From a virus, in the IMG/VR virus record IMGVR_UViG_3300030116_003110, positions 1 through 64,000 of that record: a stretch of 64,000 nucleotides of DNA. The stretch is one strand, 5' to 3'. Positions 1-64,000 of this stretch are shown piece by piece. The position numbers were made by a program, and so were the translations under genes. The stretch's first letter is position 1. Every line of letters starts with the position of its first letter. The notes beneath the pieces were generated by a model that was not told the origin of the DNA, made no database searches, and saw nothing but the letters and a program-made list of their open reading frames with translations.

Positions 1-1506
1 CCTGATGCTGGTGTCACCAGAGAACATACAGGTTTCTTTAGAGATGCAAACAATGGTCAATACTACCTCTTTGCAAAATACCAAGCTACTGAATTAGATT
101 CTGATCCACCAAGTAACGTTGTAGACAGAACAGATTCTACATTTGGTTTGGCAACATTAAATGTATTAGAACTTGTAGGTGACTCTGCTACATTTAGTGG
201 TAAAATCAAATACTCTAATATGTACAGCACTGAAGGTGATTTGCCAAGTGCTACAGAATATCATGGTATGTTTGCTCATGTGCATGCAACAGGTAAAGGT
301 TACTTTGCTCACGGTGGTAACTGGATTAAACTTCTGGATGAAACCTCTAGTACTACAGACAACCTCTCTGAAGGTTCCACTAATCAGTACTTCACCACAG
401 CGAGAGCAAGAGCATCCCTTGGTGTAGAAAATACTACAGGATTTGGTAATCTCGCCTATGATAGTACTACTGGTGCATACACTCTTACCAGAGTAGACTC
501 CGCTGACATTCTTACAGTTTACTCGGCTGGTAATAACGTAACAATTTCTCCAACGGGTGTTATTACTGCATCTGGTGCACCACAAGCAGACAATGCTGCA
601 CTTCTTGATAGTTTAGATGCACTGCAATTCCTGAGAAGTGATACAAATGATGTTGTAGACTCTGGTGTCCAAATCACATTTAGAGGTTCTGCAAAACTTG
701 CATTTGGTGACTCTACTGGTCCAGCACACTTTACTTACCAAGACGCTACTAATAGAGTGCGCTGGGTAGGTGGTCTGATTGATAATATGAATGCTGACAT
801 GGTTGATAGTATTCAAGGATCATCCATTCTTAGAAGTGATGTTACAGATAACAAAACTGCTGGCGCATTAATCTTTAATGATAATATTGAGTTAATTCTT
901 GGTACTGACTCTGATTTGGTTATGTATCATAATGGTGCAGCTGCTGTAATCAAAAATAACACTGGTGATTACCATATTCAGTCAGAAGGGTTCTTGGTAA
1001 AGAATTCTACTGGCACTGAAACAATGCTTGATGCAGAACCTAACTCTTATGTTAGACTGTACTACGATAATGCAACAAAAGTTACAACACAATCAACTGG
1101 CGCCAGAGTTACAGGAACGCTTGAAGTTACAAATGGTTTAAGACATACTTCAGGTAGTAATACTTTAGAAATTCAACCTACAGGTGTTACAATTACATCT
1201 GATACTCAGACTGTAGTTGATACATACAGTGCTGGAACAGGTGTACCTGCGGCAATCAGATATGACGTTAAAATTACTGACACAAGCACAACACCAGATG
1301 AAACACAATTCAGTACAGTTATGGTAGCATTCAACGGTGAGTCTGATGTAGGATTTACAGAATTTGGTGTGGTCCATACAGGTGACAGTGATATGGGCTT
1401 CATAACAGCAGATGTTGTAGGAAGTGGTGATGTTAGACTTATCTTTGAAAGACGGTCTGGTAGAGGCACAATGGAAGTTAAACCAGCAAGAACAATTATT
1501 AAATAG
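1..1506 (+). CDS. Tail-fibre-like structural protein, 5' end outside window
   Basis: The frame is open from the first base, so the true start lies upstream; an internal TTG at 148 is not needed. About 500 residues are visible. They are rich in Gly, Thr, Ser, Asp and Asn with few Cys, as in beta-rich phage fibres. Around residue 120 is a fibre repeat of the form LSEGSTNxYFTTARAR, also present in the next genes. A later segment (YHNGAAAVIKNNTGDY) resembles YHDGSNSYINQTGTGN in the downstream gene, suggesting shared modules. It lies upstream of the adhesin-like genes and the neck genes. A role in host contact or the virion surface is inferred; no receptor is predicted. Confidence 0.7.
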   Translation, partial: PDAGVTREHTGFFRDANNGQYYLFAKYQATELDSDPPSNVVDRTDSTFGLATLNVLELVGDSATFSGKIKYSNMYSTEGDLPSATEYHGMFAHVHATGKGYFAHGGNWIKLLDETSSTTDNLSEGSTNQYFTTARARASLGVENTTGFGNLAYDSTTGAYTLTRVDSADILTVYSAGNNVTISPTGVITASGAPQADNAALLDSLDALQFLRSDTNDVVDSGVQITFRGSAKLAFGDSTGPAHFTYQDATNRVRWVGGLIDNMNADMVDSIQGSSILRSDVTDNKTAGALIFNDNIELILGTDSDLVMYHNGAAAVIKNNTGDYHIQSEGFLVKNSTGTETMLDAEPNSYVRLYYDNATKVTTQSTGARVTGTLEVTNGLRHTSGSNTLEIQPTGVTITSDTQTVVDTYSAGTGVPAAIRYDVKITDTSTTPDETQFSTVMVAFNGESDVGFTEFGVVHTGDSDMGFITADVVGSGDVRLIFERRSGRGTMEVKPARTIIK

Positions 1507-1518
1507 GATATAGAGTAA

Positions 1519-4500
1519 ATGGCTGATTCTGCTAAAGATTTTATTGTCAAACAGAACCTAAAAGTTGTAGGTAATATTGTCTCCGCTGGTGCGGGGTCCG
1601 TATTTACTGGTGACGGTTCTCAGTTGGATGATGTAAATGCTGCAACTCTTGGTGGAGAAAGTGGTGGCTTCTATAGAGATGCTACTAACTTAAATGCTGG
1701 TACAATCAACAATGCTAGACTCCCTGCAACTATTACCAAAAATCTTACAGGTAACGTAACAGGTAATGTTGATGCTACAGGTGGTTCTGGTACAGTAGAT
1801 GCAGACTCTGGTAGGTTTACAACTATCTCTGGTACTACAGCATCCTTTACTTCTTATGCTGGTGTATTTGGTGGATCACTTAGTACATTTGATGAAGCTC
1901 TTGATAGTTCCTTTACAAGAAACAGATTTAAAGCAACAGTCTTTGATCCAGTATTTGACAGTTCATTAAGTAGAAAGTCTGCTGATGATATTTCTGATGG
2001 TGCAACAAATAAATTCTATACCACTCCTAGATTTGATTCAGACTTTGGTACTAAAACTACTACAGAACTCAGTGAAGGTACGAACAAGTACTATACTGAA
2101 GCAAGAGTAGACTCTGACATTACTGGAACAGTAAACAAAGCATTTGTAGATGCATTAAACATTAATGCTGATCAAGTAGATGGTGTAGAAGCAGCATCCT
2201 TTGTCAGAAGTGATCAAGCTGATACAATTGCAGCTGACATTACTTTCAGTGATGGTAATACTCTTAAACTTGGTACAGGTGGTGACTTAGAAGTTTACCA
2301 TGATGGTTCCAATTCCTACATTAATCAAACTGGAACTGGTAACTTAATTGTTCAAGCAGACTCTGCCACTAGAATTACTGTAGAAGACGCTAAAGTTGAT
2401 GTTAATGGTTCTTTTGAAGCAGATAGTATTTTTGCTAGTAATGAAGTAAGAGCATATGATTTAAAAGCAAACCACTATATTTGGGTATATGAATCTGCTC
2501 AAGGATTGATTGCTGGTCACCTTGAAGGTACAGGAACAACTGGATTAGAACTCCACTATCACTCTACCACACCAGATGGTGGATTTCTTATCTATGCTCA
2601 TGATAGTCAAAGTTTAGATGGAACACTTCAGGCTAAATTTACATTTTCTGAAGGTGTAGAGTTTGAAAACCAAGTTCTTCACCTTGTAGCAGACCCTATA
2701 ATCGCTACAGACGTTGCAAACAAGAGATATGTAGATAATACAGCACAAGGACTGACAGTAAAAGATGCGGCTAGGGTTGCAACTACGGTTGCATTACCCG
2801 GCGCAACATACTTTAATACAGCAGGACCAGACTCTGGTGTAGGTGCTGGTTTTGACTTCAGCCCCGGTCTTGACTCTCTGGACAGTATTCCACTTGTCGC
2901 TGGTAACAGAATTCTTGTTAAAGACCAAGCATTACCATTCCAAAACGGTATCTATGTTTATGACTCTTCTACAAGAATTACCAGAGCAACAGATGCTGAC
3001 TCTCATGGTGAACTTGGCGGTGGTGTATTTGTATTCGTTGAAGAAGGTTCAACTCAAGCAAGTAACGGTTATGTAACCTCTCACAGTATTAACAACCACA
3101 AAGTAGGTGCAGATAGTGTAATCTGGACACAGTTCTCTGGTGCCGGATTTATTGAGGCAGGTAAAGCCCTTGTAAAGTCTGGTAACACTATTGACCTTAA
3201 CCTAAACTCTACTACATCTGGATTAGTAGTAACTGCTGATCAGTTGTTAATCAATACTGGTTCTGGTCTTGAGATTGCATCTAATGCACTTAGAGTGCCT
3301 AATGACGGTATCAAAGACTTCCATATTGACTTTGGTACAGGTTCTAACCAAGTTAGCACTACAGACGTTCCAGAAGGCACAAACCAGTACCATACAACTG
3401 CTAGAGCAAGAGCAGCGATTTCAGGTAACGCTGGTATCTCTTACAACTCAAGTACTGGTGTTATTCAGACAGCAGTGACAAGTAATGGTGGTACTTTCGG
3501 TAGTGCTTCTGCTATTCCAGTGATTACGGTTGATAGTTCTGGTCTTGTGGATAGTGTTGGTACTGTTCCAGTTGCTGGTGTGGATAGTGTTGCTTATGAC
3601 TCTTCAAATGGCGTTTTAAGTTTAGTTCTTGGAGATGGTTCCACTAAGACAACTCCTATCGTTCTTAATCCGTTCTCTACTAGCAACTTATCAGAAGGCA
3701 CAAATCTTTACTACACCGATGCTAGAGTACAAACTCTTGTAGATAGTGCTTATCTTGATGACTTTGTAGTTCCTATCTCTAGAGAAGGGTATGACTCTGG
3801 ATTACTGGCACCATTTGCTAGAGCAGCAATTAGTGTTTCAGGTGATGGTGTTACCTATAATCAGGGAACTGGTGTAATCACAGTTCAAACTGTAACCAAC
3901 TCTTTCCAAGTTACACAGTCTGCCCATGACCTTAAAGAAGGCCATGCAGTCTATGAAGATGACACATTAGGATTTATTAGAGCTCTTGCAACAGACTCTG
4001 GTGAAAAACTTGCATCTCACGTTGTAGTACAGTTTGTTGACTCAAACAACTTCAAGATTGCTCAGAACGGTATCTTTACCTTTGAGACAGCAAACCCCGG
4101 AAAAGCACAGACATATACTGCGGGTGAATATTACTACCTGAGTAGTGCAGACTCTGGTTTGGCAGTAACTGCACAGCCTGGAAACACTTCGGTACAACCA
4201 TTGTTCTATGCACTTGACAGCCACCAAGTTGAGTTGAACGTTGAACATGCTATTAACGTCTTCTCTCCTGATGAACCTATCAATGTAAGTAGAACTGCTG
4301 GTAACTTTACAATTACTGGTAACCTGAAAGTTGAAGGTTTAGGTGTACCAAGAGTAACAACTCTTTCTAGTGGTGATACTTACTCGTTTGATAGTGGTAA
4401 CGTTGCAAAGATTGAATTCAGTGCAGATGCTTCCTTGGTCTTTGATAGTCCCGGAACAACATATGATGGTGCTGGATTTACCATTCTTGCAAAGAACACT

Positions 4501-4680
4501 CATGGTTCTAATGCTTACAGATTAACCTTAACAACTCCAAATGGTGTTACACTTAACACAGTGAATGAAAATAAGGTGACTGTAAATTCTGGTAAGTTTG
4601 CAATTATCAGTGGTCTTATTTACGGAGAGAAAGATATTATCTTAACCTCTACTCAAACTGATAGTGCAACCACGGGATAA
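1519..4680 (+). CDS. Large tail-fibre-like repeat protein (1053 aa)
   Basis: This is a long, low-Cys protein rich in Asp, Ser, Thr and Gly, made of repeated modules. At least four copies of a motif of the form (S/P)(E/D)GxTNxYYTxAR occur near residues 160, 195, 620 and 730. An early segment with GDGSQLDDVNAATLGG and NLTGNVTGNVDATGG is typical of fibre and fibre-associated proteins of marine T4-like phages. It starts 12 bases after the preceding gene and ends 6 bases before the glycine-rich gene, so the three are probably cotranscribed. Location on the virion surface is inferred from composition and neighbours. The exact homologue among fibre proteins cannot be settled by eye. Confidence 0.75.
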   Translation: MADSAKDFIVKQNLKVVGNIVSAGAGSVFTGDGSQLDDVNAATLGGESGGFYRDATNLNAGTINNARLPATITKNLTGNVTGNVDATGGSGTVDADSGRFTTISGTTASFTSYAGVFGGSLSTFDEALDSSFTRNRFKATVFDPVFDSSLSRKSADDISDGATNKFYTTPRFDSDFGTKTTTELSEGTNKYYTEARVDSDITGTVNKAFVDALNINADQVDGVEAASFVRSDQADTIAADITFSDGNTLKLGTGGDLEVYHDGSNSYINQTGTGNLIVQADSATRITVEDAKVDVNGSFEADSIFASNEVRAYDLKANHYIWVYESAQGLIAGHLEGTGTTGLELHYHSTTPDGGFLIYAHDSQSLDGTLQAKFTFSEGVEFENQVLHLVADPIIATDVANKRYVDNTAQGLTVKDAARVATTVALPGATYFNTAGPDSGVGAGFDFSPGLDSLDSIPLVAGNRILVKDQALPFQNGIYVYDSSTRITRATDADSHGELGGGVFVFVEEGSTQASNGYVTSHSINNHKVGADSVIWTQFSGAGFIEAGKALVKSGNTIDLNLNSTTSGLVVTADQLLINTGSGLEIASNALRVPNDGIKDFHIDFGTGSNQVSTTDVPEGTNQYHTTARARAAISGNAGISYNSSTGVIQTAVTSNGGTFGSASAIPVITVDSSGLVDSVGTVPVAGVDSVAYDSSNGVLSLVLGDGSTKTTPIVLNPFSTSNLSEGTNLYYTDARVQTLVDSAYLDDFVVPISREGYDSGLLAPFARAAISVSGDGVTYNQGTGVITVQTVTNSFQVTQSAHDLKEGHAVYEDDTLGFIRALATDSGEKLASHVVVQFVDSNNFKIAQNGIFTFETANPGKAQTYTAGEYYYLSSADSGLAVTAQPGNTSVQPLFYALDSHQVELNVEHAINVFSPDEPINVSRTAGNFTITGNLKVEGLGVPRVTTLSSGDTYSFDSGNVAKIEFSADASLVFDSPGTTYDGAGFTILAKNTHGSNAYRLTLTTPNGVTLNTVNENKVTVNSGKFAIISGLIYGEKDIILTSTQTDSATTG

Positions 4681-4686
4681 TAAAGA

Positions 4687-5754
4687 ATGGCAATTAGTCT
4701 TATTGGATCACCACCGGGAATTATTGGTAGTATTGGCAACAGAAGATTATTCCATTTTTTCTTATTCGGCGGCGGTGGCGGCGGGGCCGGAAACGGTGGA
4801 GTGCGTGGCGGACACTCTAGAAGCTTACGGTTTTCTGCTTTTTTAGAAAAAGAAGATATTGTTTACATGTATAAAGGCACTGGCGGCGCAGCTGGTGGCA
4901 CTTCAACCAATGCTATTGGCGGCGGTGGTGGTGCTGCATCATTTATCTATGTTGATCCTAGAGGCACTAGATTGGGATCAGACCCAAATGGTTATAGTGT
5001 AAATACTAATGTACTTTTAGCAGTTTGTGGCGGCGGAGGTGGTGGTGGTACAGAAACCGGCGCCAACGGCGGCCGTGCTGGCGGGGTCGATACAAACGGA
5101 AATTCGTCTAACGACGGTGCCGATGCCGATGGTGGTGGAACAAATCCCGGTACTGGTGCCACAGGTACAGCACCCGGTTCTGGTGGTACACTTGACTTAG
5201 GTGGTGGACTTATCTTTAATGCCAGTGACGGTGCCAATGCAAAATTAGGATCAACAGCTTTTGGTGGTAATGGTGGTGCTGGATATGTTAATGGAACTGC
5301 AAATGGCGGTGGTACTAATACAGGTGCAGATGAAGCTACAGTTGTAGGTGATGATAGAAACGGTCATGGCGCTGCTGGTTATCAAGATGGTGGAGCAGGC
5401 GGCGGTGGTGGATTCTATGGCGGCGGTGGTTCAACCTATGATGCTGGCGCTTCTAAAGTTGGCGGCGGAGGGGGCGGCAGTTCTTATGCTAGAAATGCCA
5501 AAACTTTTTTTGGTGGATTTAATATTACCCATGCAGCAGCCAATTATTCTTTTGATTACACAGATGTAGCTGGTTACAATTTAGATGCATTATCCAGTAT
5601 TCATACAACTGCTGGTCAGGGTGGAGCGTTAGGTGGATCGGGTGTCGCTGGCGGTGCAGGTCAAGACGGATATATTGTAATTTTAGATGAAAATGGTGAC
5701 CTTGCGGCAGAAACTACAGGTTCTGCTTCCGGTTGGTCATACACGGTGACATAG
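4687..5754 (+). CDS. Glycine-rich adhesin-like protein (355 aa)
   Basis: The protein carries many glycine runs, for example near residues 25-35, 75-80, 115-125, 240-260 and 265-275, separated by short variable stretches ending in a conserved SSY/RN patch. The local sequence is much more G+C rich (GGC/GGT codons) than its flanks. Such runs are characteristic of polyglycine-II sandwich adhesins like the gp38 tip of phage S16, and of glycine-rich domains in marine phage fibres. Its place directly after the fibre genes supports a receptor-binding or fibre-tip role, which remains an inference. No signal peptide or membrane segment is seen. Confidence 0.65.
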   Translation: MAISLIGSPPGIIGSIGNRRLFHFFLFGGGGGGAGNGGVRGGHSRSLRFSAFLEKEDIVYMYKGTGGAAGGTSTNAIGGGGGAASFIYVDPRGTRLGSDPNGYSVNTNVLLAVCGGGGGGGTETGANGGRAGGVDTNGNSSNDGADADGGGTNPGTGATGTAPGSGGTLDLGGGLIFNASDGANAKLGSTAFGGNGGAGYVNGTANGGGTNTGADEATVVGDDRNGHGAAGYQDGGAGGGGGFYGGGGSTYDAGASKVGGGGGGSSYARNAKTFFGGFNITHAAANYSFDYTDVAGYNLDALSSIHTTAGQGGALGGSGVAGGAGQDGYIVILDENGDLAAETTGSASGWSYTVT

Positions 5755-5764
5755 GAGATTATTA

Positions 5765-6010
5765 ATGCCTAGAAAATCAGCAAACCCTTTAAGAAAAGTT
5801 GGATTTAAATTAGTTTCCGCTGATGATGTAAGAGAAGGTTCTACTAATAAATACTATGCAAGATTTAGATCAGAAAGTGATATCGGTGCATATGTAGATT
5901 CTGATTATATCGCACAGTTTCAGAATTTAGATGCTGACACTTTATCAGGAGATTCTGGGGATGCTATCAGAATTGAAGTTTATGATTCTACTGGAAGTTC
6001 TTTAAGGTAA
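5765..6010 (+). CDS. Small fibre-module protein A (81 aa)
   Basis: An 81-residue protein starting MPRKSANPLRK, then one fibre-type motif (VREGSTNKYYARFR) followed by AYVDSDYIAQFQNLDADTL. It is clearly paralogous to the next gene: both have a basic start, the EGxTNxYY motif, VDSDYI and NLDAD in the same order. Such single-repeat proteins may be detached modules of the large fibre protein. RBS AGGAG lies just upstream. Function unknown; a small virion or fibre-associated part is inferred. Confidence 0.6.
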   Translation: MPRKSANPLRKVGFKLVSADDVREGSTNKYYARFRSESDIGAYVDSDYIAQFQNLDADTLSGDSGDAIRIEVYDSTGSSLR

Positions 6011-6016
6011 TACGAC

Positions 6017-6262
6017 ATGGCTAGAAAATCAGGAAATCCTAGAAAAAATACCAATAAAAAAATTAGCACTACAGATGGTTTGCCAGAAGGTGCTACTAAT
6101 TTATACTATACAGTTGCAAGAGCGCAAGCAAGAACAGATGCATTAGTTGATAGTGATTACATACAAAACATGGCAAATTTAGATGCTGATAAATTAGACA
6201 ATCAGCCTGTTGCATATTATAGAAGAATTATTGAAGATAAAGATGGAACTAGGTTGAACTAA
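6017..6262 (+). CDS. Small fibre-module protein B (81 aa), paralogue of A
   Basis: It has the same length and architecture as the gene before it: MARKSGNPRKN start, the repeat LPEGATNLYYTVARAQAR, then VDSDYIQNMANLDADKL. It follows six bases after its paralogue, so tandem duplication is likely. It ends in TAATG, overlapping the start of the next gene. No catalytic motif is seen. Function unknown beyond the fibre-repeat similarity. Confidence 0.6.
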   Translation: MARKSGNPRKNTNKKISTTDGLPEGATNLYYTVARAQARTDALVDSDYIQNMANLDADKLDNQPVAYYRRIIEDKDGTRLN

Positions 6263-6651
6263 TGGTAGCTAAACTTAATAAAGTTATTAAAATTGGTTTG
6301 GACAGTAATGACAGTCTTGAGGGAGGATTAGATCAATCTAATACCAAAATTAATACTGATGATATTGTTAATGGCGATTCTGCCAAGTATGAAGGGGGTG
6401 CGGACTTAGACTTTGGACTCACAACATTAGCACAGTTTCCAAATAGATTTTTTCCGGGTAATGCTACATTTGATTCTGATATTAAAAAGATTGTAGGAAC
6501 TAATGATGCAAATCATTTTATAAATAGTGTAGGTTCTGCTAAAAACTTTAAAAAATTAAATAATCAAGACAATAATTATTATACTTTAAATGTTTACAAA
6601 TCTCTAGATTCAGCTAGTGCACTTATTGATCCGTTGAATCCAAATGCGTAA
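6262..6651 (+). CDS. Hypothetical protein in fibre-neck interval (129 aa)
   Basis: The start ATG overlaps the preceding stop as TAATG, indicating translational coupling. It is a polar protein rich in Asn and Asp, containing INTDDIVNGDSAKYEGG, a possible degenerate version of the fibre repeat in the two small genes before it. I do not recognise the family. Position between fibre modules and the gp13 neck gene suggests a virion component. Confidence 0.5.
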   Translation: MVAKLNKVIKIGLDSNDSLEGGLDQSNTKINTDDIVNGDSAKYEGGADLDFGLTTLAQFPNRFFPGNATFDSDIKKIVGTNDANHFINSVGSAKNFKKLNNQDNNYYTLNVYKSLDSASALIDPLNPNA

Positions 6652-6660
6652 GGAAATTAA

Positions 6661-7431
6661 ATGGCAAGTCCATCTTCAAGAGTTGAATTATTAAATCACT
6701 GCCTCAGAAGACTTGGCGCTCCTGTTATTGAAATTAACGTGGATGATCAACAGTTAGAAGACAGACTAGATGATGCACTACAGTTTTTCAGAGAATATAA
6801 TTCAGACGCAACAGTAAGAACCTATCTCAAACACCAGCTGACACAATCCGATTTTGATAACGGATATATTACTGTCAGTGATAATGTATACTTTGTAAAG
6901 AAGGTATTCCCGTTTAATGGTGTTTCAGGTGGTGGTTCTTCTACTGCTAACTTCTTTGACATTAAATATCAAATTGCATTGAATGATGTTTATGACCTAA
7001 ACACATTTGTAGGTGACTTAGCATACCTAGAACAAATTAATCAGTATCTGGCATTACTTGATATGAAACTGACTGGTCATCCTCAGATGACATTTAACAG
7101 ACTTCAGAACAGAGTTTACATTCATGGTGCTTTAGATAGTGACTCCGTTGATTTGAGTGTAGGAGACTTTGTTGTTTTAGAAACATTCAACATTGTTGAC
7201 GGTGAAACATTCACAGATGTTTACAATGATATTTTCCTGAAAGATTACTTAACCCAACTTATCAAACAACAGTGGGGTGCAAACCTCAGTAAGTTTGAGG
7301 GTATGCAACTCCCCGGCGGTGTTACATTAAATGGTAAGATAATCTATGATGAAGCTACTCAAGAATTAGAAAGACTTGAAGAGAAAGTAAGGTCAAATTA
7401 CGAGTTGCCAGTAGACTTCTTTTTGGGGTAG
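6661..7431 (+). CDS. 13: Neck protein gp13
   Basis: Head-completion/neck protein of T4-like phages, which with gp14 closes the head portal before tail attachment. The N-terminal segment, with HCLRRLGAPVIEINVDD then a QLEDRLDDALQFF helix, is the hallmark of gp13 in marine T4-like phages. At 256 aa it is somewhat shorter than T4 gp13 (309). RBS AAGGAA lies about 7 bases before the ATG. It is followed six bases later by gp14, as in the conserved 13-14-15-16-17 order. Confidence 0.85.
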   Translation: MASPSSRVELLNHCLRRLGAPVIEINVDDQQLEDRLDDALQFFREYNSDATVRTYLKHQLTQSDFDNGYITVSDNVYFVKKVFPFNGVSGGGSSTANFFDIKYQIALNDVYDLNTFVGDLAYLEQINQYLALLDMKLTGHPQMTFNRLQNRVYIHGALDSDSVDLSVGDFVVLETFNIVDGETFTDVYNDIFLKDYLTQLIKQQWGANLSKFEGMQLPGGVTLNGKIIYDEATQELERLEEKVRSNYELPVDFFLG

Positions 7432-7436
7432 GGTAA

Positions 7437-8303
7437 ATGGCAAGAAACATCTACATATCCCAAACAGTAAAATCTGAACAGGATTTATATGAAAATATTA
7501 TCATTGAATCCATGCAGATTTATGGACAAGAAGTTCAATACATTCCAAGAACTTTAGTTGCTGAAGATCAAATCTTTGGTGAAGATGTTGCATCTGCATT
7601 TAAGGCAGCCTATCAGATTGAAATGTATCTGGAAAACCTTGACAACTTTGATGGTGATCAAGAACTCTTTACAAAGTTTGGTGTTGAGATTAGAGACAGA
7701 GCAACACTGCATGTATCTAGAAGAAGATGGCATCAGGCTGTAGGTAACTATCTTCCTGATCATGTTAGACCCCAAGAAGGTGATTTAATTTATCTCACTC
7801 TGTCTAATCAAGTCTTTGAAATCATGAGAGTTATTGATGATCAACCGTTTTACCAGTTGTCTAACCTTCCAACATACAGAATGGAAGTTGAACTGTTTGA
7901 ATACAATGATGAAGATTTTGATACTTCTATTAATGTTGTAGATGATCTTGAGGCGCTTGGTAATCAAGTTCTTCTTAACCTTTCACCATCTGACTCTGAT
8001 GACTTTGTTATTGGTGAGACAGTCCAGCAAGTTACTGGTTCTACAACTATCAGTGCAGAAATTATTAGGTGGCATGCAGACAGTGACAAACTTTATGTTG
8101 GTCATATTTCTACACCAGATGGTAAGTTCAGAGAGTTTACTACAGGGTCTATTACAAGTCAGACCAGTAATATTACAAAGACAATTGCTTCTATTGGTGA
8201 ACCTATCTTGCAGCAAGTAGATGCGCAGAATACAGACTTTGAAACATTTGGTGATGATATCCTTGACTTTAGTGAAGCAAATCCATTTGGAGAACCGACA
8301 TAA
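7437..8303 (+). CDS. 14: Neck protein gp14
   Basis: Partner of gp13 in the neck connector. The N-terminus (YISQTVKSEQDLYENI, then IYGQEVQYIPR) and the YQIEMYLENLDNFDGDQELF segment are typical of gp14 homologues. At 288 aa it is slightly longer than T4 gp14 (256). Its stop overlaps the gp15 start as TAATG. The C-terminal third is acidic and Asp/Ser rich. The identification rests on recognised sequence and position. Confidence 0.85.
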   Translation: MARNIYISQTVKSEQDLYENIIIESMQIYGQEVQYIPRTLVAEDQIFGEDVASAFKAAYQIEMYLENLDNFDGDQELFTKFGVEIRDRATLHVSRRRWHQAVGNYLPDHVRPQEGDLIYLTLSNQVFEIMRVIDDQPFYQLSNLPTYRMEVELFEYNDEDFDTSINVVDDLEALGNQVLLNLSPSDSDDFVIGETVQQVTGSTTISAEIIRWHADSDKLYVGHISTPDGKFREFTTGSITSQTSNITKTIASIGEPILQQVDAQNTDFETFGDDILDFSEANPFGEPT

Positions 8304-9103
8304 TGTTTACACACTTCTATCATGAAAAGATCAGAAAAGTAGTAGCAACATTTGGAACAATGTTTAATAACTTGCATGTTGTTCGCAAAGATGCTTCTGG
8401 TGCTTCTATTAGCCAGATGAAGGTTCCTCTTGCCTATGCTCCTAGACAAAAGTTTTTAGACAGGATCAGAGAAACATCTGAGTTTGATGATTCAAAAGTT
8501 GCAGTCAAACTTCCTAGAATGTCTTTTGAAATGTCTGCACTCTACTTTGATCCTACCAGACAATTACCAAAAGTAAATAACTTTACGAGACAGTCTACTA
8601 GTACTAGTCAGAAAACAAAGTTCTTTACTTCTGTACCATATATTCTTAACTTCCAGTTAAATATTTTGGCAAAGACCAATGAAGATGCAGTACAAATCTT
8701 AGAGCAGATTTTACCGTTCTTTAATCCATCTTATACTGTCACTATGAAACAATTCAGTGACTACACAGATATCACAGAAGATATTCCAATTACTCTTATT
8801 GGTATTTCTTTTTCTGATGATTATGAAGGTCAATTAGAAAACAGAAGAACAATTATCTATACACTAGATTTTGAAATCAAAACTAATTTCTATGGACCTA
8901 TTGCTGATGCTAAGATTATTCGTAAGGCTATTGTAGACTTCCGTGATCCTGATAATCCAACACAAGGTTCGTTTAGTTTAACTGATTCTGATAACCTGAT
9001 TGAAAGAATTACCGTTGAACCAGACCCCATTAATGTAAGTCCAGATAGTGATTATGGGTTCACTGAAACATATTTCATTCCGGGTGAAGGTGATAGTGCA
9101 TGA
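8303..9103 (+). CDS. 15: Tail sheath stabiliser gp15
   Basis: Proximal tail-end protein that caps the tube and sheath and joins the tail to the neck. A recognisable N-terminal segment reads MFTHFYHEKIRKVVATFGTM, followed by a PRMSFEM block around residue 72 that is conserved in gp15 homologues. Length 266 aa is close to T4 gp15 (272). It overlaps gp14 at its start and gp16 at its end (ATGA), consistent with coupled translation of the head-tail joining operon. Confidence 0.85.
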   Translation: MFTHFYHEKIRKVVATFGTMFNNLHVVRKDASGASISQMKVPLAYAPRQKFLDRIRETSEFDDSKVAVKLPRMSFEMSALYFDPTRQLPKVNNFTRQSTSTSQKTKFFTSVPYILNFQLNILAKTNEDAVQILEQILPFFNPSYTVTMKQFSDYTDITEDIPITLIGISFSDDYEGQLENRRTIIYTLDFEIKTNFYGPIADAKIIRKAIVDFRDPDNPTQGSFSLTDSDNLIERITVEPDPINVSPDSDYGFTETYFIPGEGDSA

Positions 9104-9450
9104 CAGATAAAAATGATGTAAAAGATGATTTTGAGTATTCCCGTGCAACTTACTATGAGTTGTTAGATAAGGGTCGTGAAGGTCTTGACTTAATGATGGA
9201 AGTTGCAAGAGAGTCAGAACACCCTAGAGCATTTGAAGTTCTTTCTGGTATGATTAAGCAAATGTCAGATGTTAATGACAGACTGATGGATTTGCAGAAG
9301 AAAAAAGCAGACCTAAATAAACCACAGGAAAAAGAGCAAAAGGCTCTTACACAAAATAATGTATTTGTTGGTTCCACAGCAGATTTACAAAAGATGTTGA
9401 TGGGCGACCAAGATGGAGTGATTGAACATGATAACGACAGAACTAACTAA
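9100..9450 (+). CDS. 16: Terminase small subunit gp16
   Basis: The small terminase regulates gp17 and recognises packaging substrate. This 116-residue helical protein has ARESEHPRAFEVLSGMIKQM and SDVNDRLMDLQKKKADL, matching the central helical core of gp16 homologues; T4 gp16 is longer (164). Its tail is polar and Asp-rich. Start overlaps the gp15 stop (ATGA). The end overlaps a small membrane-protein gene. Confidence 0.8.
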   Translation: MTDKNDVKDDFEYSRATYYELLDKGREGLDLMMEVARESEHPRAFEVLSGMIKQMSDVNDRLMDLQKKKADLNKPQEKEQKALTQNNVFVGSTADLQKMLMGDQDGVIEHDNDRTN

Positions 9451-9664
9451 AGGCATATTCAAAGTTATTCGTAAATTAGTTGGTGACTCTGTTCTACTAG
9501 CAGTAATCTATACAATTGGACATATTCTAGTAGCCATCACCACAGTTAGACTTATTACAGGAGCAAGTTGGTTTGACGCAGGACTTACTGCTCTAATTGA
9601 ACCAGTTATTAATGGTATTTGGTTCTATGTGTTGCATAAAATTGCAAAAAGATTTCTTAAGTGA
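9428..9664 (+). CDS. DUF2061-like small membrane protein
   Basis: A 78-residue protein with two hydrophobic helices: roughly SVLLAVIYTIGHILVAITTV, then a helix around IEPVINGIWFYVLHKIAKR. The pattern of a first helix, a RLITGASW turn and a second helix ending in a basic tail matches small DUF2061 membrane proteins. ATG at 9428 is chosen over an in-frame TTG six bases upstream; either way it overlaps the end of gp16. It is inserted between the two terminase genes, where T4 has nothing comparable. Role unknown. Confidence 0.6.
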   Translation: MITTELTKGIFKVIRKLVGDSVLLAVIYTIGHILVAITTVRLITGASWFDAGLTALIEPVINGIWFYVLHKIAKRFLK

Positions 9665-10170
9665 TTACAATAACAGACAATCTTTTTTCTGAAGAAGAAA
9701 TGAGATTAATAAAAAATCACGGTGCATTTCTATATCAAGACATAGAGTTTTTACAGTCTTGGAAGGGTCATCCTTTGACCAACTATGCTGAAACAGATGT
9801 TGGGCATAGTTTTACACTTGACAAAAAATTTCCTGATGATAAAGAAATTATGGAAATTGTCATAGATAAGTTAAAATTGTCATACCCAAAGATTAGGATT
9901 ATATATTATTGGAATAACCCCGGCTGGAGATTTGCACTTCACCCTGATGACAATAGAAGTTTTGCTGCATCTATCTATTTAAATGAGGATTGGGATAACA
10001 AAAAGTATGGTGGTCAATTTATCTGGTTAGATGATAAGATGCATAGAAATACAGTAGACATTAAATATAACAGAGCAATTTCATTCTACCCCCCTGTATG
10101 GCATTGTACAAAAATGATTAGAGATGGCGCCCCTGTTAGAGAATCTATTCAAGTTTTTTGTGAGGATTAA
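9661..10170 (+). CDS. 2-oxoglutarate/Fe(II) oxygenase (prolyl-4-hydroxylase type)
   Basis: A predicted 2OG-Fe(II) dioxygenase of 169 aa. Iron ligands are visible as HPDD near residue 98 (the HxD motif) and the distal WHCT, followed by an Arg (PVRES) that would hold 2-oxoglutarate. GTG start overlaps the preceding TGA (GTGA), and the stop overlaps the gp17 ATG (TAATG), so it is translationally embedded between gp16 and gp17. The sequence is more A+T rich than its neighbours, as expected for an acquired accessory gene. Substrate unknown. Confidence 0.75.
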   Translation: MITITDNLFSEEEMRLIKNHGAFLYQDIEFLQSWKGHPLTNYAETDVGHSFTLDKKFPDDKEIMEIVIDKLKLSYPKIRIIYYWNNPGWRFALHPDDNRSFAASIYLNEDWDNKKYGGQFIWLDDKMHRNTVDIKYNRAISFYPPVWHCTKMIRDGAPVRESIQVFCED

Positions 10171-11747
10171 TGAACGAAACTTACCTTGGTAATATCTCTG
10201 TAAAGAGAGACGGTGTAGAACAACCGTGGACCAAGGCTGATATTAAAGAATATCAGCGATGCATGCATGATCCTGTTTACTTTGCAGAAAAGTATGGTAA
10301 AGTAATATCTTTGGATAAGGGGTTAGTACCTTTTAATCTATATCCATATCAAAAAGATATGTTCCAACACTTTCAAGATAATAGGTTCTCTATTGTATTA
10401 GCATGTAGACAGTCTGGTAAGTCTATTAGTTCGTGTATGTACATCCTATGGTACGCACTGTTCCATCCAGACCAGACTATTGCTATTCTTGCTAACAAGG
10501 GTGCTACGGCAAGAGAAATGCTTTCTAGGATCACTCTAGCACTAGAGAACACACCTTTCTTTCTACAACCCGGATGTAAAGCACTTAACAAAGGTTCTAT
10601 TGAGTTTTCTAATAACTCTCGTATTATTGCAGCTGCTACATCTGGATCATCTATTCGTGGTTTGTCTGTTAACCTTCTATTCCTAGATGAGTTTGCATTT
10701 GTAGAGAATGCTGCTGAGTTTTATGCATCCACCTACCCTGTTATTTCTTCTGGTAAAACTTCTAGAGTGATTGTGACTTCTACAGCAAATGGTATCGGTA
10801 ATGTATTCCATAAAATCTATGAAGGTGCAGTACAAGAAACAAACGAATTTAAACCATTTCGTGTAGATTGGTGGGATGTTCCTGGCCGAGATGAGAACTG
10901 GAAGAAACAAACTATTGCTAACACATCAGAGTTGCAATTTCAGCAGGAGTTTGGAAACACCTTCTTTGGTACAGGCAATACACTCATCTCTGCTGATGCA
11001 CTGATGAACATGAAAGCAGAACCACCTGTATCTATTGGTGATGTGAATATTTACGCAGAACCAAAAGCAAACCATGATTATATTATGACTGTAGATGTGG
11101 CTAAAGGTAGAGGACAAGATTATTCTACATTTAGTATTATTGACATATCTACAAACCCATTTAAGCAAGTTGTTACATATAGAAATAATTTGATATCACC
11201 CATTCTTTTTCCTGATATTATCAATAAATGGGCAACAAAATATAATGAAGCATATGTAATTGTAGAATCAAATGACCAAGGTTCTGTAGTTGCTAACGGT
11301 TTATACTACGATATTGAGTATGAAAACATGCATGTAGAGTCTATGATCAAAGCAGGTGCTATTGGTATGACTATGAATCGTAAAGTAAAACGTATTGGTT
11401 GTTCTAATCTTAAAGACTTGATTGAAGAAAAAAGACTTGACCTTGTAGATTTAGATACTATCACTGAGTGTTCTACTTTTGAAGCAAGGGGCAATTCTTT
11501 TGAGGCTTCTGATGGTAACCATGATGATTTGGTTATGACTTTAGTTATGTTTGCATGGTATGTAGGAACAGATACGTTTGCTAATCAGACTGATATTTCT
11601 GTCAAACAAATGCTCTATGAACAACGTGTAAAAGAGATTGAAGAGGACATTACCCCTGTAGGTATTATTGATGACGGTACAAATATTGATGAAGGTGAAG
11701 CGATTGGTGGTGATGTTTGGTACACACAGAAAACAGAAATGTTCTAA
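10170..11747 (+). CDS. 17: Terminase large subunit gp17
   Basis: The DNA-packaging motor: an N-terminal ATPase and C-terminal nuclease that translocates and cuts concatemeric DNA. Walker A is CRQSGKS near residue 79, Walker B LLFLDEF near 170, and the coupling motif TSTANG follows. The RNase-H-like nuclease shows the first Asp in TVDVAKGRGQDYS, a second acidic site in VESNDQG, and GNHDDLVM. At 525 aa it is shorter than T4 gp17 (610). The order 16-17-18 is conserved apart from two inserted small genes. Confidence 0.95.
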   Translation: MNETYLGNISVKRDGVEQPWTKADIKEYQRCMHDPVYFAEKYGKVISLDKGLVPFNLYPYQKDMFQHFQDNRFSIVLACRQSGKSISSCMYILWYALFHPDQTIAILANKGATAREMLSRITLALENTPFFLQPGCKALNKGSIEFSNNSRIIAAATSGSSIRGLSVNLLFLDEFAFVENAAEFYASTYPVISSGKTSRVIVTSTANGIGNVFHKIYEGAVQETNEFKPFRVDWWDVPGRDENWKKQTIANTSELQFQQEFGNTFFGTGNTLISADALMNMKAEPPVSIGDVNIYAEPKANHDYIMTVDVAKGRGQDYSTFSIIDISTNPFKQVVTYRNNLISPILFPDIINKWATKYNEAYVIVESNDQGSVVANGLYYDIEYENMHVESMIKAGAIGMTMNRKVKRIGCSNLKDLIEEKRLDLVDLDTITECSTFEARGNSFEASDGNHDDLVMTLVMFAWYVGTDTFANQTDISVKQMLYEQRVKEIEEDITPVGIIDDGTNIDEGEAIGGDVWYTQKTEMF

Positions 11748-11758
11748 AATCAATAATT

Positions 11759-11766
11759 TATAAATA
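11759..11766 (+). promoter_or_regulatory. Late promoter for tail/sheath genes
   Basis: Exact TATAAATA, the T4 late promoter element recognised by a gp55-type sigma with the sliding clamp. It lies in the short gap between gp17 and gp18, about 70 bases before the gp18 start. The gp55 and gp45 genes are both present in this window. Confidence 0.75.
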
Positions 11767-11835
11767 TTATCGTTGTTTGAATGTATCTTATCATGGGTAA
11801 CTTATTATTAATTCTAACGAAAAAGAGGAAGACCA

Positions 11836-13623
11836 ATGGCTTTTTTCACGCCTTCTTTGTCTCCAGCCGTAGTAACCCGTGAGATTGACCTCACTGGTAT
11901 TGTCCCTAACGTTGCAACATCGACGGGTGTTTTCGTGGGCAACTTCCGCTGGGGTCCGGTTGAAGAACCGACAGAAGTAGATAACGAGGCACGTCTTGTG
12001 TCCCTGTTTGCTTCTCCCGATACAAATAATACGGTAGATTTCCACACTGCCGCATATTTCACAAAATATTCTAATGAACTTTTTGTCATTAGAGAAGTCA
12101 CATCTGTTGCTAGAAACTCGTACCATGTAGACTCCGATTCTTGGAGTGACGCATCTGGACGTGGTGCTAGACTTGTTAAGAACTCCACAGATTTTAACAA
12201 CAATAAGAGTGCTATGGATTCTGATAAGCACAACTTTGTTGGTAAATATCCCGGCACACTTGGCAATGGTATTCAAATTCAGTTATGTTCTTTTGACGAA
12301 GGCGACTCGGCCTTTGAGACATGGGCATATAAAAATGAATTTGATGCTGCTCCCGGTACTTCTAACTTTGCTCAAGCTAGAGGTGGTACACTTAATGATG
12401 AAGTGCACGCTGTTATCATTGATAAAGATGGTAAGTTTAGCGGCACCAAAGGTGAAGTTCTTGAAACATATCCTTTCGTATCCCTCGCATCCAATGCTAA
12501 GAACGCAGATGGCTCTACCAACTACATTGCAGATGTAATCAACAATGGTTCCAAGTATGTCTGGTTAGTAGACGCAGGAAACATTGATTCTGCATATGAT
12601 GCAGCTGGCGCCGGTACTGATATTGTAGATTCTACTTCTACATATACTTTAACTGGTTCTGCACAGGGTATCAAGACAATCAATCTTACAAACGGTGTTA
12701 ACTCTGGTGCACTCGGAACTTCTGAGATTGCAACTGGATTTGACCTGATTGAAGATGTTGACAAATATCAGGTAGACTTCTTGATTGCGCCACCAGAAAC
12801 TGGTTCTACCGCTGGTGACACAACTAATCTCGTTACTGTTGTAAATGATCTTACTTCTATTGCAGCTGTGACCAGAAAAGACTGTGTAGTAGTTGCATCT
12901 CCACCAAAGAATGCTGTAATTAATACTACAGACCCTGTAGGTGATACTGTAGCATTTGCTAACAGACTTACAAACAGTTCTTACTGTTTCTTAGATAATA
13001 ACTATCTGAAAGTGTTTGACAAATATAATGATCAGTACATTGATATTCCAGCAAACTCTTCTACCGCTGGTCTGATGGCTCAAACAGACTTCTTGACTGC
13101 ACCTTGGTTCTCGCCAGCTGGTACAAGAAGAGGTGTATACTTCGGTGTGACCGATGTTGCACACTCGCCTGTTAAGTCTGAAAGAGACACACTTTACAGA
13201 GCTAACGTCAACCCAATTACTAACTTGCCCGGTACTGGACTGGTTCTCTTTGGTGATAAGACTATGCTGCGCAGACCTTCGGCATTTGACCGAATTAATG
13301 TTCGCAGACTGTTCCTCACAATGGAAAGAGCAATTGCCAGAGCTGCTAGACAAGTTCTCTTTGAGTTTAACGACGAATTTACTAGAGCAGAATTCGTAAA
13401 TATCGTTGAACCTTTCCTGAGAGAAGTTAAGGGTCGCCGTGGTATTACTGATTTCAGAGTAGTTTGTGACGAAACAAACAACACTCCTGAGATTATTGAT
13501 CGCAATGAATTCATTGCTACTATCTTCATTAAGCCTGCACGTTCTATCAACTACATCACACTGAACTTTGTTGCTGTTAGAACTGGCGTGGACTTTGAAG
13601 AAGTAGTTGGTCTGTCATTCTAA
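11836..13623 (+). CDS. 18: Tail sheath protein gp18
   Basis: Contractile tail sheath subunit, 595 aa (T4 659). The start FFTPSLSPAVVTREIDLTG and the segment VGNFRWGPVEEP are classic gp18 features. The C-terminal domain contains RRGVYFGVTDVAHSPVK and MERAIARAARQVLFEFND, the conserved sheath core that wraps the tube. RBS AGAGGAAG precedes the ATG. It is read from the TATAAATA at 11759 and followed directly by the tube gene. Confidence 0.95.
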   Translation: MAFFTPSLSPAVVTREIDLTGIVPNVATSTGVFVGNFRWGPVEEPTEVDNEARLVSLFASPDTNNTVDFHTAAYFTKYSNELFVIREVTSVARNSYHVDSDSWSDASGRGARLVKNSTDFNNNKSAMDSDKHNFVGKYPGTLGNGIQIQLCSFDEGDSAFETWAYKNEFDAAPGTSNFAQARGGTLNDEVHAVIIDKDGKFSGTKGEVLETYPFVSLASNAKNADGSTNYIADVINNGSKYVWLVDAGNIDSAYDAAGAGTDIVDSTSTYTLTGSAQGIKTINLTNGVNSGALGTSEIATGFDLIEDVDKYQVDFLIAPPETGSTAGDTTNLVTVVNDLTSIAAVTRKDCVVVASPPKNAVINTTDPVGDTVAFANRLTNSSYCFLDNNYLKVFDKYNDQYIDIPANSSTAGLMAQTDFLTAPWFSPAGTRRGVYFGVTDVAHSPVKSERDTLYRANVNPITNLPGTGLVLFGDKTMLRRPSAFDRINVRRLFLTMERAIARAARQVLFEFNDEFTRAEFVNIVEPFLREVKGRRGITDFRVVCDETNNTPEIIDRNEFIATIFIKPARSINYITLNFVAVRTGVDFEEVVGLSF

Positions 13624-13649
13624 ACCGCTTAACTAAGGAGATATAAAAG

Positions 13650-14177
13650 ATGGCTATTCTTGGAGTTGATGACTTCAAAGCAAAACTGAAAGGTGGCGGT
13701 GCTAGACCTAATCTATTCAAGGCAACGATCAACTTTCCCGGTTATGCAGGGGGTAATGTAGAACTTACCTCGTTTATGTGTCGGGCAGCTCAACTGCCCG
13801 CTTCTATCATGTCTGAAATCATTGTACCATTCCGTGGTCGTGAACTGAAGATTGCTGGTGACAGAACATTTGATACATGGACACCAACAATTATTAACGA
13901 CACTGACTTTGACGTTCGTAACGCTATGGAACGTTGGATGAACGGTATCAATGCTCACTCTGACAACAGTGGTCTTACAAACCCTGTAGACTATCAAGCT
14001 GACTTGGTAGTAGAGCAACTTGATAGAGATGGTTCTACAATCAAAACATACAACTTTAGAGGTTGTTTCCCAACCAATATTGATCCAATTGACCTGTCCT
14101 ATGATCCAGCGGCAGCGATTGAGGAATTCTCTGTGACTTTCCAAGTCCAGTATTGGGAATCTAATACTACCTCTTAA
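13650..14177 (+). CDS. 19: Tail tube protein gp19
   Basis: Major tail tube subunit, 175 aa (T4 163). Visible features are RPNLFKATINFPGYAGG, the MCRAAQLPAS segment, and a C-terminal FSVTFQVQYWES strand typical of gp19. Strong RBS AAGGAGATATA precedes the ATG. It directly follows the sheath gene and is followed by a hairpin terminator with an overlapping late promoter for the portal gene. A second protein of the same fold lies at 20223. Confidence 0.93.
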   Translation: MAILGVDDFKAKLKGGGARPNLFKATINFPGYAGGNVELTSFMCRAAQLPASIMSEIIVPFRGRELKIAGDRTFDTWTPTIINDTDFDVRNAMERWMNGINAHSDNSGLTNPVDYQADLVVEQLDRDGSTIKTYNFRGCFPTNIDPIDLSYDPAAAIEEFSVTFQVQYWESNTTS

Positions 14178-14183
14178 GTAGTC

Positions 14184-14191
14184 TATAAATA
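14184..14191 (+). promoter_or_regulatory. Late promoter for portal gene, overlapping terminator
   Basis: Exact TATAAATA, about 47 bases before the gp20 start. Its last four bases form the beginning of the terminator stem at 14188, so transcripts starting here would begin inside the hairpin and lack most of its 5' arm. Confidence 0.7.
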
Positions 14192-14220
14192 GGGGAGGGA
14201 ATAAACTCTCCCCTATTATT
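14188..14220 (+). terminator. Terminator after gp19
   Basis: A perfect 10-base stem (AATAGGGGAG pairing with CTCCCCTATT) with a 10-base loop, followed by an A/T-rich stretch. It lies between gp19 and gp20 and shares bases with the late promoter. Confidence 0.75.
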
Positions 14221-14237
14221 ATATTCGGAGACAGGTT

Positions 14238-15770
14238 TTGGCAGAGTCAGAAAATAGTGTAAAGCTTTTTGGATTTGAAATCTCAAGAGCAAGAAAAGAA
14301 ACTAAAAAAGAACAGTTACCGTCTATTGTACCACCATTAGATGATGATGGCGCAGGTTATGTCACTGCGGCTGGAACACACTATGGTTCCTTTGTTGACC
14401 TTAGCGGTGAAAAAGCAAAAGACGATAAAGAATTAATTAGAAAATATCGTACAGTGTCCATGCATCCTGAAGTAGATGCTGCGATTGAGGATATTGTGAA
14501 TGAAGTTATTTCCGGCGAAAATGAAATCGTGGAACTTAACTTGGATGAAGTAGAAACTTCGGATTCTATTAAGAAACAAATCAAAGAAGAATTTGAGGGT
14601 GTCTTGGGTATGTTAGACTTCAAGAACTATGCCCATGATGTTTTCCGCAGATACTATGTAGATGGTCGCATTTACCACCACTTGGTAGTAGACCCAAAGA
14701 GTCCACAGAATGGTATCCAAGAAGTAAGACCTATTGATGCTTTAAAAATTCGTAAAGTAAAAGAAGTCAAAAAAGAAAAAGACCCAACTAGTGGTGTTGA
14801 TATTATTAAAAAGGTAGATGAATACTTTATCTACTCTGATACAAATGCAACTCAATACACTAATAACATGAAAGGTGGTAGCACAGTAAAGATTTATCCT
14901 GATGCTATTAGTTATGTTACTAGTGGTCTTCTTGATCATACTAAGAAAAAAGTAGTATCTTACTTACATAAAGCACTGAAACCTATTAACCAACTGCGTA
15001 TGATGGAAGACGCACTGGTTATTTACAGACTTTCCCGTGCACCTGAAAGACGTATCTTTTACATTGATGTGGGTAACTTGCCTAGAAATAAGGCAGAACA
15101 GTACCTTAAAGACATTATGACCAGATATAGAAACAAACTGGTATATGATGCTAATACAGGTGATCTTAAGAATGAGTCTAAGCATATGTCTATGCTGGAA
15201 GATTTCTGGCTTCCTAGACGTGAAGGTGGTAGAGGTACAGAGATTTCTACACTTCCCGGTGGTCAGAACTTAGGTGAGATTGATGATATCATTTACTTCC
15301 AAAAGAAACTCTACAAAGCACTTAATGTCCCTGTAGGCCGTCTTGATCCAGAACAAGCTGGTGGTGGTATTCTTGGTAGAACTACTGAGATTACCAGAGA
15401 TGAATTTAAATTTCAGAAGTTTGTTGACAGACTGCGCAGAAGATTTGCAGACTTGTTCTACAACATTCTTAAAAAGCAACTTCTTCTCAAGGGCATTATC
15501 ACTGAAGAAGATTGGAACAGTTGGAAGAATGATATCAATGTAGAGTATATTACTGATAACTACTTTACAGAACTTAAAGATGCAGAAATTCTTAGAGAAC
15601 GTTTGAATATGTTAAGGGAGATGGAACCATATGTTGGCACCTTCTACTCTAAAGAATGGACTCAAAAGAATGTGTTGATGTTATCAGATGATGACATTAA
15701 GACAATGGACGATCAGATTGATAAAGAAAAGAAATCTGGTGAAATTGAAGAACCAGAACCTGAAATTTAA
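14238..15770 (+). CDS. 20: Portal vertex protein gp20
   Basis: Twelve-fold portal through which DNA is packaged and to which the neck binds. 510 aa, close to T4 gp20 (524). Recognisable segments are YRTVSMHPEVDAAIEDIVNE, the SRAPERRIFYIDVGNLP core, and VPVGRLDPE plus TEITRDEFKFQKFVDRLR in the C-terminal part. A TTG start is used, supported by GGAG seven bases upstream. It is the first gene of the prohead operon and has its own late promoter. Confidence 0.95.
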   Translation: MAESENSVKLFGFEISRARKETKKEQLPSIVPPLDDDGAGYVTAAGTHYGSFVDLSGEKAKDDKELIRKYRTVSMHPEVDAAIEDIVNEVISGENEIVELNLDEVETSDSIKKQIKEEFEGVLGMLDFKNYAHDVFRRYYVDGRIYHHLVVDPKSPQNGIQEVRPIDALKIRKVKEVKKEKDPTSGVDIIKKVDEYFIYSDTNATQYTNNMKGGSTVKIYPDAISYVTSGLLDHTKKKVVSYLHKALKPINQLRMMEDALVIYRLSRAPERRIFYIDVGNLPRNKAEQYLKDIMTRYRNKLVYDANTGDLKNESKHMSMLEDFWLPRREGGRGTEISTLPGGQNLGEIDDIIYFQKKLYKALNVPVGRLDPEQAGGGILGRTTEITRDEFKFQKFVDRLRRRFADLFYNILKKQLLLKGIITEEDWNSWKNDINVEYITDNYFTELKDAEILRERLNMLREMEPYVGTFYSKEWTQKNVLMLSDDDIKTMDDQIDKEKKSGEIEEPEPEI

Positions 15771-15775
15771 ATTAT

Positions 15776-15783
15776 TATAAATA
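15776..15783 (+). promoter_or_regulatory. Late promoter for prohead core genes
   Basis: Exact TATAAATA five bases after the gp20 stop and about 30 bases upstream of the gp67-like start, giving the core, protease, scaffold and capsid genes a second entry point. Confidence 0.75.
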
Positions 15784-15813
15784 TTATTGCGAAATTTTAC
15801 TGAGGCAAAATAA

Positions 15814-16065
15814 ATGACTGAAATTGTTGATTTTTTAAATAATGTAACTACAAAGAACTTTGTTGACGCAGAAAAGCAATTCTCTGACTTGCTTAATGCT
15901 AGACTTACGACTCGTTTAGATGATGAGAAAATTAAAGTTGCCAATCAAGTTTTTAACAATGTTACTGATGATGCTGATCCTGAAGAAGTTGAAGATGAAG
16001 TAGAACTGTCAACTGAGACAGAAGTTGAATCTGATGAAGGTGAAGAAGTAGCAGAAGAAGAATAA
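15814..16065 (+). CDS. 67: Prohead core protein gp67-like
   Basis: A small internal scaffold-core protein, 83 aa (T4 gp67 is 80 aa). The N-terminal half contains FLNNVTTKNFVDAEKQFSDL; the C-terminal third is almost entirely acidic (runs of Glu and Asp), as in gp67. RBS GAGGC precedes the ATG. It lies just after the portal gene, its position in T4. Assignment is by position, size and composition. Confidence 0.75.
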   Translation: MTEIVDFLNNVTTKNFVDAEKQFSDLLNARLTTRLDDEKIKVANQVFNNVTDDADPEEVEDEVELSTETEVESDEGEEVAEEE

Positions 16066-16069
16066 ATAA

Positions 16070-16732
16070 ATGGGTGACATTAATCAATATTATTTTTTAC
16101 AGCATGAATTAGAAAGAACAAAACAAACTTTTAATAATGTATTAGATATTGGCAGTAAAGATCATGGTAATGTACAATCTTTTAGAGACTTTGTAAAGTA
16201 CGATAATTATGTTGGTATTGACATGGAAGACGGACCTAATGTTGACCATGTTATTGACTTAACAAAATCAATTGGACCTCTAAAAGAAAAATCATTTGAC
16301 CTAACTATTTGCTGCTCTGTTTTAGAACATGTAACTAAACCTTGGTTATTTGCTGAGAATGTGACAAAACTAACTGCTGATAATGGTCTGTTGTATGTGT
16401 CGGTGCCTTTTATTTGGAAGTATCATGGATATCCAAATGATTATTACAGATACACACACAATGGGTTGAAACAAGTTTTTGATGAATTCCATTTTGAGAA
16501 AAGTTATTTTTCTACATATGGAGCTAATCAAATTTTTGAAATTACAAGTGATGACCGTTTTGCAAGAGACTTGTCATATTTGTCATTGCGATTGAAAAAT
16601 GATAAACTTCGGTTTTATAAAAATAATGATTTAATTCCTAATCCAAAGTATGGGTTAGATTTACGAGAAACAGATGAACCACAGAAAGCTATATCATATA
16701 TTCAAATCCTAATGATAGGTCAAAAGAAGTAG
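16070..16732 (+). CDS. SAM-dependent methyltransferase (class I), inserted in prohead operon
   Basis: A Rossmann-type methyltransferase of 220 aa. Motif I is VLDIGSKDHGN near residue 25; the acidic residue after beta-2 is VGIDMEDG; LTICCSVLEHV corresponds to motif IV/post-I of Methyltransf_11-like enzymes. A later FIWKYHGYPNDYYRY segment resembles sugar- or small-molecule methyltransferases. It sits between the gp67- and gp68-like genes with only 4 and 1 base gaps, so it must be made with capsid proteins. It is more A+T rich than its flanks. Substrate unknown. Confidence 0.75.
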   Translation: MGDINQYYFLQHELERTKQTFNNVLDIGSKDHGNVQSFRDFVKYDNYVGIDMEDGPNVDHVIDLTKSIGPLKEKSFDLTICCSVLEHVTKPWLFAENVTKLTADNGLLYVSVPFIWKYHGYPNDYYRYTHNGLKQVFDEFHFEKSYFSTYGANQIFEITSDDRFARDLSYLSLRLKNDKLRFYKNNDLIPNPKYGLDLRETDEPQKAISYIQILMIGQKK

Positions 16733-16733
16733 A

Positions 16734-17015
16734 ATGAAGACGTTTAAAGAATTTAGTTTTAACATCATCCCAAAGGGACAGAAGATGGTTAAGGTCTTGC
16801 AGTCCAAGGCGGGGGAAGTTATGGTTACAAAAGATAAAGATGGTAAATTCAATATCATGTATGATAACCAGTCTGTAGACACAGCGAAAAACGAGCGTGA
16901 AGCTATGAAGAATGCTCGGCAATTTGTACAGATGATGAATAAAAGTGGTATGACTGGAATGGGTACTAAAGATATTGGTGGTAAAAGAGCAGGAAGAGGC
17001 GGATACTTTAAATGA
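16734..17015 (+). CDS. 68: Prohead core protein gp68-like
   Basis: A basic 93-aa protein starting MKTFKEF and ending with a Gly/Arg/Lys tail. It immediately precedes and overlaps the prohead protease gene (ATGA), the position of gene 68 in T4. Size is smaller than T4 gp68 (141). Identification relies on synteny and resemblance to gp68 proteins of marine T4-like phages. Confidence 0.65.
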   Translation: MKTFKEFSFNIIPKGQKMVKVLQSKAGEVMVTKDKDGKFNIMYDNQSVDTAKNEREAMKNARQFVQMMNKSGMTGMGTKDIGGKRAGRGGYFK

Positions 17016-17662
17016 AACTGATTACAGAACATACAGAAGAAGTATCATACATCATTGAGGCTAAAGATGATGGTAGTAAGAACTACGTCATTGAAGGTGT
17101 CTTTGCCCAAGCTGAACAGAAAAACCGTAATGGAAGAATTTATCCAAAAGCAATTTTGGAGCAAGCAGTTTCTAAGTATGATAAGGAACAGGTACAGACT
17201 CAAAGAGCAGTAGGTGAACTTAATCACCCGGCTGGACCTATCATTAACTTAGATAAAGTATCTCACCGCATCACCGAGCTTAAGTGGAACGGCAATGATG
17301 TGATGGGAAAAGCACTTATTCTTGATACACCGAATGGTCAAATTGTGAAAGGTTTGTTGGACGGTGGAGTTAAGCTAGGTGTTTCGACTCGTGGTATGGG
17401 AACTCTTGAGCAGAAAAATGGTGTCAACATGGTCGGTAAAGACTATGTAATGAACACTGTAGATATCGTCCAAGACCCTTCAGCACCATCAGCCTTTGTT
17501 GATGGAATTATGGAAGGTGTTGAGTGGATTTGGAATAACGGTGTCTTAGAGGCTCAGGAACTTGAAAAAATTGAGACTGAAATTAAGAATGCTTCTAGGT
17601 CTGACCGCAGTGCGGTTGAGATTCGGGAGTTTAAAAATTTCCTCTCTAAGATTAATCTTTAA
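17012..17662 (+). CDS. 21: Prohead maturation protease gp21
   Basis: Serine protease that digests the scaffold and trims gp23 during capsid maturation. The herpesvirus-like catalytic pattern is visible: His in GELNHPAGP (near residue 72) and Ser in LGVSTRGMG (near 127). The N-terminus contains GVFAQAEQKNRNGRIYPK, a conserved gp21 block. 216 aa versus 212 in T4. The start overlaps the gp68-like stop. Confidence 0.92.
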   Translation: MKLITEHTEEVSYIIEAKDDGSKNYVIEGVFAQAEQKNRNGRIYPKAILEQAVSKYDKEQVQTQRAVGELNHPAGPIINLDKVSHRITELKWNGNDVMGKALILDTPNGQIVKGLLDGGVKLGVSTRGMGTLEQKNGVNMVGKDYVMNTVDIVQDPSAPSAFVDGIMEGVEWIWNNGVLEAQELEKIETEIKNASRSDRSAVEIREFKNFLSKINL

Positions 17663-17674
17663 TAGGAGATAGAC

Positions 17675-18784
17675 ATGTCCGAACAAGAAATGTATGAAGA
17701 CATTGAATCTGTTGAAGAAATTGTTGAGGAAGAAACTCAAGAAGAATCTGAGACAGAAGAAGTGTCTGAAGCAAAAGATGGTGTAGAGACAGAAAAAGCA
17801 TCTGTTGATTCTGTCAAAGCAGCAGCTGGCGCAGTAAAGGGTAGAGCAAAGGTTCCCGGTGGCGAAGCCAATAAGGGCGACCAGAAAATGCCTACTACTA
17901 AAGCTGGCATGATCAATGCAATGTATTCTGAAATGAATAAGATGAAGAAGTCTGACCTTCAAGCATCTTATGGTAAAATGATGAATGCAATGAAGCATCA
18001 TGGTATGAAAGAAGATGTAGATGCAGAAGATGCTACACCAGAAATTCATGAAAAAGCAGCAGCGGTTTCCGTTGATGTAACTGCTGACATGAATGCTCTG
18101 GTAGAATCTGAAGCAACTCTGTCCGAAACCTTTAGAGAAAAAGCAGCTGTAATTATGGAAGCTGCTGTTAAGTCTAAAGTTTCTGAGGAAGTTGCACGCA
18201 TTGAATCTGAACTTCAGGAAGAATTTGACGAAGAACTCAAGACCACCCGTGAGGAAATGGTAGAGCAAATCGACGGATACCTGAACTACGTTGTAGAAAA
18301 GTTCATGGAAGAGAACAAGCTTGCTATTGAGCATGGTCTTCGCACTGAACTTGCAGAAGACTTTATGAACGGTCTTAAGAACCTGTTCACTGAGTCTTAT
18401 GTAGACGTACCAGAGTCCAAGGTTGATTTGGTTGATGAGTTAGGCGGCCAGGTTCGTGAACTTGAAGAAAAACTCAACGAAACCACAGAAGAATCTATCC
18501 GTATGACTGGTGAACTGGAAGAACTGAAGCGTGATGCTATCATCCGTGAACATTCCCGTGATCTGGCTGAAACACAGGTAGAGAAGTTGAAAACCCTTGC
18601 TGAAGATGTAGATTTTGAAGATGCAGAAACTTTTGCACAAAAAGTTGCTACCATCAAAGAATCTTACTTCACTAAGAAAACTCCTGAGATTGTAGGAGAA
18701 CCTGTAGAAGAAGTAGAAGAGGAAGAAGTTTCTGATTCTATGGCACGCTACATTTCTGCAATCAAAAGAACTGCAAAACAATAA
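17675..18784 (+). CDS. 22: Prohead scaffolding core protein gp22
   Basis: Major internal scaffold, 369 aa, longer than T4 gp22 (269). It is highly acidic at both ends and predicted to be mostly helical, with long coiled-coil segments (residues about 150-340). It carries many Glu-containing sites suited to gp21 cleavage. Strong RBS TAGGAGATAG precedes the ATG. Its place between gp21 and gp23 is diagnostic. Confidence 0.88.
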   Translation: MSEQEMYEDIESVEEIVEEETQEESETEEVSEAKDGVETEKASVDSVKAAAGAVKGRAKVPGGEANKGDQKMPTTKAGMINAMYSEMNKMKKSDLQASYGKMMNAMKHHGMKEDVDAEDATPEIHEKAAAVSVDVTADMNALVESEATLSETFREKAAVIMEAAVKSKVSEEVARIESELQEEFDEELKTTREEMVEQIDGYLNYVVEKFMEENKLAIEHGLRTELAEDFMNGLKNLFTESYVDVPESKVDLVDELGGQVRELEEKLNETTEESIRMTGELEELKRDAIIREHSRDLAETQVEKLKTLAEDVDFEDAETFAQKVATIKESYFTKKTPEIVGEPVEEVEEEEVSDSMARYISAIKRTAKQ

Positions 18785-18806
18785 CCTAAAGGAAGGTGTA
18801 TAAAAA

Positions 18807-20153
18807 ATGCAAGCTCCCGTATCTTACGATAAACTCGTAACCAAGTGGGCTCCAGTTCTTAACGAAGAAACTGCTGGCCCAATTTCTGACCATTACCGTA
18901 AGCAGGTAACTGCTGCGATTCTGGAAAACCAAGAACGTGCTATGCGTGAAGAAGCATCCCAAGCTTCTTTTGGCATGATTTCGGAAGCAGGAACTGACAC
19001 TGCTAAAGTTGATAACTTTGATCCAGTACTGATTTCGCTGGTTCGCCGTGCTATGCCAAACCTGATCGCATACGATCTTTGTGGTGTACAGCCAATGACT
19101 GGTCCTACTGGCCTCATCTTTGCGATGAAGTCCAAGTACAAGACCGCTAAGGGTGGTATCGCAGACAGTGAAGAAGCACTGTTCAACGAGCCGCACACTG
19201 GTTTCTCGGCTGACTCCTCGCACAACCAAGACAACTTCCCTGATCCATCTGGTCTGGGCGACTCCGCATTTGCTGGTGACTCCGACATTGATAACGACCG
19301 TGTAACTGGCGGCGCTGGTGCTGGTCTGTCCACTGCTGATGCTGAAGCACTTGGTTCCACTGGTCCTGCTTTCGCAGAGATGGGCTTCACAATCGACAAG
19401 GCAACAGTAACTGCTAAGTCCCGTGCACTCAAGGCTGAGTACACAATGGAACTGGCACAAGACCTGAAGGCAATCCACGGTCTTGACGCTGAGACAGAAC
19501 TTGCAAACATTCTGTCTGCTGAAATCCTTGCAGAAATCAACCGTGAAGTTGTTCGTACCATTAACTCCCAAGCAAAGACTGGTGCACAAGACGTAACTTC
19601 CGGTGCTTCTACCAAGGGTATCTTTGACCTTCAGACAGACGCTGATGGTCGCTGGTCCGTTGAAAAGTTCAAGGGTCTGATCTTCCAGCTTGAGCGTGAA
19701 GCAAACACAATTGCAAAAGAAACCCGCCGTGGGCGTGGTAACTTCCTGCTGTGTTCTTCGGACGTAGCATCTGCTCTGGCAGCTGCTGGCATGCTGGACT
19801 ACACTCCTGCACTGTCTGCTAACCTCAATGTTGACGATACAGGCAACACCTTCGCTGGTGTCCTGAACGGCAAGATGCGTGTATACATTGACCCATATGC
19901 AACTAACGATTACGCTACCGTTGGTTACAAGGGTACAAACGCATACGACGCTGGTGTATTCTACTGTCCATACGTTCCATTAACAATGGTTCGTGCGATT
20001 GGTGAGAACACCTTCCAGCCAAAGATCGGCTTTAAGACTCGTTACGGCATGGTATCCAACCCATTTGTTGGTTCCACACCTTCCAACGGTCTGGCTACTG
20101 CGAAGACAAACCAGTACTACAGAATCTTCCGTGTAGACAACATTCTGGCATAA
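18807..20153 (+). CDS. 23: Major capsid protein gp23
   Basis: HK97-fold shell protein, 448 aa (T4 521). Segments VRRAMPNLIAYDLCGVQPM and TGPTGLIFAMKS are the most conserved gp23 blocks; KTRYGMVSNPF lies near the C-terminus. A likely gp21 cleavage site is Ile58-Ser59-Glu60, matching the I/L-x-E rule and giving a mature N-terminus at Ala61. Base composition is clearly more G+C rich than the accessory genes: 31 of 60 bases at 19381-19440. RBS AAAGGAAGG precedes the ATG. It ends the capsid operon before a strong terminator. Confidence 0.97.
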   Translation: MQAPVSYDKLVTKWAPVLNEETAGPISDHYRKQVTAAILENQERAMREEASQASFGMISEAGTDTAKVDNFDPVLISLVRRAMPNLIAYDLCGVQPMTGPTGLIFAMKSKYKTAKGGIADSEEALFNEPHTGFSADSSHNQDNFPDPSGLGDSAFAGDSDIDNDRVTGGAGAGLSTADAEALGSTGPAFAEMGFTIDKATVTAKSRALKAEYTMELAQDLKAIHGLDAETELANILSAEILAEINREVVRTINSQAKTGAQDVTSGASTKGIFDLQTDADGRWSVEKFKGLIFQLEREANTIAKETRRGRGNFLLCSSDVASALAAAGMLDYTPALSANLNVDDTGNTFAGVLNGKMRVYIDPYATNDYATVGYKGTNAYDAGVFYCPYVPLTMVRAIGENTFQPKIGFKTRYGMVSNPFVGSTPSNGLATAKTNQYYRIFRVDNILA

Positions 20154-20172
20154 TAACTATAATAAATGTCAT

Positions 20173-20180
20173 TATAAATA
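20173..20180 (+). promoter_or_regulatory. Late promoter upstream of tail-tube paralogue
   Basis: Exact TATAAATA two bases before the gp23 terminator stem and about 43 bases before the next gene. Initiation a few bases downstream would fall in the hairpin, allowing escape from that terminator. Confidence 0.7.
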
Positions 20181-20182
20181 CT

Positions 20183-20209
20183 GGGGGAGCCAAAAGCTCC
20201 CCCTTTTTT
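20183..20209 (+). terminator. Strong terminator after gp23
   Basis: GGGGGAGC pairs with GCTCCCCC across a five-base loop, followed by six T. A canonical intrinsic terminator for the highly expressed capsid operon. Confidence 0.9.
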
Positions 20210-20222
20210 GTTGGAGATTTAA

Positions 20223-20738
20223 ATGGTAGAAACATTAACGGCAAATAAAAATTACTTACAACCTACCGGGTTTAAAGTTATTATTGACAGAGAGAATTAT
20301 CCTAACTTGGAATTCTTTGCACAATCTGTTGATCATCCAGACGTTTCTGTTACTGCACCTAACGTTCCATACTCTCGTATTGGTTCTATTAGTTTACCCG
20401 GCGACACTGTAGACTTTTCACAACTTAATATTCAATTTATTTTGGATGAAGATTTGAAGTCATATCTTGAACTATACAACTGGTTTGAAGATATGGTGAA
20501 CAAAGACTTTGCAGAACCCGGTGTTCGTTCTAGAAGATCAACTTCTGAAGTTCCTACACAAGCAGACATTTCTGTTTCTATTCTAACTAGTCACAATAAC
20601 CAAAGCAAAAGAATTATGTACAAAGGATGTAGTCCAACTGCTTTGAGTGGTTTGCAATTGACTTCCATTGCATCTAGTGTAGAATACTTAACATTTAACG
20701 TATCTTTTGTATTTAATGGCTTTGAATTTATCGGATAG
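20223..20738 (+). CDS. Second tail-tube-fold protein (gp19-like paralogue)
   Basis: The 171 residues follow the layout of gp19: an opening QPTGFKVIIDRENYPNLEFF, a central DDL-type helix near LELYNWFEDMV matching MERWMNG in gp19, and a closing KGCSPT...FNVSFVF block matching RGCFPT...FSVTFQV. This shared pattern suggests a gp19/gp54-type tail tube or baseplate-tube initiator fold. RBS TTGGAG precedes the ATG. It has its own late promoter after the capsid gene. Exact role is inferred. Confidence 0.65.
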   Translation: MVETLTANKNYLQPTGFKVIIDRENYPNLEFFAQSVDHPDVSVTAPNVPYSRIGSISLPGDTVDFSQLNIQFILDEDLKSYLELYNWFEDMVNKDFAEPGVRSRRSTSEVPTQADISVSILTSHNNQSKRIMYKGCSPTALSGLQLTSIASSVEYLTFNVSFVFNGFEFIG

Positions 20739-20751
20739 TGTGATATAATAT

Positions 20752-20961
20752 ATGAATGATCAGAAACGGTGGTTAGTCTTTTGGGCTAGAACTGTTGGTA
20801 TGCCTATCGGAATACATGATGAAGACAAACCGACAGACTTACCTATTAAGATGAGTGATGTATACAGGGCATTATTTTTCAGGACTTTTTGGATAGTCTT
20901 ACACATACTGACCTGTATAGCGATTATTGCCGGGAATGGTAGAACATTAGGATTTTGGTAA
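20752..20961 (+). CDS. Small membrane protein (69 aa)
   Basis: A short protein with one clear membrane segment near the C-terminus (FWIVLHILTCIAIIAG, residues about 46-61) after a charged N-terminal half. It begins 13 bases after the tube paralogue and precedes uvsY. I do not recognise a family. No good RBS is visible, which lowers confidence. Confidence 0.45.
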   Translation: MNDQKRWLVFWARTVGMPIGIHDEDKPTDLPIKMSDVYRALFFRTFWIVLHILTCIAIIAGNGRTLGFW

Positions 20962-20978
20962 ACTGAGGATATTATATA

Positions 20979-21428
20979 ATGAAACTAGACCTTAATAGTG
21001 TCTTGGAAATGTGGAAAGAAGATTGTAAGATTGAGGAATTTAAGTTAGACGAAACGTCTAGACATACTCCATCACTCCACGCAAAATATCTGGAAATACG
21101 TTCTCTCACTAAACTTAAAATGCAGGAATCTGAACTTGAGCAAAAGGCTTTGCTTAAGAATAAATGGTTGTACTACAATGGTAAGATGGATCAAGAGATG
21201 ATCCAATCTTTAGGTTGGGACTTTGATCCCTTTGATGGACTTAAGGTTCTTAAAGGTGACATGGACTATTATTATGATGCTGACACAGACATTCAAAAGT
21301 CTGAGGCAAAGATTGCCTATTATAAAACCATGCTAGATACACTAGATGAAATAATTAATAACTTGAAATGGCGTCACTCAACTATTAAGAATATGATTGA
21401 CTGGCGAAGATTTGAGGCAGGAGGATGA
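20979..21428 (+). CDS. uvsY: Recombination mediator UvsY
   Basis: Loads UvsX recombinase on gp32-coated single-stranded DNA. The sequence starts LDLNSVLEMWKEDCKI and contains the helical core HAKYLEIRSLTKLKMQ, followed by a C-terminal helix near NNLKWRHSTIKNMIDW, all typical of UvsY. 149 aa versus 137 in T4. RBS GAGGATATT precedes the start. It is coupled (ATGA) to a phosphoribosyltransferase, then uvsW. Confidence 0.9.
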   Translation: MKLDLNSVLEMWKEDCKIEEFKLDETSRHTPSLHAKYLEIRSLTKLKMQESELEQKALLKNKWLYYNGKMDQEMIQSLGWDFDPFDGLKVLKGDMDYYYDADTDIQKSEAKIAYYKTMLDTLDEIINNLKWRHSTIKNMIDWRRFEAGG

Positions 21429-21829
21429 GTTACTTGGCTTTATTTGATGATAGGGAATTTATTTCGCATGCTGGTCTTACATTAGGCTGGAAGATTGAAA
21501 TGGATGCACTGTACACAGATGACTGGCGGTGTCTTGCTAAGATGATTATGGAATATGAGAATAGACCATTCCGTGAAGCTGTTGGTATTCCAAGGGGTGG
21601 TGTTCGTTTAGGGCAAATGCTTAACGAGTATGCAACTGGCAATCCAGATGATCCTGTTCTGATTGTAGATGACGTATATACTACAGGCACCAGCATCAGA
21701 GAATTTATTGAAGAAAACTACAAAGGCGAAAATCTTTTTTGCTGGGTAGTTTTTGCTCGCAACGCAATCAATAAACGTCATATTAAAGCATTGTTCCAAA
21801 TGCCGTCTAAGTTCAGACCAGAAAAATGA
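21425..21829 (+). CDS. Phosphoribosyltransferase-like protein
   Basis: A type I PRTase fold is indicated by the PRPP-binding signature PVLIVDDVYTTGTS near residue 77, with acidic pair and TTGTS loop intact, and by an upstream GIPRGGVRLGQML segment that matches the loop binding pyrophosphate. At 134 aa it is shorter than most salvage PRTases and lacks an obvious hood. It overlaps uvsY and uvsW by ATGA at both ends, so it is cotranslated with recombination genes. A role in nucleotide salvage is inferred; the base substrate is unknown. Confidence 0.75.
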   Translation: MSYLALFDDREFISHAGLTLGWKIEMDALYTDDWRCLAKMIMEYENRPFREAVGIPRGGVRLGQMLNEYATGNPDDPVLIVDDVYTTGTSIREFIEENYKGENLFCWVVFARNAINKRHIKALFQMPSKFRPEK

Positions 21830-23307
21830 GCGATTTAGTAGTCAGACAAAAAAACTACTCCGCATTACAAATCCAGTGTGAACCCCATGTAGCAAATGAG
21901 TTGAATGACTTTTTTGCTTTTGAGACACCGGGATACAAGTACATGCCGTCCTATAAGAACGGTAGGTGGGATGGTAAGACACGACTGTTCAATGTTCGCA
22001 ACAATGAATTACCTGTTGGTCTATGGGAATATCTGTCTGATTTTATTAAACCAAGAAACTACACACTTGGTGTAGAGTACGATAATCAGTACGGTACACC
22101 AGACGCCAAACTCGCAGTTAGACCCAAAGATGTTTATGATTTTATTCAGAAACTAAACTTGCCCTTTGAGGTAAGGGAATATCAGTTTGATGCAGTTTGT
22201 CAAGCTCTACAGTCCAGACGTGCTATTCTGCTTTCACCTACAGGTTCTGGTAAGTCACTAATCATCTACATCCTAATGATGTGGTATCTGGAACATTATA
22301 ACAAACGTATTCTTATTGTTGTCCCTACTACTGGTCTTGTTCAACAGATGTTCTCTGACTTTGATAACTATGGTCTAGAGGCAGGAGAGGTTTGCCACCG
22401 CATCTACTCTGGTATGCCTAAACATGATATTAAACAGAGAGTTTTCATCTCTACATGGCAGTCAATCTATAAACTGCCTAGTGCTTGGTTTGAACAGTTT
22501 GGTTGCATCTTTGGTGATGAAGTCCACAACTTCAAGGCAAAGTCACTGTCAGGCCTGATGAATAAGTCTAGAGAGGCAGAGTTTCGTATTGGCACAACAG
22601 GCACACTAGACGGAACACAGACACACAAACTTGTACTAGAAGGTTTATTTGGTAGAGTATATAAAGTTACTACAACTAAAAAACTTATGGATGCAGATAC
22701 CCTTGCAGAACTAAAGATCAACATCCTTGCTCTGAAGTATCCCCCTGAAGTTTGTCGTGATATTATAAATACTAAAGACTACCACTATGAGATTGATTAT
22801 CTGGTAGGTAATATCAAACGGAATAGATTGATACAAAACCTAGCATTAGATCAAGAAGGTAATACTCTTGTTCTGTTTCAATATGTAGAAAAGCATGGTA
22901 AAGTTATCTATGACTTAATCAAGGATAAAGCACATGAACGGCGTAAAGTTTTCTTCGTATCAGGTGAAGTTGATGCTGAAGTCAGAGAAGAAATACGGGG
23001 CATTGTTGAACAACAGAAAAATGCTATCATTGTGGCTAGCCTTGGTACGTTCTCCACGGGCGTAAATATTCGCAATCTTCACAATATTATTTTTGCATCA
23101 CCTTCAAAGTCTCAGGTAAAGGTTTTACAATCTATTGGTAGAGGACTTAGAAAGTCTGAAGATGGTAGACCTACAGTGCTTTATGATATTATGGATGATA
23201 TGCATCATAGACAGAAAAAGAACTACACACTCTTACATGGCTTGGAAAGAATGAAGATATATAAGAGAGAAGAGTTTGACTACCAAATCTTTGAGGTAAA
23301 TTTATGA
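21826..23307 (+). CDS. uvsW: DNA/RNA helicase UvsW
   Basis: Superfamily 2 helicase that remodels forks and R-loops in T4-like replication. Walker A is SPTGSGKSL near residue 138, the DExH-type box is GDEVHNF near 230, motif III GTTGTLDG, and motif VI SIGRGLRKSE near 443. The N-terminal domain contains YKNGRWDGKTRLF, typical of UvsW. 493 aa. The start overlaps the PRTase stop and the end overlaps the next gene. Confidence 0.93.
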   Translation: MSDLVVRQKNYSALQIQCEPHVANELNDFFAFETPGYKYMPSYKNGRWDGKTRLFNVRNNELPVGLWEYLSDFIKPRNYTLGVEYDNQYGTPDAKLAVRPKDVYDFIQKLNLPFEVREYQFDAVCQALQSRRAILLSPTGSGKSLIIYILMMWYLEHYNKRILIVVPTTGLVQQMFSDFDNYGLEAGEVCHRIYSGMPKHDIKQRVFISTWQSIYKLPSAWFEQFGCIFGDEVHNFKAKSLSGLMNKSREAEFRIGTTGTLDGTQTHKLVLEGLFGRVYKVTTTKKLMDADTLAELKINILALKYPPEVCRDIINTKDYHYEIDYLVGNIKRNRLIQNLALDQEGNTLVLFQYVEKHGKVIYDLIKDKAHERRKVFFVSGEVDAEVREEIRGIVEQQKNAIIVASLGTFSTGVNIRNLHNIIFASPSKSQVKVLQSIGRGLRKSEDGRPTVLYDIMDDMHHRQKKNYTLLHGLERMKIYKREEFDYQIFEVNL

Positions 23308-24242
23308 AAATATTGATAACCGGCCAGGCTGGTTTCATTGGATATCATTCTGCGTTGGCATTCAATGAGGATGGCTGGGATGTGTTTGGCATAGATAATT
23401 TTAATGATTATTATGATGTAGGACTGAAACAAGCAAGAGCTAGTGAACTTGATAAGTTGGGTATCAAAACCAAACATGATGATATTAAGAATATCGGTGA
23501 AATGGATTTGTCCGAATATGATATTATTTTACACTTAGCTGCTTATGCCAATCCTAGACATGCATTGAAAACTCCACAACCATATATTGACACAAATATT
23601 TCCGGTACTCAAAAAGTTATTGATGCTGCGACAAAAGCTGGAATTCCAGTAGTGTATGCCTCTAGCAGTTGTGTTATGTTTGGTCAACCCTTGCCTTGGA
23701 ATGAAGAAGACAGGGGAGGCCATCAAAATAATCCGTATGGTTGGTCTAAGTATGTTAATGAATGTCAATTTAAACACTCGGATGTTGTTAGATCAGCAGG
23801 CCTAAGATTTTTTACAGTGTATGGACCTTGGGGTAGACCAGATATGGCGCTTTTTTCTTTCACTGATGCTATAGTTGCAGATGAAGGTATAGAACTTTAT
23901 AATTATGGTAATATGAAAAGAGATTTTACTTTTGTTGAGGATATCGTACAAGGTATTCAATTAGTGGTCAAAAAACTTTTGACAAACGAAGCAAGTTATC
24001 ATGAGATATATAATATTGGATATGGTGATCAAGTTGATCTATTAGAATTTGTGGATGAAATTGAAAAAAATCTAGGTAGAACAACTGAAAAAAAGTTAGT
24101 CCCAATGCATCCAGCTGACGCACCTGAAACATGGTCTGATACTTCTAAGTTACAAAAATTGGGATATAAACCAAAGACTCCGGTGCGAGTTGGCGTATCT
24201 AAATTTATAGAGTGGTACAAAAATTATTACGGGGTGAACTAA
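23304..24242 (+). CDS. NAD-dependent sugar epimerase/dehydratase
   Basis: Extended short-chain dehydrogenase of 312 aa. The NAD-binding GxxGxxG is ITGQAGFIGYH at the N-terminus, the catalytic pair is YGWSK near residue 147 with SSSC as the upstream Ser site, and FNDYYDVGLKQAR resembles UDP-glucuronate 4-epimerases. C-terminal DTSKLQKLGYKPKTPVRVG is also typical of that group. The start overlaps uvsW (ATGA). It probably alters nucleotide sugars for host surface or phage glycosylation; exact substrate is inferred. It is A+T rich relative to uvsW. Confidence 0.8.
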   Translation: MKILITGQAGFIGYHSALAFNEDGWDVFGIDNFNDYYDVGLKQARASELDKLGIKTKHDDIKNIGEMDLSEYDIILHLAAYANPRHALKTPQPYIDTNISGTQKVIDAATKAGIPVVYASSSCVMFGQPLPWNEEDRGGHQNNPYGWSKYVNECQFKHSDVVRSAGLRFFTVYGPWGRPDMALFSFTDAIVADEGIELYNYGNMKRDFTFVEDIVQGIQLVVKKLLTNEASYHEIYNIGYGDQVDLLEFVDEIEKNLGRTTEKKLVPMHPADAPETWSDTSKLQKLGYKPKTPVRVGVSKFIEWYKNYYGVN

Positions 24243-24245
24243 CTT

Positions 24246-24629
24246 ATGATTGATGATCAAGAAGAAATTCAGTATGAGGAAGATGAACCAAAAGTCTTCA
24301 AACTCATTACCGGGGAAGAGATTATCACAACTGTTGCAAGAGTAACAGACCATTACTTTATGATTGAAGTTCCTCTAGAGATTAGATACAACTCTATAAA
24401 ACAATCTCTTTTCTTAACCAAATGGATGTTTGGTTCTGACTATTCTAAAGTCATGACATTATCAGGTTCTTCTATTGTTTCAGTTTCATCTGCTGAAGGT
24501 ATTGTTGTAGAAAATTATTTTGAGTACAGAAGACAGATGACAGAAGAAATGATAGAAGAAGCAGAGGAAGAACATAAAGAAATGCATACTGACCTAGATG
24601 AAGAGGACGTACCACCAACTTTTCATTAG
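24246..24629 (+). CDS. Conserved phage protein with Sm-like appearance (127 aa)
   Basis: A 127-residue protein with a small beta domain (KVFKLITGEEIITTVARV, residues about 16-33) flanked by very acidic termini. The opening GEEI/VARV strands recall Sm-like beta barrels seen in proteins conserved in marine T4-like phages. It precedes gp55 and its promoter. I cannot assign a function with confidence. Confidence 0.5.
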   Translation: MIDDQEEIQYEEDEPKVFKLITGEEIITTVARVTDHYFMIEVPLEIRYNSIKQSLFLTKWMFGSDYSKVMTLSGSSIVSVSSAEGIVVENYFEYRRQMTEEMIEEAEEEHKEMHTDLDEEDVPPTFH

Positions 24630-24702
24630 GTATATTCCCCGGGCCCCTAAAACCAATAGGATTATATACTAATATTTTGTATTTGTCAACAAAAAAAATG
24701 TG

Positions 24703-24731
24703 TTGACTTTTATGAAATGTTCTAGTATAAT
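24703..24731 (+). promoter_or_regulatory. Sigma-70-type promoter for gp55/gp47
   Basis: TTGACT, 17 bases, TATAAT. It lies 33 bases before the gp55 start, in an A/T-rich gap after the preceding gene. Confidence 0.8.
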
Positions 24732-24763
24732 ACTCGTTATGATTATCAACTAAAGGTATTTTG

Positions 24764-25354
24764 ATGAAACGCAAGTCAGAAAATTATATTAACAACAAAG
24801 AATTCTCACAGGCTGTGTTTTCATATGTGGAAGAATGTAATGAATGTAAAAAGAATGGTAAGGAAGTTCCTATTGTTCCTAACTATGTTGCATTAGGATT
24901 CCATCAGATTGCAGAAGGTTTATCTCATAGACCAAACTTTATCTCTTACTCCTATAGAGATGAAATGGTTATGGATGCTGTAGAGAATTGTCTTAGAGCA
25001 ATCCGTAATTATAATATTGAGGCTGCCACTCGGACTGGTAACCCTAATGCTTTTGCGTATTTCACACAGATTGCCTACTATGCTTTTCTCAGACGTATCT
25101 CTAAAGAAAAGAAACAACAGGAAATCAAAGACTCATACTTTGAAAATACCTTTGCTGCTGATCTAATTGAAGCATCTTCTAATCAGGATGATACATCTAA
25201 GCATATCACCCATGCTGCTATTGAGACAGCAAAAATGCGGATGAATGATAATAAAGAGTTGACAGACGACGAATACATTGATATAATTGAAGATACGTTA
25301 CCAAAAAAACGTGTTCGCAAAACAAATGATTCAGACCTAACGGATTTTATCTAA
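24764..25354 (+). CDS. 55: Late transcription sigma factor gp55
   Basis: gp55 directs host RNA polymerase to TATAAATA late promoters together with the gp45 clamp. The 196 aa protein has NYVALGFHQIAEGLSHRPNF and a region-2-like helix DEMVMDAVENCLRAIRNYN, followed by NPNAFAYFTQIAYYAFLRRI, the sigma-2 segment conserved in gp55. It ends in an acidic/aromatic tail (DSDLTDFI) suited to clamp contact. ATG at 24764 is preferred over TTG at 24761; AAGG lies upstream. Nine TATAAATA sites in this window are its likely targets. Confidence 0.92.
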   Translation: MKRKSENYINNKEFSQAVFSYVEECNECKKNGKEVPIVPNYVALGFHQIAEGLSHRPNFISYSYRDEMVMDAVENCLRAIRNYNIEAATRTGNPNAFAYFTQIAYYAFLRRISKEKKQQEIKDSYFENTFAADLIEASSNQDDTSKHITHAAIETAKMRMNDNKELTDDEYIDIIEDTLPKKRVRKTNDSDLTDFI

Positions 25355-25355
25355 T

Positions 25356-26408
25356 ATGAAGATTGCTATTTTGAACGATACCCATTGTGGCATTCGCAAC
25401 TCTGGTGAAATCTTTCTTGATAACGCTGCAAAATTTTATGATGAAGTATTTTTCCCATATGTAAAAGAGCATAATATTAAACAGATTGTGCACTTGGGTG
25501 ACTACTATGATAACCGTAAGGCTATCAATATCAAAGCATTGAATCATAACCGTAAACATTTTCTGGAACCCATGCGGCAACTTGGTATGCGCATGGATAT
25601 CATTCCCGGAAATCATGACACCTATTACAAAGACACAAACAATCCTAATTCATTGAAGGAATTATTGGGTTTCTTTATCAATGAAGTTGCTATCATTGAA
25701 AAACCCACAGTGTTGACATACGATAGTCTCAAGTTTGCCTTGATCCCTTGGATAAATAAGAGTAACTATGAAGAAACTATGGACTTTGTTCGTAGTTGTA
25801 AAGCAGACATTTTAGGTGGTCACCTTGAACTGAGTGGGTTTGATATGATGCGTGGCCTCAAAAACGAACACGGCATGGACCCCTCTCCGTTCAAAAGGTT
25901 TGACATGGTTTTTTCTGGTCACTACCATACTAAATCTAGTATTGGTAATATTCATTACCTTGGTACTCAGCTGGAATTTTTCTGGTCCGATGCTGGTGAC
26001 AAAAAGCACTTCCATGTTTTAGACACAGAAAGTCGTGAGGTTACTGCAATCCAGAACCCGAATACTCTTTTCAAGAAAATCATTTATAATGATGAAAAGT
26101 ATGACTACAATAGTGTACAAGATTTGACAGATAAGTTTGTCAAAGTCGTAGTTGTGAATAAAACTAATCCATCAATGTTTGAACATTTTATTGATAAAAT
26201 TCAGGATCAGAATATTCATGAACTGAAGATTGCAGAAAACTTTGACGATATTCTTTCTGATGTAGATGATGCTAAAGTTTCTCTAGAAGACACTGCTACT
26301 CTACTTGATAGTTATGTTGAGGCACTAAATACTGATCTTAGTAAAGATAAATTGAAAACTGATATGCGCAGTCTTTATAACCAAGCACAAGCATTGGAAT
26401 TGGTATGA
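25356..26408 (+). CDS. 47: Recombination nuclease subunit gp47 (Mre11/SbcD-like)
   Basis: Metallophosphoesterase subunit of the gp46/47 exonuclease that resects double-strand ends. All metal motifs are seen: LNDTHCG, GDYYDNR near residue 48, GNHDTY near 88, GGHLEL and SGHYHTKSS. 350 aa versus 339 in T4. It follows gp55 by one base and is coupled by ATGA to a small gene. Unusually, gp46 is not next but about 4.1 kb downstream, beyond a tRNA and nutrient island. Confidence 0.94.
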   Translation: MKIAILNDTHCGIRNSGEIFLDNAAKFYDEVFFPYVKEHNIKQIVHLGDYYDNRKAINIKALNHNRKHFLEPMRQLGMRMDIIPGNHDTYYKDTNNPNSLKELLGFFINEVAIIEKPTVLTYDSLKFALIPWINKSNYEETMDFVRSCKADILGGHLELSGFDMMRGLKNEHGMDPSPFKRFDMVFSGHYHTKSSIGNIHYLGTQLEFFWSDAGDKKHFHVLDTESREVTAIQNPNTLFKKIIYNDEKYDYNSVQDLTDKFVKVVVVNKTNPSMFEHFIDKIQDQNIHELKIAENFDDILSDVDDAKVSLEDTATLLDSYVEALNTDLSKDKLKTDMRSLYNQAQALELV

Positions 26409-26626
26409 ATAATTACTCTTACAAAAAATTTATTAATCTGGTCAAAGACGCAGATATTATCTATGGAGAAGTTTCTCTTAACGCTGCTACTACAGTCACC
26501 GCCAGAGTACGCAAGAAGTCTCTGCTAGAACAATTAGAAAATCTTAATCCTGAAAAAATTGTTCTTGGTTTTTATGGAACATTCACTGAAGATAAAAAGG
26601 GTCGTAAGATACTAAAGGTGCTATAA
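26405..26626 (+). CDS. Small hypothetical protein (73 aa)
   Basis: It overlaps the gp47 stop (ATGA) and the next start (TAATG). Basic centre (TARVRKKSLLEQLENL) followed by a short strand IVLGFYGTF. Not recognised. Coupled translation with gp47 suggests a replication-phase role, an inference only. Confidence 0.55.
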   Translation: MNNYSYKKFINLVKDADIIYGEVSLNAATTVTARVRKKSLLEQLENLNPEKIVLGFYGTFTEDKKGRKILKVL

Positions 26627-26886
26627 TGACAGACGATATTTTTGACTTTGGTTTTACCGCAGTCTCAGAAGAAGAATTAGAAGTTGTCCAGAAGACCGCT
26701 GCAAGCGCTGAAGAAGCTGCTGCTACAGCAACGTCTTATGAGGACAAACTAAACAAGCTCTACAATGCCATTCTCCCTCTACTCTCTAACCTCAAACTTA
26801 ATCCTGAAAAGGATTACATTTATTGGCCTAATCGCACAGAGAAGGTTGAAAAATTTGAAGAAATGATTGCTAACATTATCAAATAA
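26626..26886 (+). CDS. Small acidic hypothetical protein (86 aa)
   Basis: It starts on the TAATG junction. An Ala/Glu-rich helix (QKTAASAEEAAATATSYEDKL) is followed by a segment KDYIYWPNRTEKVEKFEEMI that recurs in small proteins of marine T4-like phages as I recall them. Function unknown. It ends six bases before the tRNA. Confidence 0.55.
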   Translation: MTDDIFDFGFTAVSEEELEVVQKTAASAEEAAATATSYEDKLNKLYNAILPLLSNLKLNPEKDYIYWPNRTEKVEKFEEMIANIIK

Positions 26887-26892
26887 AACTAT

Positions 26893-26967
26893 GCGGGTAT
26901 AGTATAACGGCTATTACTACAGCCTTCCAAGCTGAGGATGTCGGTTCGATTCCGTCTACCCGCTCCA
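26893..26967 (+). tRNA. tRNA-Gly (anticodon TCC), CCA encoded
   Basis: Acceptor strands GCGGGTA (26893-26899) and TACCCGC (26957-26963) pair fully. The D-arm region resembles bacterial tRNA-Gly, the anticodon loop is CTTCCAA giving TCC, the T-loop is TTCGATT, and CCA is encoded at 26965-26967. It would read GGA and GGG codons, in a genome with glycine-rich structural genes. It marks the left edge of the nutrient-uptake island. Confidence 0.95.
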
Positions 26968-26983
26968 CTCTAACACCTTCACC

Positions 26984-27002
26984 GTAGGGGTAATATCCCT
27001 AC
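26984..27002 (+). other. Hairpin before the phosphate permease
   Basis: GTAGGG pairs with CCCTAC across a seven-base loop, directly before the RBS AAAAAGGAT of the permease gene. With no T run it is not a clear terminator; it may be a 5' leader structure or mark tRNA 3' processing. Confidence 0.4.
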
Positions 27003-27017
27003 AAAAAGGATATAAAA

Positions 27018-27968
27018 ATGGACTATATTTCAATCTGGATGGTAGTAGGTTTCCTACTTGCATCCTATTCTGTTATCGCCAACGATTCTGTTCAGACGCT
27101 AGGAACATGGATCGCTTCCAATCAAAAAGTAAACAGAATGATTATGTGGGGTGCAGCGTCAGCAGTCCTACTCTTTACTATCTGGTTTGGCTGGTATAGC
27201 AATGGGGGAGATATCTCCTACGGCCGACTAAATAAAATCCCCTTCCAAGAAATTCAATGGTATCACGCACTGGCTCCAGCAGTACTTCTTGTACTGACTA
27301 GATTCGGTGTGCCTGTATCTACATCATTCCTTGTCCTGTCTGCATTTGCCTCTACGTTTATTCTAGAGAAGATGCTGGTCAAGTCGATCATGGGATATGC
27401 CATTGCTGCCGTATCCGCATACGGTATCTGGTTCGTTATCAGTAAACTCTTGGATGAGTCTAATCCTATCAAGGATGAACATAAAAAGTATTGGGTGGTC
27501 GCTCAGTGGGTAACTACAGGTTTCTTGTGGTACACCTGGCTCAGTCACGACATGGCAAACATTGCGGTGTTCCTGCCACGTCAAATCCCAATTGAAATGA
27601 TGTTCGTTATCTCTGTTATCTTTGTAGCTGGTCTATATTGGATGTTCAGAGAAAATGGTGGACGTATTCAGACTGTTGTATTAGAAAAACATAATACCCG
27701 TTATGTACGTTCTGCTACTATTATTGACCTATTCTACTTCTTGATTTTGTGGTTCTTCAAGGAGTTGAACGATATTCCAATGTCTACCACTTGGGTATTC
27801 ATTGGTCTTTTGACAGGTCGTGAATTGGCAATCGCAAGCTTTACTCAGAAACGTAAGTTCCGTTCGGTCTTCCCACTTGTGGGCAAAGACTTCTTTAAGA
27901 TGATGATTGGACTTGCCGCTTCTGTCGGTATTGTGATTCTAATTCATTCCCTGTTACAACCGCAATAA
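27018..27968 (+). CDS. PiT-family inorganic phosphate permease
   Basis: A polytopic inner-membrane protein of 316 aa with about eight hydrophobic helices. The first half carries SVIANDSVQTLGT, matching the Asn-Asp signature of PiT transporters, and VPVSTSFLVLSAF; the second half repeats this as SHDMANIAVF and IPMSTTWVFIGLL, the internal duplication expected of PF01384. It would import phosphate by ion symport. RBS AAGGAT precedes the ATG and the stop abuts pstS. It lies between gp47 and gp46. PiT assignment rests on these signatures; sulphate or another oxyanion is an alternative. Confidence 0.75.
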   Translation: MDYISIWMVVGFLLASYSVIANDSVQTLGTWIASNQKVNRMIMWGAASAVLLFTIWFGWYSNGGDISYGRLNKIPFQEIQWYHALAPAVLLVLTRFGVPVSTSFLVLSAFASTFILEKMLVKSIMGYAIAAVSAYGIWFVISKLLDESNPIKDEHKKYWVVAQWVTTGFLWYTWLSHDMANIAVFLPRQIPIEMMFVISVIFVAGLYWMFRENGGRIQTVVLEKHNTRYVRSATIIDLFYFLILWFFKELNDIPMSTTWVFIGLLTGRELAIASFTQKRKFRSVFPLVGKDFFKMMIGLAASVGIVILIHSLLQPQ

Positions 27969-27988
27969 TGTTCTTAAAGGAGAAAAAA

Positions 27989-28978
27989 ATGAGAGCATTT
28001 AATCTAATGATTGCAATGTTCGTGAGTTTAATCGCCACGTCTACCGCAGTCGCTGATCGTGCCAACACTATTTCTATTGTTGGTTCTTCTACCGTGTATC
28101 CATTCGCCTCTGCTGTTGCAGAATCGTTTGGTGAAACCACGGATTTTGAAACACCTATCATCGAGTCTACCGGCTCCGGTGGTGGTATGAAGTTGTTTTG
28201 TGCAGGTACTGGACTTTCCACACCTGATATTACTAACGCATCACGTCAAATGAAATCTTCTGAGGCAGAGACTTGTGCTGCCAATGGTGTAGAATTCGTT
28301 GAGTTCATGGTTGGTTATGATGGTATTGTCATTGCTAACTCTCTGAATGGTGGTCCTGCTCTGAGCATGACTCGTGAGCAAGTTGCTCTGGCAGTTGCAG
28401 CGCAGGTTCCAGATGCTAACGGTAATCTGATTGAAACCCCATATGAGATGTGGTCTGATATTGATGCATCTCTGCCTAATCGCCCTATTGTAGTTCTTGG
28501 TCCACCAACTTCTTCTGGCACCCGTGATGCCTTTGAAGAACTGGTAATCCATAAAGCATATAAGGCAATGGGCTTTGACAAGGCAACTTACAAGTCTATT
28601 GAAATCCGTGAAGACGGAGCATATGTAGAATCTGGTGAGAATGACTCTTTGATTATTGACAGTCTCACTAAAGACGGCGATGCTGTAGGCATTTTCGGAT
28701 TCTCTTTCTTACAGAACAATGCTGATCGTGTAAAGGGTGCAACAATTGATGGCGTAGAACCTACGTTTGAAAACATTGCATCTGGCGATTACCCTGTATC
28801 TCGTTCTCTGTTCTTCTATGTTAAAGCCAACCATGTTGGTGTAGTAGATGGCATTGCCGAGTATGCAGAAGAATTTGTCTTTCAAGCAGAACCTGAAGGT
28901 CGGCTGACTGATATCGGTTTGATCCCCGGTAATGATGCAGACCAACAAGCCATGTTTGAGGCACTGGAATCCCTCTAA
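27989..28978 (+). CDS. pstS: Phosphate-binding periplasmic protein PstS
   Basis: Substrate-binding protein of the high-affinity phosphate ABC system. It has a signal peptide with likely cleavage after AVA near residue 22, then phosphate-loop signatures SIVGSSTVYPF, ESTGSGGGMKLFCAG and TSSGTRDAFEEL. ATG at 27989 is chosen because AAAGGAGA lies seven bases upstream; an upstream ATG at 27968 would spoil the signal sequence. No PstCAB genes are seen, so it would feed the host permease. pstS is a known auxiliary gene of marine phages. It is followed by a strong terminator. Confidence 0.92.
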   Translation: MRAFNLMIAMFVSLIATSTAVADRANTISIVGSSTVYPFASAVAESFGETTDFETPIIESTGSGGGMKLFCAGTGLSTPDITNASRQMKSSEAETCAANGVEFVEFMVGYDGIVIANSLNGGPALSMTREQVALAVAAQVPDANGNLIETPYEMWSDIDASLPNRPIVVLGPPTSSGTRDAFEELVIHKAYKAMGFDKATYKSIEIREDGAYVESGENDSLIIDSLTKDGDAVGIFGFSFLQNNADRVKGATIDGVEPTFENIASGDYPVSRSLFFYVKANHVGVVDGIAEYAEEFVFQAEPEGRLTDIGLIPGNDADQQAMFEALESL

Positions 28979-28989
28979 GGGATAGTTGG

Positions 28990-29018
28990 AAGGGGGGACT
29001 TCGGTTCCCCTTTCTTTT
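28990..29018 (+). terminator. Terminator after pstS
   Basis: GGGGGAC and GTTCCCC (one G-T pair) close a TTCG tetraloop with a C-G closing pair, followed by TTTCTTTTTTTT. A very stable intrinsic terminator. Confidence 0.9.
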
Positions 29019-29050
29019 TTTTAAAATATAAAACAAGGAAACTGCAAACC

Positions 29051-30154
29051 ATGCTAAAGAAAATCTTTGCATCTCTCGCCCTCTCCCTAGCAACTGCAAC
29101 AGCTGCTTTTGCTGAAACCAAAGTAGGTTTCATCTATGTTGGTCCAATTGGTGACCTTGGATGGACTTACCGACATGACGTTGGCCGTCTTGCTGTAGAA
29201 GAAGCATATGGACCAGACGTATCTACTTCCTACCTTGAAATGGTTCCTGAAGGACCAGAAGCAGTACAGGCTATTACCCAGCTGGCTGAAACTGGTCATG
29301 ATATTATCTTTACTACCTCTTTTGGTTACATGGACGCAACTAACGAAGTTGCTGCTAACTATCCAGATGTAGCATTTGAACATGCTACTGGTTATATCCG
29401 TGACACCGAAAACATGGCAACCTTCTCTGCACGCTTCTATGAAGGTCGTGTAGTACAAGGTATGATTGCCGCTAACATGACTGAAACCAATAAGATTGGT
29501 TACATTGCTTCGTTCCCTATTCCAGAAGTAATTCGTGGTATTAACGCATTCATGCTGGAAGCACAGAAGCACAATCCCGATATTGAAGTAGATATCATCT
29601 GGCTGTATACTTGGTTTGATCCTGCAAAGGAAGCAACCGCAGCACAAGCACTAATTGACGAAGGTGCTGATATCATTGTACAACACACTGACTCTCCTGC
29701 ACCTGTACAGATTGCAGAACAGAATGGTGTATATGCATTTGGTCAGGCGTCTAACATGTCCCGTTTTGGTCCTAACGCACATCTGGTTTCTATTGTAGAT
29801 GATTGGGATTCGTACTACGTTGACCGTGTTGGTCAAGTAATGGACGGTACTTGGACTGGTGGCGATACTTGGTGGGGTTTCACCAAAGATGGTCAAGGTG
29901 GTGAAGTAGGCATGGTTGCTCTGGAAAGCTACAATGTTGCTGCTATGGGTGAAGAACTTGTAGAGGCTGCTATGGCGTTGGAAGCATCACTTGCTAATGG
30001 TGACCGTCACGCATTCCCTTGTGAGGGTCTGCTGAAGCAGGATGGTTCTGTACCTGAAGATTGTGCCAATGGTGCTGATAACCTTGGTGACTGGCCAACT
30101 CTGTTGTCCATGAACTGGTATGTAGCAGGTATTGACGCATCAGTACCTAACTAA
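29051..30154 (+). CDS. BMP-family ABC transporter substrate-binding protein
   Basis: A periplasmic receptor of the BMP/Med/PnrA family, whose characterised members bind nucleosides. It has a signal peptide (KKIFASLALSLATATAAFA, cleaved near residue 21) and no lipobox Cys. The mature start KVGFIYVGPIGDLGWTYRHD is a hallmark of the family; later IGYIASFPIPEVIRGINAF and ADIIVQHTDSPAPVQ fit the ligand-binding hinge. 367 aa. RBS AAGGAA lies about ten bases upstream. No permease or ATPase gene is adjacent, so it would rely on host components. Substrate identity is inferred only. Confidence 0.88.
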   Translation: MLKKIFASLALSLATATAAFAETKVGFIYVGPIGDLGWTYRHDVGRLAVEEAYGPDVSTSYLEMVPEGPEAVQAITQLAETGHDIIFTTSFGYMDATNEVAANYPDVAFEHATGYIRDTENMATFSARFYEGRVVQGMIAANMTETNKIGYIASFPIPEVIRGINAFMLEAQKHNPDIEVDIIWLYTWFDPAKEATAAQALIDEGADIIVQHTDSPAPVQIAEQNGVYAFGQASNMSRFGPNAHLVSIVDDWDSYYVDRVGQVMDGTWTGGDTWWGFTKDGQGGEVGMVALESYNVAAMGEELVEAAMALEASLANGDRHAFPCEGLLKQDGSVPEDCANGADNLGDWPTLLSMNWYVAGIDASVPN

Positions 30155-30160
30155 AAGAAA

Positions 30161-30188
30161 AAGGGGAAGATAATCTGGTCTTCCCCTT
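30161..30188. terminator. Bidirectional terminator between convergent genes
   Basis: AAGGGGAAGA pairs perfectly with TCTTCCCCTT over an eight-base loop, between the BMP gene (+) and the membrane gene (-). It can end both transcripts. Confidence 0.85.
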
Positions 30189-30197
30189 GATTACTAT

Positions 30198-30431
30198 TTA
30201 CTTGTTCTTCCAGATCATCCAGAGAACCCAAACAGCTAAGAGTCCAACGAGCCCGCTGGAACCAAGGGATTCTACAACGCCAGAGACGTTATCAATGACA
30301 CTTACGCCATTAGGCATAAATGGTACTGCTCCCAGACCGAGCAGTTCTGCTACAATAGTAAGGGCGAGAAGACTAACACCAAGGTCTGCAATCTTACCTA
30401 CCCACTTTTGTACGTTACTTACGATATCCAT
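30198..30431 (-). CDS. Small two-helix membrane protein, late-expressed (holin candidate)
   Basis: A 77-residue protein with two hydrophobic stretches (residues about 17-36 and 58-75), a short polar start and a basic end (WKNK). It is alone on the minus strand between + strand genes. An RBS (GGAGGATA on the minus strand) and an exact minus-strand TATAAATA at 30462-30469 support expression as a late gene. Size, topology and late timing suit a holin or another lysis-time membrane protein, but no family is recognised, so this is inference. Confidence 0.6.
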   Translation of the reverse strand: MDIVSNVQKWVGKIADLGVSLLALTIVAELLGLGAVPFMPNGVSVIDNVSGVVESLGSSGLVGLLAVWVLWMIWKNK

Positions 30432-30461
30432 AATATCCTCCGTTAGATGTTCATAACTGTT

Positions 30462-30469
30462 TATTTATA
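30462..30469 (-). promoter_or_regulatory. Minus-strand late promoter for small membrane gene
   Basis: TATAAATA on the minus strand, about 31 bases upstream of the 30431 start. It lies back to back with the sigma-70-type promoter of gp46. Confidence 0.75.
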
Positions 30470-30478
30470 TGTTTCCTA

Positions 30479-30507
30479 TTGACAACCCCCAGACAATGAT
30501 GTATAAT
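30479..30507 (+). promoter_or_regulatory. Sigma-70-type promoter for gp46
   Basis: TTGACA, 17 bases, TATAAT; 23 bases before the gp46 ATG. It points away from the minus-strand late promoter ten bases to its left. Confidence 0.85.
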
Positions 30508-30529
30508 AATCCACATATTGTACTGAGTG

Positions 30530-32257
30530 ATGGAGAGTCCTATCATTAAATTTCATTCTGTCCAGTTCAAAAACTTTTTGTCAACTGGCAATACATTTAC
30601 AAAGATTGAGTTGGATAAGTCACCTACCACTCTGATTGTAGGTGCAAATGGTGCAGGTAAGTCTACTATGCTGGATGCCTTGTCATTTGGTCTGTTTGGA
30701 AAACCTTACCGCAACATCAACAAACCACAACTGATCAATACTATTAATAGTAAGGATTGTGTGGTTCATGTAGAGTTTTCAGTAGGCCCTAACAGGTTCA
30801 AAGTTATTCGGGGTATCAAACCTAACATCTTTGAGATTTACAAGAATGGTGAGGTCATCAATGAGTCTTCCCATGCTAAAGAATTCCAAAGACTTCTAGA
30901 ACAAAATATTCTAAAACTAAACCACAAATCATTTCATCAGATTGTGGTGCTTGGTTCGTCATCTTTTATTCCATTCATGCAACTTACCGCAGCACACCGC
31001 CGGGAAGTGATTGAAGACCTATTGGATATCAATATCTTTTCTAAGATGAATATGGTATTGAAAGACAATATTGCTAGTCTTAAAGATAAAATCCGTGATG
31101 CTGATCATCAGGTAGATATTGTCAGAAACAAGATTGAAGTCCAAAGGAAATACATTAATGATATTAAGAATCTTAATGAGGAAAAAATCTATGAGAAACA
31201 AACCGAAATCAAGGCGCAGGAGAATACAATTGAGCAGATCGAGCTTGAAAATGAAGAAGTACAAGAAACTCTTGCGGCAAAGTATGATCAGGTCGCAGAA
31301 CGATTAGAACAAGCTGGTAGTACTTTCCAAGACAACCGTATGCTAAAAGCATATCATCAATCGGAGATGAAGAAACTTGTTAAAGAAGATAAGTTCTTTC
31401 AAGACAATGACATTTGCCCGACTTGTACGCAAGAGATTGACGAGACTATTAAAAAACAGAAGTCTCAAGATATCGCAAAGAAAGCGAAGGAAATCCAGAA
31501 GGCGTTTCAGGCGGTAGAGGAAAGTTTATCTACTGGTAAAGAACTGGTAGATAACCTACAGGAGCAGAATAGACAGTCTATGGAGTTGCAGTCTACCCTG
31601 AGAGACAACAATACTAAAATTGATATGTCTCGCCGTTTGATTAAGAAGTTGGAACAGGAGATTGTTGAGACTTCTGATACCAAAGAAAATATTAAACAGG
31701 CCAGCAAAGACCTTGACGATTACATTGATGAGAAAGATAGTCTGGTCACAGAGAAGTTAGAACTGTCTGAGGAATACGACTACAGTAATGTTATTGCAGA
31801 GATGCTAAAAGATACTGGTATCAAGACCAAGATCATTAAACAGTATCTCCCTGTAATGAATAAACTGGTCAATCAGTATTTACAGACACTGGACTTCTTT
31901 GTACATTTTGAATTGAATGAAGGATTTGCAGAAACTATTCGTTCACGACACCGGGATAGTTTCTCTTATGATTCTTTCAGCGAAGGTGAAAAGCAACGTA
32001 TTGACTTGGCACTGCTGTTTACATGGCGGCAGATTGCTAAGATGAAAAACTCTGTTGCTACCAACCTTCTTATTCTGGATGAGACATTTGATTCCAGCCT
32101 AGATAATGATGGAGTTGAAAACCTGTTCAAGATTATTCACACCTTGGGTGCTGATACTAATGTATTTGTTATTTCACATAAAGGTGAGATTTTGGACGGT
32201 CGGTTCAAGTCTAAGATGGAATTCTACAAAGACAAAAACTTTAGCAAAATGCGTTAA
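30530..32257 (+). CDS. 46: Recombination nuclease subunit gp46 (Rad50/SbcC-like)
   Basis: SMC-like ATPase partner of gp47. Walker A is VGANGAGKST near residue 40. A long coiled coil is interrupted by a zinc-hook CPTC near residue 295. The C-terminal signature is SEGEKQRIDLALLF and Walker B LLILDETFDSSLD, followed by the switch His in ISHKGE. 575 aa, close to T4 gp46 (560). ATG at 30530 is preferred over GTG three bases upstream. Confidence 0.95.
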   Translation: MESPIIKFHSVQFKNFLSTGNTFTKIELDKSPTTLIVGANGAGKSTMLDALSFGLFGKPYRNINKPQLINTINSKDCVVHVEFSVGPNRFKVIRGIKPNIFEIYKNGEVINESSHAKEFQRLLEQNILKLNHKSFHQIVVLGSSSFIPFMQLTAAHRREVIEDLLDINIFSKMNMVLKDNIASLKDKIRDADHQVDIVRNKIEVQRKYINDIKNLNEEKIYEKQTEIKAQENTIEQIELENEEVQETLAAKYDQVAERLEQAGSTFQDNRMLKAYHQSEMKKLVKEDKFFQDNDICPTCTQEIDETIKKQKSQDIAKKAKEIQKAFQAVEESLSTGKELVDNLQEQNRQSMELQSTLRDNNTKIDMSRRLIKKLEQEIVETSDTKENIKQASKDLDDYIDEKDSLVTEKLELSEEYDYSNVIAEMLKDTGIKTKIIKQYLPVMNKLVNQYLQTLDFFVHFELNEGFAETIRSRHRDSFSYDSFSEGEKQRIDLALLFTWRQIAKMKNSVATNLLILDETFDSSLDNDGVENLFKIIHTLGADTNVFVISHKGEILDGRFKSKMEFYKDKNFSKMR

Positions 32258-32265
32258 GAAAGTTC

Positions 32266-32294
32266 TTGACAAACGTATTGATATGGTTTATATT
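32266..32294 (+). promoter_or_regulatory. Sigma-70-type promoter for clamp operon
   Basis: TTGACA, 17 bases, TATATT, eight bases after the gp46 stop and upstream of the DUF3310-like gene and gp45. Confidence 0.75.
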
Positions 32295-32325
32295 ATATAC
32301 TGTCTGATAAAAAGTATGAGAGTTA

Positions 32326-32604
32326 ATGATGAAATACAGTGAAGATCGTATCCTGAAAGAAATGGAAGAGTATGTTGCTCAGACCTACAAGGGTCACTAC
32401 TCTAAGCAAAAGTTCCAAGCTACTGAGTTTATCATTGACTCTGGCCACGGGATGGGTTTCTGTCTCGGAAACATTATGAAGTATGCACAACGTTATGGCA
32501 AAAAGAATGGTCGTAACCGTGATGACTTGATGAAAATCGCCCATTATGCTATGATGGCTCTACATGTACATGATCTAGATGAGGATGCATTTGATGTTGA
32601 ATAA
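32326..32604 (+). CDS. DUF3310-like protein (92 aa)
   Basis: The segment FIIDSGHGMGFCLGNIMKYAQRYGKK followed by DDLMKIAHYAMMALH matches the pattern of DUF3310 phage proteins, sometimes described as nucleotide kinase-related. It follows the promoter at 32266 and overlaps the sliding-clamp gene. The biochemical role is not established. Confidence 0.65.
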   Translation: MMKYSEDRILKEMEEYVAQTYKGHYSKQKFQATEFIIDSGHGMGFCLGNIMKYAQRYGKKNGRNRDDLMKIAHYAMMALHVHDLDEDAFDVE

Positions 32605-33256
32605 TACTATGGAAGTTATTCGTAACTTCGGAACCATTAACCAGAACCTTGTGTTCCGCAAAGGGAATGTTCTGCGCACTATTGCAGATGCAAAGAACGT
32701 TCTTGCTATGGCAACTCTTGATGAAGAGTTTCCGCAGGATTTTGGTATCTATGATGTGAATGAGTTTATTGGCGCATTCAATCTGATTGAAGACGGTGCT
32801 GTGCATTATCAGGACAAGCACATGGTTATTGCTAATGGCAAGTCTTCTATTAATTATTTTTACTCTGATATTGAGATGTTGACTAATCCACCTGAAAAGG
32901 ATTTGCAGGTTCCTGATCCTGAAGTCACATTCAATCTCACTCAAGATATTCTGAGTCAGCTGCGCAAAGCATCTTCTGCTCTTGGACATAAGAGCGTGAT
33001 CATTGGCAGTACTGAAAATGACTCAGTAACCCTATCAATTGTTGATCCTAAAAACATGACTTCTAATGAGTATACCATTGAAGTTGATGGTGTGTGGCAT
33101 GGTGATATCCAGTCTAATACACGCCTAAGTATCAACATTGATAACCTGAAACTTCTGCCCGGTGATTATACGGTAGAGGTTTCTTCTAAACTTATCAGTA
33201 AGTTTACTAACGTTAGTAGGCAACTCCAATACTGGATTGCTTTGGAAAAGAATTAA
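32594..33256 (+). CDS. 45: Sliding clamp gp45
   Basis: DNA polymerase processivity clamp and late-transcription activator. The N-terminus MLNNTMEVIRNFGTINQNLVF aligns with the start of T4 gp45 (LLKNFATIN). ATG at 32594 with GAGGA upstream is preferred; an ATG at 32579 and one at 32609 are alternatives. About 220 aa versus 228. It is followed by two small genes and then gp44, keeping the 45-44-62-regA-43 order despite insertions. Confidence 0.9.
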   Translation: MLNNTMEVIRNFGTINQNLVFRKGNVLRTIADAKNVLAMATLDEEFPQDFGIYDVNEFIGAFNLIEDGAVHYQDKHMVIANGKSSINYFYSDIEMLTNPPEKDLQVPDPEVTFNLTQDILSQLRKASSALGHKSVIIGSTENDSVTLSIVDPKNMTSNEYTIEVDGVWHGDIQSNTRLSINIDNLKLLPGDYTVEVSSKLISKFTNVSRQLQYWIALEKN

Positions 33257-33269
33257 GAGGTACTATTTA

Positions 33270-33467
33270 ATGGAAAACGAAACTGAATTTCTGGACCTTG
33301 CACAGAAAGTCTCCCGTTCTAGCATTGCGATTATTGACGCAATCGTGCAGCGTGGTGCTTTCAAAGGTGAAGAACTTTCTACTGTTGGAGGCCTGCGTGA
33401 TCAGTGTGTACAACTGACACAAAAGGTTGAAGAACGTCAACAGGAACTTGCAGAAGAAGAGGAATAA
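33270..33467 (+). CDS. Small hypothetical protein (65 aa)
   Basis: A helical acidic protein starting MENETEFLDLAQKVSRSS and ending in a Glu-rich tail. ATG at 33270 with GAGG upstream is preferred to upstream in-frame TTG. Not recognised. It lies between the clamp and clamp-loader genes, in the region where T4 has RpbA, but no similarity is evident to me. Confidence 0.55.
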   Translation: MENETEFLDLAQKVSRSSIAIIDAIVQRGAFKGEELSTVGGLRDQCVQLTQKVEERQQELAEEEE

Positions 33468-33470
33468 ATC

Positions 33471-33686
33471 ATGGGACGTTGGGATGATGAAGATGACGGT
33501 AACTACACCGAATTCACTTTTGAAATGCGGCGATATGAAAAACATGACAATGTAGATGAAGTCCGCAAGACTTTTCGGTCAAATGATGATGACTTGAATG
33601 AAATTCTTGAACAAGCATCTTACTTCCTGCAAGGATGTTCCTTTACATATGTTAAAGGTCTAACTGCTGAGAAAGAAAGCAGTTAA
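33471..33686 (+). CDS. Small acidic hypothetical protein (71 aa)
   Basis: It starts MGRWDDEDDGNYTEFTFEMRR and contains VRKTFRSNDDDLNEILEQA. Three bases after the preceding gene and before a terminator-promoter element. Function unknown; position suggests the replication operon. Confidence 0.55.
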   Translation: MGRWDDEDDGNYTEFTFEMRRYEKHDNVDEVRKTFRSNDDDLNEILEQASYFLQGCSFTYVKGLTAEKESS

Positions 33687-33693
33687 TATAATG

Positions 33694-33720
33694 GGGGGCT
33701 TGACTGCCCCCTTTCTTTTC
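33694..33720 (+). terminator. Terminator whose loop is the next -35 box
   Basis: GGGGGC pairs with GCCCCC; the six-base loop is exactly TTGACT; the T-rich tail is TTTCTTTTC. The loop doubles as the -35 box of the gp44 promoter. Confidence 0.85.
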
Positions 33721-33728
33721 TATATAAT
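33700..33728 (+). promoter_or_regulatory. Sigma-70-type promoter for gp44, fused with terminator
   Basis: TTGACT, 17 bases, TATAAT. The spacer contains the 3' arm and T run of the terminator. Confidence 0.85.
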
Positions 33729-33756
33729 GATTTCCTAACTCTAGTAAGGAATATTG

Positions 33757-34692
33757 ATGAGTGATTTTCTTTGGGTGGAACGTTATCGTCCACAAAATAT
33801 TGACACCTGTATTCTACCACAATCACTAAAAGATACATTTAACCAGATTGTAGAAACTGGTGAAATCCCTAACATGTTATTCACTGGTACTGCTGGCTTA
33901 GGAAAGACCACAGTAGCAAAGGCATTGTGCAATGAACTGGACCTTGACTGGATTCTAATCAACGGGTCTGAAGAAGGTAACATTGATACACTGCGAAATA
34001 AAATCAAACAGTTTGCATCTACTGTATCACTGCAAGGTGGATACAAGGTGGTCATTCTAGATGAGGCAGACTATCTTAACCCACAGTCTTTCCAGCCTGC
34101 GCTGCGTGGTTTTATTGAAGAGTTTGCAAACAACTGCCGATTTATTCTGACTTGTAATTTTAAGAACCGTATTATTGAACCGTTGCACTCAAGATGCGGT
34201 GTATATGAATTTAATACAAACAAGAAGACTATGGCAGAACTATCTGCTCAGTTTATGAAACGACTGACTTGGATTCTTGATCAGGAGAATGTTACATATG
34301 ATAAAAAAGTTCTTGCTGAACTTATTATTCGTTTTGCGCCTGATTGGCGTCGGGTTATTAACGAGTGTCAACGTTATTCTCTCTCTGGTAACATTGATAC
34401 TGGTATTCTTAGTCTGCTTTCCAATAGTTCTGTTTCTGACCTTATTGGATATCTTAAGGGAAAAGACTTCAAGAAAATGAGAGCATGGGTTACAAATAAT
34501 ATGGACACAGATACGTCTGGTATCTTCCGTAGTATCTATGACTCTATGACCGAAACAATGCAACCGGGTAGTATTCCCCGTGCTGTGCTTATCCTTGCTG
34601 ATTATCAATATAAGAATGCATTTGTAGCAGACCATGAACTAAACGTGGTTGCTTGTCTGACAGAACTTATGGCAGAAGTAGAATGGACCTAA
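33757..34692 (+). CDS. 44: Clamp loader large subunit gp44
   Basis: AAA+ ATPase that opens gp45 with gp62. It starts with the loader hallmark FLWVERYRPQNID; Walker A is GTAGLGKTT near residue 44, Walker B VILDEADYL near 105, sensor 1 TCNF, and the arginine-finger motif is HSRCG (the SRC box). 311 aa versus 319 in T4. ATG at 33757 is chosen over TTG at 33754, with AAGGAA upstream. In T4 it is followed directly by gp62; here four genes intervene. Confidence 0.95.
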   Translation: MSDFLWVERYRPQNIDTCILPQSLKDTFNQIVETGEIPNMLFTGTAGLGKTTVAKALCNELDLDWILINGSEEGNIDTLRNKIKQFASTVSLQGGYKVVILDEADYLNPQSFQPALRGFIEEFANNCRFILTCNFKNRIIEPLHSRCGVYEFNTNKKTMAELSAQFMKRLTWILDQENVTYDKKVLAELIIRFAPDWRRVINECQRYSLSGNIDTGILSLLSNSSVSDLIGYLKGKDFKKMRAWVTNNMDTDTSGIFRSIYDSMTETMQPGSIPRAVLILADYQYKNAFVADHELNVVACLTELMAEVEWT

Positions 34693-35393
34693 AGCGCCCC
34701 TCTAAGGTAGCAAGAAAGAGCGTTAAAAACAGACACTGGCACATTTTAAAAAATGAACAAAATGTTGCTGCCTTAGACTATGCTTTAGTTCCACCTGAAC
34801 AGAAAGAGTGGCAAGACGGTTTCTATCCTTATATCCAAAGACACATCCTTTCTAAACTTGGACGTGTTAGAACTTCTATTGACGTGGGGGCTAATTATGG
34901 ATGGATGGCAAATATTTTTAATAGTTTTTCTGAAAGAGTAGAATGTTTTGAACCTAGAGAAGATGTTTACAACTGTTTAGTAAAAAATATAGACAAAAAT
35001 AAATGGAAAGCTACAGCACATAATATTGGACTGAGTGATGTAACTGGTATAGACTTTCATGATAATAACAAAATAACAGGTATAACAAAACTAGGTGCTG
35101 AAAATGGAATCCAGTGTGAAGTCACGACATTGGATTCTTTTGGATTTAAAGATGTTGACATTTTAAAAATTGACGCAGAAGGGTATGAAAATAAAATTCT
35201 TTCAGGTTCATATAACACTATCCTAGATAATAGACCTGTTTGTATTGTTGAAATGGGTGATGAGTTTTTGAAACGCAATCCATACCTAGAAGACCATAGA
35301 CAAACTTTTTTTAGACACTTTGTGAACTTAGAGTATAATCTGTTTGATTTACGCACAAGAGATTATATTTTCTTTCCTATTGAAATGAGGTAA
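34683..35393 (+). CDS. FkbM-family methyltransferase
   Basis: A SAM-dependent methyltransferase of 236 aa. Motif I is SIDVGANYGWMANIF, then FEPREDVYNCLVKNI, the C-terminal FkbM hallmark DILKIDAEGYENKIL, and IVEMGDEF. The family usually methylates sugar or polyketide hydroxyls. ATG at 34683 overlaps the end of gp44 by ten bases. A+T-rich composition and position between gp44 and gp62 suggest late acquisition. A surface-glycan substrate is plausible. Confidence 0.85.
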   Translation: MDLKRPSKVARKSVKNRHWHILKNEQNVAALDYALVPPEQKEWQDGFYPYIQRHILSKLGRVRTSIDVGANYGWMANIFNSFSERVECFEPREDVYNCLVKNIDKNKWKATAHNIGLSDVTGIDFHDNNKITGITKLGAENGIQCEVTTLDSFGFKDVDILKIDAEGYENKILSGSYNTILDNRPVCIVEMGDEFLKRNPYLEDHRQTFFRHFVNLEYNLFDLRTRDYIFFPIEMR

Positions 35394-35395
35394 CT

Positions 35396-35641
35396 ATGCT
35401 TAGACTTTATACTAAAAACAATTGCTCTTTTTGTGATCTTATGAAAAGTAAATTAAAAAATTGGGGATATGAATATGAGGTCATTAACATTCAAGAAGAT
35501 GAAGAAGCAAAAGCTTTTATTGTCTTGGATGAAGGACATAAAACTGTACCACAACTTTACTACAATAACATTAATGTAAATCGTGGCATTGATACTAGAG
35601 ACTTCAATCAGTTTATGCTACGGGAAGCCATGAATGATTGA
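35396..35641 (+). CDS. Glutaredoxin
   Basis: A small thioredoxin-fold oxidoreductase, 81 aa, with active site CSFC at residues about 10-13, the conserved TVPQ cis-Pro loop near 52, and GID after it. It could supply electrons to a ribonucleotide reductase, as phage glutaredoxins do; no nrd gene is in this window. It overlaps the next gene by eight bases. Confidence 0.88.
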   Translation: MLRLYTKNNCSFCDLMKSKLKNWGYEYEVINIQEDEEAKAFIVLDEGHKTVPQLYYNNINVNRGIDTRDFNQFMLREAMND

Positions 35642-36353
35642 TGATCCTTGGTATCATAAAAGAACTGAATATTTATTAGAAAATACTAAACAGATTGAGT
35701 CTGATGGCCGCTTTGATTACTTAAATCAAGATAGTTTAAAATGGGTTGTTTACAGTGTTGATAAACTTAGCCGTGATTGGTCATGGGATATTTCTGATGA
35801 TTATTGGATAGGTCATGCAAACTATGAGTTGTATGCAAATATGATGGGCTTTGCTTCTGTCTTTCAAAGAAGACATAAAATGACTAATCCTATCTGTATT
35901 AGTGTCGGTGAAAACTATTGGGTTCACCCCGGCACCACAAGGTATTTTGTAAATAAAGTGTGCAATGATGTTGATTTGTCAGCTATCATCATTGACACTT
36001 CTGGGGGATTTAACGAAAATAAAATTTATAGTGATTTTCCTGATGTTCAGCCTTACATGGGAGAATTAAAGTTTTCATATTCTCAAGTTGATAACACTTA
36101 TTGGGTGAAACCAACATCAATATCAATTGATACTAAATATTATCAATTAGAATATGAAAATATTGTAAAACTTTTTGAGCTTGACTTTTCTGTTGATGTG
36201 TGGTGTAATGGTAAACATTTTTTAACTGTTCCTAACAGCAAACCAAAAAAGTCTTTTAAAGTAGATGGAATGAAAGGTCTAGCACAATTGTCTATTCACC
36301 TACTCAGTGATCCTAATTATCAATTTGAGGAATTGTTTTATGAAAGACAATAG
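35634..36353 (+). CDS. ParB/Srx-like protein A (239 aa), paralogue of next gene
   Basis: A central block reads NPICISVGENYWVHPGTTRY, then a few residues later DLSAIIIDTSG. An I-x-V strand, then VHPGxxRY, then AIIxD is the layout of the ParB/sulfiredoxin nucleotide-binding fold (Gly-x-x-Arg box). The C-terminal half ends in GLAQLSIH...SDPNYQFEELFYE, shared with the paralogue. Overlaps at both ends show coupling with glutaredoxin and its sister. The fold is an inference from pattern; activity (nuclease, CTPase, other) is unknown. Confidence 0.6.
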   Translation: MIDDPWYHKRTEYLLENTKQIESDGRFDYLNQDSLKWVVYSVDKLSRDWSWDISDDYWIGHANYELYANMMGFASVFQRRHKMTNPICISVGENYWVHPGTTRYFVNKVCNDVDLSAIIIDTSGGFNENKIYSDFPDVQPYMGELKFSYSQVDNTYWVKPTSISIDTKYYQLEYENIVKLFELDFSVDVWCNGKHFLTVPNSKPKKSFKVDGMKGLAQLSIHLLSDPNYQFEELFYERQ

Positions 36354-37086
36354 ACCAGAGTTATATCACAAAAGAGAACAGTTTATTGCAGATAAAATTA
36401 AAGAATATCCAGACCTTAACATTTCTCTTGATAGAACAGTTACTTCAAAGAAAACACCTATTTTAAACACTTTATGGACAATTTACAAAACTGATAGTTT
36501 AAACAAAAACTGGAATTGGACAGACTATCCAGATAATCATTATTTACAGTCTTCAGTTGGTAGTAAAATTAGTAAATTACTATCTGCTACTTCTTGTTTT
36601 GAAACTAGAGACAATATTGTAAACCCCATTTGTATTACTGTAGGAGATTCTTATTGGGTACATCCCGGAACACACAGGTATTACTTAAACAAAGTATGTG
36701 ATGATTTTGACTTGCCAGCTATTATTGTTGATGTTAATGGTTATAATGAATATAAAATTAAATCTGACTTTGATAATGTTGAACCATTTACAGATGAGTT
36801 AATATTAGGAGCTCGTAGTAGATTAAATTCATATCATATCTCACCAGTGTCAATTGCAATTGATAATTCGTTTTATGAATTAGAATGGGACGTTACTCAG
36901 AGAATTTTCAATAAACCATATGCATTAAAAATCTACATGGGTGATAAGCACTTTCTTACCATACCTAATGGTAGACAAGAAAAGTGTTTTATGGTAAAAG
37001 ATATGTTGGGATTGACTCAACTTGCTATCCACCAATACTCTGATCCTGATTATGAATTTAAGGAATTATATTATGAACCCCTTTGA
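36340..37086 (+). CDS. ParB/Srx-like protein B (248 aa), tandem paralogue
   Basis: The sister of the preceding gene has NPICITVGDSYWVHPGTHRY, DLPAIIVDVNG, HFLTIPNG and an ending GLTQLAIH...SDPDYEFKELYYE in the same order, indicating tandem duplication with strong divergence elsewhere. ATG at 36340 with TTGAGGA upstream is preferred over an in-frame upstream start. It overlaps gp62. Very A+T rich relative to gp62 and gp44. Confidence 0.6.
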   Translation: MKDNRPELYHKREQFIADKIKEYPDLNISLDRTVTSKKTPILNTLWTIYKTDSLNKNWNWTDYPDNHYLQSSVGSKISKLLSATSCFETRDNIVNPICITVGDSYWVHPGTHRYYLNKVCDDFDLPAIIVDVNGYNEYKIKSDFDNVEPFTDELILGARSRLNSYHISPVSIAIDNSFYELEWDVTQRIFNKPYALKIYMGDKHFLTIPNGRQEKCFMVKDMLGLTQLAIHQYSDPDYEFKELYYEPL

Positions 37087-37468
37087 TTTTGTTTCTGCAA
37101 TTAACAAGAAGCAGAATATCATGCATGATGATCTTGATGAGAAATCATACAATTCTTTTATGGTCAATCATGCCTATTCATATTTCCCTGATACTGTGTT
37201 ACAGGTGAATGAGATGAACCGCTACCATGAGATAGACTCCAAGCTGCAAAATGACTTTTTGCTAAATACTATAAGGAAAAATCCCAAGCGGTTCTCCAAA
37301 TGGAATAAACCGTTTACGGATGAAAGTCTTGAAGCGGTGAAAGAATATTATGGATATAGCAATAGCAAAGCTCGTTCTGCTCTTTCACTACTTTCTACTG
37401 AAGAAATAAACATAATTAAAAAGAAGGTAGATCATGGTGGAAGAAGAAAGAGAAGTAAATTTAGTTGA
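37073..37468 (+). CDS. 62: Clamp loader small subunit gp62
   Basis: It pairs with gp44. It starts MNPFDFVSAINKKQN, then YNSFMVNHAYSYFPDTVLQVNEMN and KRFSKWNKP, the core found in gp62 of marine T4-like phages. About 131 aa, shorter than T4 gp62 (187). ATG at 37073 with AAGGAA upstream overlaps the end of the preceding gene. It is followed, overlapping, by regA as in T4. Confidence 0.85.
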   Translation: MNPFDFVSAINKKQNIMHDDLDEKSYNSFMVNHAYSYFPDTVLQVNEMNRYHEIDSKLQNDFLLNTIRKNPKRFSKWNKPFTDESLEAVKEYYGYSNSKARSALSLLSTEEINIIKKKVDHGGRRKRSKFS

Positions 37469-37853
37469 ATGGTCACCAAGTGATATGTTAGAAATCACTT
37501 TGAATGAACCAGACGATTTTTTAAAAGTAAAAGAAACACTCACTCGTATTGGTGTAGCATCTCGCAAAGATAAAAAGTTGTACCAGTCTTGTCATATTTT
37601 GCACAAGCAAGGTAGATACTTTATTACACACTTTAAAGAGTTGTTCTTACTTGACGGTAACAAATCAACATTAGAAAAAACAGATATTGAACGTCGCAAT
37701 ACAATTGCAACTCTTCTGTCTGATTGGGGACTATTGACTATCGTTAATAAAGACAAGGCAAAAGACGTGGCTCCTTTAAGGCAGATCAAAGTTTTGCCTT
37801 TTAAAGAAAAAAATGAATGGGAACTATGTCCAAAGTACAACATTGGGAAGTAA
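37434..37853 (+). CDS. regA: Translational repressor RegA
   Basis: RNA-binding protein that represses translation of early mRNAs. The block DDFLKVKETLTRIGVASRKD, then KLYQSCHILHKQGRYFITHFKEL matches T4 RegA closely, as does the ending WELCPKYNIGK. 139 aa versus 122, with an extra N-terminal stretch of about 18 residues; a later start is possible. The start overlaps gp62 in a different frame. Confidence 0.95.
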   Translation: MVEEEREVNLVEWSPSDMLEITLNEPDDFLKVKETLTRIGVASRKDKKLYQSCHILHKQGRYFITHFKELFLLDGNKSTLEKTDIERRNTIATLLSDWGLLTIVNKDKAKDVAPLRQIKVLPFKEKNEWELCPKYNIGK

Positions 37854-38392
37854 ATCAAACTTTTATTGATACTTGTAATGAAAATGTAAAGTTAATCAGA
37901 TCAGCATATAAAAAAAGAGAACCTACAAAACTTAAATCTTTTATCAATTTCAAAAATTATGAAGATGAGTGGTGGGATAGATTTTACAGAGAAATACCAT
38001 CCGATTCTTTGAAGCGTCATTGGTTAAATAGGGGTATGATAAAGTTTAACTATACCAAAGATATGAATATTCCTATTTTAAATGATCTATCAGAACATCT
38101 ATTCAGTAAAGTATTTAATGATCACACTGTAGTATGTTGGGTTAGTTTAAATGAAGAAGATACTGGAACAAATTGGCACAAAGATTTTCAACCCAATACT
38201 TCTATTCCTACTTATTTAATCTGTATGAACTTGATTGGACAGACCAATTGGCAATTTGAATCCTCTGAAGATATTGACATGCAGGTTGGTGATGTTATTG
38301 CTCAAAACGGCAGCATGCCACATAAAATTATAGCAAAGGGGATGCGAATTACTTTAGCTGGGCATAGTAGTTTGCATAATGTAAAATTATAA
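37817..38392 (+). CDS. Cupin/2OG-oxygenase-like protein A (191 aa)
   Basis: The core has NWHKDFQ (HxD-type metal motif near residue 118), a WQFES strand, the GDVIAQNGSMPHKI turn supplying the second His, and MRITLAGHS with a possible 2OG-binding Arg. This is a jelly-roll Fe(II) oxygenase or cupin layout. Two close ATGs (37817 and 37826) are possible; both overlap regA. It is paralogous to the following gene. Substrate unknown. Confidence 0.65.
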   Translation: MGTMSKVQHWEVNQTFIDTCNENVKLIRSAYKKREPTKLKSFINFKNYEDEWWDRFYREIPSDSLKRHWLNRGMIKFNYTKDMNIPILNDLSEHLFSKVFNDHTVVCWVSLNEEDTGTNWHKDFQPNTSIPTYLICMNLIGQTNWQFESSEDIDMQVGDVIAQNGSMPHKIIAKGMRITLAGHSSLHNVKL

Positions 38393-38439
38393 AATCTTGG
38401 AAACCAAATCAAACTTTTATTGATACTTGCAGTAAAAAT

Positions 38440-38964
38440 GTGGACCTAGTAAAATCAGAAACTGGTTCAATTAAAAAACTCAAATCTTTTGCTGATTTTA
38501 AAAATTATGAAGATGATTGGTGGGATCAAATCAAAACTGAAATTGCTAATCGCAAGATGATGAAGACTCCAACTCCCGGACAAGTAAGATATTTTTATAT
38601 ACCTAATACAAATATACCCGTATTAGATAATTTATCAGAACATTTTTATAAAAAGATATATGACAAATACCACATTCATTGTTTTATCAGCGTAAGTGAT
38701 GAAGATGTAGGCACACCTTGGCATACAGACACAAAAAATTTGAGTTACTTACTTACTATCAATCTAATTGGAAAAACTACTTGGGAATTTGAAAATGGTA
38801 TAGTCATTGACATGAACCCCGGTGATGCGATGATTCAAAATGGAAGTGTGAGGCATAGAGTTTTAACACATGGTCGGAGAGTAACAGTAGCTGCATTTTC
38901 TGAAGAAAAGGCGCAGTCTTTTAAATATGATCCTGAACAGGGACTTTTTAAAAGACCTTTTTAA
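38440..38964 (+). CDS. Cupin/2OG-oxygenase-like protein B (174 aa), paralogue with odd start
   Basis: It repeats the architecture of its neighbour: KLKSFADFKNYEDDWWDQ, NIPVLDNLSEHFYKKIYD, PWHTD, GDAMIQNGSVRHRV and RRVTVAAFS. The first canonical start in frame is GTG at 38440, with no RBS. The frame extends upstream to 38380 and still encodes WKPNQTFIDTCSKNVDL, homologous to the sister's N-terminus, but only ATT or ATA codons precede it. A non-canonical start, recent start loss or sequence error would all explain this. Confidence 0.55.
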   Translation: MDLVKSETGSIKKLKSFADFKNYEDDWWDQIKTEIANRKMMKTPTPGQVRYFYIPNTNIPVLDNLSEHFYKKIYDKYHIHCFISVSDEDVGTPWHTDTKNLSYLLTINLIGKTTWEFENGIVIDMNPGDAMIQNGSVRHRVLTHGRRVTVAAFSEEKAQSFKYDPEQGLFKRPF

Positions 38965-38995
38965 ATTCTTATCAAAAGTGTTTTGCATTTTTTGC

Positions 38996-39024
38996 TTGAC
39001 AAATGGTCTTACCTATGATATAAA
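38996..39024 (+). promoter_or_regulatory. Sigma-70-type promoter for hsp20 overlapping a late promoter
   Basis: TTGACA, 17 bases, TATAAA. The -10 hexamer is the start of the late motif TATAAATA, so the same site could be read by both host sigma and gp55. Confidence 0.75.
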
Positions 39025-39026
39025 TA
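39019..39026 (+). promoter_or_regulatory. Late promoter for hsp20
   Basis: Exact TATAAATA, 57 bases before the hsp20 ATG, coinciding with the -10 position of a TTGACA promoter. Confidence 0.7.
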
Positions 39027-39083
39027 TTTCTGTAGATGCGAATAGTCGGTCTACTTTTTCTCGCTAATTATAGGAGATTTCAG

Positions 39084-39548
39084 ATGACAAACAATCAGAA
39101 ATACGCTCGTTTTCCCCGTTCTGCCTTTGTAGGTTTTGATCATATTTTCAAAGAACTTGAAGACATGACCAAGCATGCTTCAGACCATTATCCTCCGCAC
39201 AATATTATTAAAGATGAAGATATGAAGTATCGTATTGAAATCGCAACGGCAGGGTTTAAGGAAGAAGAGTTATCAGTAGAACTTAAAGATGGTGTTCTGC
39301 ATGTAAATGGTGACCATACCCCAAGAGGTCTGGAATTCATTCACAAAGGAATTTCCACCCGCAAGTTCCACCGTTCTTTTAGACTATCTGAATATACACA
39401 AGTTACAGGAGCTTCTCTGGAGAACGGCATTCTAGCAATTCATTTAGAAGTCGTACTGCCCGAAGAGAAGAAGCCTCGCAAAATTGCAATTAACAATCAC
39501 AGCGAGGTAACAAACAATGCTGAACTTCTTACGGAAGGTGGGCAATAG
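39084..39548 (+). CDS. Small heat shock protein (Hsp20/IbpA type)
   Basis: An ATP-independent chaperone with an alpha-crystallin domain. Visible are PRSAFVGFDHIFKEL at the N-terminus, MKYRIEIATAGFKEEELSV and the end of the domain GASLENGILAIHLEVVLPEE, close to the A-x-x-x-n-GvL motif. ATG at 39084 with TAGGAGA upstream is chosen over an upstream in-frame start; 154 aa. Hsp20 genes are common in marine T4-like phages. The dual promoter suggests expression early and late. Confidence 0.93.
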   Translation: MTNNQKYARFPRSAFVGFDHIFKELEDMTKHASDHYPPHNIIKDEDMKYRIEIATAGFKEEELSVELKDGVLHVNGDHTPRGLEFIHKGISTRKFHRSFRLSEYTQVTGASLENGILAIHLEVVLPEEKKPRKIAINNHSEVTNNAELLTEGGQ

Positions 39549-39693
39549 TCTCATTGAATCACGTATGCACCACGCCTACTACGGCGTAGCAAACTACATC
39601 CAACGTGAATACCACACTGGTATTCCTACTGGCGAATTAGTTGATATGTTAAAAAAGGATGGATACGATGCAGTCATTAATAAAGTCAGCTAA
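39517..39693 (+). CDS. Small hypothetical protein (58 aa)
   Basis: It starts inside the end of hsp20 (ATG 39517, GCGAGG upstream), beginning MLNFLRKVGNSLIESRMHHA and ending YDAVINKVS. Out of frame with hsp20 and with good codon flow after it. Middle contains THTGIPTGEL-like residues (YHTGIPTGELVDML). Not recognised. It overlaps the next small gene. Confidence 0.5.
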   Translation: MLNFLRKVGNSLIESRMHHAYYGVANYIQREYHTGIPTGELVDMLKKDGYDAVINKVS

Positions 39694-39865
39694 AAACTGG
39701 TTTACTAAACAAGCCAAAAGAGCTGCAATGTCTGAGGAAGAAAGATACCTTTCCGACTCAATTGACCTTGTGGACTTTGAAGCACGCCAACAAAAGATCA
39801 TGTACAACCAAGCACCGTACCAGATCAACGGCAGACATTGGTTAGACTCACGTCAATACCATTAA
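39668..39865 (+). CDS. Small DUF3563-like protein (65 aa)
   Basis: The segment EERYLSDSIDLVDFEARQQK resembles the DUF3563 core seen in small proteobacterial proteins (YL-x-x-S-x-D-x-x-D-x-E-x-R). A basic amphipathic N-terminus precedes it. ATG at 39668 is preferred; 39659 is possible but too close to the AAGG. It ends before a terminator. Confidence 0.5.
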   Translation: MQSLIKSAKNWFTKQAKRAAMSEEERYLSDSIDLVDFEARQQKIMYNQAPYQINGRHWLDSRQYH

Positions 39866-39870
39866 TAAGA

Positions 39871-39891
39871 GGGAGCTCCGGCTCCCTTTTT
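39871..39891 (+). terminator. Terminator before gp43 promoter
   Basis: GGGAGC pairs with GCTCCC around a TCCG loop, then six T. The -35 box of the polymerase promoter begins two bases after the T run. Confidence 0.9.
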
Positions 39892-39893
39892 TC

Positions 39894-39922
39894 TTGACAC
39901 AAAGTAAAATATAATATATAAT
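39894..39922 (+). promoter_or_regulatory. Sigma-70-type promoter for DNA polymerase
   Basis: TTGACA, 17 bases, TATAAT; a full consensus pair, 28 bases before the gp43 ATG. Confidence 0.88.
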
Positions 39923-39949
39923 GATCCTTCACACTCAAAGAGGGTAATG

Positions 39950-42430
39950 ATGCAATTTTACACTTCCGTCAATCGTCTGGGCAACTCCATTCTTGTGAGG
40001 GGTTACAAAGATGGTGTAAAGACGCAGGAACGCATTAAGTTCAAACCAACATACTATGTTCCAACAAAAGAAAATACAGAGTGGAAATCTTTAAGTGGAC
40101 AGCCAGTCGCACCAGTTACATTCAATTCCTCCAAAGAAGCACGGGAGTTCCTTGACCGATATAAGGCAGTGGATAATTTTGAGGTGGTGGGCAATACAAA
40201 TCATGTTGCTCAGTGGGTTTATGATGTTTATCCTAACCAAATTAAATTTGACCGTGAAGCTATCAACACGACCACAATCGACATTGAGGTGGCTTCCGAC
40301 GACGGATTCCCTGAGCCAGATGCTGCTGATTACCCTGTCATTACAATCACTACTAAAAACAATATTGATAATCTTTATCACGTTTGGGGCATGTATGATT
40401 ATGAACCAGAGTCGGCAGATGTTAAGTACTATCGGTGCCAAGATGAGCATGAACTACTTCTATCTTTCATTGCTTTCTGGGGTAATCCTTCTAACTGTCC
40501 TGATGTAGTCACAGGCTGGAACACAACATTCTTTGATATTCCCTACCTTGTCAATCGTATCACTAAAGTTCTTGGTGATGACAAGGCAAAGAAAATGTCA
40601 CCTTGGGAGCATATCCGTGAACGCAGGGTAAAGAAGAACAACCGTGAACTTCTTGCCTATGAAGTTACAGGTATCCAGCAACTGGACTATTTGGATTTGT
40701 TTCAGAAGTTTGGTTATACCTATGGTGCGCAAGAGTCTTACAAACTTGACCATATTGCCCATGTAGTCTTGGGTGAGAAGAAACTGTCTTATGAAGAGTA
40801 TGGTTCTCTACACTCTCTGTACAAACATGACTTCCAAAAGTTTGTCAACTACAACATTAAAGACGTTGAACTGGTAGACCGCCTAGAAGACAAACTTGGT
40901 CTTATTACTTTGTCAATGACCATGGCCTACAAGGCAGGCTGCAACTTTGTAGATACCTTTGGCACAACAGGCATTTGGGAAACAATCATTTACCGTGACC
41001 TTATGTCTCGCAAGATTGTTCCACCATTGAAGAAAGATAAGAACAAAAACAAATACCCCGGTGCATATGTCAAGGAACCCATACCTGCTATGTATGATTG
41101 GGTAGTTTCCTTTGACCTTGCTTCGTTGTATCCTAATATCTTGGTACAGTGGAACATGTCACCGGAGACTATTGTGGAAAATTTTAAATCAGGTGTGTCA
41201 GTAAAGTCCTGTCTGGATATGGCACCTATGACACACCAAGAGAACCAGACTACGGCTGCTAATGGTGTTGTCTTTCGCACAGATGAGGTAGGTATCCTGC
41301 CCCGTATCGTGAAGGACTACTATGTAGAACGTAAAGTTATCAAAAAGAAAATGCTGGATGCCAAGCAACGGCAGCAAGAGGAAGGTAACTCTTACGAGAT
41401 TGAGAAAGAGATTGAACACCTAGAGAACCAGCAAATGTCTATTAAGATTCTGCTTAACTCTTTGTATGGTGCATTGGGTAACCAGTGGTTCAATTACTTT
41501 GATCAACGCATTGCAGAAGCAATCACCTACAGTGGGCAGCTGTGCATTCTCTGGGCAGAACGTGCCATGAACAATGCTATGTGTGAAGTCTGTGAGGAAG
41601 AAGATGACTATGTGATTGCGATTGATACTGACTCACTCTATGTCAATATGAAACCATTGATTGATAAGTTTCAACCCAAGAACCCTATTAACTTTCTCTC
41701 GGAGTTGGGTGAAAAGCATTTCCAGCCTATCCTTGCCAAAGCATATGCAGAACTACATGAGTACATGAATTGTAAAGAAAACCGTATGGATATGGAACGT
41801 GAGGTAATCGCAGACCGTGGTGTCTGGACTGCCAAGAAGCGTTACATTCTAAACGTGTTGGATAATGAAGGTGTGCGGTATGCTGAACCCAAGATGAAGA
41901 TCATGGGAATTGAAGCAATCAAATCATCTACTCCACAAGTTGTGCGGGATAAATTCAAAGAAGCCTTTAAGATTATCATGGAAGGGGATGAGGAACGCAC
42001 TCAGGCGTTCATACAGGGGTTTAGAGAAGAATTCTATAGTCTACCCCCGGAAGATATCTCATTCCCCCGTGGCGTCTCTAACGTGACAGAATGGAAGGAT
42101 AGAAACACTGTCTACAAGAAAGGTTGCCCTATCCATGTTCGGGGATCAATCCTGTATAACAATCAGGTAAACCAATTAGGACTTGACAAACAGTATGAAA
42201 TGATCCAGAATGGTGAGAAGATTAAGTTTGTATATCTCACCCTGCCTAACCCTATCAAAGAAAATATTATCTCATTCCCTATGATGTTACCGCCTGAGTT
42301 TAACCTACACAAATATGTTGATTATGAAAAGCAGTTCAACAAAACTTTTGTAGAACCTTTGCGGGTTATCCTTGATGCAGTAGGTTGGGAAGTTGAGAAG
42401 ACTGTAACACTAGAGGACTTTTTTGCATAA
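39950..42430 (+). CDS. 43: Family B DNA polymerase gp43
   Basis: Replicative polymerase with proofreading. Exo I is TTIDIEVAS near residue 110, Exo [16 protein letters not shown]. Polymerase motif A is [10 protein letters not shown] near 390, motif [14 protein letters not shown] near 500, motif C AIDTDSLY near 560. Motif A has Asn where T4-like enzymes usually have Ser (SLYPS). 826 aa versus 898 in T4. ATG at 39950 is preferred over 39947; GAGGG lies upstream. Its own promoter and terminator isolate it from hsp20. Confidence 0.96.
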
Positions 42431-42948
42431 TGGGTAAAAGAAGTGACTTTGAAAGAGTACCTAGAGATTTCTATCCAACACCCCGTGCTGCTGTTTTACC
42501 ACTAGTAAAGCATCTGCCTGAATATTTTGTATTTACAGAACCTTGTGCTGGTGATGGTAGATTGATTGATCATCTACAAAATGCTGGTGGGTTTTGTGTA
42601 GATGCCTATGATATTGAACCAAGACGTGAAGGTATTCGTCGGAAAGATTTTACAGAAGTTGTTCCTAGAGGTGATATGGTTATCACTAATCCGCCTTGGG
42701 ATAGGAAGATACTCCATCCACTCATTACACATTTTGTTTTAGAGAGAGAAAAACCTACATGGTTGCTGTTTGATGCAGATTGGGTGCATACTAAACAAAG
42801 TGCTGAGTTTACACCATATCTTAAAAAGATTGTAAGTATTGGTAGAGTTAAGTGGATTGAAGGTAGCAGCTCTGTAGGAAAAGACAATTGCTGTTGGTAT
42901 TTGTTTGACAAATCCGAAAATGATGGTATAATGTTCTTTGGACGTTAA
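42430..42948 (+). CDS. Adenine methyltransferase-like protein
   Basis: A 172-aa protein with FYPTPRAAVLPLV near the start, the SAM motif FTEPCAGDGRLIDHL, and the catalytic motif TNPPWDRK near residue 85 (the NPPW of N6-adenine methyltransferases). It overlaps the gp43 stop (TAATG). It could methylate DNA to resist restriction; target site unknown. The protein is short, without a visible target-recognition domain. Confidence 0.75.
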   Translation: MGKRSDFERVPRDFYPTPRAAVLPLVKHLPEYFVFTEPCAGDGRLIDHLQNAGGFCVDAYDIEPRREGIRRKDFTEVVPRGDMVITNPPWDRKILHPLITHFVLEREKPTWLLFDADWVHTKQSAEFTPYLKKIVSIGRVKWIEGSSSVGKDNCCWYLFDKSENDGIMFFGR

Positions 42949-42959
42949 GGAATTACATT

Positions 42960-44078
42960 ATGATTTTATCAGCAGTTGACACTGCTTTTATCTTTGACAA
43001 ACTGACAGACTTCTACTCTAACTTCAATCGTATTGATGACTACATGCGAGTGAAGAAGGTAGAACGTCTGCGCAGTATCAATGCATTTCCGGGTATGTTG
43101 GAGTCAGAACTATTTCAAGACTTTGATATGTCTCCTGAAGATATGGAGATTGATATTCAGCCTGCATCTGCATCACACTTCCGTGACTTGCTGGACATTA
43201 CTGCATCTTTTAATGGTGAGACTGCACCGGGTAGAAAGGTTGAGTTGTTTGTCAAAGAAAAGAAGACCAATACTATTCTGGGATTTATCAAACTCAACTC
43301 TCCCCTGATTAATTGTAAACCTCGTAATGATTGGCTGGGTGCTGCACCTGACCTGAGACAATTCAATAAGCACACTATCATGGGATACATTATTGTTCCA
43401 GTGCAACCTTTTGGTTTCAACTGTCTTGGTGGTAAACTACTTAGTCTGGTTTGCTGTTCTCATGAGGTCCGTGAGATTGTCAGTAAAAAGTATGACATGA
43501 ACTTGTGTCTGTTTGAGACTACATCTCTCTATGGCAATATCAAAGGAACCAGTCAGTATGATGGACTGAAACCTTACCTGCGTCATGGTGGTGATACTGA
43601 GTCTGACTTCCAGATGATTTTGCCTGATGATTTCTACAACTGGATTTTTGATTGGTCTGTAGAAAAGAATGGTGGTGAACGTCTTATTGAACGTGCTGGT
43701 GCTAATGCATCTGGTTACAAACTCAAGTATCAGGCAAAGATATTCAGTGCTGTACGGCAGTCTATCAAAGAGCATATGCCAGAACGTCTTGAAGAATACA
43801 ACACACTGATGAAGAAGTCTAAGCAACTCAATACACAGAAACGTTACTACCGTTCTGATTATGGTTTTGCTAATGCTAAAGAAGTTCTACTAGGTAAGCA
43901 AGATAAACTCTTGCCAAACCCACAGAACTATGATAAGTTCTATCTTGATAATCTTGTAAAGTGGTGGAAGAAGAAAGCAGTTAACAGATACACTAAATTA
44001 CAAGATGAAGGTAGACTTCGCAATACCCTTGAGGTATGGACAGAAGACACTATTAACACAATTGATATTATTCGCTAG
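42960..44078 (+). CDS. DruA-like (DUF4338) protein
   Basis: The central region GFIKLNSPLINCKPRNDWLG, then FGFNCLGGKLLSLVC, SHEVREIVSKKY and LFETTSLYGNIKGTSQYDG follows the pattern of DUF4338, the domain of the Druantia protein DruA (GxKLLxLL, S-x-EVR, TTSLYG-x-S-x-QY). A basic C-terminal tail has paired Trp-Lys. 372 aa. Here it is in a phage replication region next to a methyltransferase, so it is unlikely to be a defence operon. Activity is unknown; identification is from recalled family patterns. Confidence 0.6.
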   Translation: MILSAVDTAFIFDKLTDFYSNFNRIDDYMRVKKVERLRSINAFPGMLESELFQDFDMSPEDMEIDIQPASASHFRDLLDITASFNGETAPGRKVELFVKEKKTNTILGFIKLNSPLINCKPRNDWLGAAPDLRQFNKHTIMGYIIVPVQPFGFNCLGGKLLSLVCCSHEVREIVSKKYDMNLCLFETTSLYGNIKGTSQYDGLKPYLRHGGDTESDFQMILPDDFYNWIFDWSVEKNGGERLIERAGANASGYKLKYQAKIFSAVRQSIKEHMPERLEEYNTLMKKSKQLNTQKRYYRSDYGFANAKEVLLGKQDKLLPNPQNYDKFYLDNLVKWWKKKAVNRYTKLQDEGRLRNTLEVWTEDTINTIDIIR

Positions 44079-44089
44079 GAGATTATATT

Positions 44090-44494
44090 ATGGTTCCCGT
44101 AACCAACTTTGAAAAAGTTATGCACTTTATGAATAAATTTGGTCAAGAGATTAAAAAGACACCAGACTGGCCAGACCCTGAGACTAAACATCTCCGTGTT
44201 GATTTGATTGAAGAAGAACTGCAAGAACTGAAAGATGCAATCAGTGATAATGACATTGTTGGAGTTGCTGATGCTCTTGCAGATATTCTTTATGTCACCT
44301 ATGGTGCAGGTGCTGCATTTGGTATTAACCTTGATGTTTGCTTTCAAGAAGTGCATGGCAGTAACATGTCAAAGCTTGGTGAGGATGGAAAACCTGTTTA
44401 TCGTGAAGACGGTAAAGTGATGAAAGGTCCAAACTATCGTGAACCTGACCTAGAAGCTGTTCTTGGTGGCAAACTTCCAAAGCGTCTACAATAA
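44090..44494 (+). CDS. MazG-like nucleotide pyrophosphohydrolase
   Basis: An all-alpha NTP pyrophosphohydrolase domain: the metal-binding EEELQELKDAI near residue 43 and the second helix DALADILYVTYGAG near 63 form the ExxE...DxxxD pattern. 134 aa, longer than the bare domain, with a polar C-terminal extension. Such enzymes in phages may adjust nucleotide or ppGpp pools. RBS TAGGAG precedes the ATG. Confidence 0.82.
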   Translation: MVPVTNFEKVMHFMNKFGQEIKKTPDWPDPETKHLRVDLIEEELQELKDAISDNDIVGVADALADILYVTYGAGAAFGINLDVCFQEVHGSNMSKLGEDGKPVYREDGKVMKGPNYREPDLEAVLGGKLPKRLQ

Positions 44495-44505
44495 GGAGAT
44501 ATTAT

Positions 44506-45285
44506 ATGAAAATTATTGCAGGCCCCTGCCAGTTAGAAGAAGATTCCATTGAAGTTGCCAAGTTTTGCAAACGTATTGCAGAAGATTATGGTATGGAATA
44601 TTACTTCAAGGCAAGTTTTGACAAAGCTAACAGAACTTCACTAAATAATAAACGAGGGTTAGGTGTTGAAAAAGCAATGCCTATCTTTGATGAGATTAGA
44701 CGTGAAGTTGGTTGTAAGATTGTGACCGATGTGCACACAACAGGACAGTGTGCTATCATCAAAGAAGTAGTTGATGTACTACAAATCCCCGCTTTTCTGT
44801 GTAGACAAACTGACTTACTATTGGCAGCAAAAGGTACAGGAAAGATTGTTAATGTAAAAAAGGGGCAGTTCCTAGCTCCGTGGGATGTAGCTGGTATTAT
44901 TAGCAAAGTAGGAGATGAGAATGTCTGGATTACTGAACGGGGTACTTCTTTTGGTTACAATACCCTTGTCAATGATTTTACTGGTCTTCAATATATGTCT
45001 GAGAATTTTTCTACTCCCATTATTTTTGATGCCACTCATAGTGTCCAGAAACCCGGTGGCCTCGGTGGTACTTCTGGGGGTAATCGTGACTATGTACCTG
45101 CTCTGGTTCGTGCCGCTGTTGCAACGGGTCATGTAGATGGTATCTTTATGGAAGTGCATCCTGATCCAGATAATGCCCCTTCCGATGGACCTAATAGTCT
45201 TACCTTTGCAATGTATGAAAAAGTGATTAAGCAAATTAGTGATATTCACAAAACTGTAATGCACCTATGGGAGTTTGATAATTGA
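44506..45285 (+). CDS. kdsA: KDO-8-phosphate synthase KdsA
   Basis: Condenses PEP with arabinose 5-phosphate to make the LPS sugar precursor KDO-8-P. Recognisable motifs are IAGPCQLE at the start, FKASFDKANRTS, IVTDVHTTGQC, FLCRQTDLL, ITERGTSFGYN, FDATHSVQKPGG and MEVHPDPDNAPSDGPN. 259 aa, slightly shorter than bacterial KdsA. RBS AAGGAGAT precedes the ATG. kdsB follows after an inserted endonuclease-like gene, giving a split KDO pathway. Confidence 0.95.
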   Translation: MKIIAGPCQLEEDSIEVAKFCKRIAEDYGMEYYFKASFDKANRTSLNNKRGLGVEKAMPIFDEIRREVGCKIVTDVHTTGQCAIIKEVVDVLQIPAFLCRQTDLLLAAKGTGKIVNVKKGQFLAPWDVAGIISKVGDENVWITERGTSFGYNTLVNDFTGLQYMSENFSTPIIFDATHSVQKPGGLGGTSGGNRDYVPALVRAAVATGHVDGIFMEVHPDPDNAPSDGPNSLTFAMYEKVIKQISDIHKTVMHLWEFDN

Positions 45286-46070
45286 ACCATGAAGCATTTT
45301 TATATCTATGGTATGATGCACCAAATAAAAAATATTATTTAGGTAAACACAAAGGATCACCAGATGATGGATATACACATTCATCAACTGTATGGGAATC
45401 TTTCACTAAGAATAACATTCCAAAGGGTGTAAGAAGGCGTATACTCGCATATGGTACTGATGAAGAAATGTCTGATTTAGAAGTAAGACTTCTCACAAAT
45501 AGAAAGAAACGATGTTGGGATAGATATTATAATGTTAAATGGTATACATGGGCAATTGGGAGTATGCCACTAGATAAACATCCAAAATGGAAAGGTGGTA
45601 TCTCATTAAAATTAAATAAAAAAAATTATCAAAAAGACAAGTTAAAAGAATATCAAGATTTTGGAATAAAATTATTGAATGAAGGATATTCTTATGACGA
45701 AATAAAATCAAAATATCCAGCAGTAGCAAATAAATTGCCTTGGTCATCATTGCCTAGAGAAGAAAAAGATAGAAGGAATAAACTGCAAAGAGATAGATAT
45801 AAAAATATAGTAGAATGCTACTGTAGAAAGATTACTTGTGATTCCTGTCTCCAAGCAGGTCATGTTTTATCTAAGGAAGAGAAAAAAAGAAAACGAGCAG
45901 ACTTGGATGCTAAAAGATATGAAAAACTTAAAAATGATCCTGTTTGGGTGGAGAATAAAAGAAGAAGAGAAAGAGAAAAATATGCTAATGACCCGGTGTG
46001 GGCAGAAAAGAGAAAAAGAAAAGAAAGAGAAAGGCAACGAAGAAAAAGAATGGAGAAAAAATGCGATTGA
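45282..46070 (+). CDS. GIY-YIG-like putative homing endonuclease
   Basis: The N-terminus FLYLWYDAPNKKYYLGKHKGSPDDGYTHSS resembles the GIY-YIG-type domain of T4-like homing endonucleases in which the pattern is YxG-x-HKG-x-DDGY. The rest is very basic, with a long Lys/Arg-rich tail suited to DNA binding and two CxxC-like Cys pairs near residue 190. TTG start overlaps the kdsA TGA. Strikingly A+T rich: 9 G+C in the 60 bases 45601-45660. It separates kdsA and kdsB. Confidence 0.65.
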   Translation: MNHEAFLYLWYDAPNKKYYLGKHKGSPDDGYTHSSTVWESFTKNNIPKGVRRRILAYGTDEEMSDLEVRLLTNRKKRCWDRYYNVKWYTWAIGSMPLDKHPKWKGGISLKLNKKNYQKDKLKEYQDFGIKLLNEGYSYDEIKSKYPAVANKLPWSSLPREEKDRRNKLQRDRYKNIVECYCRKITCDSCLQAGHVLSKEEKKRKRADLDAKRYEKLKNDPVWVENKRRREREKYANDPVWAEKRKRKERERQRRKRMEKKCD

Positions 46071-46885
46071 AACCAATTATTATTATTCCTGCACGTTATA
46101 ACTCTAGTCGTTTTCCCGGAAAGATGCTAGAGAAGCTTGGTGGCAAGACTGTACTAGAGCAGACTATTGAAACTGGTAAACGCACTGGCCTTCCTGTCTA
46201 TGTTGCTACAGACAATCGTGAGATTGCTAATCTGTGTATTAAGATTAATCAGGAATATGTTATGACTGATACTGATCACAAGAACGGCACAGAACGTGTA
46301 GCAGAAGCTATGGTCAAACTGATTGATAAGCATGGTCAAGACTTTGCAAGTGACTTTGATTATGTAATTAATCTACAAGGTGACTCGCCACTCATTCCTG
46401 ATTATGTTTTCAAAATGATGATGGAAGAGTATGAGACACTGTTTGTAAATGACATGCCGTTTGATGTTATCACGCCTACCTTCCGCATGCCTATGGAGAC
46501 AGCAGAACGTTTCCTTGACTGCCGTGCTGAAGGTAAGGCTGGCGGTACAACTGTAGTTGCAGACAAAACTGGACGTGCAATTTATTTCTCCAAAGAGATG
46601 ATCCCCTATGGTGCTGATCTTACTAATGTCCGGTCTGCATCCGAAAAGATTCCAATGTACTACCATATTGGAATGTATGCTTACAAACCATCTGCACTCT
46701 TTGAGTATTCACAGATGGAAGAGACTGCACTGGAAAAGACTGAAGGTCTGGAACAGTTGCGTTTTGTAGAGAATGGTTATCATGTTCATTGTATGAAAAT
46801 GAATCCTCTACACTTTGACTTCTGGGAAGTGAACAATCCAGAAGATATTGAGATTGTAGAAAATAGTTTGCATCACGTTAGATAG
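46061..46885 (+). CDS. kdsB: CMP-KDO synthetase KdsB
   Basis: Activates KDO as CMP-KDO. It starts KPIIIIPARYNSSRFPGKML, the CTP-binding loop, then VYVATDNREI, NGTERVAEA, INLQGDSPLI (metal site) and a C-terminal HIGMYAYK...LEKTEGLEQLRF...NNPEDIE block, all typical of KdsB. ATG at 46061 overlaps the endonuclease end; an upstream in-frame start would add a Lys-rich stretch read from the other gene. 274 aa. Confidence 0.93.
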   Translation: MRLKPIIIIPARYNSSRFPGKMLEKLGGKTVLEQTIETGKRTGLPVYVATDNREIANLCIKINQEYVMTDTDHKNGTERVAEAMVKLIDKHGQDFASDFDYVINLQGDSPLIPDYVFKMMMEEYETLFVNDMPFDVITPTFRMPMETAERFLDCRAEGKAGGTTVVADKTGRAIYFSKEMIPYGADLTNVRSASEKIPMYYHIGMYAYKPSALFEYSQMEETALEKTEGLEQLRFVENGYHVHCMKMNPLHFDFWEVNNPEDIEIVENSLHHVR

Positions 46886-46909
46886 GGGGCTTGACTGCCC
46901 CCTTTTTTT
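46885..46909 (+). terminator. Terminator after kdsB with -35 in its loop
   Basis: GGGGGC pairs with GCCCCC around the loop TTGACT, followed by seven T. The first G is the last base of the kdsB stop. Confidence 0.9.
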
Positions 46910-46919
46910 GTGTTAGATT
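46891..46919 (+). promoter_or_regulatory. Sigma-70-type promoter fused with kdsB terminator
   Basis: TTGACT, 17 bases, TAGATT (weaker -10). The -35 box is the hairpin loop, as at 33700. Confidence 0.7.
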
Positions 46920-46947
46920 AGATTTGTAACTATTGGAAATTTATCAA

Positions 46948-47490
46948 ATGAAAACCATGATGAATGAAATCTTTTCTTCTGATTTGATGACTAACTATAT
47001 CAATGAAAAGAACTTTGATCCTTGGGTGGGAACACCCTTTGAGGGGTATCGTCATATGACACCCAAAGCTAAGGGTAACTATGGTGAAGTTTTTGTTGAG
47101 CAGTGGTTCACAAAAAATGGCTCTAAAGTAGAACCTCCCGTTAATGTTGGTCATGATCGCCGGGTTGATGATCACAAAGTTGAGATTAAAATTTCTCTCG
47201 CCAAAACATATAGAAACAAGAGACATATAAATGATGATCACTTTATGATGAATCATGTTTCTCAAAACAAAGATTGGGATCGGTTGGTTTTTGTTGGTGT
47301 GAATAAAAATAAAAAGTCTTATATGAAGTGGATGTCTAAGCAGTCTTTTCGTGAAATCATAGATAAGGGACTGTATTTCTATCATCAGCAAGGCGGTCAA
47401 TCTATTGGAAATGATGACTGGATGTGTTCTGATAAAAAACTAATTGAACTTTTAAACTCTGAATATATGAAAAGTATGGATGAGTGGTGA
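46948..47490 (+). CDS. PD-(D/E)XK-nuclease-like protein
   Basis: A 180-residue protein. KGNYGEVFVEQWF near residue 48, then VGHDRRVDDHKVEIKIS near 68-84 give a Glu helix and a D-x(n)-E-x-K strand, the PD-(D/E)XK nuclease pattern. ATG at 46948 is preferred over an upstream TTG. It may act on host or phage DNA; assignment is by motif only. It is coupled by GTGA to the next gene. Confidence 0.65.
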   Translation: MKTMMNEIFSSDLMTNYINEKNFDPWVGTPFEGYRHMTPKAKGNYGEVFVEQWFTKNGSKVEPPVNVGHDRRVDDHKVEIKISLAKTYRNKRHINDDHFMMNHVSQNKDWDRLVFVGVNKNKKSYMKWMSKQSFREIIDKGLYFYHQQGGQSIGNDDWMCSDKKLIELLNSEYMKSMDEW

Positions 47491-48416
47491 AATATTCTCT
47501 GACCATATTTAAAAATGTATATGATAACAAGACGCATAGACGTATGGACTTTGACACTTGGCAAGGTCTAGAAGACTTACTGTTTGAGTTATCTAAAAAG
47601 AAAGGACAAAAGGGTGGAAGTGATTCTTCTCCTTTGCTTAGCCCTGCTATCTTCAAATCCTCTACGACTCGCTCTAACGATAACGTTTTGGGTTGGGGCA
47701 ACTGGTGTTGTATTGATGTTGATGATTTTGATGGTAGCATTGATACCGTTCTAGAACCACTCAAACAATACTACTATGTCTGTTACTCTACAGCATCATC
47801 TACAGAAGACAAACCAAAGTTTCGTGTAGTCTTTCCTTTGACTGATATGGTTCCAGCATCTCGTATCAAAGAGTTTTGGCACTCTATCAATAATCTTGCC
47901 TTGGATGTTGTAGATGCACAGACCAAAGACTTGTGCCGTATGTACTATGTCCCTGCTCAGTATCCAAATGCCCATAACTTTATCTTCAAGAATGAAGGTG
48001 AACATATCAATCCCTTTGAACTGATGAAGCAGTTCCCTTCTCATGTTGGCAACCGCAAAAAGAAGTTCATTGATACTCTTCCCAAGCCTTTACAGGTAGA
48101 AGTTATTAACTATCGCAAGAATCAGTTAGACAATATTGTTACATGGAAATCTTATCGGGACTGTAAGTTCTTCCCACAAGATATGGGTAAAGAGTATATT
48201 GCTAATGCTGGTGTAGAGAATGGTGGTAACTTTTTCCGTCTCTATCGCATTATGGTGTCTATTGCTGCTAGTGCTATCAAGGCAGAATATCCTATCACGT
48301 CTTTTGAGATTGTAGAGTTGTGTAGAGAACTAGACAACGATTGTGGTAGCATATATAAGTCACGAAACATGGAAGCAGAGGCGGAACACGCCTTGTCTTA
48401 TGCACTGAAAGGTTAA
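47487..48416 (+). CDS. Primase-polymerase (AEP)-like protein
   Basis: A CIDVDDFDG strand near residue 75 gives a D-x-D metal motif, and STASSTEDKPKFRVVFPLTDM about 35 residues later matches the (S/T)-x-S-x-x-x-x-P-x-x-R-hhhPL pattern of archaeo-eukaryotic primase domains in phages and plasmids. The C-terminal half is helical. A GTG start overlaps the previous stop (GTGA); GTG at 47484 is an alternative. 309 aa. It could be a primase or a replication-initiation protein. Function inferred from motifs. Confidence 0.6.
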   Translation: MKYSLTIFKNVYDNKTHRRMDFDTWQGLEDLLFELSKKKGQKGGSDSSPLLSPAIFKSSTTRSNDNVLGWGNWCCIDVDDFDGSIDTVLEPLKQYYYVCYSTASSTEDKPKFRVVFPLTDMVPASRIKEFWHSINNLALDVVDAQTKDLCRMYYVPAQYPNAHNFIFKNEGEHINPFELMKQFPSHVGNRKKKFIDTLPKPLQVEVINYRKNQLDNIVTWKSYRDCKFFPQDMGKEYIANAGVENGGNFFRLYRIMVSIAASAIKAEYPITSFEIVELCRELDNDCGSIYKSRNMEAEAEHALSYALKG

Positions 48417-48418
48417 GC

Positions 48419-49930
48419 ATGAAAATAGTTAGTGTTGGGTCTAGTGGTCATGATGCTAGTTATGCATTTTTTGATACTGACCTAAAAGACCCTATAGAAT
48501 TTGCTTCTGCTACTGAAAGATATAACAGAGAAAAAAAGTCTAAACATTGGCCCAAACAGTGTACAACTGCAATTCTCAATAGAGACTATGATATTATGGT
48601 TTCAAATCAGAGTAAAATGTTTGCACTTAAGTATTGCCCCAATGAAATACTTAACGAGATTTCACATTGGATGGACCACCATGAAGCGCATGTTGCTAGT
48701 GCTTTTTACACTAGACCTTGGGAATCCTATGAAGATACTGTAATAATGGTGATTGATGGTCAAGATGGTCCGAGCGTTAATCAAGGTTATAGTAGATTAA
48801 TTTCAAATAGTATTTGGAAATATGATGGTGAAAAGTTTATAAAAATTCATGAAGATTTTTCTGCACATGGCGGGGTATATAAACTAATATCTGGCACTTG
48901 GCTTGGACTTGGACATAATCAAGAGGGTACTGCTATGGCGTTGCATGCTCTTGGAGAATATAATGAATTATATGCTGAGATGTATGAACATCTCAGACAA
49001 CATCATATCGCTAAAAGAAACGATGTTCTTAGAAATTCTGATAAAAGATTTGTTTTTGATAAAACAGGTTTGAAAACAATTGAAAAATATTTTCCTAAAA
49101 AAGCACTGAGAGCGAAACATAATTTAGATTTAATACTTTCAAAGACTGATCCCAATTGGCAAGCAAATCTTGCTCACACTATGCAAAAAATTATTATGGA
49201 TCATATGGTAGAATATGCCACTCTTGCAAGAAAACATGGTTCTAAACTTTGCTTTGCTGGCGGTGTTGCTCAAAATATTATGGGTAATAGTTTAATTCGT
49301 AATATATTTGACGATATGCATATGCCTTCTGACCCTACAGACGGCGGATTGCCTCTAGGTGCGGGTCTGCATGAGTGGAGTAAGTGCACAGGAAAAAATA
49401 GAATTAATTTGGATAATGCATACCTTGGTTATGATATCAAGCAAAATGTTAATCCTAAGCAAGTAGTAGATTATATTTTAAAACACAAAGTTTGTGGTAT
49501 AGCTAATGGTAAAGCTGAATGGGGACCAAGGGCATTAGGTAATCGTTCTCTTATTGGTGATGTTAGATATGATATTAAAGATACCGTTAACAAAATTAAA
49601 AGAAGACAATATTATAGACCTTTTGGTCCGGTAATCTTGGAAGAAGAATTTGACAAATGGTTTGAAGGACATACTAATGGGTATATGCAGTATGTGTGCA
49701 AACCAAAACATGAACACAAATCTGTTATTCATATAGATGGAACTTCCAGAGTGCAAACTGTTACTTCTAACTCAAAGTCTGTGATTAGACCTATTTTAGA
49801 AGAATATTATGAACGCACTGGTGTCCCAATGCTTTTAAACACTTCCCTAAATATCAAAGGACAACCAATGGTAAATGATGAAAATCATGCCAGAGACTTT
49901 GAAAAAGAATATGGGGTTAAAGTTTTTTAA
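48419..49930 (+). CDS. Carbamoyltransferase (NodU/TobZ family)
   Basis: An O-carbamoyltransferase of 503 aa. The N-terminal Kae1-like domain shows SVGSSGHDASYAFF, the metal-binding HHEAHVASAF near residue 83, and IDGQDGPS; the C-terminal domain contains WGPRALGNRSLIGD, YYRPFGPVI and NTSLNIKGQPMV. The family carbamoylates sugars or related hydroxyls. A+T rich relative to flanking core genes. It is coupled by TAATG to an oxygenase gene. Confidence 0.92.
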   Translation: MKIVSVGSSGHDASYAFFDTDLKDPIEFASATERYNREKKSKHWPKQCTTAILNRDYDIMVSNQSKMFALKYCPNEILNEISHWMDHHEAHVASAFYTRPWESYEDTVIMVIDGQDGPSVNQGYSRLISNSIWKYDGEKFIKIHEDFSAHGGVYKLISGTWLGLGHNQEGTAMALHALGEYNELYAEMYEHLRQHHIAKRNDVLRNSDKRFVFDKTGLKTIEKYFPKKALRAKHNLDLILSKTDPNWQANLAHTMQKIIMDHMVEYATLARKHGSKLCFAGGVAQNIMGNSLIRNIFDDMHMPSDPTDGGLPLGAGLHEWSKCTGKNRINLDNAYLGYDIKQNVNPKQVVDYILKHKVCGIANGKAEWGPRALGNRSLIGDVRYDIKDTVNKIKRRQYYRPFGPVILEEEFDKWFEGHTNGYMQYVCKPKHEHKSVIHIDGTSRVQTVTSNSKSVIRPILEEYYERTGVPMLLNTSLNIKGQPMVNDENHARDFEKEYGVKVF

Positions 49931-50532
49931 TGAAATATGATAGTCCATGGCCACATATGATTGTGGATGATTTTTTAGAAAAAGAAGACATTGATTCACT
50001 TTTAAAAGAAGCAGAAAATATTTTAGAACTTGGTGAAAAGCCAACAGTGCGTCACCGATTACTGTGTCATTGGGATTGTGCAAGTAATACAGTTAAATCA
50101 AAAGTAGATTTGAATGAAGATATTAATTTTCGTGGTGCGTATGTTAGTGAGGTAGAACATTTACCAAAAAAGTATGAACCAAAATTGAAAAAAATATATA
50201 AACAATTCAAAGAAAAATCTCCAAAGCATACATCTGTGTTAATGGAATTAATGATTTGCAATGAAAAATTTCAATATAAAATTCATGATGAAAGTCCATA
50301 TAAACTTTTAAGTACAGTAACTTATATTTCAAAAGATGAAAATAACGGCACGACAATGTACACTTCCGAAGAAGATGAATATTCTAATCCAGAAAAAAAG
50401 GTTGAGTGGTTGCAAAACAGATGCTTTATTTTTTCAGGAGAAAGAGGTAGGACTTGGCATGCCTTTTCTTCTAATGGGAAAAATATCAGGATTACTTTAA
50501 ATTTATTTTTAACAGAAGATAAAAGCATATGA
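49930..50532 (+). CDS. 2OG-Fe(II) oxygenase-like protein
   Basis: A 200-aa protein starting SPWPHMIVDDFLEKEDID, a common start of phage 2OG oxygenases. Candidate ligands are KIHDESPYKLL (HxD type) near residue 117 and TWHAFSSNGKNIRITLN, giving the distal His and the 2OG Arg. It overlaps the genes on both sides (TAATG, ATGA). Probably modifies the same unknown substrate pathway as the carbamoyltransferase; inference from coupling. Confidence 0.72.
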   Translation: MKYDSPWPHMIVDDFLEKEDIDSLLKEAENILELGEKPTVRHRLLCHWDCASNTVKSKVDLNEDINFRGAYVSEVEHLPKKYEPKLKKIYKQFKEKSPKHTSVLMELMICNEKFQYKIHDESPYKLLSTVTYISKDENNGTTMYTSEEDEYSNPEKKVEWLQNRCFIFSGERGRTWHAFSSNGKNIRITLNLFLTEDKSI

Positions 50533-51275
50533 TTAAAATTATTAAAAATGCAATGGATCAAACTGATTTTAATGGATTACTTGATTTTGTGACCGCATTT
50601 GATCAACTACAAAGACTTCAGGAATGGAAAAGCTTTGGTAAATTCTGGCATATGAATCCGAAAGACAGAGAAAAATTTTTTGATGAATCTACCGATTCTC
50701 CAACGTATCTTTCTTTGCACTTCTGTAAAGACCTTACACCACTTTTAATGAAATCTTGTGCATTTTCAAGTCGCAATAATCAAGACAAGTTTTATGATTC
50801 TAGAACTGATGAGAATAGTCATAGACATAGTATTTTTAGACCAGAGGGCGAGACAGGACACTTCTATTACAAAAACACTAAAGACCTACTTCTTACCTTC
50901 AACCCCTTTGTTGAAATAATGTGGGAATGTAAAGGAGAAAGTACTCCTAGAAGTTTTGAAATATCATTTTGTCACCAAAAAGATAATATCAGTTTTGAAT
51001 CATACAATGTAGATTTATCTGATGAACATGAGCAACCTTGGGAAGCATATAATTTTGGTTGGTTGAATACTGAGGAAGTTCCTGTTACTGTAAAAATTGA
51101 ACAGGAAGAAATTACTCTAGAACCTAATACCCTTGTGATTTCAGATAAGATCATTGAACTAGCAACTCCATCTGAAGATTTTGTGTTTAGTATCAAATTT
51201 TATCTGACAAACGGCACAGACAAATTGATTGATCATAATCATGAAGCGTTTGTTATCGTGGAAGATTTTAAATAA
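50529..51275 (+). CDS. Hypothetical protein of carbamoyltransferase cassette (248 aa)
   Basis: It overlaps the oxygenase stop (ATGA). Contains LEPNTLVISDKIIELATPSEDF and RPEGETGHFYYKNTK, with many aromatic and acidic residues suggesting a beta-rich domain in the second half. Not recognised. Position makes it the third member of a coupled modification cassette. Confidence 0.5.
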   Translation: MIKIIKNAMDQTDFNGLLDFVTAFDQLQRLQEWKSFGKFWHMNPKDREKFFDESTDSPTYLSLHFCKDLTPLLMKSCAFSSRNNQDKFYDSRTDENSHRHSIFRPEGETGHFYYKNTKDLLLTFNPFVEIMWECKGESTPRSFEISFCHQKDNISFESYNVDLSDEHEQPWEAYNFGWLNTEEVPVTVKIEQEEITLEPNTLVISDKIIELATPSEDFVFSIKFYLTNGTDKLIDHNHEAFVIVEDFK

Positions 51276-51280
51276 AATTC

Positions 51281-51300
51281 TATACGATAGTTGAAAAAAA
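51281..51300 (+). repeat. Promoter-upstream repeat, copy 1
   Basis: The 20 bases TATACGATAGTTGAAAAAAA recur exactly at 62356-62375, in both cases just upstream of a TTGCAA/TATATT promoter. Confidence 0.8.
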
Positions 51301-51303
51301 GGC

Positions 51304-51332
51304 TTGCAATCTTTCTCCAAAGTGATTATATT
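51304..51332 (+). promoter_or_regulatory. Sigma-70-type promoter for small early genes
   Basis: TTGCAA, 17 bases, TATATT. The -10 and following bases (TATATTAAGTATGTAA) are identical to the promoter at 62390. Confidence 0.75.
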
Positions 51333-51360
51333 AAGTATGTAACAGAGAGAAAGAAACGTT

Positions 51361-51546
51361 ATGCTTAATCGTATCCCCCTCAACGTTAAGTCTTTGCAGA
51401 AGATTGATGCCCACCTTGACCTTGTAGATGAGCTGCTTGTTAAGATGGACCTCCCACGTTCTGTAAAGCACAGTCTGTCCAAGTACACTTATGAAATGTA
51501 TGCTGCACTAGAAGCGGCAGTAGATGAGTACACTCCCTCCAACTAA
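51361..51546 (+). CDS. Small hypothetical protein (61 aa)
   Basis: Helical, no Cys: MLNRIPLNVKSLQKIDAHLD, then LPRSVKHSLSKYTYEMYAAL. It follows the repeated promoter with a GAGAGAAAG-rich leader. Probably an early host-interaction protein; not recognised. Confidence 0.55.
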   Translation: MLNRIPLNVKSLQKIDAHLDLVDELLVKMDLPRSVKHSLSKYTYEMYAALEAAVDEYTPSN

Positions 51547-51558
51547 AGGGTAATAGTT

Positions 51559-51924
51559 ATGAAATATAAAGTTCTTCAAATCCAGCTCACCGATGCTGAA
51601 GTTGATATGGTCAATGAAGGCGTGCAGGTTCGCAAGCATGTACTCAAGACTCACATGTTTGGTAAGAAAGTTGTTTCAAACGCCTCTAAGGCCTTGGAGT
51701 TGGGTTATTACGATCATGTAATGACTGTTGATGCTAACCGCCTTGAAGATGTATATGCCATTGGCAACTTTATGCATGAGCGTGACCTTGATAAAGTTCA
51801 GGTGCATGGCACTTTCTCTTCCGTCTCTGTAGGTGACGTGGTTGTAGATGAAAACGGTTGGGGGTTCGTAGTTGATATGTTCGGATATGAAATGCTCCCT
51901 GAGAAAATTGAAAAGGGAGTATAG
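51559..51924 (+). CDS. Hypothetical protein (121 aa)
   Basis: Opens YKVLQIQLTDAEVDMVNEG and has a beta-type C-terminus (VSVGDVVVDENGWGFVVDMFGYE). RBS AAAGGG lies upstream. Similar small proteins occur in marine T4-like phages. No function can be given. Confidence 0.55.
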   Translation: MKYKVLQIQLTDAEVDMVNEGVQVRKHVLKTHMFGKKVVSNASKALELGYYDHVMTVDANRLEDVYAIGNFMHERDLDKVQVHGTFSSVSVGDVVVDENGWGFVVDMFGYEMLPEKIEKGV

Positions 51925-51926
51925 CA

Positions 51927-52151
51927 ATGATGGAACATCTTGTAAATCGTATCATCCGTGATAACACTTGTGTTATTGAAGGTTCTGTAGATGAACTGCA
52001 TGAGGCATGGCGTTATGTTCGGCAATGGGTTATGGAAGAAGAGTGTAAAGAACGTAAGATTGACCATGCATGGATTCGTCAGTTGAATGATGCAGAACAT
52101 GCTATCAGTGAACGTGTAAAAGAACTGACAGCAGCAGGACGGCAATATTAA
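51927..52151 (+). CDS. Hypothetical protein (74 aa)
   Basis: Two bases after the previous stop. Charged helical protein with YVRQWVMEEECKERKIDHAW. Not recognised; part of the small early operon. Confidence 0.5.
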   Translation: MMEHLVNRIIRDNTCVIEGSVDELHEAWRYVRQWVMEEECKERKIDHAWIRQLNDAEHAISERVKELTAAGRQY

Positions 52152-52181
52152 TTTTTTTTTGAAAAAAGTTCATTTTAGGTC

Positions 52182-52210
52182 TTGACATTTACTCCATTAA
52201 TCACTATATT
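52182..52210 (+). promoter_or_regulatory. Sigma-70-type promoter for second small-gene operon
   Basis: TTGACA, 17 bases, TATATT, followed by a GAGAGAGAAAGG leader like those at 51340 and 62430. Confidence 0.78.
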
Positions 52211-52244
52211 AATAGTGTAAGAGAGAGAAAGGAAAAAGGAGTAA

Positions 52245-52373
52245 ATGAAAAACCTTCTCAAAAAACTAAACCAAGTTGACGAAACTACGCTCATGGCGTT
52301 TGTCGTCATTTCTGCGCCTGCTTCTATGGTAGCCGCAGTTGCTATCATTACTATTCAACTTCTTCTCAAGTAA
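52245..52373 (+). CDS. Very small membrane protein (42 aa)
   Basis: A basic start (MKNLLKKLNQVDE) and one membrane helix (FVVISAPASMVAAVAIITIQ). Strong RBS AAAAGGAG seven bases before the ATG at 52245. First gene after a good promoter, so likely real despite its size. Confidence 0.55.
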   Translation: MKNLLKKLNQVDETTLMAFVVISAPASMVAAVAIITIQLLLK

Positions 52374-52383
52374 CGGAGAAACT

Positions 52384-52668
52384 ATGACTATCGCTAAAAC
52401 CATCCTTGCACAAATCAAAATCGCTGACCCTTGGGCTATGGGCGCATGGGGTGCTAAACAACTTGTCGCTAAAGAAGATGGTCTTCAGTTCAAGACTAGT
52501 GGTATGGTTAAGTGGAAAGGTATTGTTCAAGTCATCTATGATGCTGCCCTTGACCTTTACAACGTTGAATTCGGTCGGATTCGGAAGTATGAATACAAAG
52601 TTGACAAGAAGATTGAAGGCGTTTACGCTGATCAACTTGTAGAACTGATTGACGGCCAAGTGGGGTAA
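52384..52668 (+). CDS. Hypothetical protein (94 aa)
   Basis: ATG at 52384 with ACGGAGA upstream. Contains DPWAMGAWGAKQLVAKEDGLQF and VQVIYDAALDLYNVEF. A soluble protein conserved in my memory among marine T4-like phages but without known role. Confidence 0.55.
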   Translation: MTIAKTILAQIKIADPWAMGAWGAKQLVAKEDGLQFKTSGMVKWKGIVQVIYDAALDLYNVEFGRIRKYEYKVDKKIEGVYADQLVELIDGQVG

Positions 52669-52672
52669 AAAT

Positions 52673-52909
52673 ATGTTTGAAGTAATCTATCGTTTTACCA
52701 ACATCAACGAACAGTTTGAAGATGTTCGGTGTGATGTGTTTGACACCATTGAAGAAGCTCGGGAGTACATTCTAGAGCAGTTTGATGGTTTGATTGAAGG
52801 CACTACCGATGATGAAACTGGTAAAACTATGGTTGAGGAAGAAGGTTGGTACGAAAACTTCATTCTTGACAAATATGAGATTCGTAAGATGGAGGTGACT
52901 CTCAACTAA
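52673..52909 (+). CDS. Hypothetical acidic protein (78 aa)
   Basis: ATG at 52673. Opens MFEVIYRFTNINEQFED and has an acidic helix (TIEEAREYILEQFDGL). Its stop is directly followed by the late promoter of the tmRNA. Unknown function. Confidence 0.55.
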   Translation: MFEVIYRFTNINEQFEDVRCDVFDTIEEAREYILEQFDGLIEGTTDDETGKTMVEEEGWYENFILDKYEIRKMEVTLN

Positions 52910-52917
52910 TATAAATA
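52910..52917 (+). promoter_or_regulatory. Late promoter for tmRNA
   Basis: Exact TATAAATA overlapping the end of the preceding gene's spacer. Expected start near 52923, so the acceptor piece would have only a short leader. Confidence 0.75.
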
Positions 52918-52920
52918 ATC

Positions 52921-53165
52921 TTGTTCGTTGATGAAGCGAGCGGAACGTATGCAGGACCGGGGGGCAGTACCCCGCTGGTCCACCATAAGGGTATCAAGGT
53001 ATCTTTGTGATGGGCCAGAACTAGGATCGACTGGTGCGGGATGTGAGTGGAGACAAACCGATTGATACCGTAAGTATCAAATTAAAGTAAGAGCAAACAA
53101 TTATGTAGCTCCTTCTCGTTACGCTCTCGCAGCGTAATCTGAGTTGGGTTCGTATCGGGGAACCT
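52921..53165 (+). ncRNA. ssrA: Circularly permuted two-piece tmRNA (SsrA RNA)
   Basis: tmRNA rescues stalled ribosomes and tags the peptide. The order is permuted: the acceptor piece comes first. It has a T-arm stem CGGGG/CCCCG (52958-52974) with a seven-base loop, then CTGGTCC, A and an encoded CCA (52975-52985). After a 26-base spacer the coding piece begins GGGCCAG (53012-53018), which pairs with CTGGTCC (one G-T pair). Next comes ACTAGGATCGACTGG, matching the conserved tmRNA D-region. A tag frame follows at 53093-53137, then a GGTTC/GAACC stem. This permuted form is known mainly from alphaproteobacteria and some other lineages. 5' and 3' ends are approximate. Confidence 0.88.
53093..53137 (+). 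other. tmRNA tag reading frame ANNYVAPSRYALAA
   Basis: A 14-codon frame beginning GCA AAC, as in most tmRNAs (Ala-Asn resume), and ending in ALAA before TAA. The terminal ALAA is the ClpXP-type degradation signal seen in bacterial tags (E. coli tag ends YALAA). It is preceded by an A-rich, GTAAGA resume region. Confidence 0.88.
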
Positions 53166-53176
53166 AGAAACAGAAG

Positions 53177-53193
53177 GGGGGCAATATGCCCCC
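53177..53193. terminator. Hairpin between tmRNA and convergent operon
   Basis: GGGGGC pairs with GCCCCC over a five-base loop. No long T run on either strand, so termination strength is uncertain, but it sits exactly between convergent transcripts. Confidence 0.6.
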
Positions 53194-53201
53194 TACTCGA
53201 T

Positions 53202-53690
53202 TCAATTTGCTAACGGATTATCCAATGCTTCTTGGATTTGAGCAGACAACCTATCATCAACCTCTTTGATCTTTCTGTCTGTCTCACCATACAACGCATC
53301 ACGTTTTCTATCAAATCGTTCATCCGCTGCATCTATCATATCTCTGACTTCAGTTTCAGTTTCTCGCATATCATCTTCTAGTCTATCAACTAATGTTTCA
53401 ATACGAGTAACATCATCTTTCAAATCATTTTTAATCTGTCTGGCATAGTCAGTTGCTTGGATAACAGAGTCTTCTGTGCTAACCATCTTCTGCTCTATGA
53501 CAGATAGTTGTTCTTGGAATCCGCTGAGATCAGGTGCTACATATGATTGGATCATTTCTTTCATGTCCATGTAGTCTTTGTAAACTTCAAAGCCACCATA
53601 CAAACCACCCACAAGGGTTGATAGACCCATAGCAACAGCTACCATTCTACCACCCTTGAACTTGATCCCAGCAAATTCTATTTCTGCCAT
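53202..53690 (-). CDS. Membrane-anchored coiled-coil protein (162 aa)
   Basis: The N-terminal half has one membrane helix (VAVAMGLSTLVGGLYGG, residues about 16-33), followed by a long coiled coil (residues 45-155) with many charged heptads, ending in LDNPLAN. Last gene of the minus-strand late operon. Topology suggests a cytoplasmic-membrane anchored rod; function unknown. Spanin-like or structural roles are possible but unsupported. Confidence 0.6.
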   Translation of the reverse strand: MAEIEFAGIKFKGGRMVAVAMGLSTLVGGLYGGFEVYKDYMDMKEMIQSYVAPDLSGFQEQLSVIEQKMVSTEDSVIQATDYARQIKNDLKDDVTRIETLVDRLEDDMRETETEVRDMIDAADERFDRKRDALYGETDRKIKEVDDRLSAQIQEALDNPLAN

Positions 53691-53691
53691 T

Positions 53692-54018
53692 TTACTTCTT
53701 CATTCCTTCAATACCTTCCTTCGCATAGAATGCCGCTACAATAGCAGCAACCGATACAAAGTAAGTTGGGGCAATATCTTTTAGCAGACCAGAAGCAGTC
53801 TCCTGACCTATGAGAGAGGATACAATAATAGCAAAAGGATAGAGCAGCATACCAGCAAGAGCAAACCACGCCATGCCTCTTTGAGCATCCTGTTTTTTAT
53901 CGTCGTTTTCAATTTGGAGCATTCGCTCCGCTTTAGCCATTTCTTCATCTGTTACAATACCGTCGCCGTCTTCATCAAATTGATTGTAGATGGAATCTTT
54001 TTGTAACGTCTTAGCCAA
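53692..54018 (-). CDS. EF-hand membrane protein (108 aa)
   Basis: Residues about 15-26 (DEDGDGIVTDEE) form a canonical 12-residue EF-hand calcium loop with Asp at 1, 3 and 5 and Glu at 12. Two hydrophobic helices follow (residues about 50-69 and 84-99). TTG start is supported by GGAGG five to six bases upstream within the end of the preceding gene. A calcium-responsive phage membrane protein is inferred; no close family is recognised. Confidence 0.62.
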   Translation of the reverse strand: MAKTLQKDSIYNQFDEDGDGIVTDEEMAKAERMLQIENDDKKQDAQRGMAWFALAGMLLYPFAIIVSSLIGQETASGLLKDIAPTYFVSVAAIVAAFYAKEGIEGMKK

Positions 54019-54256
54019 TGGAACCTCCTAAGCCTTGCATTGCTGATGTTAATTGTGGTGCAAAAGAAGATGCAGCCCACAGCATAAGTGCAATAGCACC
54101 TACACCGATAACTACCCACTTCATCTTCATATCATCTACACTCATTTTAATACCAATAAGTTCATTACTCAAAATGCGCAGAGATAATTCCATCTTACCT
54201 TCTGGCATATCAATTGGAACTTGTGGTTCCTGATTTGGTTTTTGCTCTTCAGCCAT
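54011..54256 (-). CDS. Small single-helix membrane protein (81 aa)
   Basis: A Pro/Glu/Gln-rich start, a polar helix around ELSLRILSNELIGIKMSVDD, and one membrane helix (WVVIGVGAIALMLWAASSF). It overlaps the nuclease stop by TAATG with AAGGA upstream, and the EF-hand gene by eight bases. Coupled expression suggests a membrane complex with its neighbours. Confidence 0.58.
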   Translation of the reverse strand: MAEEQKPNQEPQVPIDMPEGKMELSLRILSNELIGIKMSVDDMKMKWVVIGVGAIALMLWAASSFAPQLTSAMQGLGGSIG

Positions 54257-54714
54257 TATTTTATTCCTTCATCTAAAATATCTTCTAAAATAACAACACC
54301 CTTGTTAACCAGTCTTTCTCTATTGGAAAGGTGCATTGCTTGAATATCATCTTTATTTTGACCATGATATGCAACTGCATGGCCTTCTTCAATCATAACT
54401 TCAGTCAGTAGTTTCTTGTCTGGACTTACATAGAAGTCACCAAGAATTCTACCAAACTTACCTTTCATATCTTCACCGTCTTTTGCTGCAAATGTTTTCA
54501 GAATTACATTTGATTGTAATAATTCTTTAACCCTTTCTTTTGCTGCAAGACCGAATAACTTTTCAACCGGATCACGGGTTCTAGATTCTGGTGTATCAAT
54601 GCCCATGATACGAACACGTTCATTTTTGAGCCAAACACCAAACCCTAGATCAATGTCAACATCAACTGTGTCTCCGTCAACTACTTTGATCAAGTTTGCT
54701 TTATACTCGTACAT
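54256..54714 (-). CDS. Staphylococcal-nuclease-like protein (thermonuclease family)
   Basis: The SNase fold is clear: VVDGDTVDVDIDLGF with the calcium Asp pair, RIMGIDTPESR with a catalytic Arg, and DMKGKFGRILGDFYV in the third part carrying the second Arg. 152 aa. No signal peptide is visible, so it is probably cytoplasmic. Strong RBS GGAGTAA upstream. Late timing argues against early host DNA breakdown and for a role in virion or lysis; inference. Confidence 0.88.
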   Translation of the reverse strand: MYEYKANLIKVVDGDTVDVDIDLGFGVWLKNERVRIMGIDTPESRTRDPVEKLFGLAAKERVKELLQSNVILKTFAAKDGEDMKGKFGRILGDFYVSPDKKLLTEVMIEEGHAVAYHGQNKDDIQAMHLSNRERLVNKGVVILEDILDEGIK

Positions 54715-54724
54715 TTTTTTACTC

Positions 54725-55171
54725 CTATTGAGGATAGAACTGCAACTGTCTGAGTTGCTGTATTTCTTGTTCTAATCTCATTACTTCTAATTGTTTCTTT
54801 CTTAATTCTAATTCATATAATCTATTGCAATCAATTCTTGCTTTTGGTTTTTGACCTAGTGGAATTGTTATGCGAGCAAAAATGCCTACATCACCCACTC
54901 TTTGTTCAACATATCCGGCTAGAGGATCAGTGTATCCCCGGCCGACAATTCCGGTCACTCCAAACTCTAGGTTTGTAGCAGAACCAATTGCATTTGAGCA
55001 ATCTAGATCACCAGCTCTGAACTTGTCTGATTGATAATTACCGGGAGCGGAAGGTAGAGACAAGTTTAATGAACTGGACTGTCCAAATGCAACTGTACTT
55101 GCAATCAAAATAAAAAATAATGATAACAAAAACATTCTTATGAAATTATAATGTATCATACTTTTGAGCAT
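54725..55171 (-). CDS. Secreted protein with C-terminal coiled coil (148 aa)
   Basis: The signal sequence is FLLSLFFILIASTVAFG with cleavage likely near residue 30. The mature part has a SAIGSATNLEFGVTGIVGRGY segment, an RITIPLG strand, two Cys, and a C-terminal helix with LELRKKQLEVMRLEQEIQQL. Three in-frame ATGs exist (55171, 55159, 55135); the first is given. Periplasmic or surface location is inferred. Not recognised. Confidence 0.58.
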   Translation of the reverse strand: MLKSMIHYNFIRMFLLSLFFILIASTVAFGQSSSLNLSLPSAPGNYQSDKFRAGDLDCSNAIGSATNLEFGVTGIVGRGYTDPLAGYVEQRVGDVGIFARITIPLGQKPKARIDCNRLYELELRKKQLEVMRLEQEIQQLRQLQFYPQ

Positions 55172-55530
55172 ATCCTACTGTTAATACCAGATGATAATTC
55201 ATTATCAACTAATAGTCTTGACGTGGTACAGATATATTCAATTCTGTCACAATCAACTTCTCTAATATAAATGTCAATTTGTTTCTGTTCCAAATACCCC
55301 ACTTCAATTAATTGTTCTGAAGCAGCAAATGGTACAGGATTCCATTCTTCATCATAAACATCAATTGCATAGTATTCTACCTCTTTTCTCTTATTAAAGA
55401 GTTTCATTTTGGTCACCACAATTCCATCCATAAAAGATGGTTCAAACTTGGGATAGGTTGGTGTCCATTCATGAGCATGTGCGGTAGTGACCATAAAGGC
55501 CGCCACCACCGCAGAGATAAAATATTTCAT
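55156..55530 (-). CDS. Secreted chaperone-like protein (124 aa)
   Basis: It starts on a TAATG junction with the preceding gene (ATG at 55530). Signal peptide MKYFISAVVAAFMVTTAHA. The mature protein has VVTKMKLFNKRKEVEYYAIDVYDEEWNPVPF and later RLLVDNELSSGINSRICSKV, two Cys, and a beta-rich look that recalls the N-domain of PapD-like pilus chaperones. That likeness is a weak inference. The coupling to the pilin-like gene fits. Confidence 0.5.
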   Translation of the reverse strand: MKYFISAVVAAFMVTTAHAHEWTPTYPKFEPSFMDGIVVTKMKLFNKRKEVEYYAIDVYDEEWNPVPFAASEQLIEVGYLEQKQIDIYIREVDCDRIEYICTTSRLLVDNELSSGINSRICSKV

Positions 55531-56027
55531 TAATTGGCAATGCACTCTGCTGTAATATTAGCAGTGTAGTCACCGCCGGGGAAAGATTTGTCATAACCAT
55601 AGGTCACACTGGATTCTACCTTGAACCAAGTAGAACCTGCAACCGTAAGATCAAATTCAGTAACATTGTCGTATTCTACTTTTGCAGCTTCATAACCAGA
55701 CATACCAGCATCTGATGTAGAAGATACAGATACTTCTCCGTCCCAATTCAAAGCATCACTTAAGGATGGAGATGTAGCAAATTCATTTGGCCAACTAATT
55801 TTAGCAGTATAGTAGTCTGCAACTGTAACATCATATCTTACCACCGGATCAACACCACCCTTGATTGGGTCGGTATCTAATTCATCAGGGGCTGGGTTTC
55901 CATATACACCAGCAACGTCTGTGTAGATAGTACACTTAGAGGAAACGTTACCAGTAATGGGAATGTTTTCTGCAAAAGCAGGTGCTGCTACAGCAAAGGC
56001 AACAGCGGCTGAGATAACTCTTAACAT
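55530..56027 (-). CDS. Secreted pilin-like/structural protein (165 aa)
   Basis: Signal peptide LRVISAAVAFAVAAPAFA cleaved near residue 19. The mature protein begins ENIPITGNVSSKCTIYTD and ends with AECIAN, so a Cys near each end could form one disulphide, as in fimbrial or spore-coat-U-type subunits. RBS AACGGAGA is strong. Beta-rich, no membrane helix. A surface or virion subunit is inferred. Confidence 0.55.
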   Translation of the reverse strand: MLRVISAAVAFAVAAPAFAENIPITGNVSSKCTIYTDVAGVYGNPAPDELDTDPIKGGVDPVVRYDVTVADYYTAKISWPNEFATSPSLSDALNWDGEVSVSSTSDAGMSGYEAAKVEYDNVTEFDLTVAGSTWFKVESSVTYGYDKSFPGGDYTANITAECIAN

Positions 56028-56038
56028 TTAATTCTCCG

Positions 56039-56950
56039 TTATTGGTCTCTATCATATTGAGAGCGTACCATAGAATAATGTGTAGCATCTGATGCTAGTT
56101 GTCTCAACGCCCTGTTATTATCAGGTAATGTTGTGTCTTCTAATTGTAGAGTATCTGTCAGTTCTAAAACGTCTTGATATTCTACTTCATAGTATGGTTC
56201 AATCGTAGGTTGACTTGCCAGTTGGATTAGAATGCTGTCTTGTAGAGCAACATCAATTAAACCACCAACGTTTGGATCAACCATAAAACTTTTTTCTAAA
56301 TTTTCTTCTTCTTCAAATTCTTCATTTTCATTTTCAGCCTGTTCTTCTTCAACTTCAGTTTGTTGCTCAAGTTGAAACTGTACCCATTCATCATAATATG
56401 GATCATCTACTGAAACATCTTCAAGAGAAGCTAAGTATTTATACAAAGCATCCAAATATCCGGGGCATGTTGGGTCCGATAATGGTGTAGTACATATAAT
56501 CTGTTCTTCACCAATATCCATTTTATACAAGTAAATAACAGAAGCGTCACTTACTGTTCCATTACCTTCAATGGTAATACTACCATCGCCCCAATTGACT
56601 GCATCACTTTCTGTGAATCTGAAATATTTTTTGATAGAGTTTCCGGGTAAACCGGACCAATCATCTACTTCCTCAAAAATATAGCCACCATTTGTCGCAT
56701 CTTCATTACGCACATAAACCTGAACATCTTCAGCAGGGTCTTTAGACATGACATAATAATATGTTAACCCATTGATCTGCAACGATACATGTGGTGCAGA
56801 GTGGTCGGGTAAAACATCACCCATTGTCCATGCTAGAGCATTTGCGGCAGCGTTGTTAGTTACGCCGTAAACACTATCCGCCCAAGAGAATGGCGAGCAG
56901 ACCAAGGACAACAGCACCGCCAATGATGGTAGTGCGAGTTTCTGGATCAA
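56039..56950 (-). CDS. Secreted acidic protein (303 aa)
   Basis: Signal peptide LALPSLAVLLSLVCSPFSWA cleaved near residue 24. An N-terminal beta domain (to about residue 180) contains CTTPLSDPTCPGY; then a PYYDEWVQFQ segment and an extremely acidic Glu-rich linker (residues about 198-218), then a polar C-terminal domain. A TTG start at 56950 overlaps the upstream gene by 77 bases, which is long; a later start is possible but would remove the signal sequence. Related proteins occur in marine T4-like phages, without known function. Confidence 0.58.
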   Translation of the reverse strand: MIQKLALPSLAVLLSLVCSPFSWADSVYGVTNNAAANALAWTMGDVLPDHSAPHVSLQINGLTYYYVMSKDPAEDVQVYVRNEDATNGGYIFEEVDDWSGLPGNSIKKYFRFTESDAVNWGDGSITIEGNGTVSDASVIYLYKMDIGEEQIICTTPLSDPTCPGYLDALYKYLASLEDVSVDDPYYDEWVQFQLEQQTEVEEEQAENENEEFEEEENLEKSFMVDPNVGGLIDVALQDSILIQLASQPTIEPYYEVEYQDVLELTDTLQLEDTTLPDNNRALRQLASDATHYSMVRSQYDRDQ

Positions 56951-57473
56951 TGTTCATTCCTCTACTACTTTGTGGAGAGTCTGGACGCTTATATTCGTTT
57001 TCAGGGTCTTCCCATGCAGACTTAGCTTCTTCACCAATTGTACCATCAATGGGGCAAGGTGTCCCTGCATCCATCATAGCTTGGAAGACTCTTGGGTCTT
57101 GACACATAACTGATACTGCGGCTACTTTCATGCCCATATCGTATAGTAGACTTGCATTCTTGAGTTTTTCGCAATTCATGTCTCTTACTGTAGAACCAGC
57201 GGAGATACCAAGAATTTGCGTTTGCACTGCACCTGATACACCAACTGTGCATAAGTCGGATGTTGAATTATTGATGCTTGGAGAAATTGCAGATGGTGGT
57301 GGAGATATTACCGTTGTAGTTGAATCACTAGTAGAAGTTACTGTGCTAGTGGTTGTATTTTCTGTTACAATCGGATCAACATCAGAAGTTGTAGTTGTAG
57401 TTGTTTCATCTTGCGCATATGCTGCTGTAGCCAAAAACAACATTACAAAAGCAGCAAACATTTTTTTAATCAT
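56874..57473 (-). CDS. Secreted Ser/Thr-rich membrane-anchored protein (199 aa)
   Basis: First gene of the minus-strand operon. Signal peptide MIKKMFAAFVMLFLATAAYA, a low-complexity Thr/Ser linker (residues about 24-62), a conserved core SDLCTVGVSGAVQTQILGISAGS with CEKLKNASLLYDMGMKVAAVSVMCQDPRVF (Cys-rich), and a C-terminal membrane helix (TIIGGAVVLGLLAILLGG). Similar cores are conserved in marine T4-like phages. Late promoter upstream. Function unknown; an envelope location is likely. Confidence 0.6.
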   Translation of the reverse strand: MIKKMFAAFVMLFLATAAYAQDETTTTTTSDVDPIVTENTTTSTVTSTSDSTTTVISPPPSAISPSINNSTSDLCTVGVSGAVQTQILGISAGSTVRDMNCEKLKNASLLYDMGMKVAAVSVMCQDPRVFQAMMDAGTPCPIDGTIGEEAKSAWEDPENEYKRPDSPQSSRGMNIDPETRTTIIGGAVVLGLLAILLGG

Positions 57474-57503
57474 GGTGTTTGCCTTGGATTATGAATTGTC
57501 TTT

Positions 57504-57511
57504 TATTTATA
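57504..57511 (-). promoter_or_regulatory. Minus-strand late promoter for secreted-protein operon
   Basis: TATAAATA on the minus strand, about 31 bases upstream of the 57473 start. It lies back to back with the + strand promoter of uvsX, as at 30462/30479. Confidence 0.78.
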
Positions 57512-57520
57512 CAAAAAAGG

Positions 57521-57549
57521 TTGACAAGCAAGATTGGTTGATATATAAT
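57521..57549 (+). promoter_or_regulatory. Sigma-70-type promoter for uvsX operon
   Basis: TTGACA, 17 bases, TATAAT, 31 bases before the first start of the operon. Confidence 0.88.
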
Positions 57550-57579
57550 ACCCTTCTAACTTTGTACAAGGAGAATACT

Positions 57580-57714
57580 ATGGCCGTCAAAGGTGTAAAA
57601 CAGGGACACTCTAGTCCGCACAGCCGCACTTCTATTGGCAAATCCCCCAACTCTAAACCTAAGAATAAGTCTAAACGTCGCCAGTGGAAAGCATACAACA
57701 AACAAGGAAAATAG
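57580..57714 (+). CDS. Small basic protein (44 aa)
   Basis: ATG at 57580 with AAGGAG seven bases upstream. A highly basic sequence (MAVKGVKQGHSSPHSRTSIG, then SKPKNKSKRRQWKAY). It precedes uvsX by three bases. Nucleic-acid binding is plausible from charge; unproven. Confidence 0.6.
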   Translation: MAVKGVKQGHSSPHSRTSIGKSPNSKPKNKSKRRQWKAYNKQGK

Positions 57715-57717
57715 TCA

Positions 57718-58761
57718 ATGCCCTCTATTATGGATAAACTGAAAAAGAATTCTAAACTGGATTCTGAAATCATTACCAAGTCCAAGTACTATGGTAAAAA
57801 AGATCAGTCCCCTACCGATGTTCCTATGCTTAACGTAGCACTGTCTGGTTCTGTAGATGGTGGACTGTCTCCCGGTGTGACTATTCTTGCTGGACCTTCT
57901 AAGCACTTCAAGACTAGCTTTGCTCTCAAGATTGCATCTGCCTACATGCAGAAATATTCTGATGCTGTGATGCTGTTCTATGATTCTGAGTTTGGTTCAC
58001 CACAGTCTTACTTTGAAATGTTTGATATTGATATGGAACGTGTACTTCACTGCCCAATCACCAACATTGAAGAGTTGAAGTTTGACTTGACAAACCAACT
58101 GGAAAACATTGAAAAGAATGATAAAGTTATTATCGTTGTAGATTCGTTAGGCAACCTTGCTTCTAAGAAAGAAGTAGAAGATGCACTAAACGAAAAGGCA
58201 GTTGCAGACATGACCCGTGCAAAACAACTGAAGTCTGTCTTCCGTATTGCTACACCACACCTGAGTATGAAAGATATTCCGTTCATTGGTATTGCGCATA
58301 CATATGATACACAAGAAATGTTTTCAAAGAAAGTTGTATCAGGTGGTACAGGTCTTTACTACTCTGCTGATGATATCTGGATTTTGGGTCGGCGGCAGAA
58401 TAAAGAAGGAACCTCTATCGTCGGTTATGACTTTGTAATTAACGTGGAGAAATCTAGATATGTCCGTGAAAAATCCATCATTCCTATCTCGGTTACTTGG
58501 GAAGGTGGCGTCGATGTGGGTTCTGGCCTACTTGATGTGGCTCTTGCAGGAAAGTTTGTCACTAAGCCGTCTCAAGGCTGGTATTCAAAAGTTGATCCCG
58601 AAACGGGAGAAATCGGAGACAAAAAGTACCGGGCAAAAGAGTTGACAGAAGACTTCTGGTCTGATATCATTGCATCTGATGAATTTAAAGAGTTTGTAGA
58701 AGATAACTTTAAAATCGGTGGCAACTCTAACGTTGAAGTGGTAAGTGCTGATGAGCTTTGA
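57718..58761 (+). CDS. uvsX: Recombinase UvsX (RecA-like)
   Basis: Strand-exchange ATPase. Walker A is GPSKHFKTS near residue 59; the UvsX-type HFKT replaces the RecA GKTT. Walker B is IIVVDSLGNLASKKE near 138, then IGIAHTYDTQEMFSKKVVSGG (L2-like region) and GTGLYYSADDIWIL. 347 aa versus 391 in T4. It overlaps the next small gene and lies upstream of gp41. Confidence 0.95.
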   Translation: MPSIMDKLKKNSKLDSEIITKSKYYGKKDQSPTDVPMLNVALSGSVDGGLSPGVTILAGPSKHFKTSFALKIASAYMQKYSDAVMLFYDSEFGSPQSYFEMFDIDMERVLHCPITNIEELKFDLTNQLENIEKNDKVIIVVDSLGNLASKKEVEDALNEKAVADMTRAKQLKSVFRIATPHLSMKDIPFIGIAHTYDTQEMFSKKVVSGGTGLYYSADDIWILGRRQNKEGTSIVGYDFVINVEKSRYVREKSIIPISVTWEGGVDVGSGLLDVALAGKFVTKPSQGWYSKVDPETGEIGDKKYRAKELTEDFWSDIIASDEFKEFVEDNFKIGGNSNVEVVSADEL

Positions 58762-59113
58762 GACTTTGAAAGAATGGGATGACTGGAAGGTTGTCGGTGT
58801 AGAACCAACAAACGTCAATGGTAAAGTTTCTGATTGGGGTATTCATGTACTCACTGGTCAGTACAAGGATACTGTAGTTGTCATAGGTGAGTTGTCAATT
58901 GAAGAGGTTGACAGTGATGAGCAAGGTGTGTTATCATTTGACTATGATATTTTTCATAACCCGCATGATATCCCTCTTGGGGAAGATGTAGATTTTGAAA
59001 ACATGGTTGGCGATATTGTTGCCTCAACACTCAAGACCGCACTAGATGAAGGGAACGCAGTCCTAGATGTCAGAGAACCTGAACAAGACCATCCTACGAT
59101 CACTCTTGACTAA
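58751..59113 (+). CDS. Conserved hypothetical between uvsX and gp41 (120 aa)
   Basis: ATG at 58751 overlaps the uvsX end. Begins MSFETLKEWDDWKVVGVEPT and ends acidic. A small alpha/beta protein; the gene overlaps gp41 by 47 bases. Position is conserved between recombinase and helicase in marine T4-like phages as I recall. Function unknown. Confidence 0.55.
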   Translation: MSFETLKEWDDWKVVGVEPTNVNGKVSDWGIHVLTGQYKDTVVVIGELSIEEVDSDEQGVLSFDYDIFHNPHDIPLGEDVDFENMVGDIVASTLKTALDEGNAVLDVREPEQDHPTITLD

Positions 59114-60437
59114 TGAAGAGTATCTTAGGAAAGTTGTACCATTTCTAAAACCAAACTACTTTGAAGGTTCTCTGAAGGTAATCTTCAAACAGGTTGCGGC
59201 ATTTGTAGATAAGCATAACACCTTACCTACTCTGGAAGCATTTCGTATTGACCTTGAACAGAATGAGAAAATCTCAGATGATATGTTCACAGAAGTCTCT
59301 GCTTTGCTTCCAGAGATTTTTTCTCCTGTAGATATTGACCAAGACTTTCTACTAGAGAAAACTGAGAACTGGTGTCAAGAACGTGCCTTGCATATTGCTA
59401 TCATGGAATCTATCAATATCCTTGATGGTAAAAGTGAAACCATGACCAAGAATGCCATTCCAGAAATTCTTTCTGAGGCTCTTGGTGTTGGTTTTGATAA
59501 CAATATTGGTCACGATTATATTGACAATGCTGAAGACCGTTATGACTTCTACAATCGTGTAGAAGAAAAACTTCCTTTTGATATTGAAAACTTCAATAAG
59601 ATCACCAAAGGTGGACTACCTGATAAGACACTGAACATTGCACTGGCAGGGACAGGTGTAGGTAAGTCTCTGTTCATGTGTCATGTTGGTGCTAATGCAT
59701 TGCTGCAAGGCAAGAACGTTCTCTATATCACTATGGAGATGGCTGAAGAACGTATTGCAGAACGCATTGATGCTAACTTGCTGGACATTCCTATTGATCA
59801 GTTGGATAAACTGCCAAAGACTATGTTTACTGAGAAGGTAAATACTCTGGCAAAGAAAACTGTAGGTAAACTGATTGTAAAAGAATATCCTACAGGTGCT
59901 GCTCATGTTGGACACTTTAGAGCATTAATGAAAGAACTGAAACTCAAACGTTCTTTTGTTCCTGATATTGTGTTTATTGATTACCTCAACATCTGTGCAT
60001 CTTCTAGGATGAAGTCTATGGGTGGTGCTATCAACTCCTATACCTACATCAAAGCCATCGCTGAAGAACTGCGTGGTCTTGCTGTAGAGTTTGAAGTACC
60101 TATTGTCAGTGCTACTCAGACAACCCGTTCTGGTTACACTAACTCTGATCCCGGTCTAGAAGATACCTCAGAATCATTTGGTCTTCCTGCTACCGCAGAC
60201 TTAATGTTTGCTCTGGTGTCAAATGAAGAACTAGAACAGTCTGGTCAGATTATGGTGAAGCAACTAAAGAACCGTTACAATGACCCCAACAAATACAAGC
60301 GGTTTGTTGTAGGTATAGATAGGTCTAAGATGCGTCTCTATGATGTAGACCCTGTAGATCAAACTCTTGTAGATGACGGTATCCCCGTCTTTGATAAAAC
60401 TCCAGCTGGCGATAAATTTAAGGATTTTAAGATATGA
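59067..60437 (+). CDS. 41: Replicative helicase gp41 (DnaB-like)
   Basis: Hexameric 5'-3' helicase of the fork. The N-terminal domain has LTNEEYLRKVVPFLKPNYF; the RecA core starts LNIALAGTGVGKSLFM (Walker A near residue 195), then YITMEMAEERIAERIDAN, Walker B IVFIDYLNICASSR, QTTRSG, and the arginine-finger region KNRYNDPNKYKRFVVG. 456 aa versus 475. It starts inside the preceding gene and its end overlaps thyX. Confidence 0.95.
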   Translation: MSENLNKTILRSLLTNEEYLRKVVPFLKPNYFEGSLKVIFKQVAAFVDKHNTLPTLEAFRIDLEQNEKISDDMFTEVSALLPEIFSPVDIDQDFLLEKTENWCQERALHIAIMESINILDGKSETMTKNAIPEILSEALGVGFDNNIGHDYIDNAEDRYDFYNRVEEKLPFDIENFNKITKGGLPDKTLNIALAGTGVGKSLFMCHVGANALLQGKNVLYITMEMAEERIAERIDANLLDIPIDQLDKLPKTMFTEKVNTLAKKTVGKLIVKEYPTGAAHVGHFRALMKELKLKRSFVPDIVFIDYLNICASSRMKSMGGAINSYTYIKAIAEELRGLAVEFEVPIVSATQTTRSGYTNSDPGLEDTSESFGLPATADLMFALVSNEELEQSGQIMVKQLKNRYNDPNKYKRFVVGIDRSKMRLYDVDPVDQTLVDDGIPVFDKTPAGDKFKDFKI

Positions 60438-61129
60438 ACCAAACCGTGCTTCCTGTTGCTATTACCTCTTCCATGATCAATGCATACCAAGATGGTACAG
60501 GCAAAAAAATGTCTGCTGAAGATATCATTGCTTATTGTGCAAGAGTATCTAATCCATCCAATCAAGGTAATACAGAAACTAATGATAAACTGCTGAAGTA
60601 TCTGATTGATCATAAGCACTGGTCACCATTTGAGATGGTTGATATGGTTCTGGAAATCAATACAACCCGTGACATTGCACGGCAGATTTTGCGACACCGT
60701 TCATTTTCATTTCAAGAGTTTTCGCAACGGTATGCAGACCCAACTAAAGACCTTGCAGTATACATGCGTGAAGCACGTCTGCAAGATAAGAAGAACCGTC
60801 AAAACTCTATTGAAACTGATGATGTTCAACTCCAAGCATGGTGGGATGCGCAACAAAAATTTATGGTTACGCATGCAGACCGTATTTACAAAGAAGCAAT
60901 TCAAAAAGGTATTGCCAAAGAACAGGCTCGTGCTGTTCTTCCTGAAGGTAACATGCAATCCCGCATGTACATGAAAGGCAGTGTTCGTTCTTGGATTCAC
61001 TATTGTGAACTGCGTTGTGGCAATGGTACGCAGAAAGAACATAGGGAGGTAGCTTATAAGTGTGCAGAGATTTTGGTAAATCATCTGCCGTTTTTGAAAC
61101 CTTGGTTTAAGGAACTACCACATGACTAG
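60434..61129 (+). CDS. thyX: Flavin-dependent thymidylate synthase ThyX
   Basis: Makes dTMP from dUMP using FAD. The diagnostic motif RHRSFSFQEFSQRY near residue 94 matches RHRxxSxNxxSxRY (with Gln-Glu at the variable Asn site). An upstream HKHWSPFEMVDMVLEIN and a downstream LPEGNMQSRMYMKGS and RCGNGTQKEHREVA support it. 231 aa. ATGA overlap with gp41 and the next gene. Confidence 0.95.
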   Translation: MNQTVLPVAITSSMINAYQDGTGKKMSAEDIIAYCARVSNPSNQGNTETNDKLLKYLIDHKHWSPFEMVDMVLEINTTRDIARQILRHRSFSFQEFSQRYADPTKDLAVYMREARLQDKKNRQNSIETDDVQLQAWWDAQQKFMVTHADRIYKEAIQKGIAKEQARAVLPEGNMQSRMYMKGSVRSWIHYCELRCGNGTQKEHREVAYKCAEILVNHLPFLKPWFKELPHD

Positions 61130-61532
61130 ATATTTTTATTTACTTTTAGGATTTTTATTCGTTGGTATTGGGTTTATCGGGGTGTATGTCCCCGGTCTAC
61201 CTACTACTATTTTTATGATCATTGCAGCATGGTTTTTTGCTCAAAGTTCACCACGTTTTAGAAAATGGATTATGGAACATCCAAGGTTTGGTAAAGTTGT
61301 GAATAACTGGTATGATAAAATGATTTTCCCATTGTCAGCTAAGATTGGTATGGTAGTTACTATGCTGGTCAGTCTTGGTGTGACCCTATGGATCACAGGC
61401 AATTGGATTCTCACATTTGGCATTGGTGTTTGTATGGCTGCTGTAGTTTTCTGGGCAACCCGATACCCTAGTGATGAATGGGAATATAACCGCAGAAAAA
61501 AAGATGGATTAAAGATTGGATGGTTTAAATGA
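61122..61532 (+). CDS. YbaN-like (DUF454) membrane protein
   Basis: A 136-aa inner-membrane protein with FVGIGFIGVYVPGLPTTIFM and AWFFAQSSPRFRKWIMEHPRFG, the DUF454 signature (GxxGxxLPxLPTTPF, FAxSSPRxxxW). About three membrane helices. Overlaps thyX by eight bases. Role in host or phage unknown. Confidence 0.85.
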   Translation: MTRYFYLLLGFLFVGIGFIGVYVPGLPTTIFMIIAAWFFAQSSPRFRKWIMEHPRFGKVVNNWYDKMIFPLSAKIGMVVTMLVSLGVTLWITGNWILTFGIGVCMAAVVFWATRYPSDEWEYNRRKKDGLKIGWFK

Positions 61533-61723
61533 GTGCGTATAGACAAATTATTTCACAGTACTGGATTCAAGATGGAGGCGGTATGGTGTATGTTTATAAA
61601 GATGGATCAAAGTATGTGGTTGAAGCATATGATGATGAAGAGAATATGTTTTTGAAGGCTGACAATATCTACCGATTGGAAGCCGCAGAAAATCGTGCAG
61701 AAGAAATTGCACTTTTAGTATAG
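61529..61723 (+). CDS. Small hypothetical protein (64 aa)
   Basis: Overlaps the DUF454 stop (ATGA). Beta-type start (YWIQDGGGMVYVYKDGSKYVV) and a helical acidic end. Not recognised. Confidence 0.5.
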   Translation: MSAYRQIISQYWIQDGGGMVYVYKDGSKYVVEAYDDEENMFLKADNIYRLEAAENRAEEIALLV

Positions 61724-61734
61724 GAGAAAAGAAA

Positions 61735-62346
61735 ATGACTGAAGGAATGAAAGTTCCAAATAATGTAGTGTTCAAGTATCGGGTTCGTACCGATGGCAAC
61801 CCTATCACTTATATTAATTATGACAATGGTGATGAAAATCCTTTTGAGTGGAAAGATGTAGTATCTAAAGAACTCTTTGAAGATAAACGAGTAGTTCTGT
61901 TTTCACTTCCCGGTGCCTTTACTCCAACATGTTCTACATATCAACTCCCCGATTTTGAAAACCTTTACCAAGAAATTCGTGATGAAGGTGTTGATGAGGT
62001 TTATGTCATCTCTGTAAATGACACCTTTGTTATGCGGCAGTGGATGATCCACCACAACATTCAAAATCTTGAGTTTATTCCAGATGGTAATGGTGAATTT
62101 ACTCAACGTATGGGTATGCTTGTCTGTAAAGACCATCTTGGTTTTGGTAATCGTTCATGGCGTTACGCAGCTGTGATTGATAATGGCACAGTAGAAAAGT
62201 GGTTTGAAGAACCGGGTATCAATAACAAAGGTGATGACTTTGACCCGTATGGAAACACATCTGCTGAAATGGTTCTAGACTATCTGAAATGGGTAAACCA
62301 CGGTCCTAATTGGGACAATGTTCAAGATGTAGCCTATGCAGCATAG
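61735..62346 (+). CDS. Peroxiredoxin (Prx5-type)
   Basis: A thiol peroxidase of 203 aa. The catalytic segment is VLFSLPGAFTPTCSTYQLPDF, giving the peroxidatic Cys in PTC, and VDEVYVISVNDTFVMRQW is the following strand-helix of Prx5. A C-terminal extension ends DVAYAA. RBS TAGGAGA precedes the ATG. Probably protects infected cells from peroxide; recycling partner could be the glutaredoxin at 35396 (inference). Confidence 0.88.
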   Translation: MTEGMKVPNNVVFKYRVRTDGNPITYINYDNGDENPFEWKDVVSKELFEDKRVVLFSLPGAFTPTCSTYQLPDFENLYQEIRDEGVDEVYVISVNDTFVMRQWMIHHNIQNLEFIPDGNGEFTQRMGMLVCKDHLGFGNRSWRYAAVIDNGTVEKWFEEPGINNKGDDFDPYGNTSAEMVLDYLKWVNHGPNWDNVQDVAYAA

Positions 62347-62355
62347 ATAAAATTG

Positions 62356-62375
62356 TATACGATAGTTGAAAAAAA
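62356..62375 (+). repeat. Promoter-upstream repeat, copy 2
   Basis: Exact copy of the 20-base element at 51281-51300, located 15 bases before the next promoter's -35 box. Confidence 0.8.
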
Positions 62376-62384
62376 GTGTAGAAA

Positions 62385-62410
62385 GGGGCTTGCAATTGTA
62401 GGCCCCTTTT
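62385..62410 (+). terminator. Terminator enclosing a -35 box
   Basis: GGGGC pairs with GCCCC across a 12-base loop that contains TTGCAA, followed by four T. Third case of a promoter element inside a terminator. Confidence 0.75.
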
Positions 62411-62418
62411 ACTATATT
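62390..62418 (+). promoter_or_regulatory. Sigma-70-type promoter fused with terminator
   Basis: TTGCAA, 17 bases, TATATT, near-identical from -10 on to the promoter at 51304. Confidence 0.75.
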
Positions 62419-62449
62419 AAGTATGTAAGTTGATGAAAGAGAGTTTGCT

Positions 62450-62665
62450 ATGACCGAGAAAAAGTTTCAATTCGCAGTTAACCTTCCTCCCATGACTGAA
62501 GAGCAGGTTGGTATGCGTATCATGTGTGTAGATATGGCAGAAGTTGCCATGAACATCAAACGTCTTGGAGAAGATGTTTTCTACACCATTGAAGAACAGA
62601 TGGACGGACCTTTTCTGACCCACGAAGATTTGGGTCGGGAAAGTAATCCTTGGACATACCTCTAA
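62450..62665 (+). CDS. Small hypothetical protein (71 aa)
   Basis: First gene after the fused promoter. MTEKKFQFAVNLPPMTEEQV, then a Glu/Met-rich helix. Not recognised. Followed by three tiny overlapping genes. Confidence 0.55.
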   Translation: MTEKKFQFAVNLPPMTEEQVGMRIMCVDMAEVAMNIKRLGEDVFYTIEEQMDGPFLTHEDLGRESNPWTYL

Positions 62666-62677
62666 AGGAGTAGAATA

Positions 62678-62779
62678 GTGGAAGAACAAAAAGACAAGCA
62701 TCCTTGGGTGCCTAAGACTATGTTTCTGTTCTGTATGACAGTAGCACTTGGTTTCATTATTGTAGGAGCAAATCTATGA
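62678..62779 (+). CDS. Tiny membrane protein (33 aa)
   Basis: GTG start with AAAGGAG seven bases upstream. EEQKDKHPWVP then one membrane helix (MFLFCMTVALGFIIVGA). Its stop overlaps the next ATG (ATGA), supporting translation. Confidence 0.5.
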   Translation: MEEQKDKHPWVPKTMFLFCMTVALGFIIVGANL

Positions 62780-62943
62780 ATGATTTTAAGTTTATGGAAG
62801 ATGACTTGACAAACCGCATTGGTGAGTTTGGTGCAAAACACTTTGGCGTTAGTGTAGAGAACGTCGCCCTTGATGACAAACTGTTTGTTGCGGCGACTCG
62901 TTTGTTCTGGGATCATTACTTTGATAGTGAGGTAGAACTATGA
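62776..62943 (+). CDS. Tiny hypothetical protein (55 aa)
   Basis: Starts on ATGA overlap at 62776 (MNDFKFMEDDLTNRIGEFG) and ends on an ATGA overlap with the next gene. Helical, acidic, not recognised. Confidence 0.52.
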   Translation: MNDFKFMEDDLTNRIGEFGAKHFGVSVENVALDDKLFVAATRLFWDHYFDSEVEL

Positions 62944-63155
62944 GCAACCAACGTTCCGGTCGCACCTATCGTGCAGCATCTAATGACAACAGTGGAATGG
63001 GAACACTCCTGTTCTTCAAGTCTGCTGTAGAAGCATTGAATGATGCAGGGTATGATGATGCTGCATTTTACTTTGAACAGGTTGTAGACCATCTGCGTGA
63101 TGGTGGCGGTCTTCCTAAAGACAAACGTGAAACTGAAAAGGTTCTTGGTCTTTGA
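62940..63155 (+). CDS. Small hypothetical protein (71 aa)
   Basis: Overlaps the previous gene by ATGA. Contains LLFFKSAVEALNDAGYDDAAF and a basic end. Last gene before a strong terminator. Not recognised. Confidence 0.52.
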   Translation: MSNQRSGRTYRAASNDNSGMGTLLFFKSAVEALNDAGYDDAAFYFEQVVDHLRDGGGLPKDKRETEKVLGL

Positions 63156-63176
63156 GGGGGCGCTTGCCCCCTTTTT
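63156..63176 (+). terminator. Terminator before last late gene
   Basis: GGGGGC and GCCCCC close a four-base loop, then five T. Immediately after the stop at 63153. Confidence 0.88.
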
Positions 63177-63186
63177 CATAGTATGG

Positions 63187-63194
63187 TATAAATA
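63187..63194 (+). promoter_or_regulatory. Late promoter for partial gene at right edge
   Basis: Exact TATAAATA 25 bases before the ATG at 63219 and 11 bases after the terminator. Confidence 0.75.
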
Positions 63195-63218
63195 TTATAT
63201 CAACTAAAAGAGAGACTT

Positions 63219-64000
63219 ATGGCTTACGATTTTTTCCCAAAAACTGAATCTGAAATTGTAGAAAAAGTTGGCGACATATTCCCGGCAGAGAATGTGTCTG
63301 ATATTGTAAGTGTATTTACTACTCTAAAAGAAGGATTTAAAGGTTTAGAAACACCGATCAACATTGATCTAAAAAAACCTAGTATGGTAAATGTCAGTAG
63401 AGCTTTGCAAGGCGATATAACTATCCCTAGACTAAAGACTCAGGCTAAAGTTAAAAAAATTAATATGAAGTTTGGTAATGGTTCTTCTGGTAACCGTGGT
63501 ATTGCAAATAGGGGAAATCTTTTTGAACCACAGTTTGCTAATGCATTGATTGAATGGTATGAGGGAAAACCAGTTGGTGATGCAAAAGTGCTTGCTGCAA
63601 TTGAGCATTTAGACAAAACTCACGGTATTAAAAAATCTAAAAAGTTTGTTGTAAAAGAGGAAGGTGCAGAAAACACAAGGCGTCCATTAAAGTTTGGTTC
63701 TAGGATTGTTCTTGATAACCCAAAAGGACAGGGCAATGATGTAGGCAAGTCTGTAACTGATATTACTCTTGAACTAGATAATGGTCCGGTCTATCTTAGT
63801 TTAAAACTTGGAACAACTACAACTTTTTTCAACGTTGGTGTAAAAACTATCCTATCAAAAGATGAAATCCAGAAAGGTATGATAACTAATCAGGATGGAT
63901 TAAAACTTCTTGAGTTGTTTGGTATCAGTCCAACAGATTTCTGTAAAGTATTTAATGGGACTTTAGGTCAAGGATACTCTCAACAAAATGTTCAATATAA
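63219..64000 (+). CDS. Late gene of unknown function, 3' end outside window
   Basis: Open from ATG 63219 to the window edge (260 codons). Begins MAYDFFPKTESEIVEKVGDI. Contains RGNLFEPQFANALIEWYEG, then SVTDITLELDNGPVYLSLKLG, where D-x(n)-LSLKLG could be a PD-(D/E)XK-type strand. A late promoter precedes it. Homologues occur in marine T4-like phages to my memory, without a firm role; a nuclease or virion protein are both possible. Confidence 0.6.
   Translation, partial: MAYDFFPKTESEIVEKVGDIFPAENVSDIVSVFTTLKEGFKGLETPINIDLKKPSMVNVSRALQGDITIPRLKTQAKVKKINMKFGNGSSGNRGIANRGNLFEPQFANALIEWYEGKPVGDAKVLAAIEHLDKTHGIKKSKKFVVKEEGAENTRRPLKFGSRIVLDNPKGQGNDVGKSVTDITLELDNGPVYLSLKLGTTTTFFNVGVKTILSKDEIQKGMITNQDGLKLLELFGISPTDFCKVFNGTLGQGYSQQNVQY

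Follow-up and report, generated by a model that had tools for sequence, protein, structure and literature searches.

A permuted alpha-type tmRNA gene behind a T4-type late promoter box in a T4-like marine-type phage, and protein genes in the spacers of its phage relatives

Permuted tmRNAs of phages and the locus analysed

Permuted tmRNAs of marine phages had already been published in 2022, when 53 two-piece structures, 50 of them marine or aquatic, were described in phage genomes, including that of the T4-like phage Melnitz (PMC9004378). The tmRNA considered here is therefore not the first of its type, and the first-pass annotation of this DNA, which had called phage tmRNAs rare, overstated the case. 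Another count gives 79 phage tmRNA sequences, and it is known that one permuted tmRNA has a tRNA gene in its spacer and another a repeat, while LAGLIDADG genes occur in the group I introns of standard tmRNAs (PMC11915505). The one-piece tmRNAs of mycobacteriophages (Bxz1, Wildcat and others) and of Bacillus phage G are phage-encoded like the one studied here, but they are not permuted (PMC4131195).

We analysed a stretch of 64,000 nucleotides (below, “the window”) from an IMG/VR virus fragment of 71,909 bases. The record contains a gp23-type major head protein, a portal, a large terminase and uvsX, which bears out the earlier assignment to a T4-like phage; the carrier is a T4-like phage of marine type. 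The closest named phages by capsid are C48C1, Stenotrophomonas phage DLP_6, Melnitz and Pelagibacter phage HTVC008M (61–66% identity). The whole C48C1 record gave no permuted tmRNA match, and no DNA-level relatives among cultured phages were found for the window tmRNA or for locus L203.

Melnitz (MZ577097) resembles the window in having a permuted gene in a T4-like phage, an alpha-like sequence and a TATAAATA box just 5' of the RNA; its tag, ANDNYVPVDYALAA, is counted as a further likeness. The two differ in the acceptor stem (CGCCTCC/GGGGGCG in Melnitz, CTGGTCC/GGGCCAG in the window) and in the spacer, which is 142 nt long with an ORF in Melnitz and 26 nt long in the window. In addition, a glutamine riboswitch was reported near the Melnitz tmRNA, whereas an Rfam scan of 50000–57200 in the window revealed no such riboswitch, only the tmRNA models and chance-level matches. 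With the two-piece tmRNAs of alphaproteobacteria (RF01849, RF04321), the window gene shares the order of parts, the T-loop type, the D-loop, the CCA, the G3.U70 pair and a degradation-type tag; it differs from them in its exact acceptor/D-loop string, GGGCCAGAANTAGGATCGAC, which has no match in 84,980 species genomes, and in the T4-type late box, which is absent from the bacterial controls.

For the same lack of a match, the host cannot be named from the tmRNA string, and a host-like T-arm pattern led mostly to alphaproteobacterial MAGs with no host singled out. The expectation that a permuted tmRNA would point to the host group proved a poor guide, since Melnitz infects OM43, which is non-alphaproteobacterial, yet has an alpha-like tmRNA (PMC9004378); the tmRNA type can thus mislead on the host. 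No SmpB gene was found in the 71.9-kb record or in five further phage records with a tmRNA; the protein must therefore come from the host.

Structure of the gene and its conservation among close relatives

The region 52923–53203 of the plus strand is a permuted, alpha-type tmRNA gene. The identity proposed at first reading was confirmed with two Rfam covariance models: tmRNA_permuted (RF04321) matched 52923–53137 with 99.5 bits against a curated cut-off of 47 (E 3.7e-18), and alpha_tmRNA (RF01849) matched 52881–53185 with 67.2 bits against a curated cut-off of 50 (E 3.3e-16). ARAGORN, with the settings as run, made no call of this gene. The locus had been placed at 52921–53165, which is right as to the place; the 5' end lies at about 52923, where the RF04321 match starts, while the 3' end was set slightly short and should be moved to about 53203, because the stem of the last pseudoknot encloses a further hairpin (Table 1). 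This hairpin also resembles a terminator for the opposite-strand genes ending at 53202.

Table 1. Positions of the parts of the window tmRNA gene and of spacer ORFs in related loci
Feature	Position	Strand	Basis or remark
T4-type late promoter box TATAAATA	52910..52917	+	sequence; position kept in clade
Acceptor (tRNA 3'-half) piece	52923..52985	+	RF04321 alignment, independent fold
T arm of acceptor piece	52958-52974	+	RF04321 alignment, independent fold
Acceptor 3' strand CUGGUCC (DNA CTGGTCC)	52975-52981	+	RF04321 alignment, independent fold
Encoded ACCA	52982-52985	+	directly after CUGGUCC
Predicted excised intervening spacer, 26 nt	52986..53011	+	folds; prolongs acceptor helix into precursor hairpin
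Coding piece	53012..53203	+	RF04321/RF01849 alignment, clade alignment; 3' end placed from last pseudoknot stem
Acceptor 5' strand GGGCCAG	53012-53018	+	coding piece start
D-loop UAGGAUCGAC	53022-53031	+	coding piece
Helix of coding piece	53063-53079	+	
Tag frame ANNYVAPSRYALAA, resume codon GCA, stop TAA	53093..53137	+	sequence
Last pseudoknot	53154..53201	+	stem AUCGGG 53154-53159 / CUCGAU 53196-53201
Hairpin GGGGGGC-AAUAU-GCCCCC within last pseudoknot	53176-53193	+	clade alignment
Spacer-ORF loci	L405 8788-9250; L409 13794-14260; L279 1874-2521	-	
Spacer-ORF loci	L349 (Melnitz) 2942-3394		plus about 55 others

The 3' half of the acceptor is encoded ahead of the 5' half, and their pairing spans the spacer. 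The single-strand fold of the RNA gives z = -4.2, and the minimum-energy structure holds the acceptor stem, the CCA and the spacer in one long hairpin. The first-pass annotation had recognised the encoded CCA behind the acceptor half and the pairing of its CTGGTCC with GGGCCAG; both are present, and the stem is paired in all seven positions, including the AlaRS determinant G3.U70 (G 53014 opposite U 52979). The tag frame was likewise correctly located in the coding half.

Close relatives were sought with a coding-half pattern, which found 12 contigs, 11 loci being usable for alignment with the window. The acceptor stems of these loci (CUGGUCC/GGGCCAG, CACCUCC/GGGGGUG, CGCCUCC/GGGGGCG and CUGCUCC/GGGGCAG) are all paired 7/7, the CCA having been picked in the alignment by full pairing. 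The coding half is common to the clade, and G3.U70, the CCA, the D-loop UAGGAUCGAC, the tag start AN and the tag end ALAA are conserved. Wherever it is readable, the tag has the form ANNYVAP..YALAA: the window's ANNYVAPSRYALAA is also found in L404 and L409, ANNYVAPK[AT]YALAA occurs in L100, L400, L403, L405 and L407, and ANNYVAPKAYALAA can be read as the tag in L401 and L408. The last pseudoknot stem, compared by eye in 11 sequences, varies on both sides, being UUCGGG/CCCGAA in L407 and GAUGGGA/UCCCAUC in L405, L406 and L408. Hence related phages preserve the two features on which the first reading had staked its interpretation, namely the acceptor pairing (via compensatory change) and the tag frame.

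The acceptor pairing was also counted in the broader set of phage tmRNAs, which was collected via three DNA patterns and uvsX relatives and is therefore a non-random sample whose counts include related contigs: with T-arm and D-loop anchors picked irrespective of pairing, 154 of 169 acceptors are paired 7/7, compared with a mean of 61 when partners are reshuffled, and 10 of the 15 below 7/7 are displaced from the fixed offset by one or two bases.

Two relatives bear on how stable the gene is. L404 has the same tag, downstream gene and acceptor-half start as the window, while its block from the T stem via the acceptor and spacer to the D-loop differs, so that this part of the gene looks exchangeable. 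In L004, whose uvsX is 93% identical, the 23.6-kb contig gave no RF04321 match, yet the neighbouring genes are present; the tmRNA gene is thus dispensable or replaceable in this lineage.

Late promoter box and the proposed working of the gene

The late box TATAAATA lies 5 nt upstream of the first base of the window tmRNA, and TATAAATA or GATAAATA stands 72–73 nt before the ACCA in all 11 clade loci. Among 200 unique phage permuted tmRNAs, an exact box is situated 66–80 nt before the ACCA in 126, and a box with at most one mismatch in 161. An earlier phage set gave an exact box in 116 of 186, whereas neither a control offset nor shuffled upstream sequence yielded any. No exact late box was seen in the bacterial control, which comprised 44 detections from 43 loci, two of the detections being plainly false; the nominally “bacterial” contigs L329 (late box and ORF) and L335 (ORF) were taken to be probable phage contigs within MAGs, L355, from the contig behind L335, is probably phage, and locus L104 was excluded as a false detection. 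Further exact plus-strand boxes in the window (11759, 14184, 15776 and 20173) are situated just upstream of structural genes. We infer that the box before the tmRNA is a working late promoter, in line with the guess of the first-pass annotation that the RNA acts late in infection.

Since the box is kept at a constant distance, we read the tmRNA as late-expressed and using the host SmpB and AlaRS. It is a genuine, probably functional permuted tmRNA, and we regard it as highly likely, judging start, processing, charging and function from the sequence, that the locus is a working permuted tmRNA gene of a T4-like phage. In the mechanism that we propose, the phage-modified RNA polymerase would initiate from the late box, which would place the 5' end of the RNA on the first acceptor-half base or close to it. 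The precursor would fold with the acceptor halves, the CCA and the spacer in one long hairpin, from which host tRNA-processing enzymes would excise the spacer, leaving two RNAs joined via the acceptor stem and the neighbouring helix. The product would be charged by the host AlaRS via G3.U70 and delivered by the host SmpB to stalled ribosomes, where the tag A-ANNYVAPSRYALAA would mark the protein for ClpXP-type proteolysis. The phage would probably gain from ribosomes that go on cycling in the late phase, at a time when mRNA is being cleaved and host genes are no longer expressed; T4-like phages of marine bacteria would then depend on trans-translation, or adjust it, once infection has passed its midpoint.

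The Melnitz authors proposed early expression, with host proteins being tagged and recycled, from a predicted early promoter in that phage (PMC9004378). Although read-through from upstream early genes may possibly occur, we consider this timing improbable: the TATAAATA box precedes both the window and the Melnitz tmRNAs, its distance is constant in most phage tmRNAs, and no sigma-70-like promoter was found on the plus strand at 52700–53400. Somewhat less probable still is that the phage tmRNA is a decoy which competes for the host SmpB or AlaRS and so blocks host trans-translation. A tmRNA-like RNA that lacks a tag, in mycobacteriophage DS6A, is given as an inhibitory case (PMC11915505, PMC4131195), and phage tmRNAs often have acceptor-stem sequences of their own, but the tag frame with its resume and stop codons and the ALAA end, for which a decoy would have no need, are all kept in the clade. 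Capture of a host gene kept by chance, whether as a relic without function or as an old integration site, is very unlikely and was rejected: integration into tmRNA genes is common, and the Melnitz authors raised capture from a temperate phage, but the gene is complete at both ends with the late box at a constant distance, every clade member is fully acceptor-paired, with compensation, despite sequence change, and the absence of GGGCCAGAANTAGGATCGAC from the species genomes means that it is not a fresh host copy.

Protein genes in the spacers of phage permuted tmRNAs

The spacer of the window tmRNA is empty, with no ORF in it. Long spacers are common in phage permuted tmRNAs generally (median 97 nt), and the spacer often holds a protein gene, which is not the case in the bacterial controls. 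A sense ATG ORF covers at least 60% of the length in 53 of the 85 distinct spacers that reach 100 nt, and an antisense one in 1. The longest genuine bacterial control spacers (232 and 115 nt) have no spacer-filling ORF, in a control that mixes best-scoring matches, which favour short spacers, with ten loci picked for long matches. The enlarged set of 200 phage tmRNAs yields 60 distinct spacer ORFs, with 11 families of at least two members.

There is good support for reading these ORFs as protein-coding. In the seven largest families, the median dN/dS, taken over non-independent pairs, is 0.07–0.42 in-frame versus 0.70–4.0 in the two shifted frames, and an SD-like motif is situated upstream of 38 of the 60 ORFs versus 13% at random positions. 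Their stops cluster: 22 ORFs stop a single base short of the coding half, and another 18 stops lie 13 bases into it, in the D-loop. The Melnitz spacer ORF, preceded by a GGAG motif, is unannotated in its record, where the tmRNA feature covers the ORF; this shows why automatic annotation misses such genes.

The families include HNH endonucleases (phrog_655, E 7.2e-17; Pfam HNH above cut-off for one), whose genes are found in the spacers of L045/L411, L095, L137, L279, L416, L417 and L434; the families also include small proteins, probably of the membrane. HNH spacers occur with several different acceptor stems, and the tmRNA score of the HNH-bearing loci L279, L095, L137 and L416 is still above the Rfam cut-off. 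Some relatives of the spacer HNH endonuclease sit outside tmRNA genes. In spacers of at least 50 nt (n = 158), the longest helix of the closing stem has a median of 12 bp, compared with a mean of 6 in shuffles.

We think it likely that the phage spacer is an exchangeable protein-gene “cassette” set in a conserved closing stem, transcribed from the late promoter and excised, so that one transcript would give both a structural RNA and a small protein. Two clade relatives, L405 and L409, have a spacer ORF, and L409 bears the exact tag of the window; in the window, the locus that carries the ORF in these phages would be represented by an allele with an empty cassette. One can speculate that the spacer ORFs are translated from the tmRNA precursor and that the HNH endonucleases drive cassette exchange.

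A structural RNA gene whose discarded spacer itself contains protein genes is an apparently undescribed arrangement. We found no mention of such protein genes for permuted tmRNAs in the open-licence papers that our search covered, a scope which makes this silence a weak sign of novelty. Group I introns with endonuclease genes represent a similar nesting, whereas the carrier in phage tmRNAs is a spacer removed, as we suppose, by tRNA-type processing and not by self-splicing.

Several minor observations concern individual loci. In L401 (2522–2766) and L408, a TATAAATA box is also present inside the spacer, just upstream of the coding half (GTATAAATAATTATGGGGCAG), and in L279 one is also situated upstream of the HNH ORF; parts of these tmRNA genes may have late promoters of their own. 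The genome behind L337 (Rhizobium rosettiformans W3) has a second RF04321 match, L357, and thus two permuted tmRNAs with different tags, one of which may be carried by a prophage or a plasmid. Directly upstream of the Melnitz tmRNA, gene 85 (L349, 2738–2938) is a free-standing relative, at 40–66% identity, of the “IWHILLTVC” family of spacer ORFs. In the window itself, 54011–54256 of the minus strand encodes a small membrane-type protein that by eye resembles the spacer ORF family of L211, L277 and L292 (ELSLRILSNELIGIKMS versus ELCLRFFGNEILAIKLA) and is possibly a free-standing relative of it.
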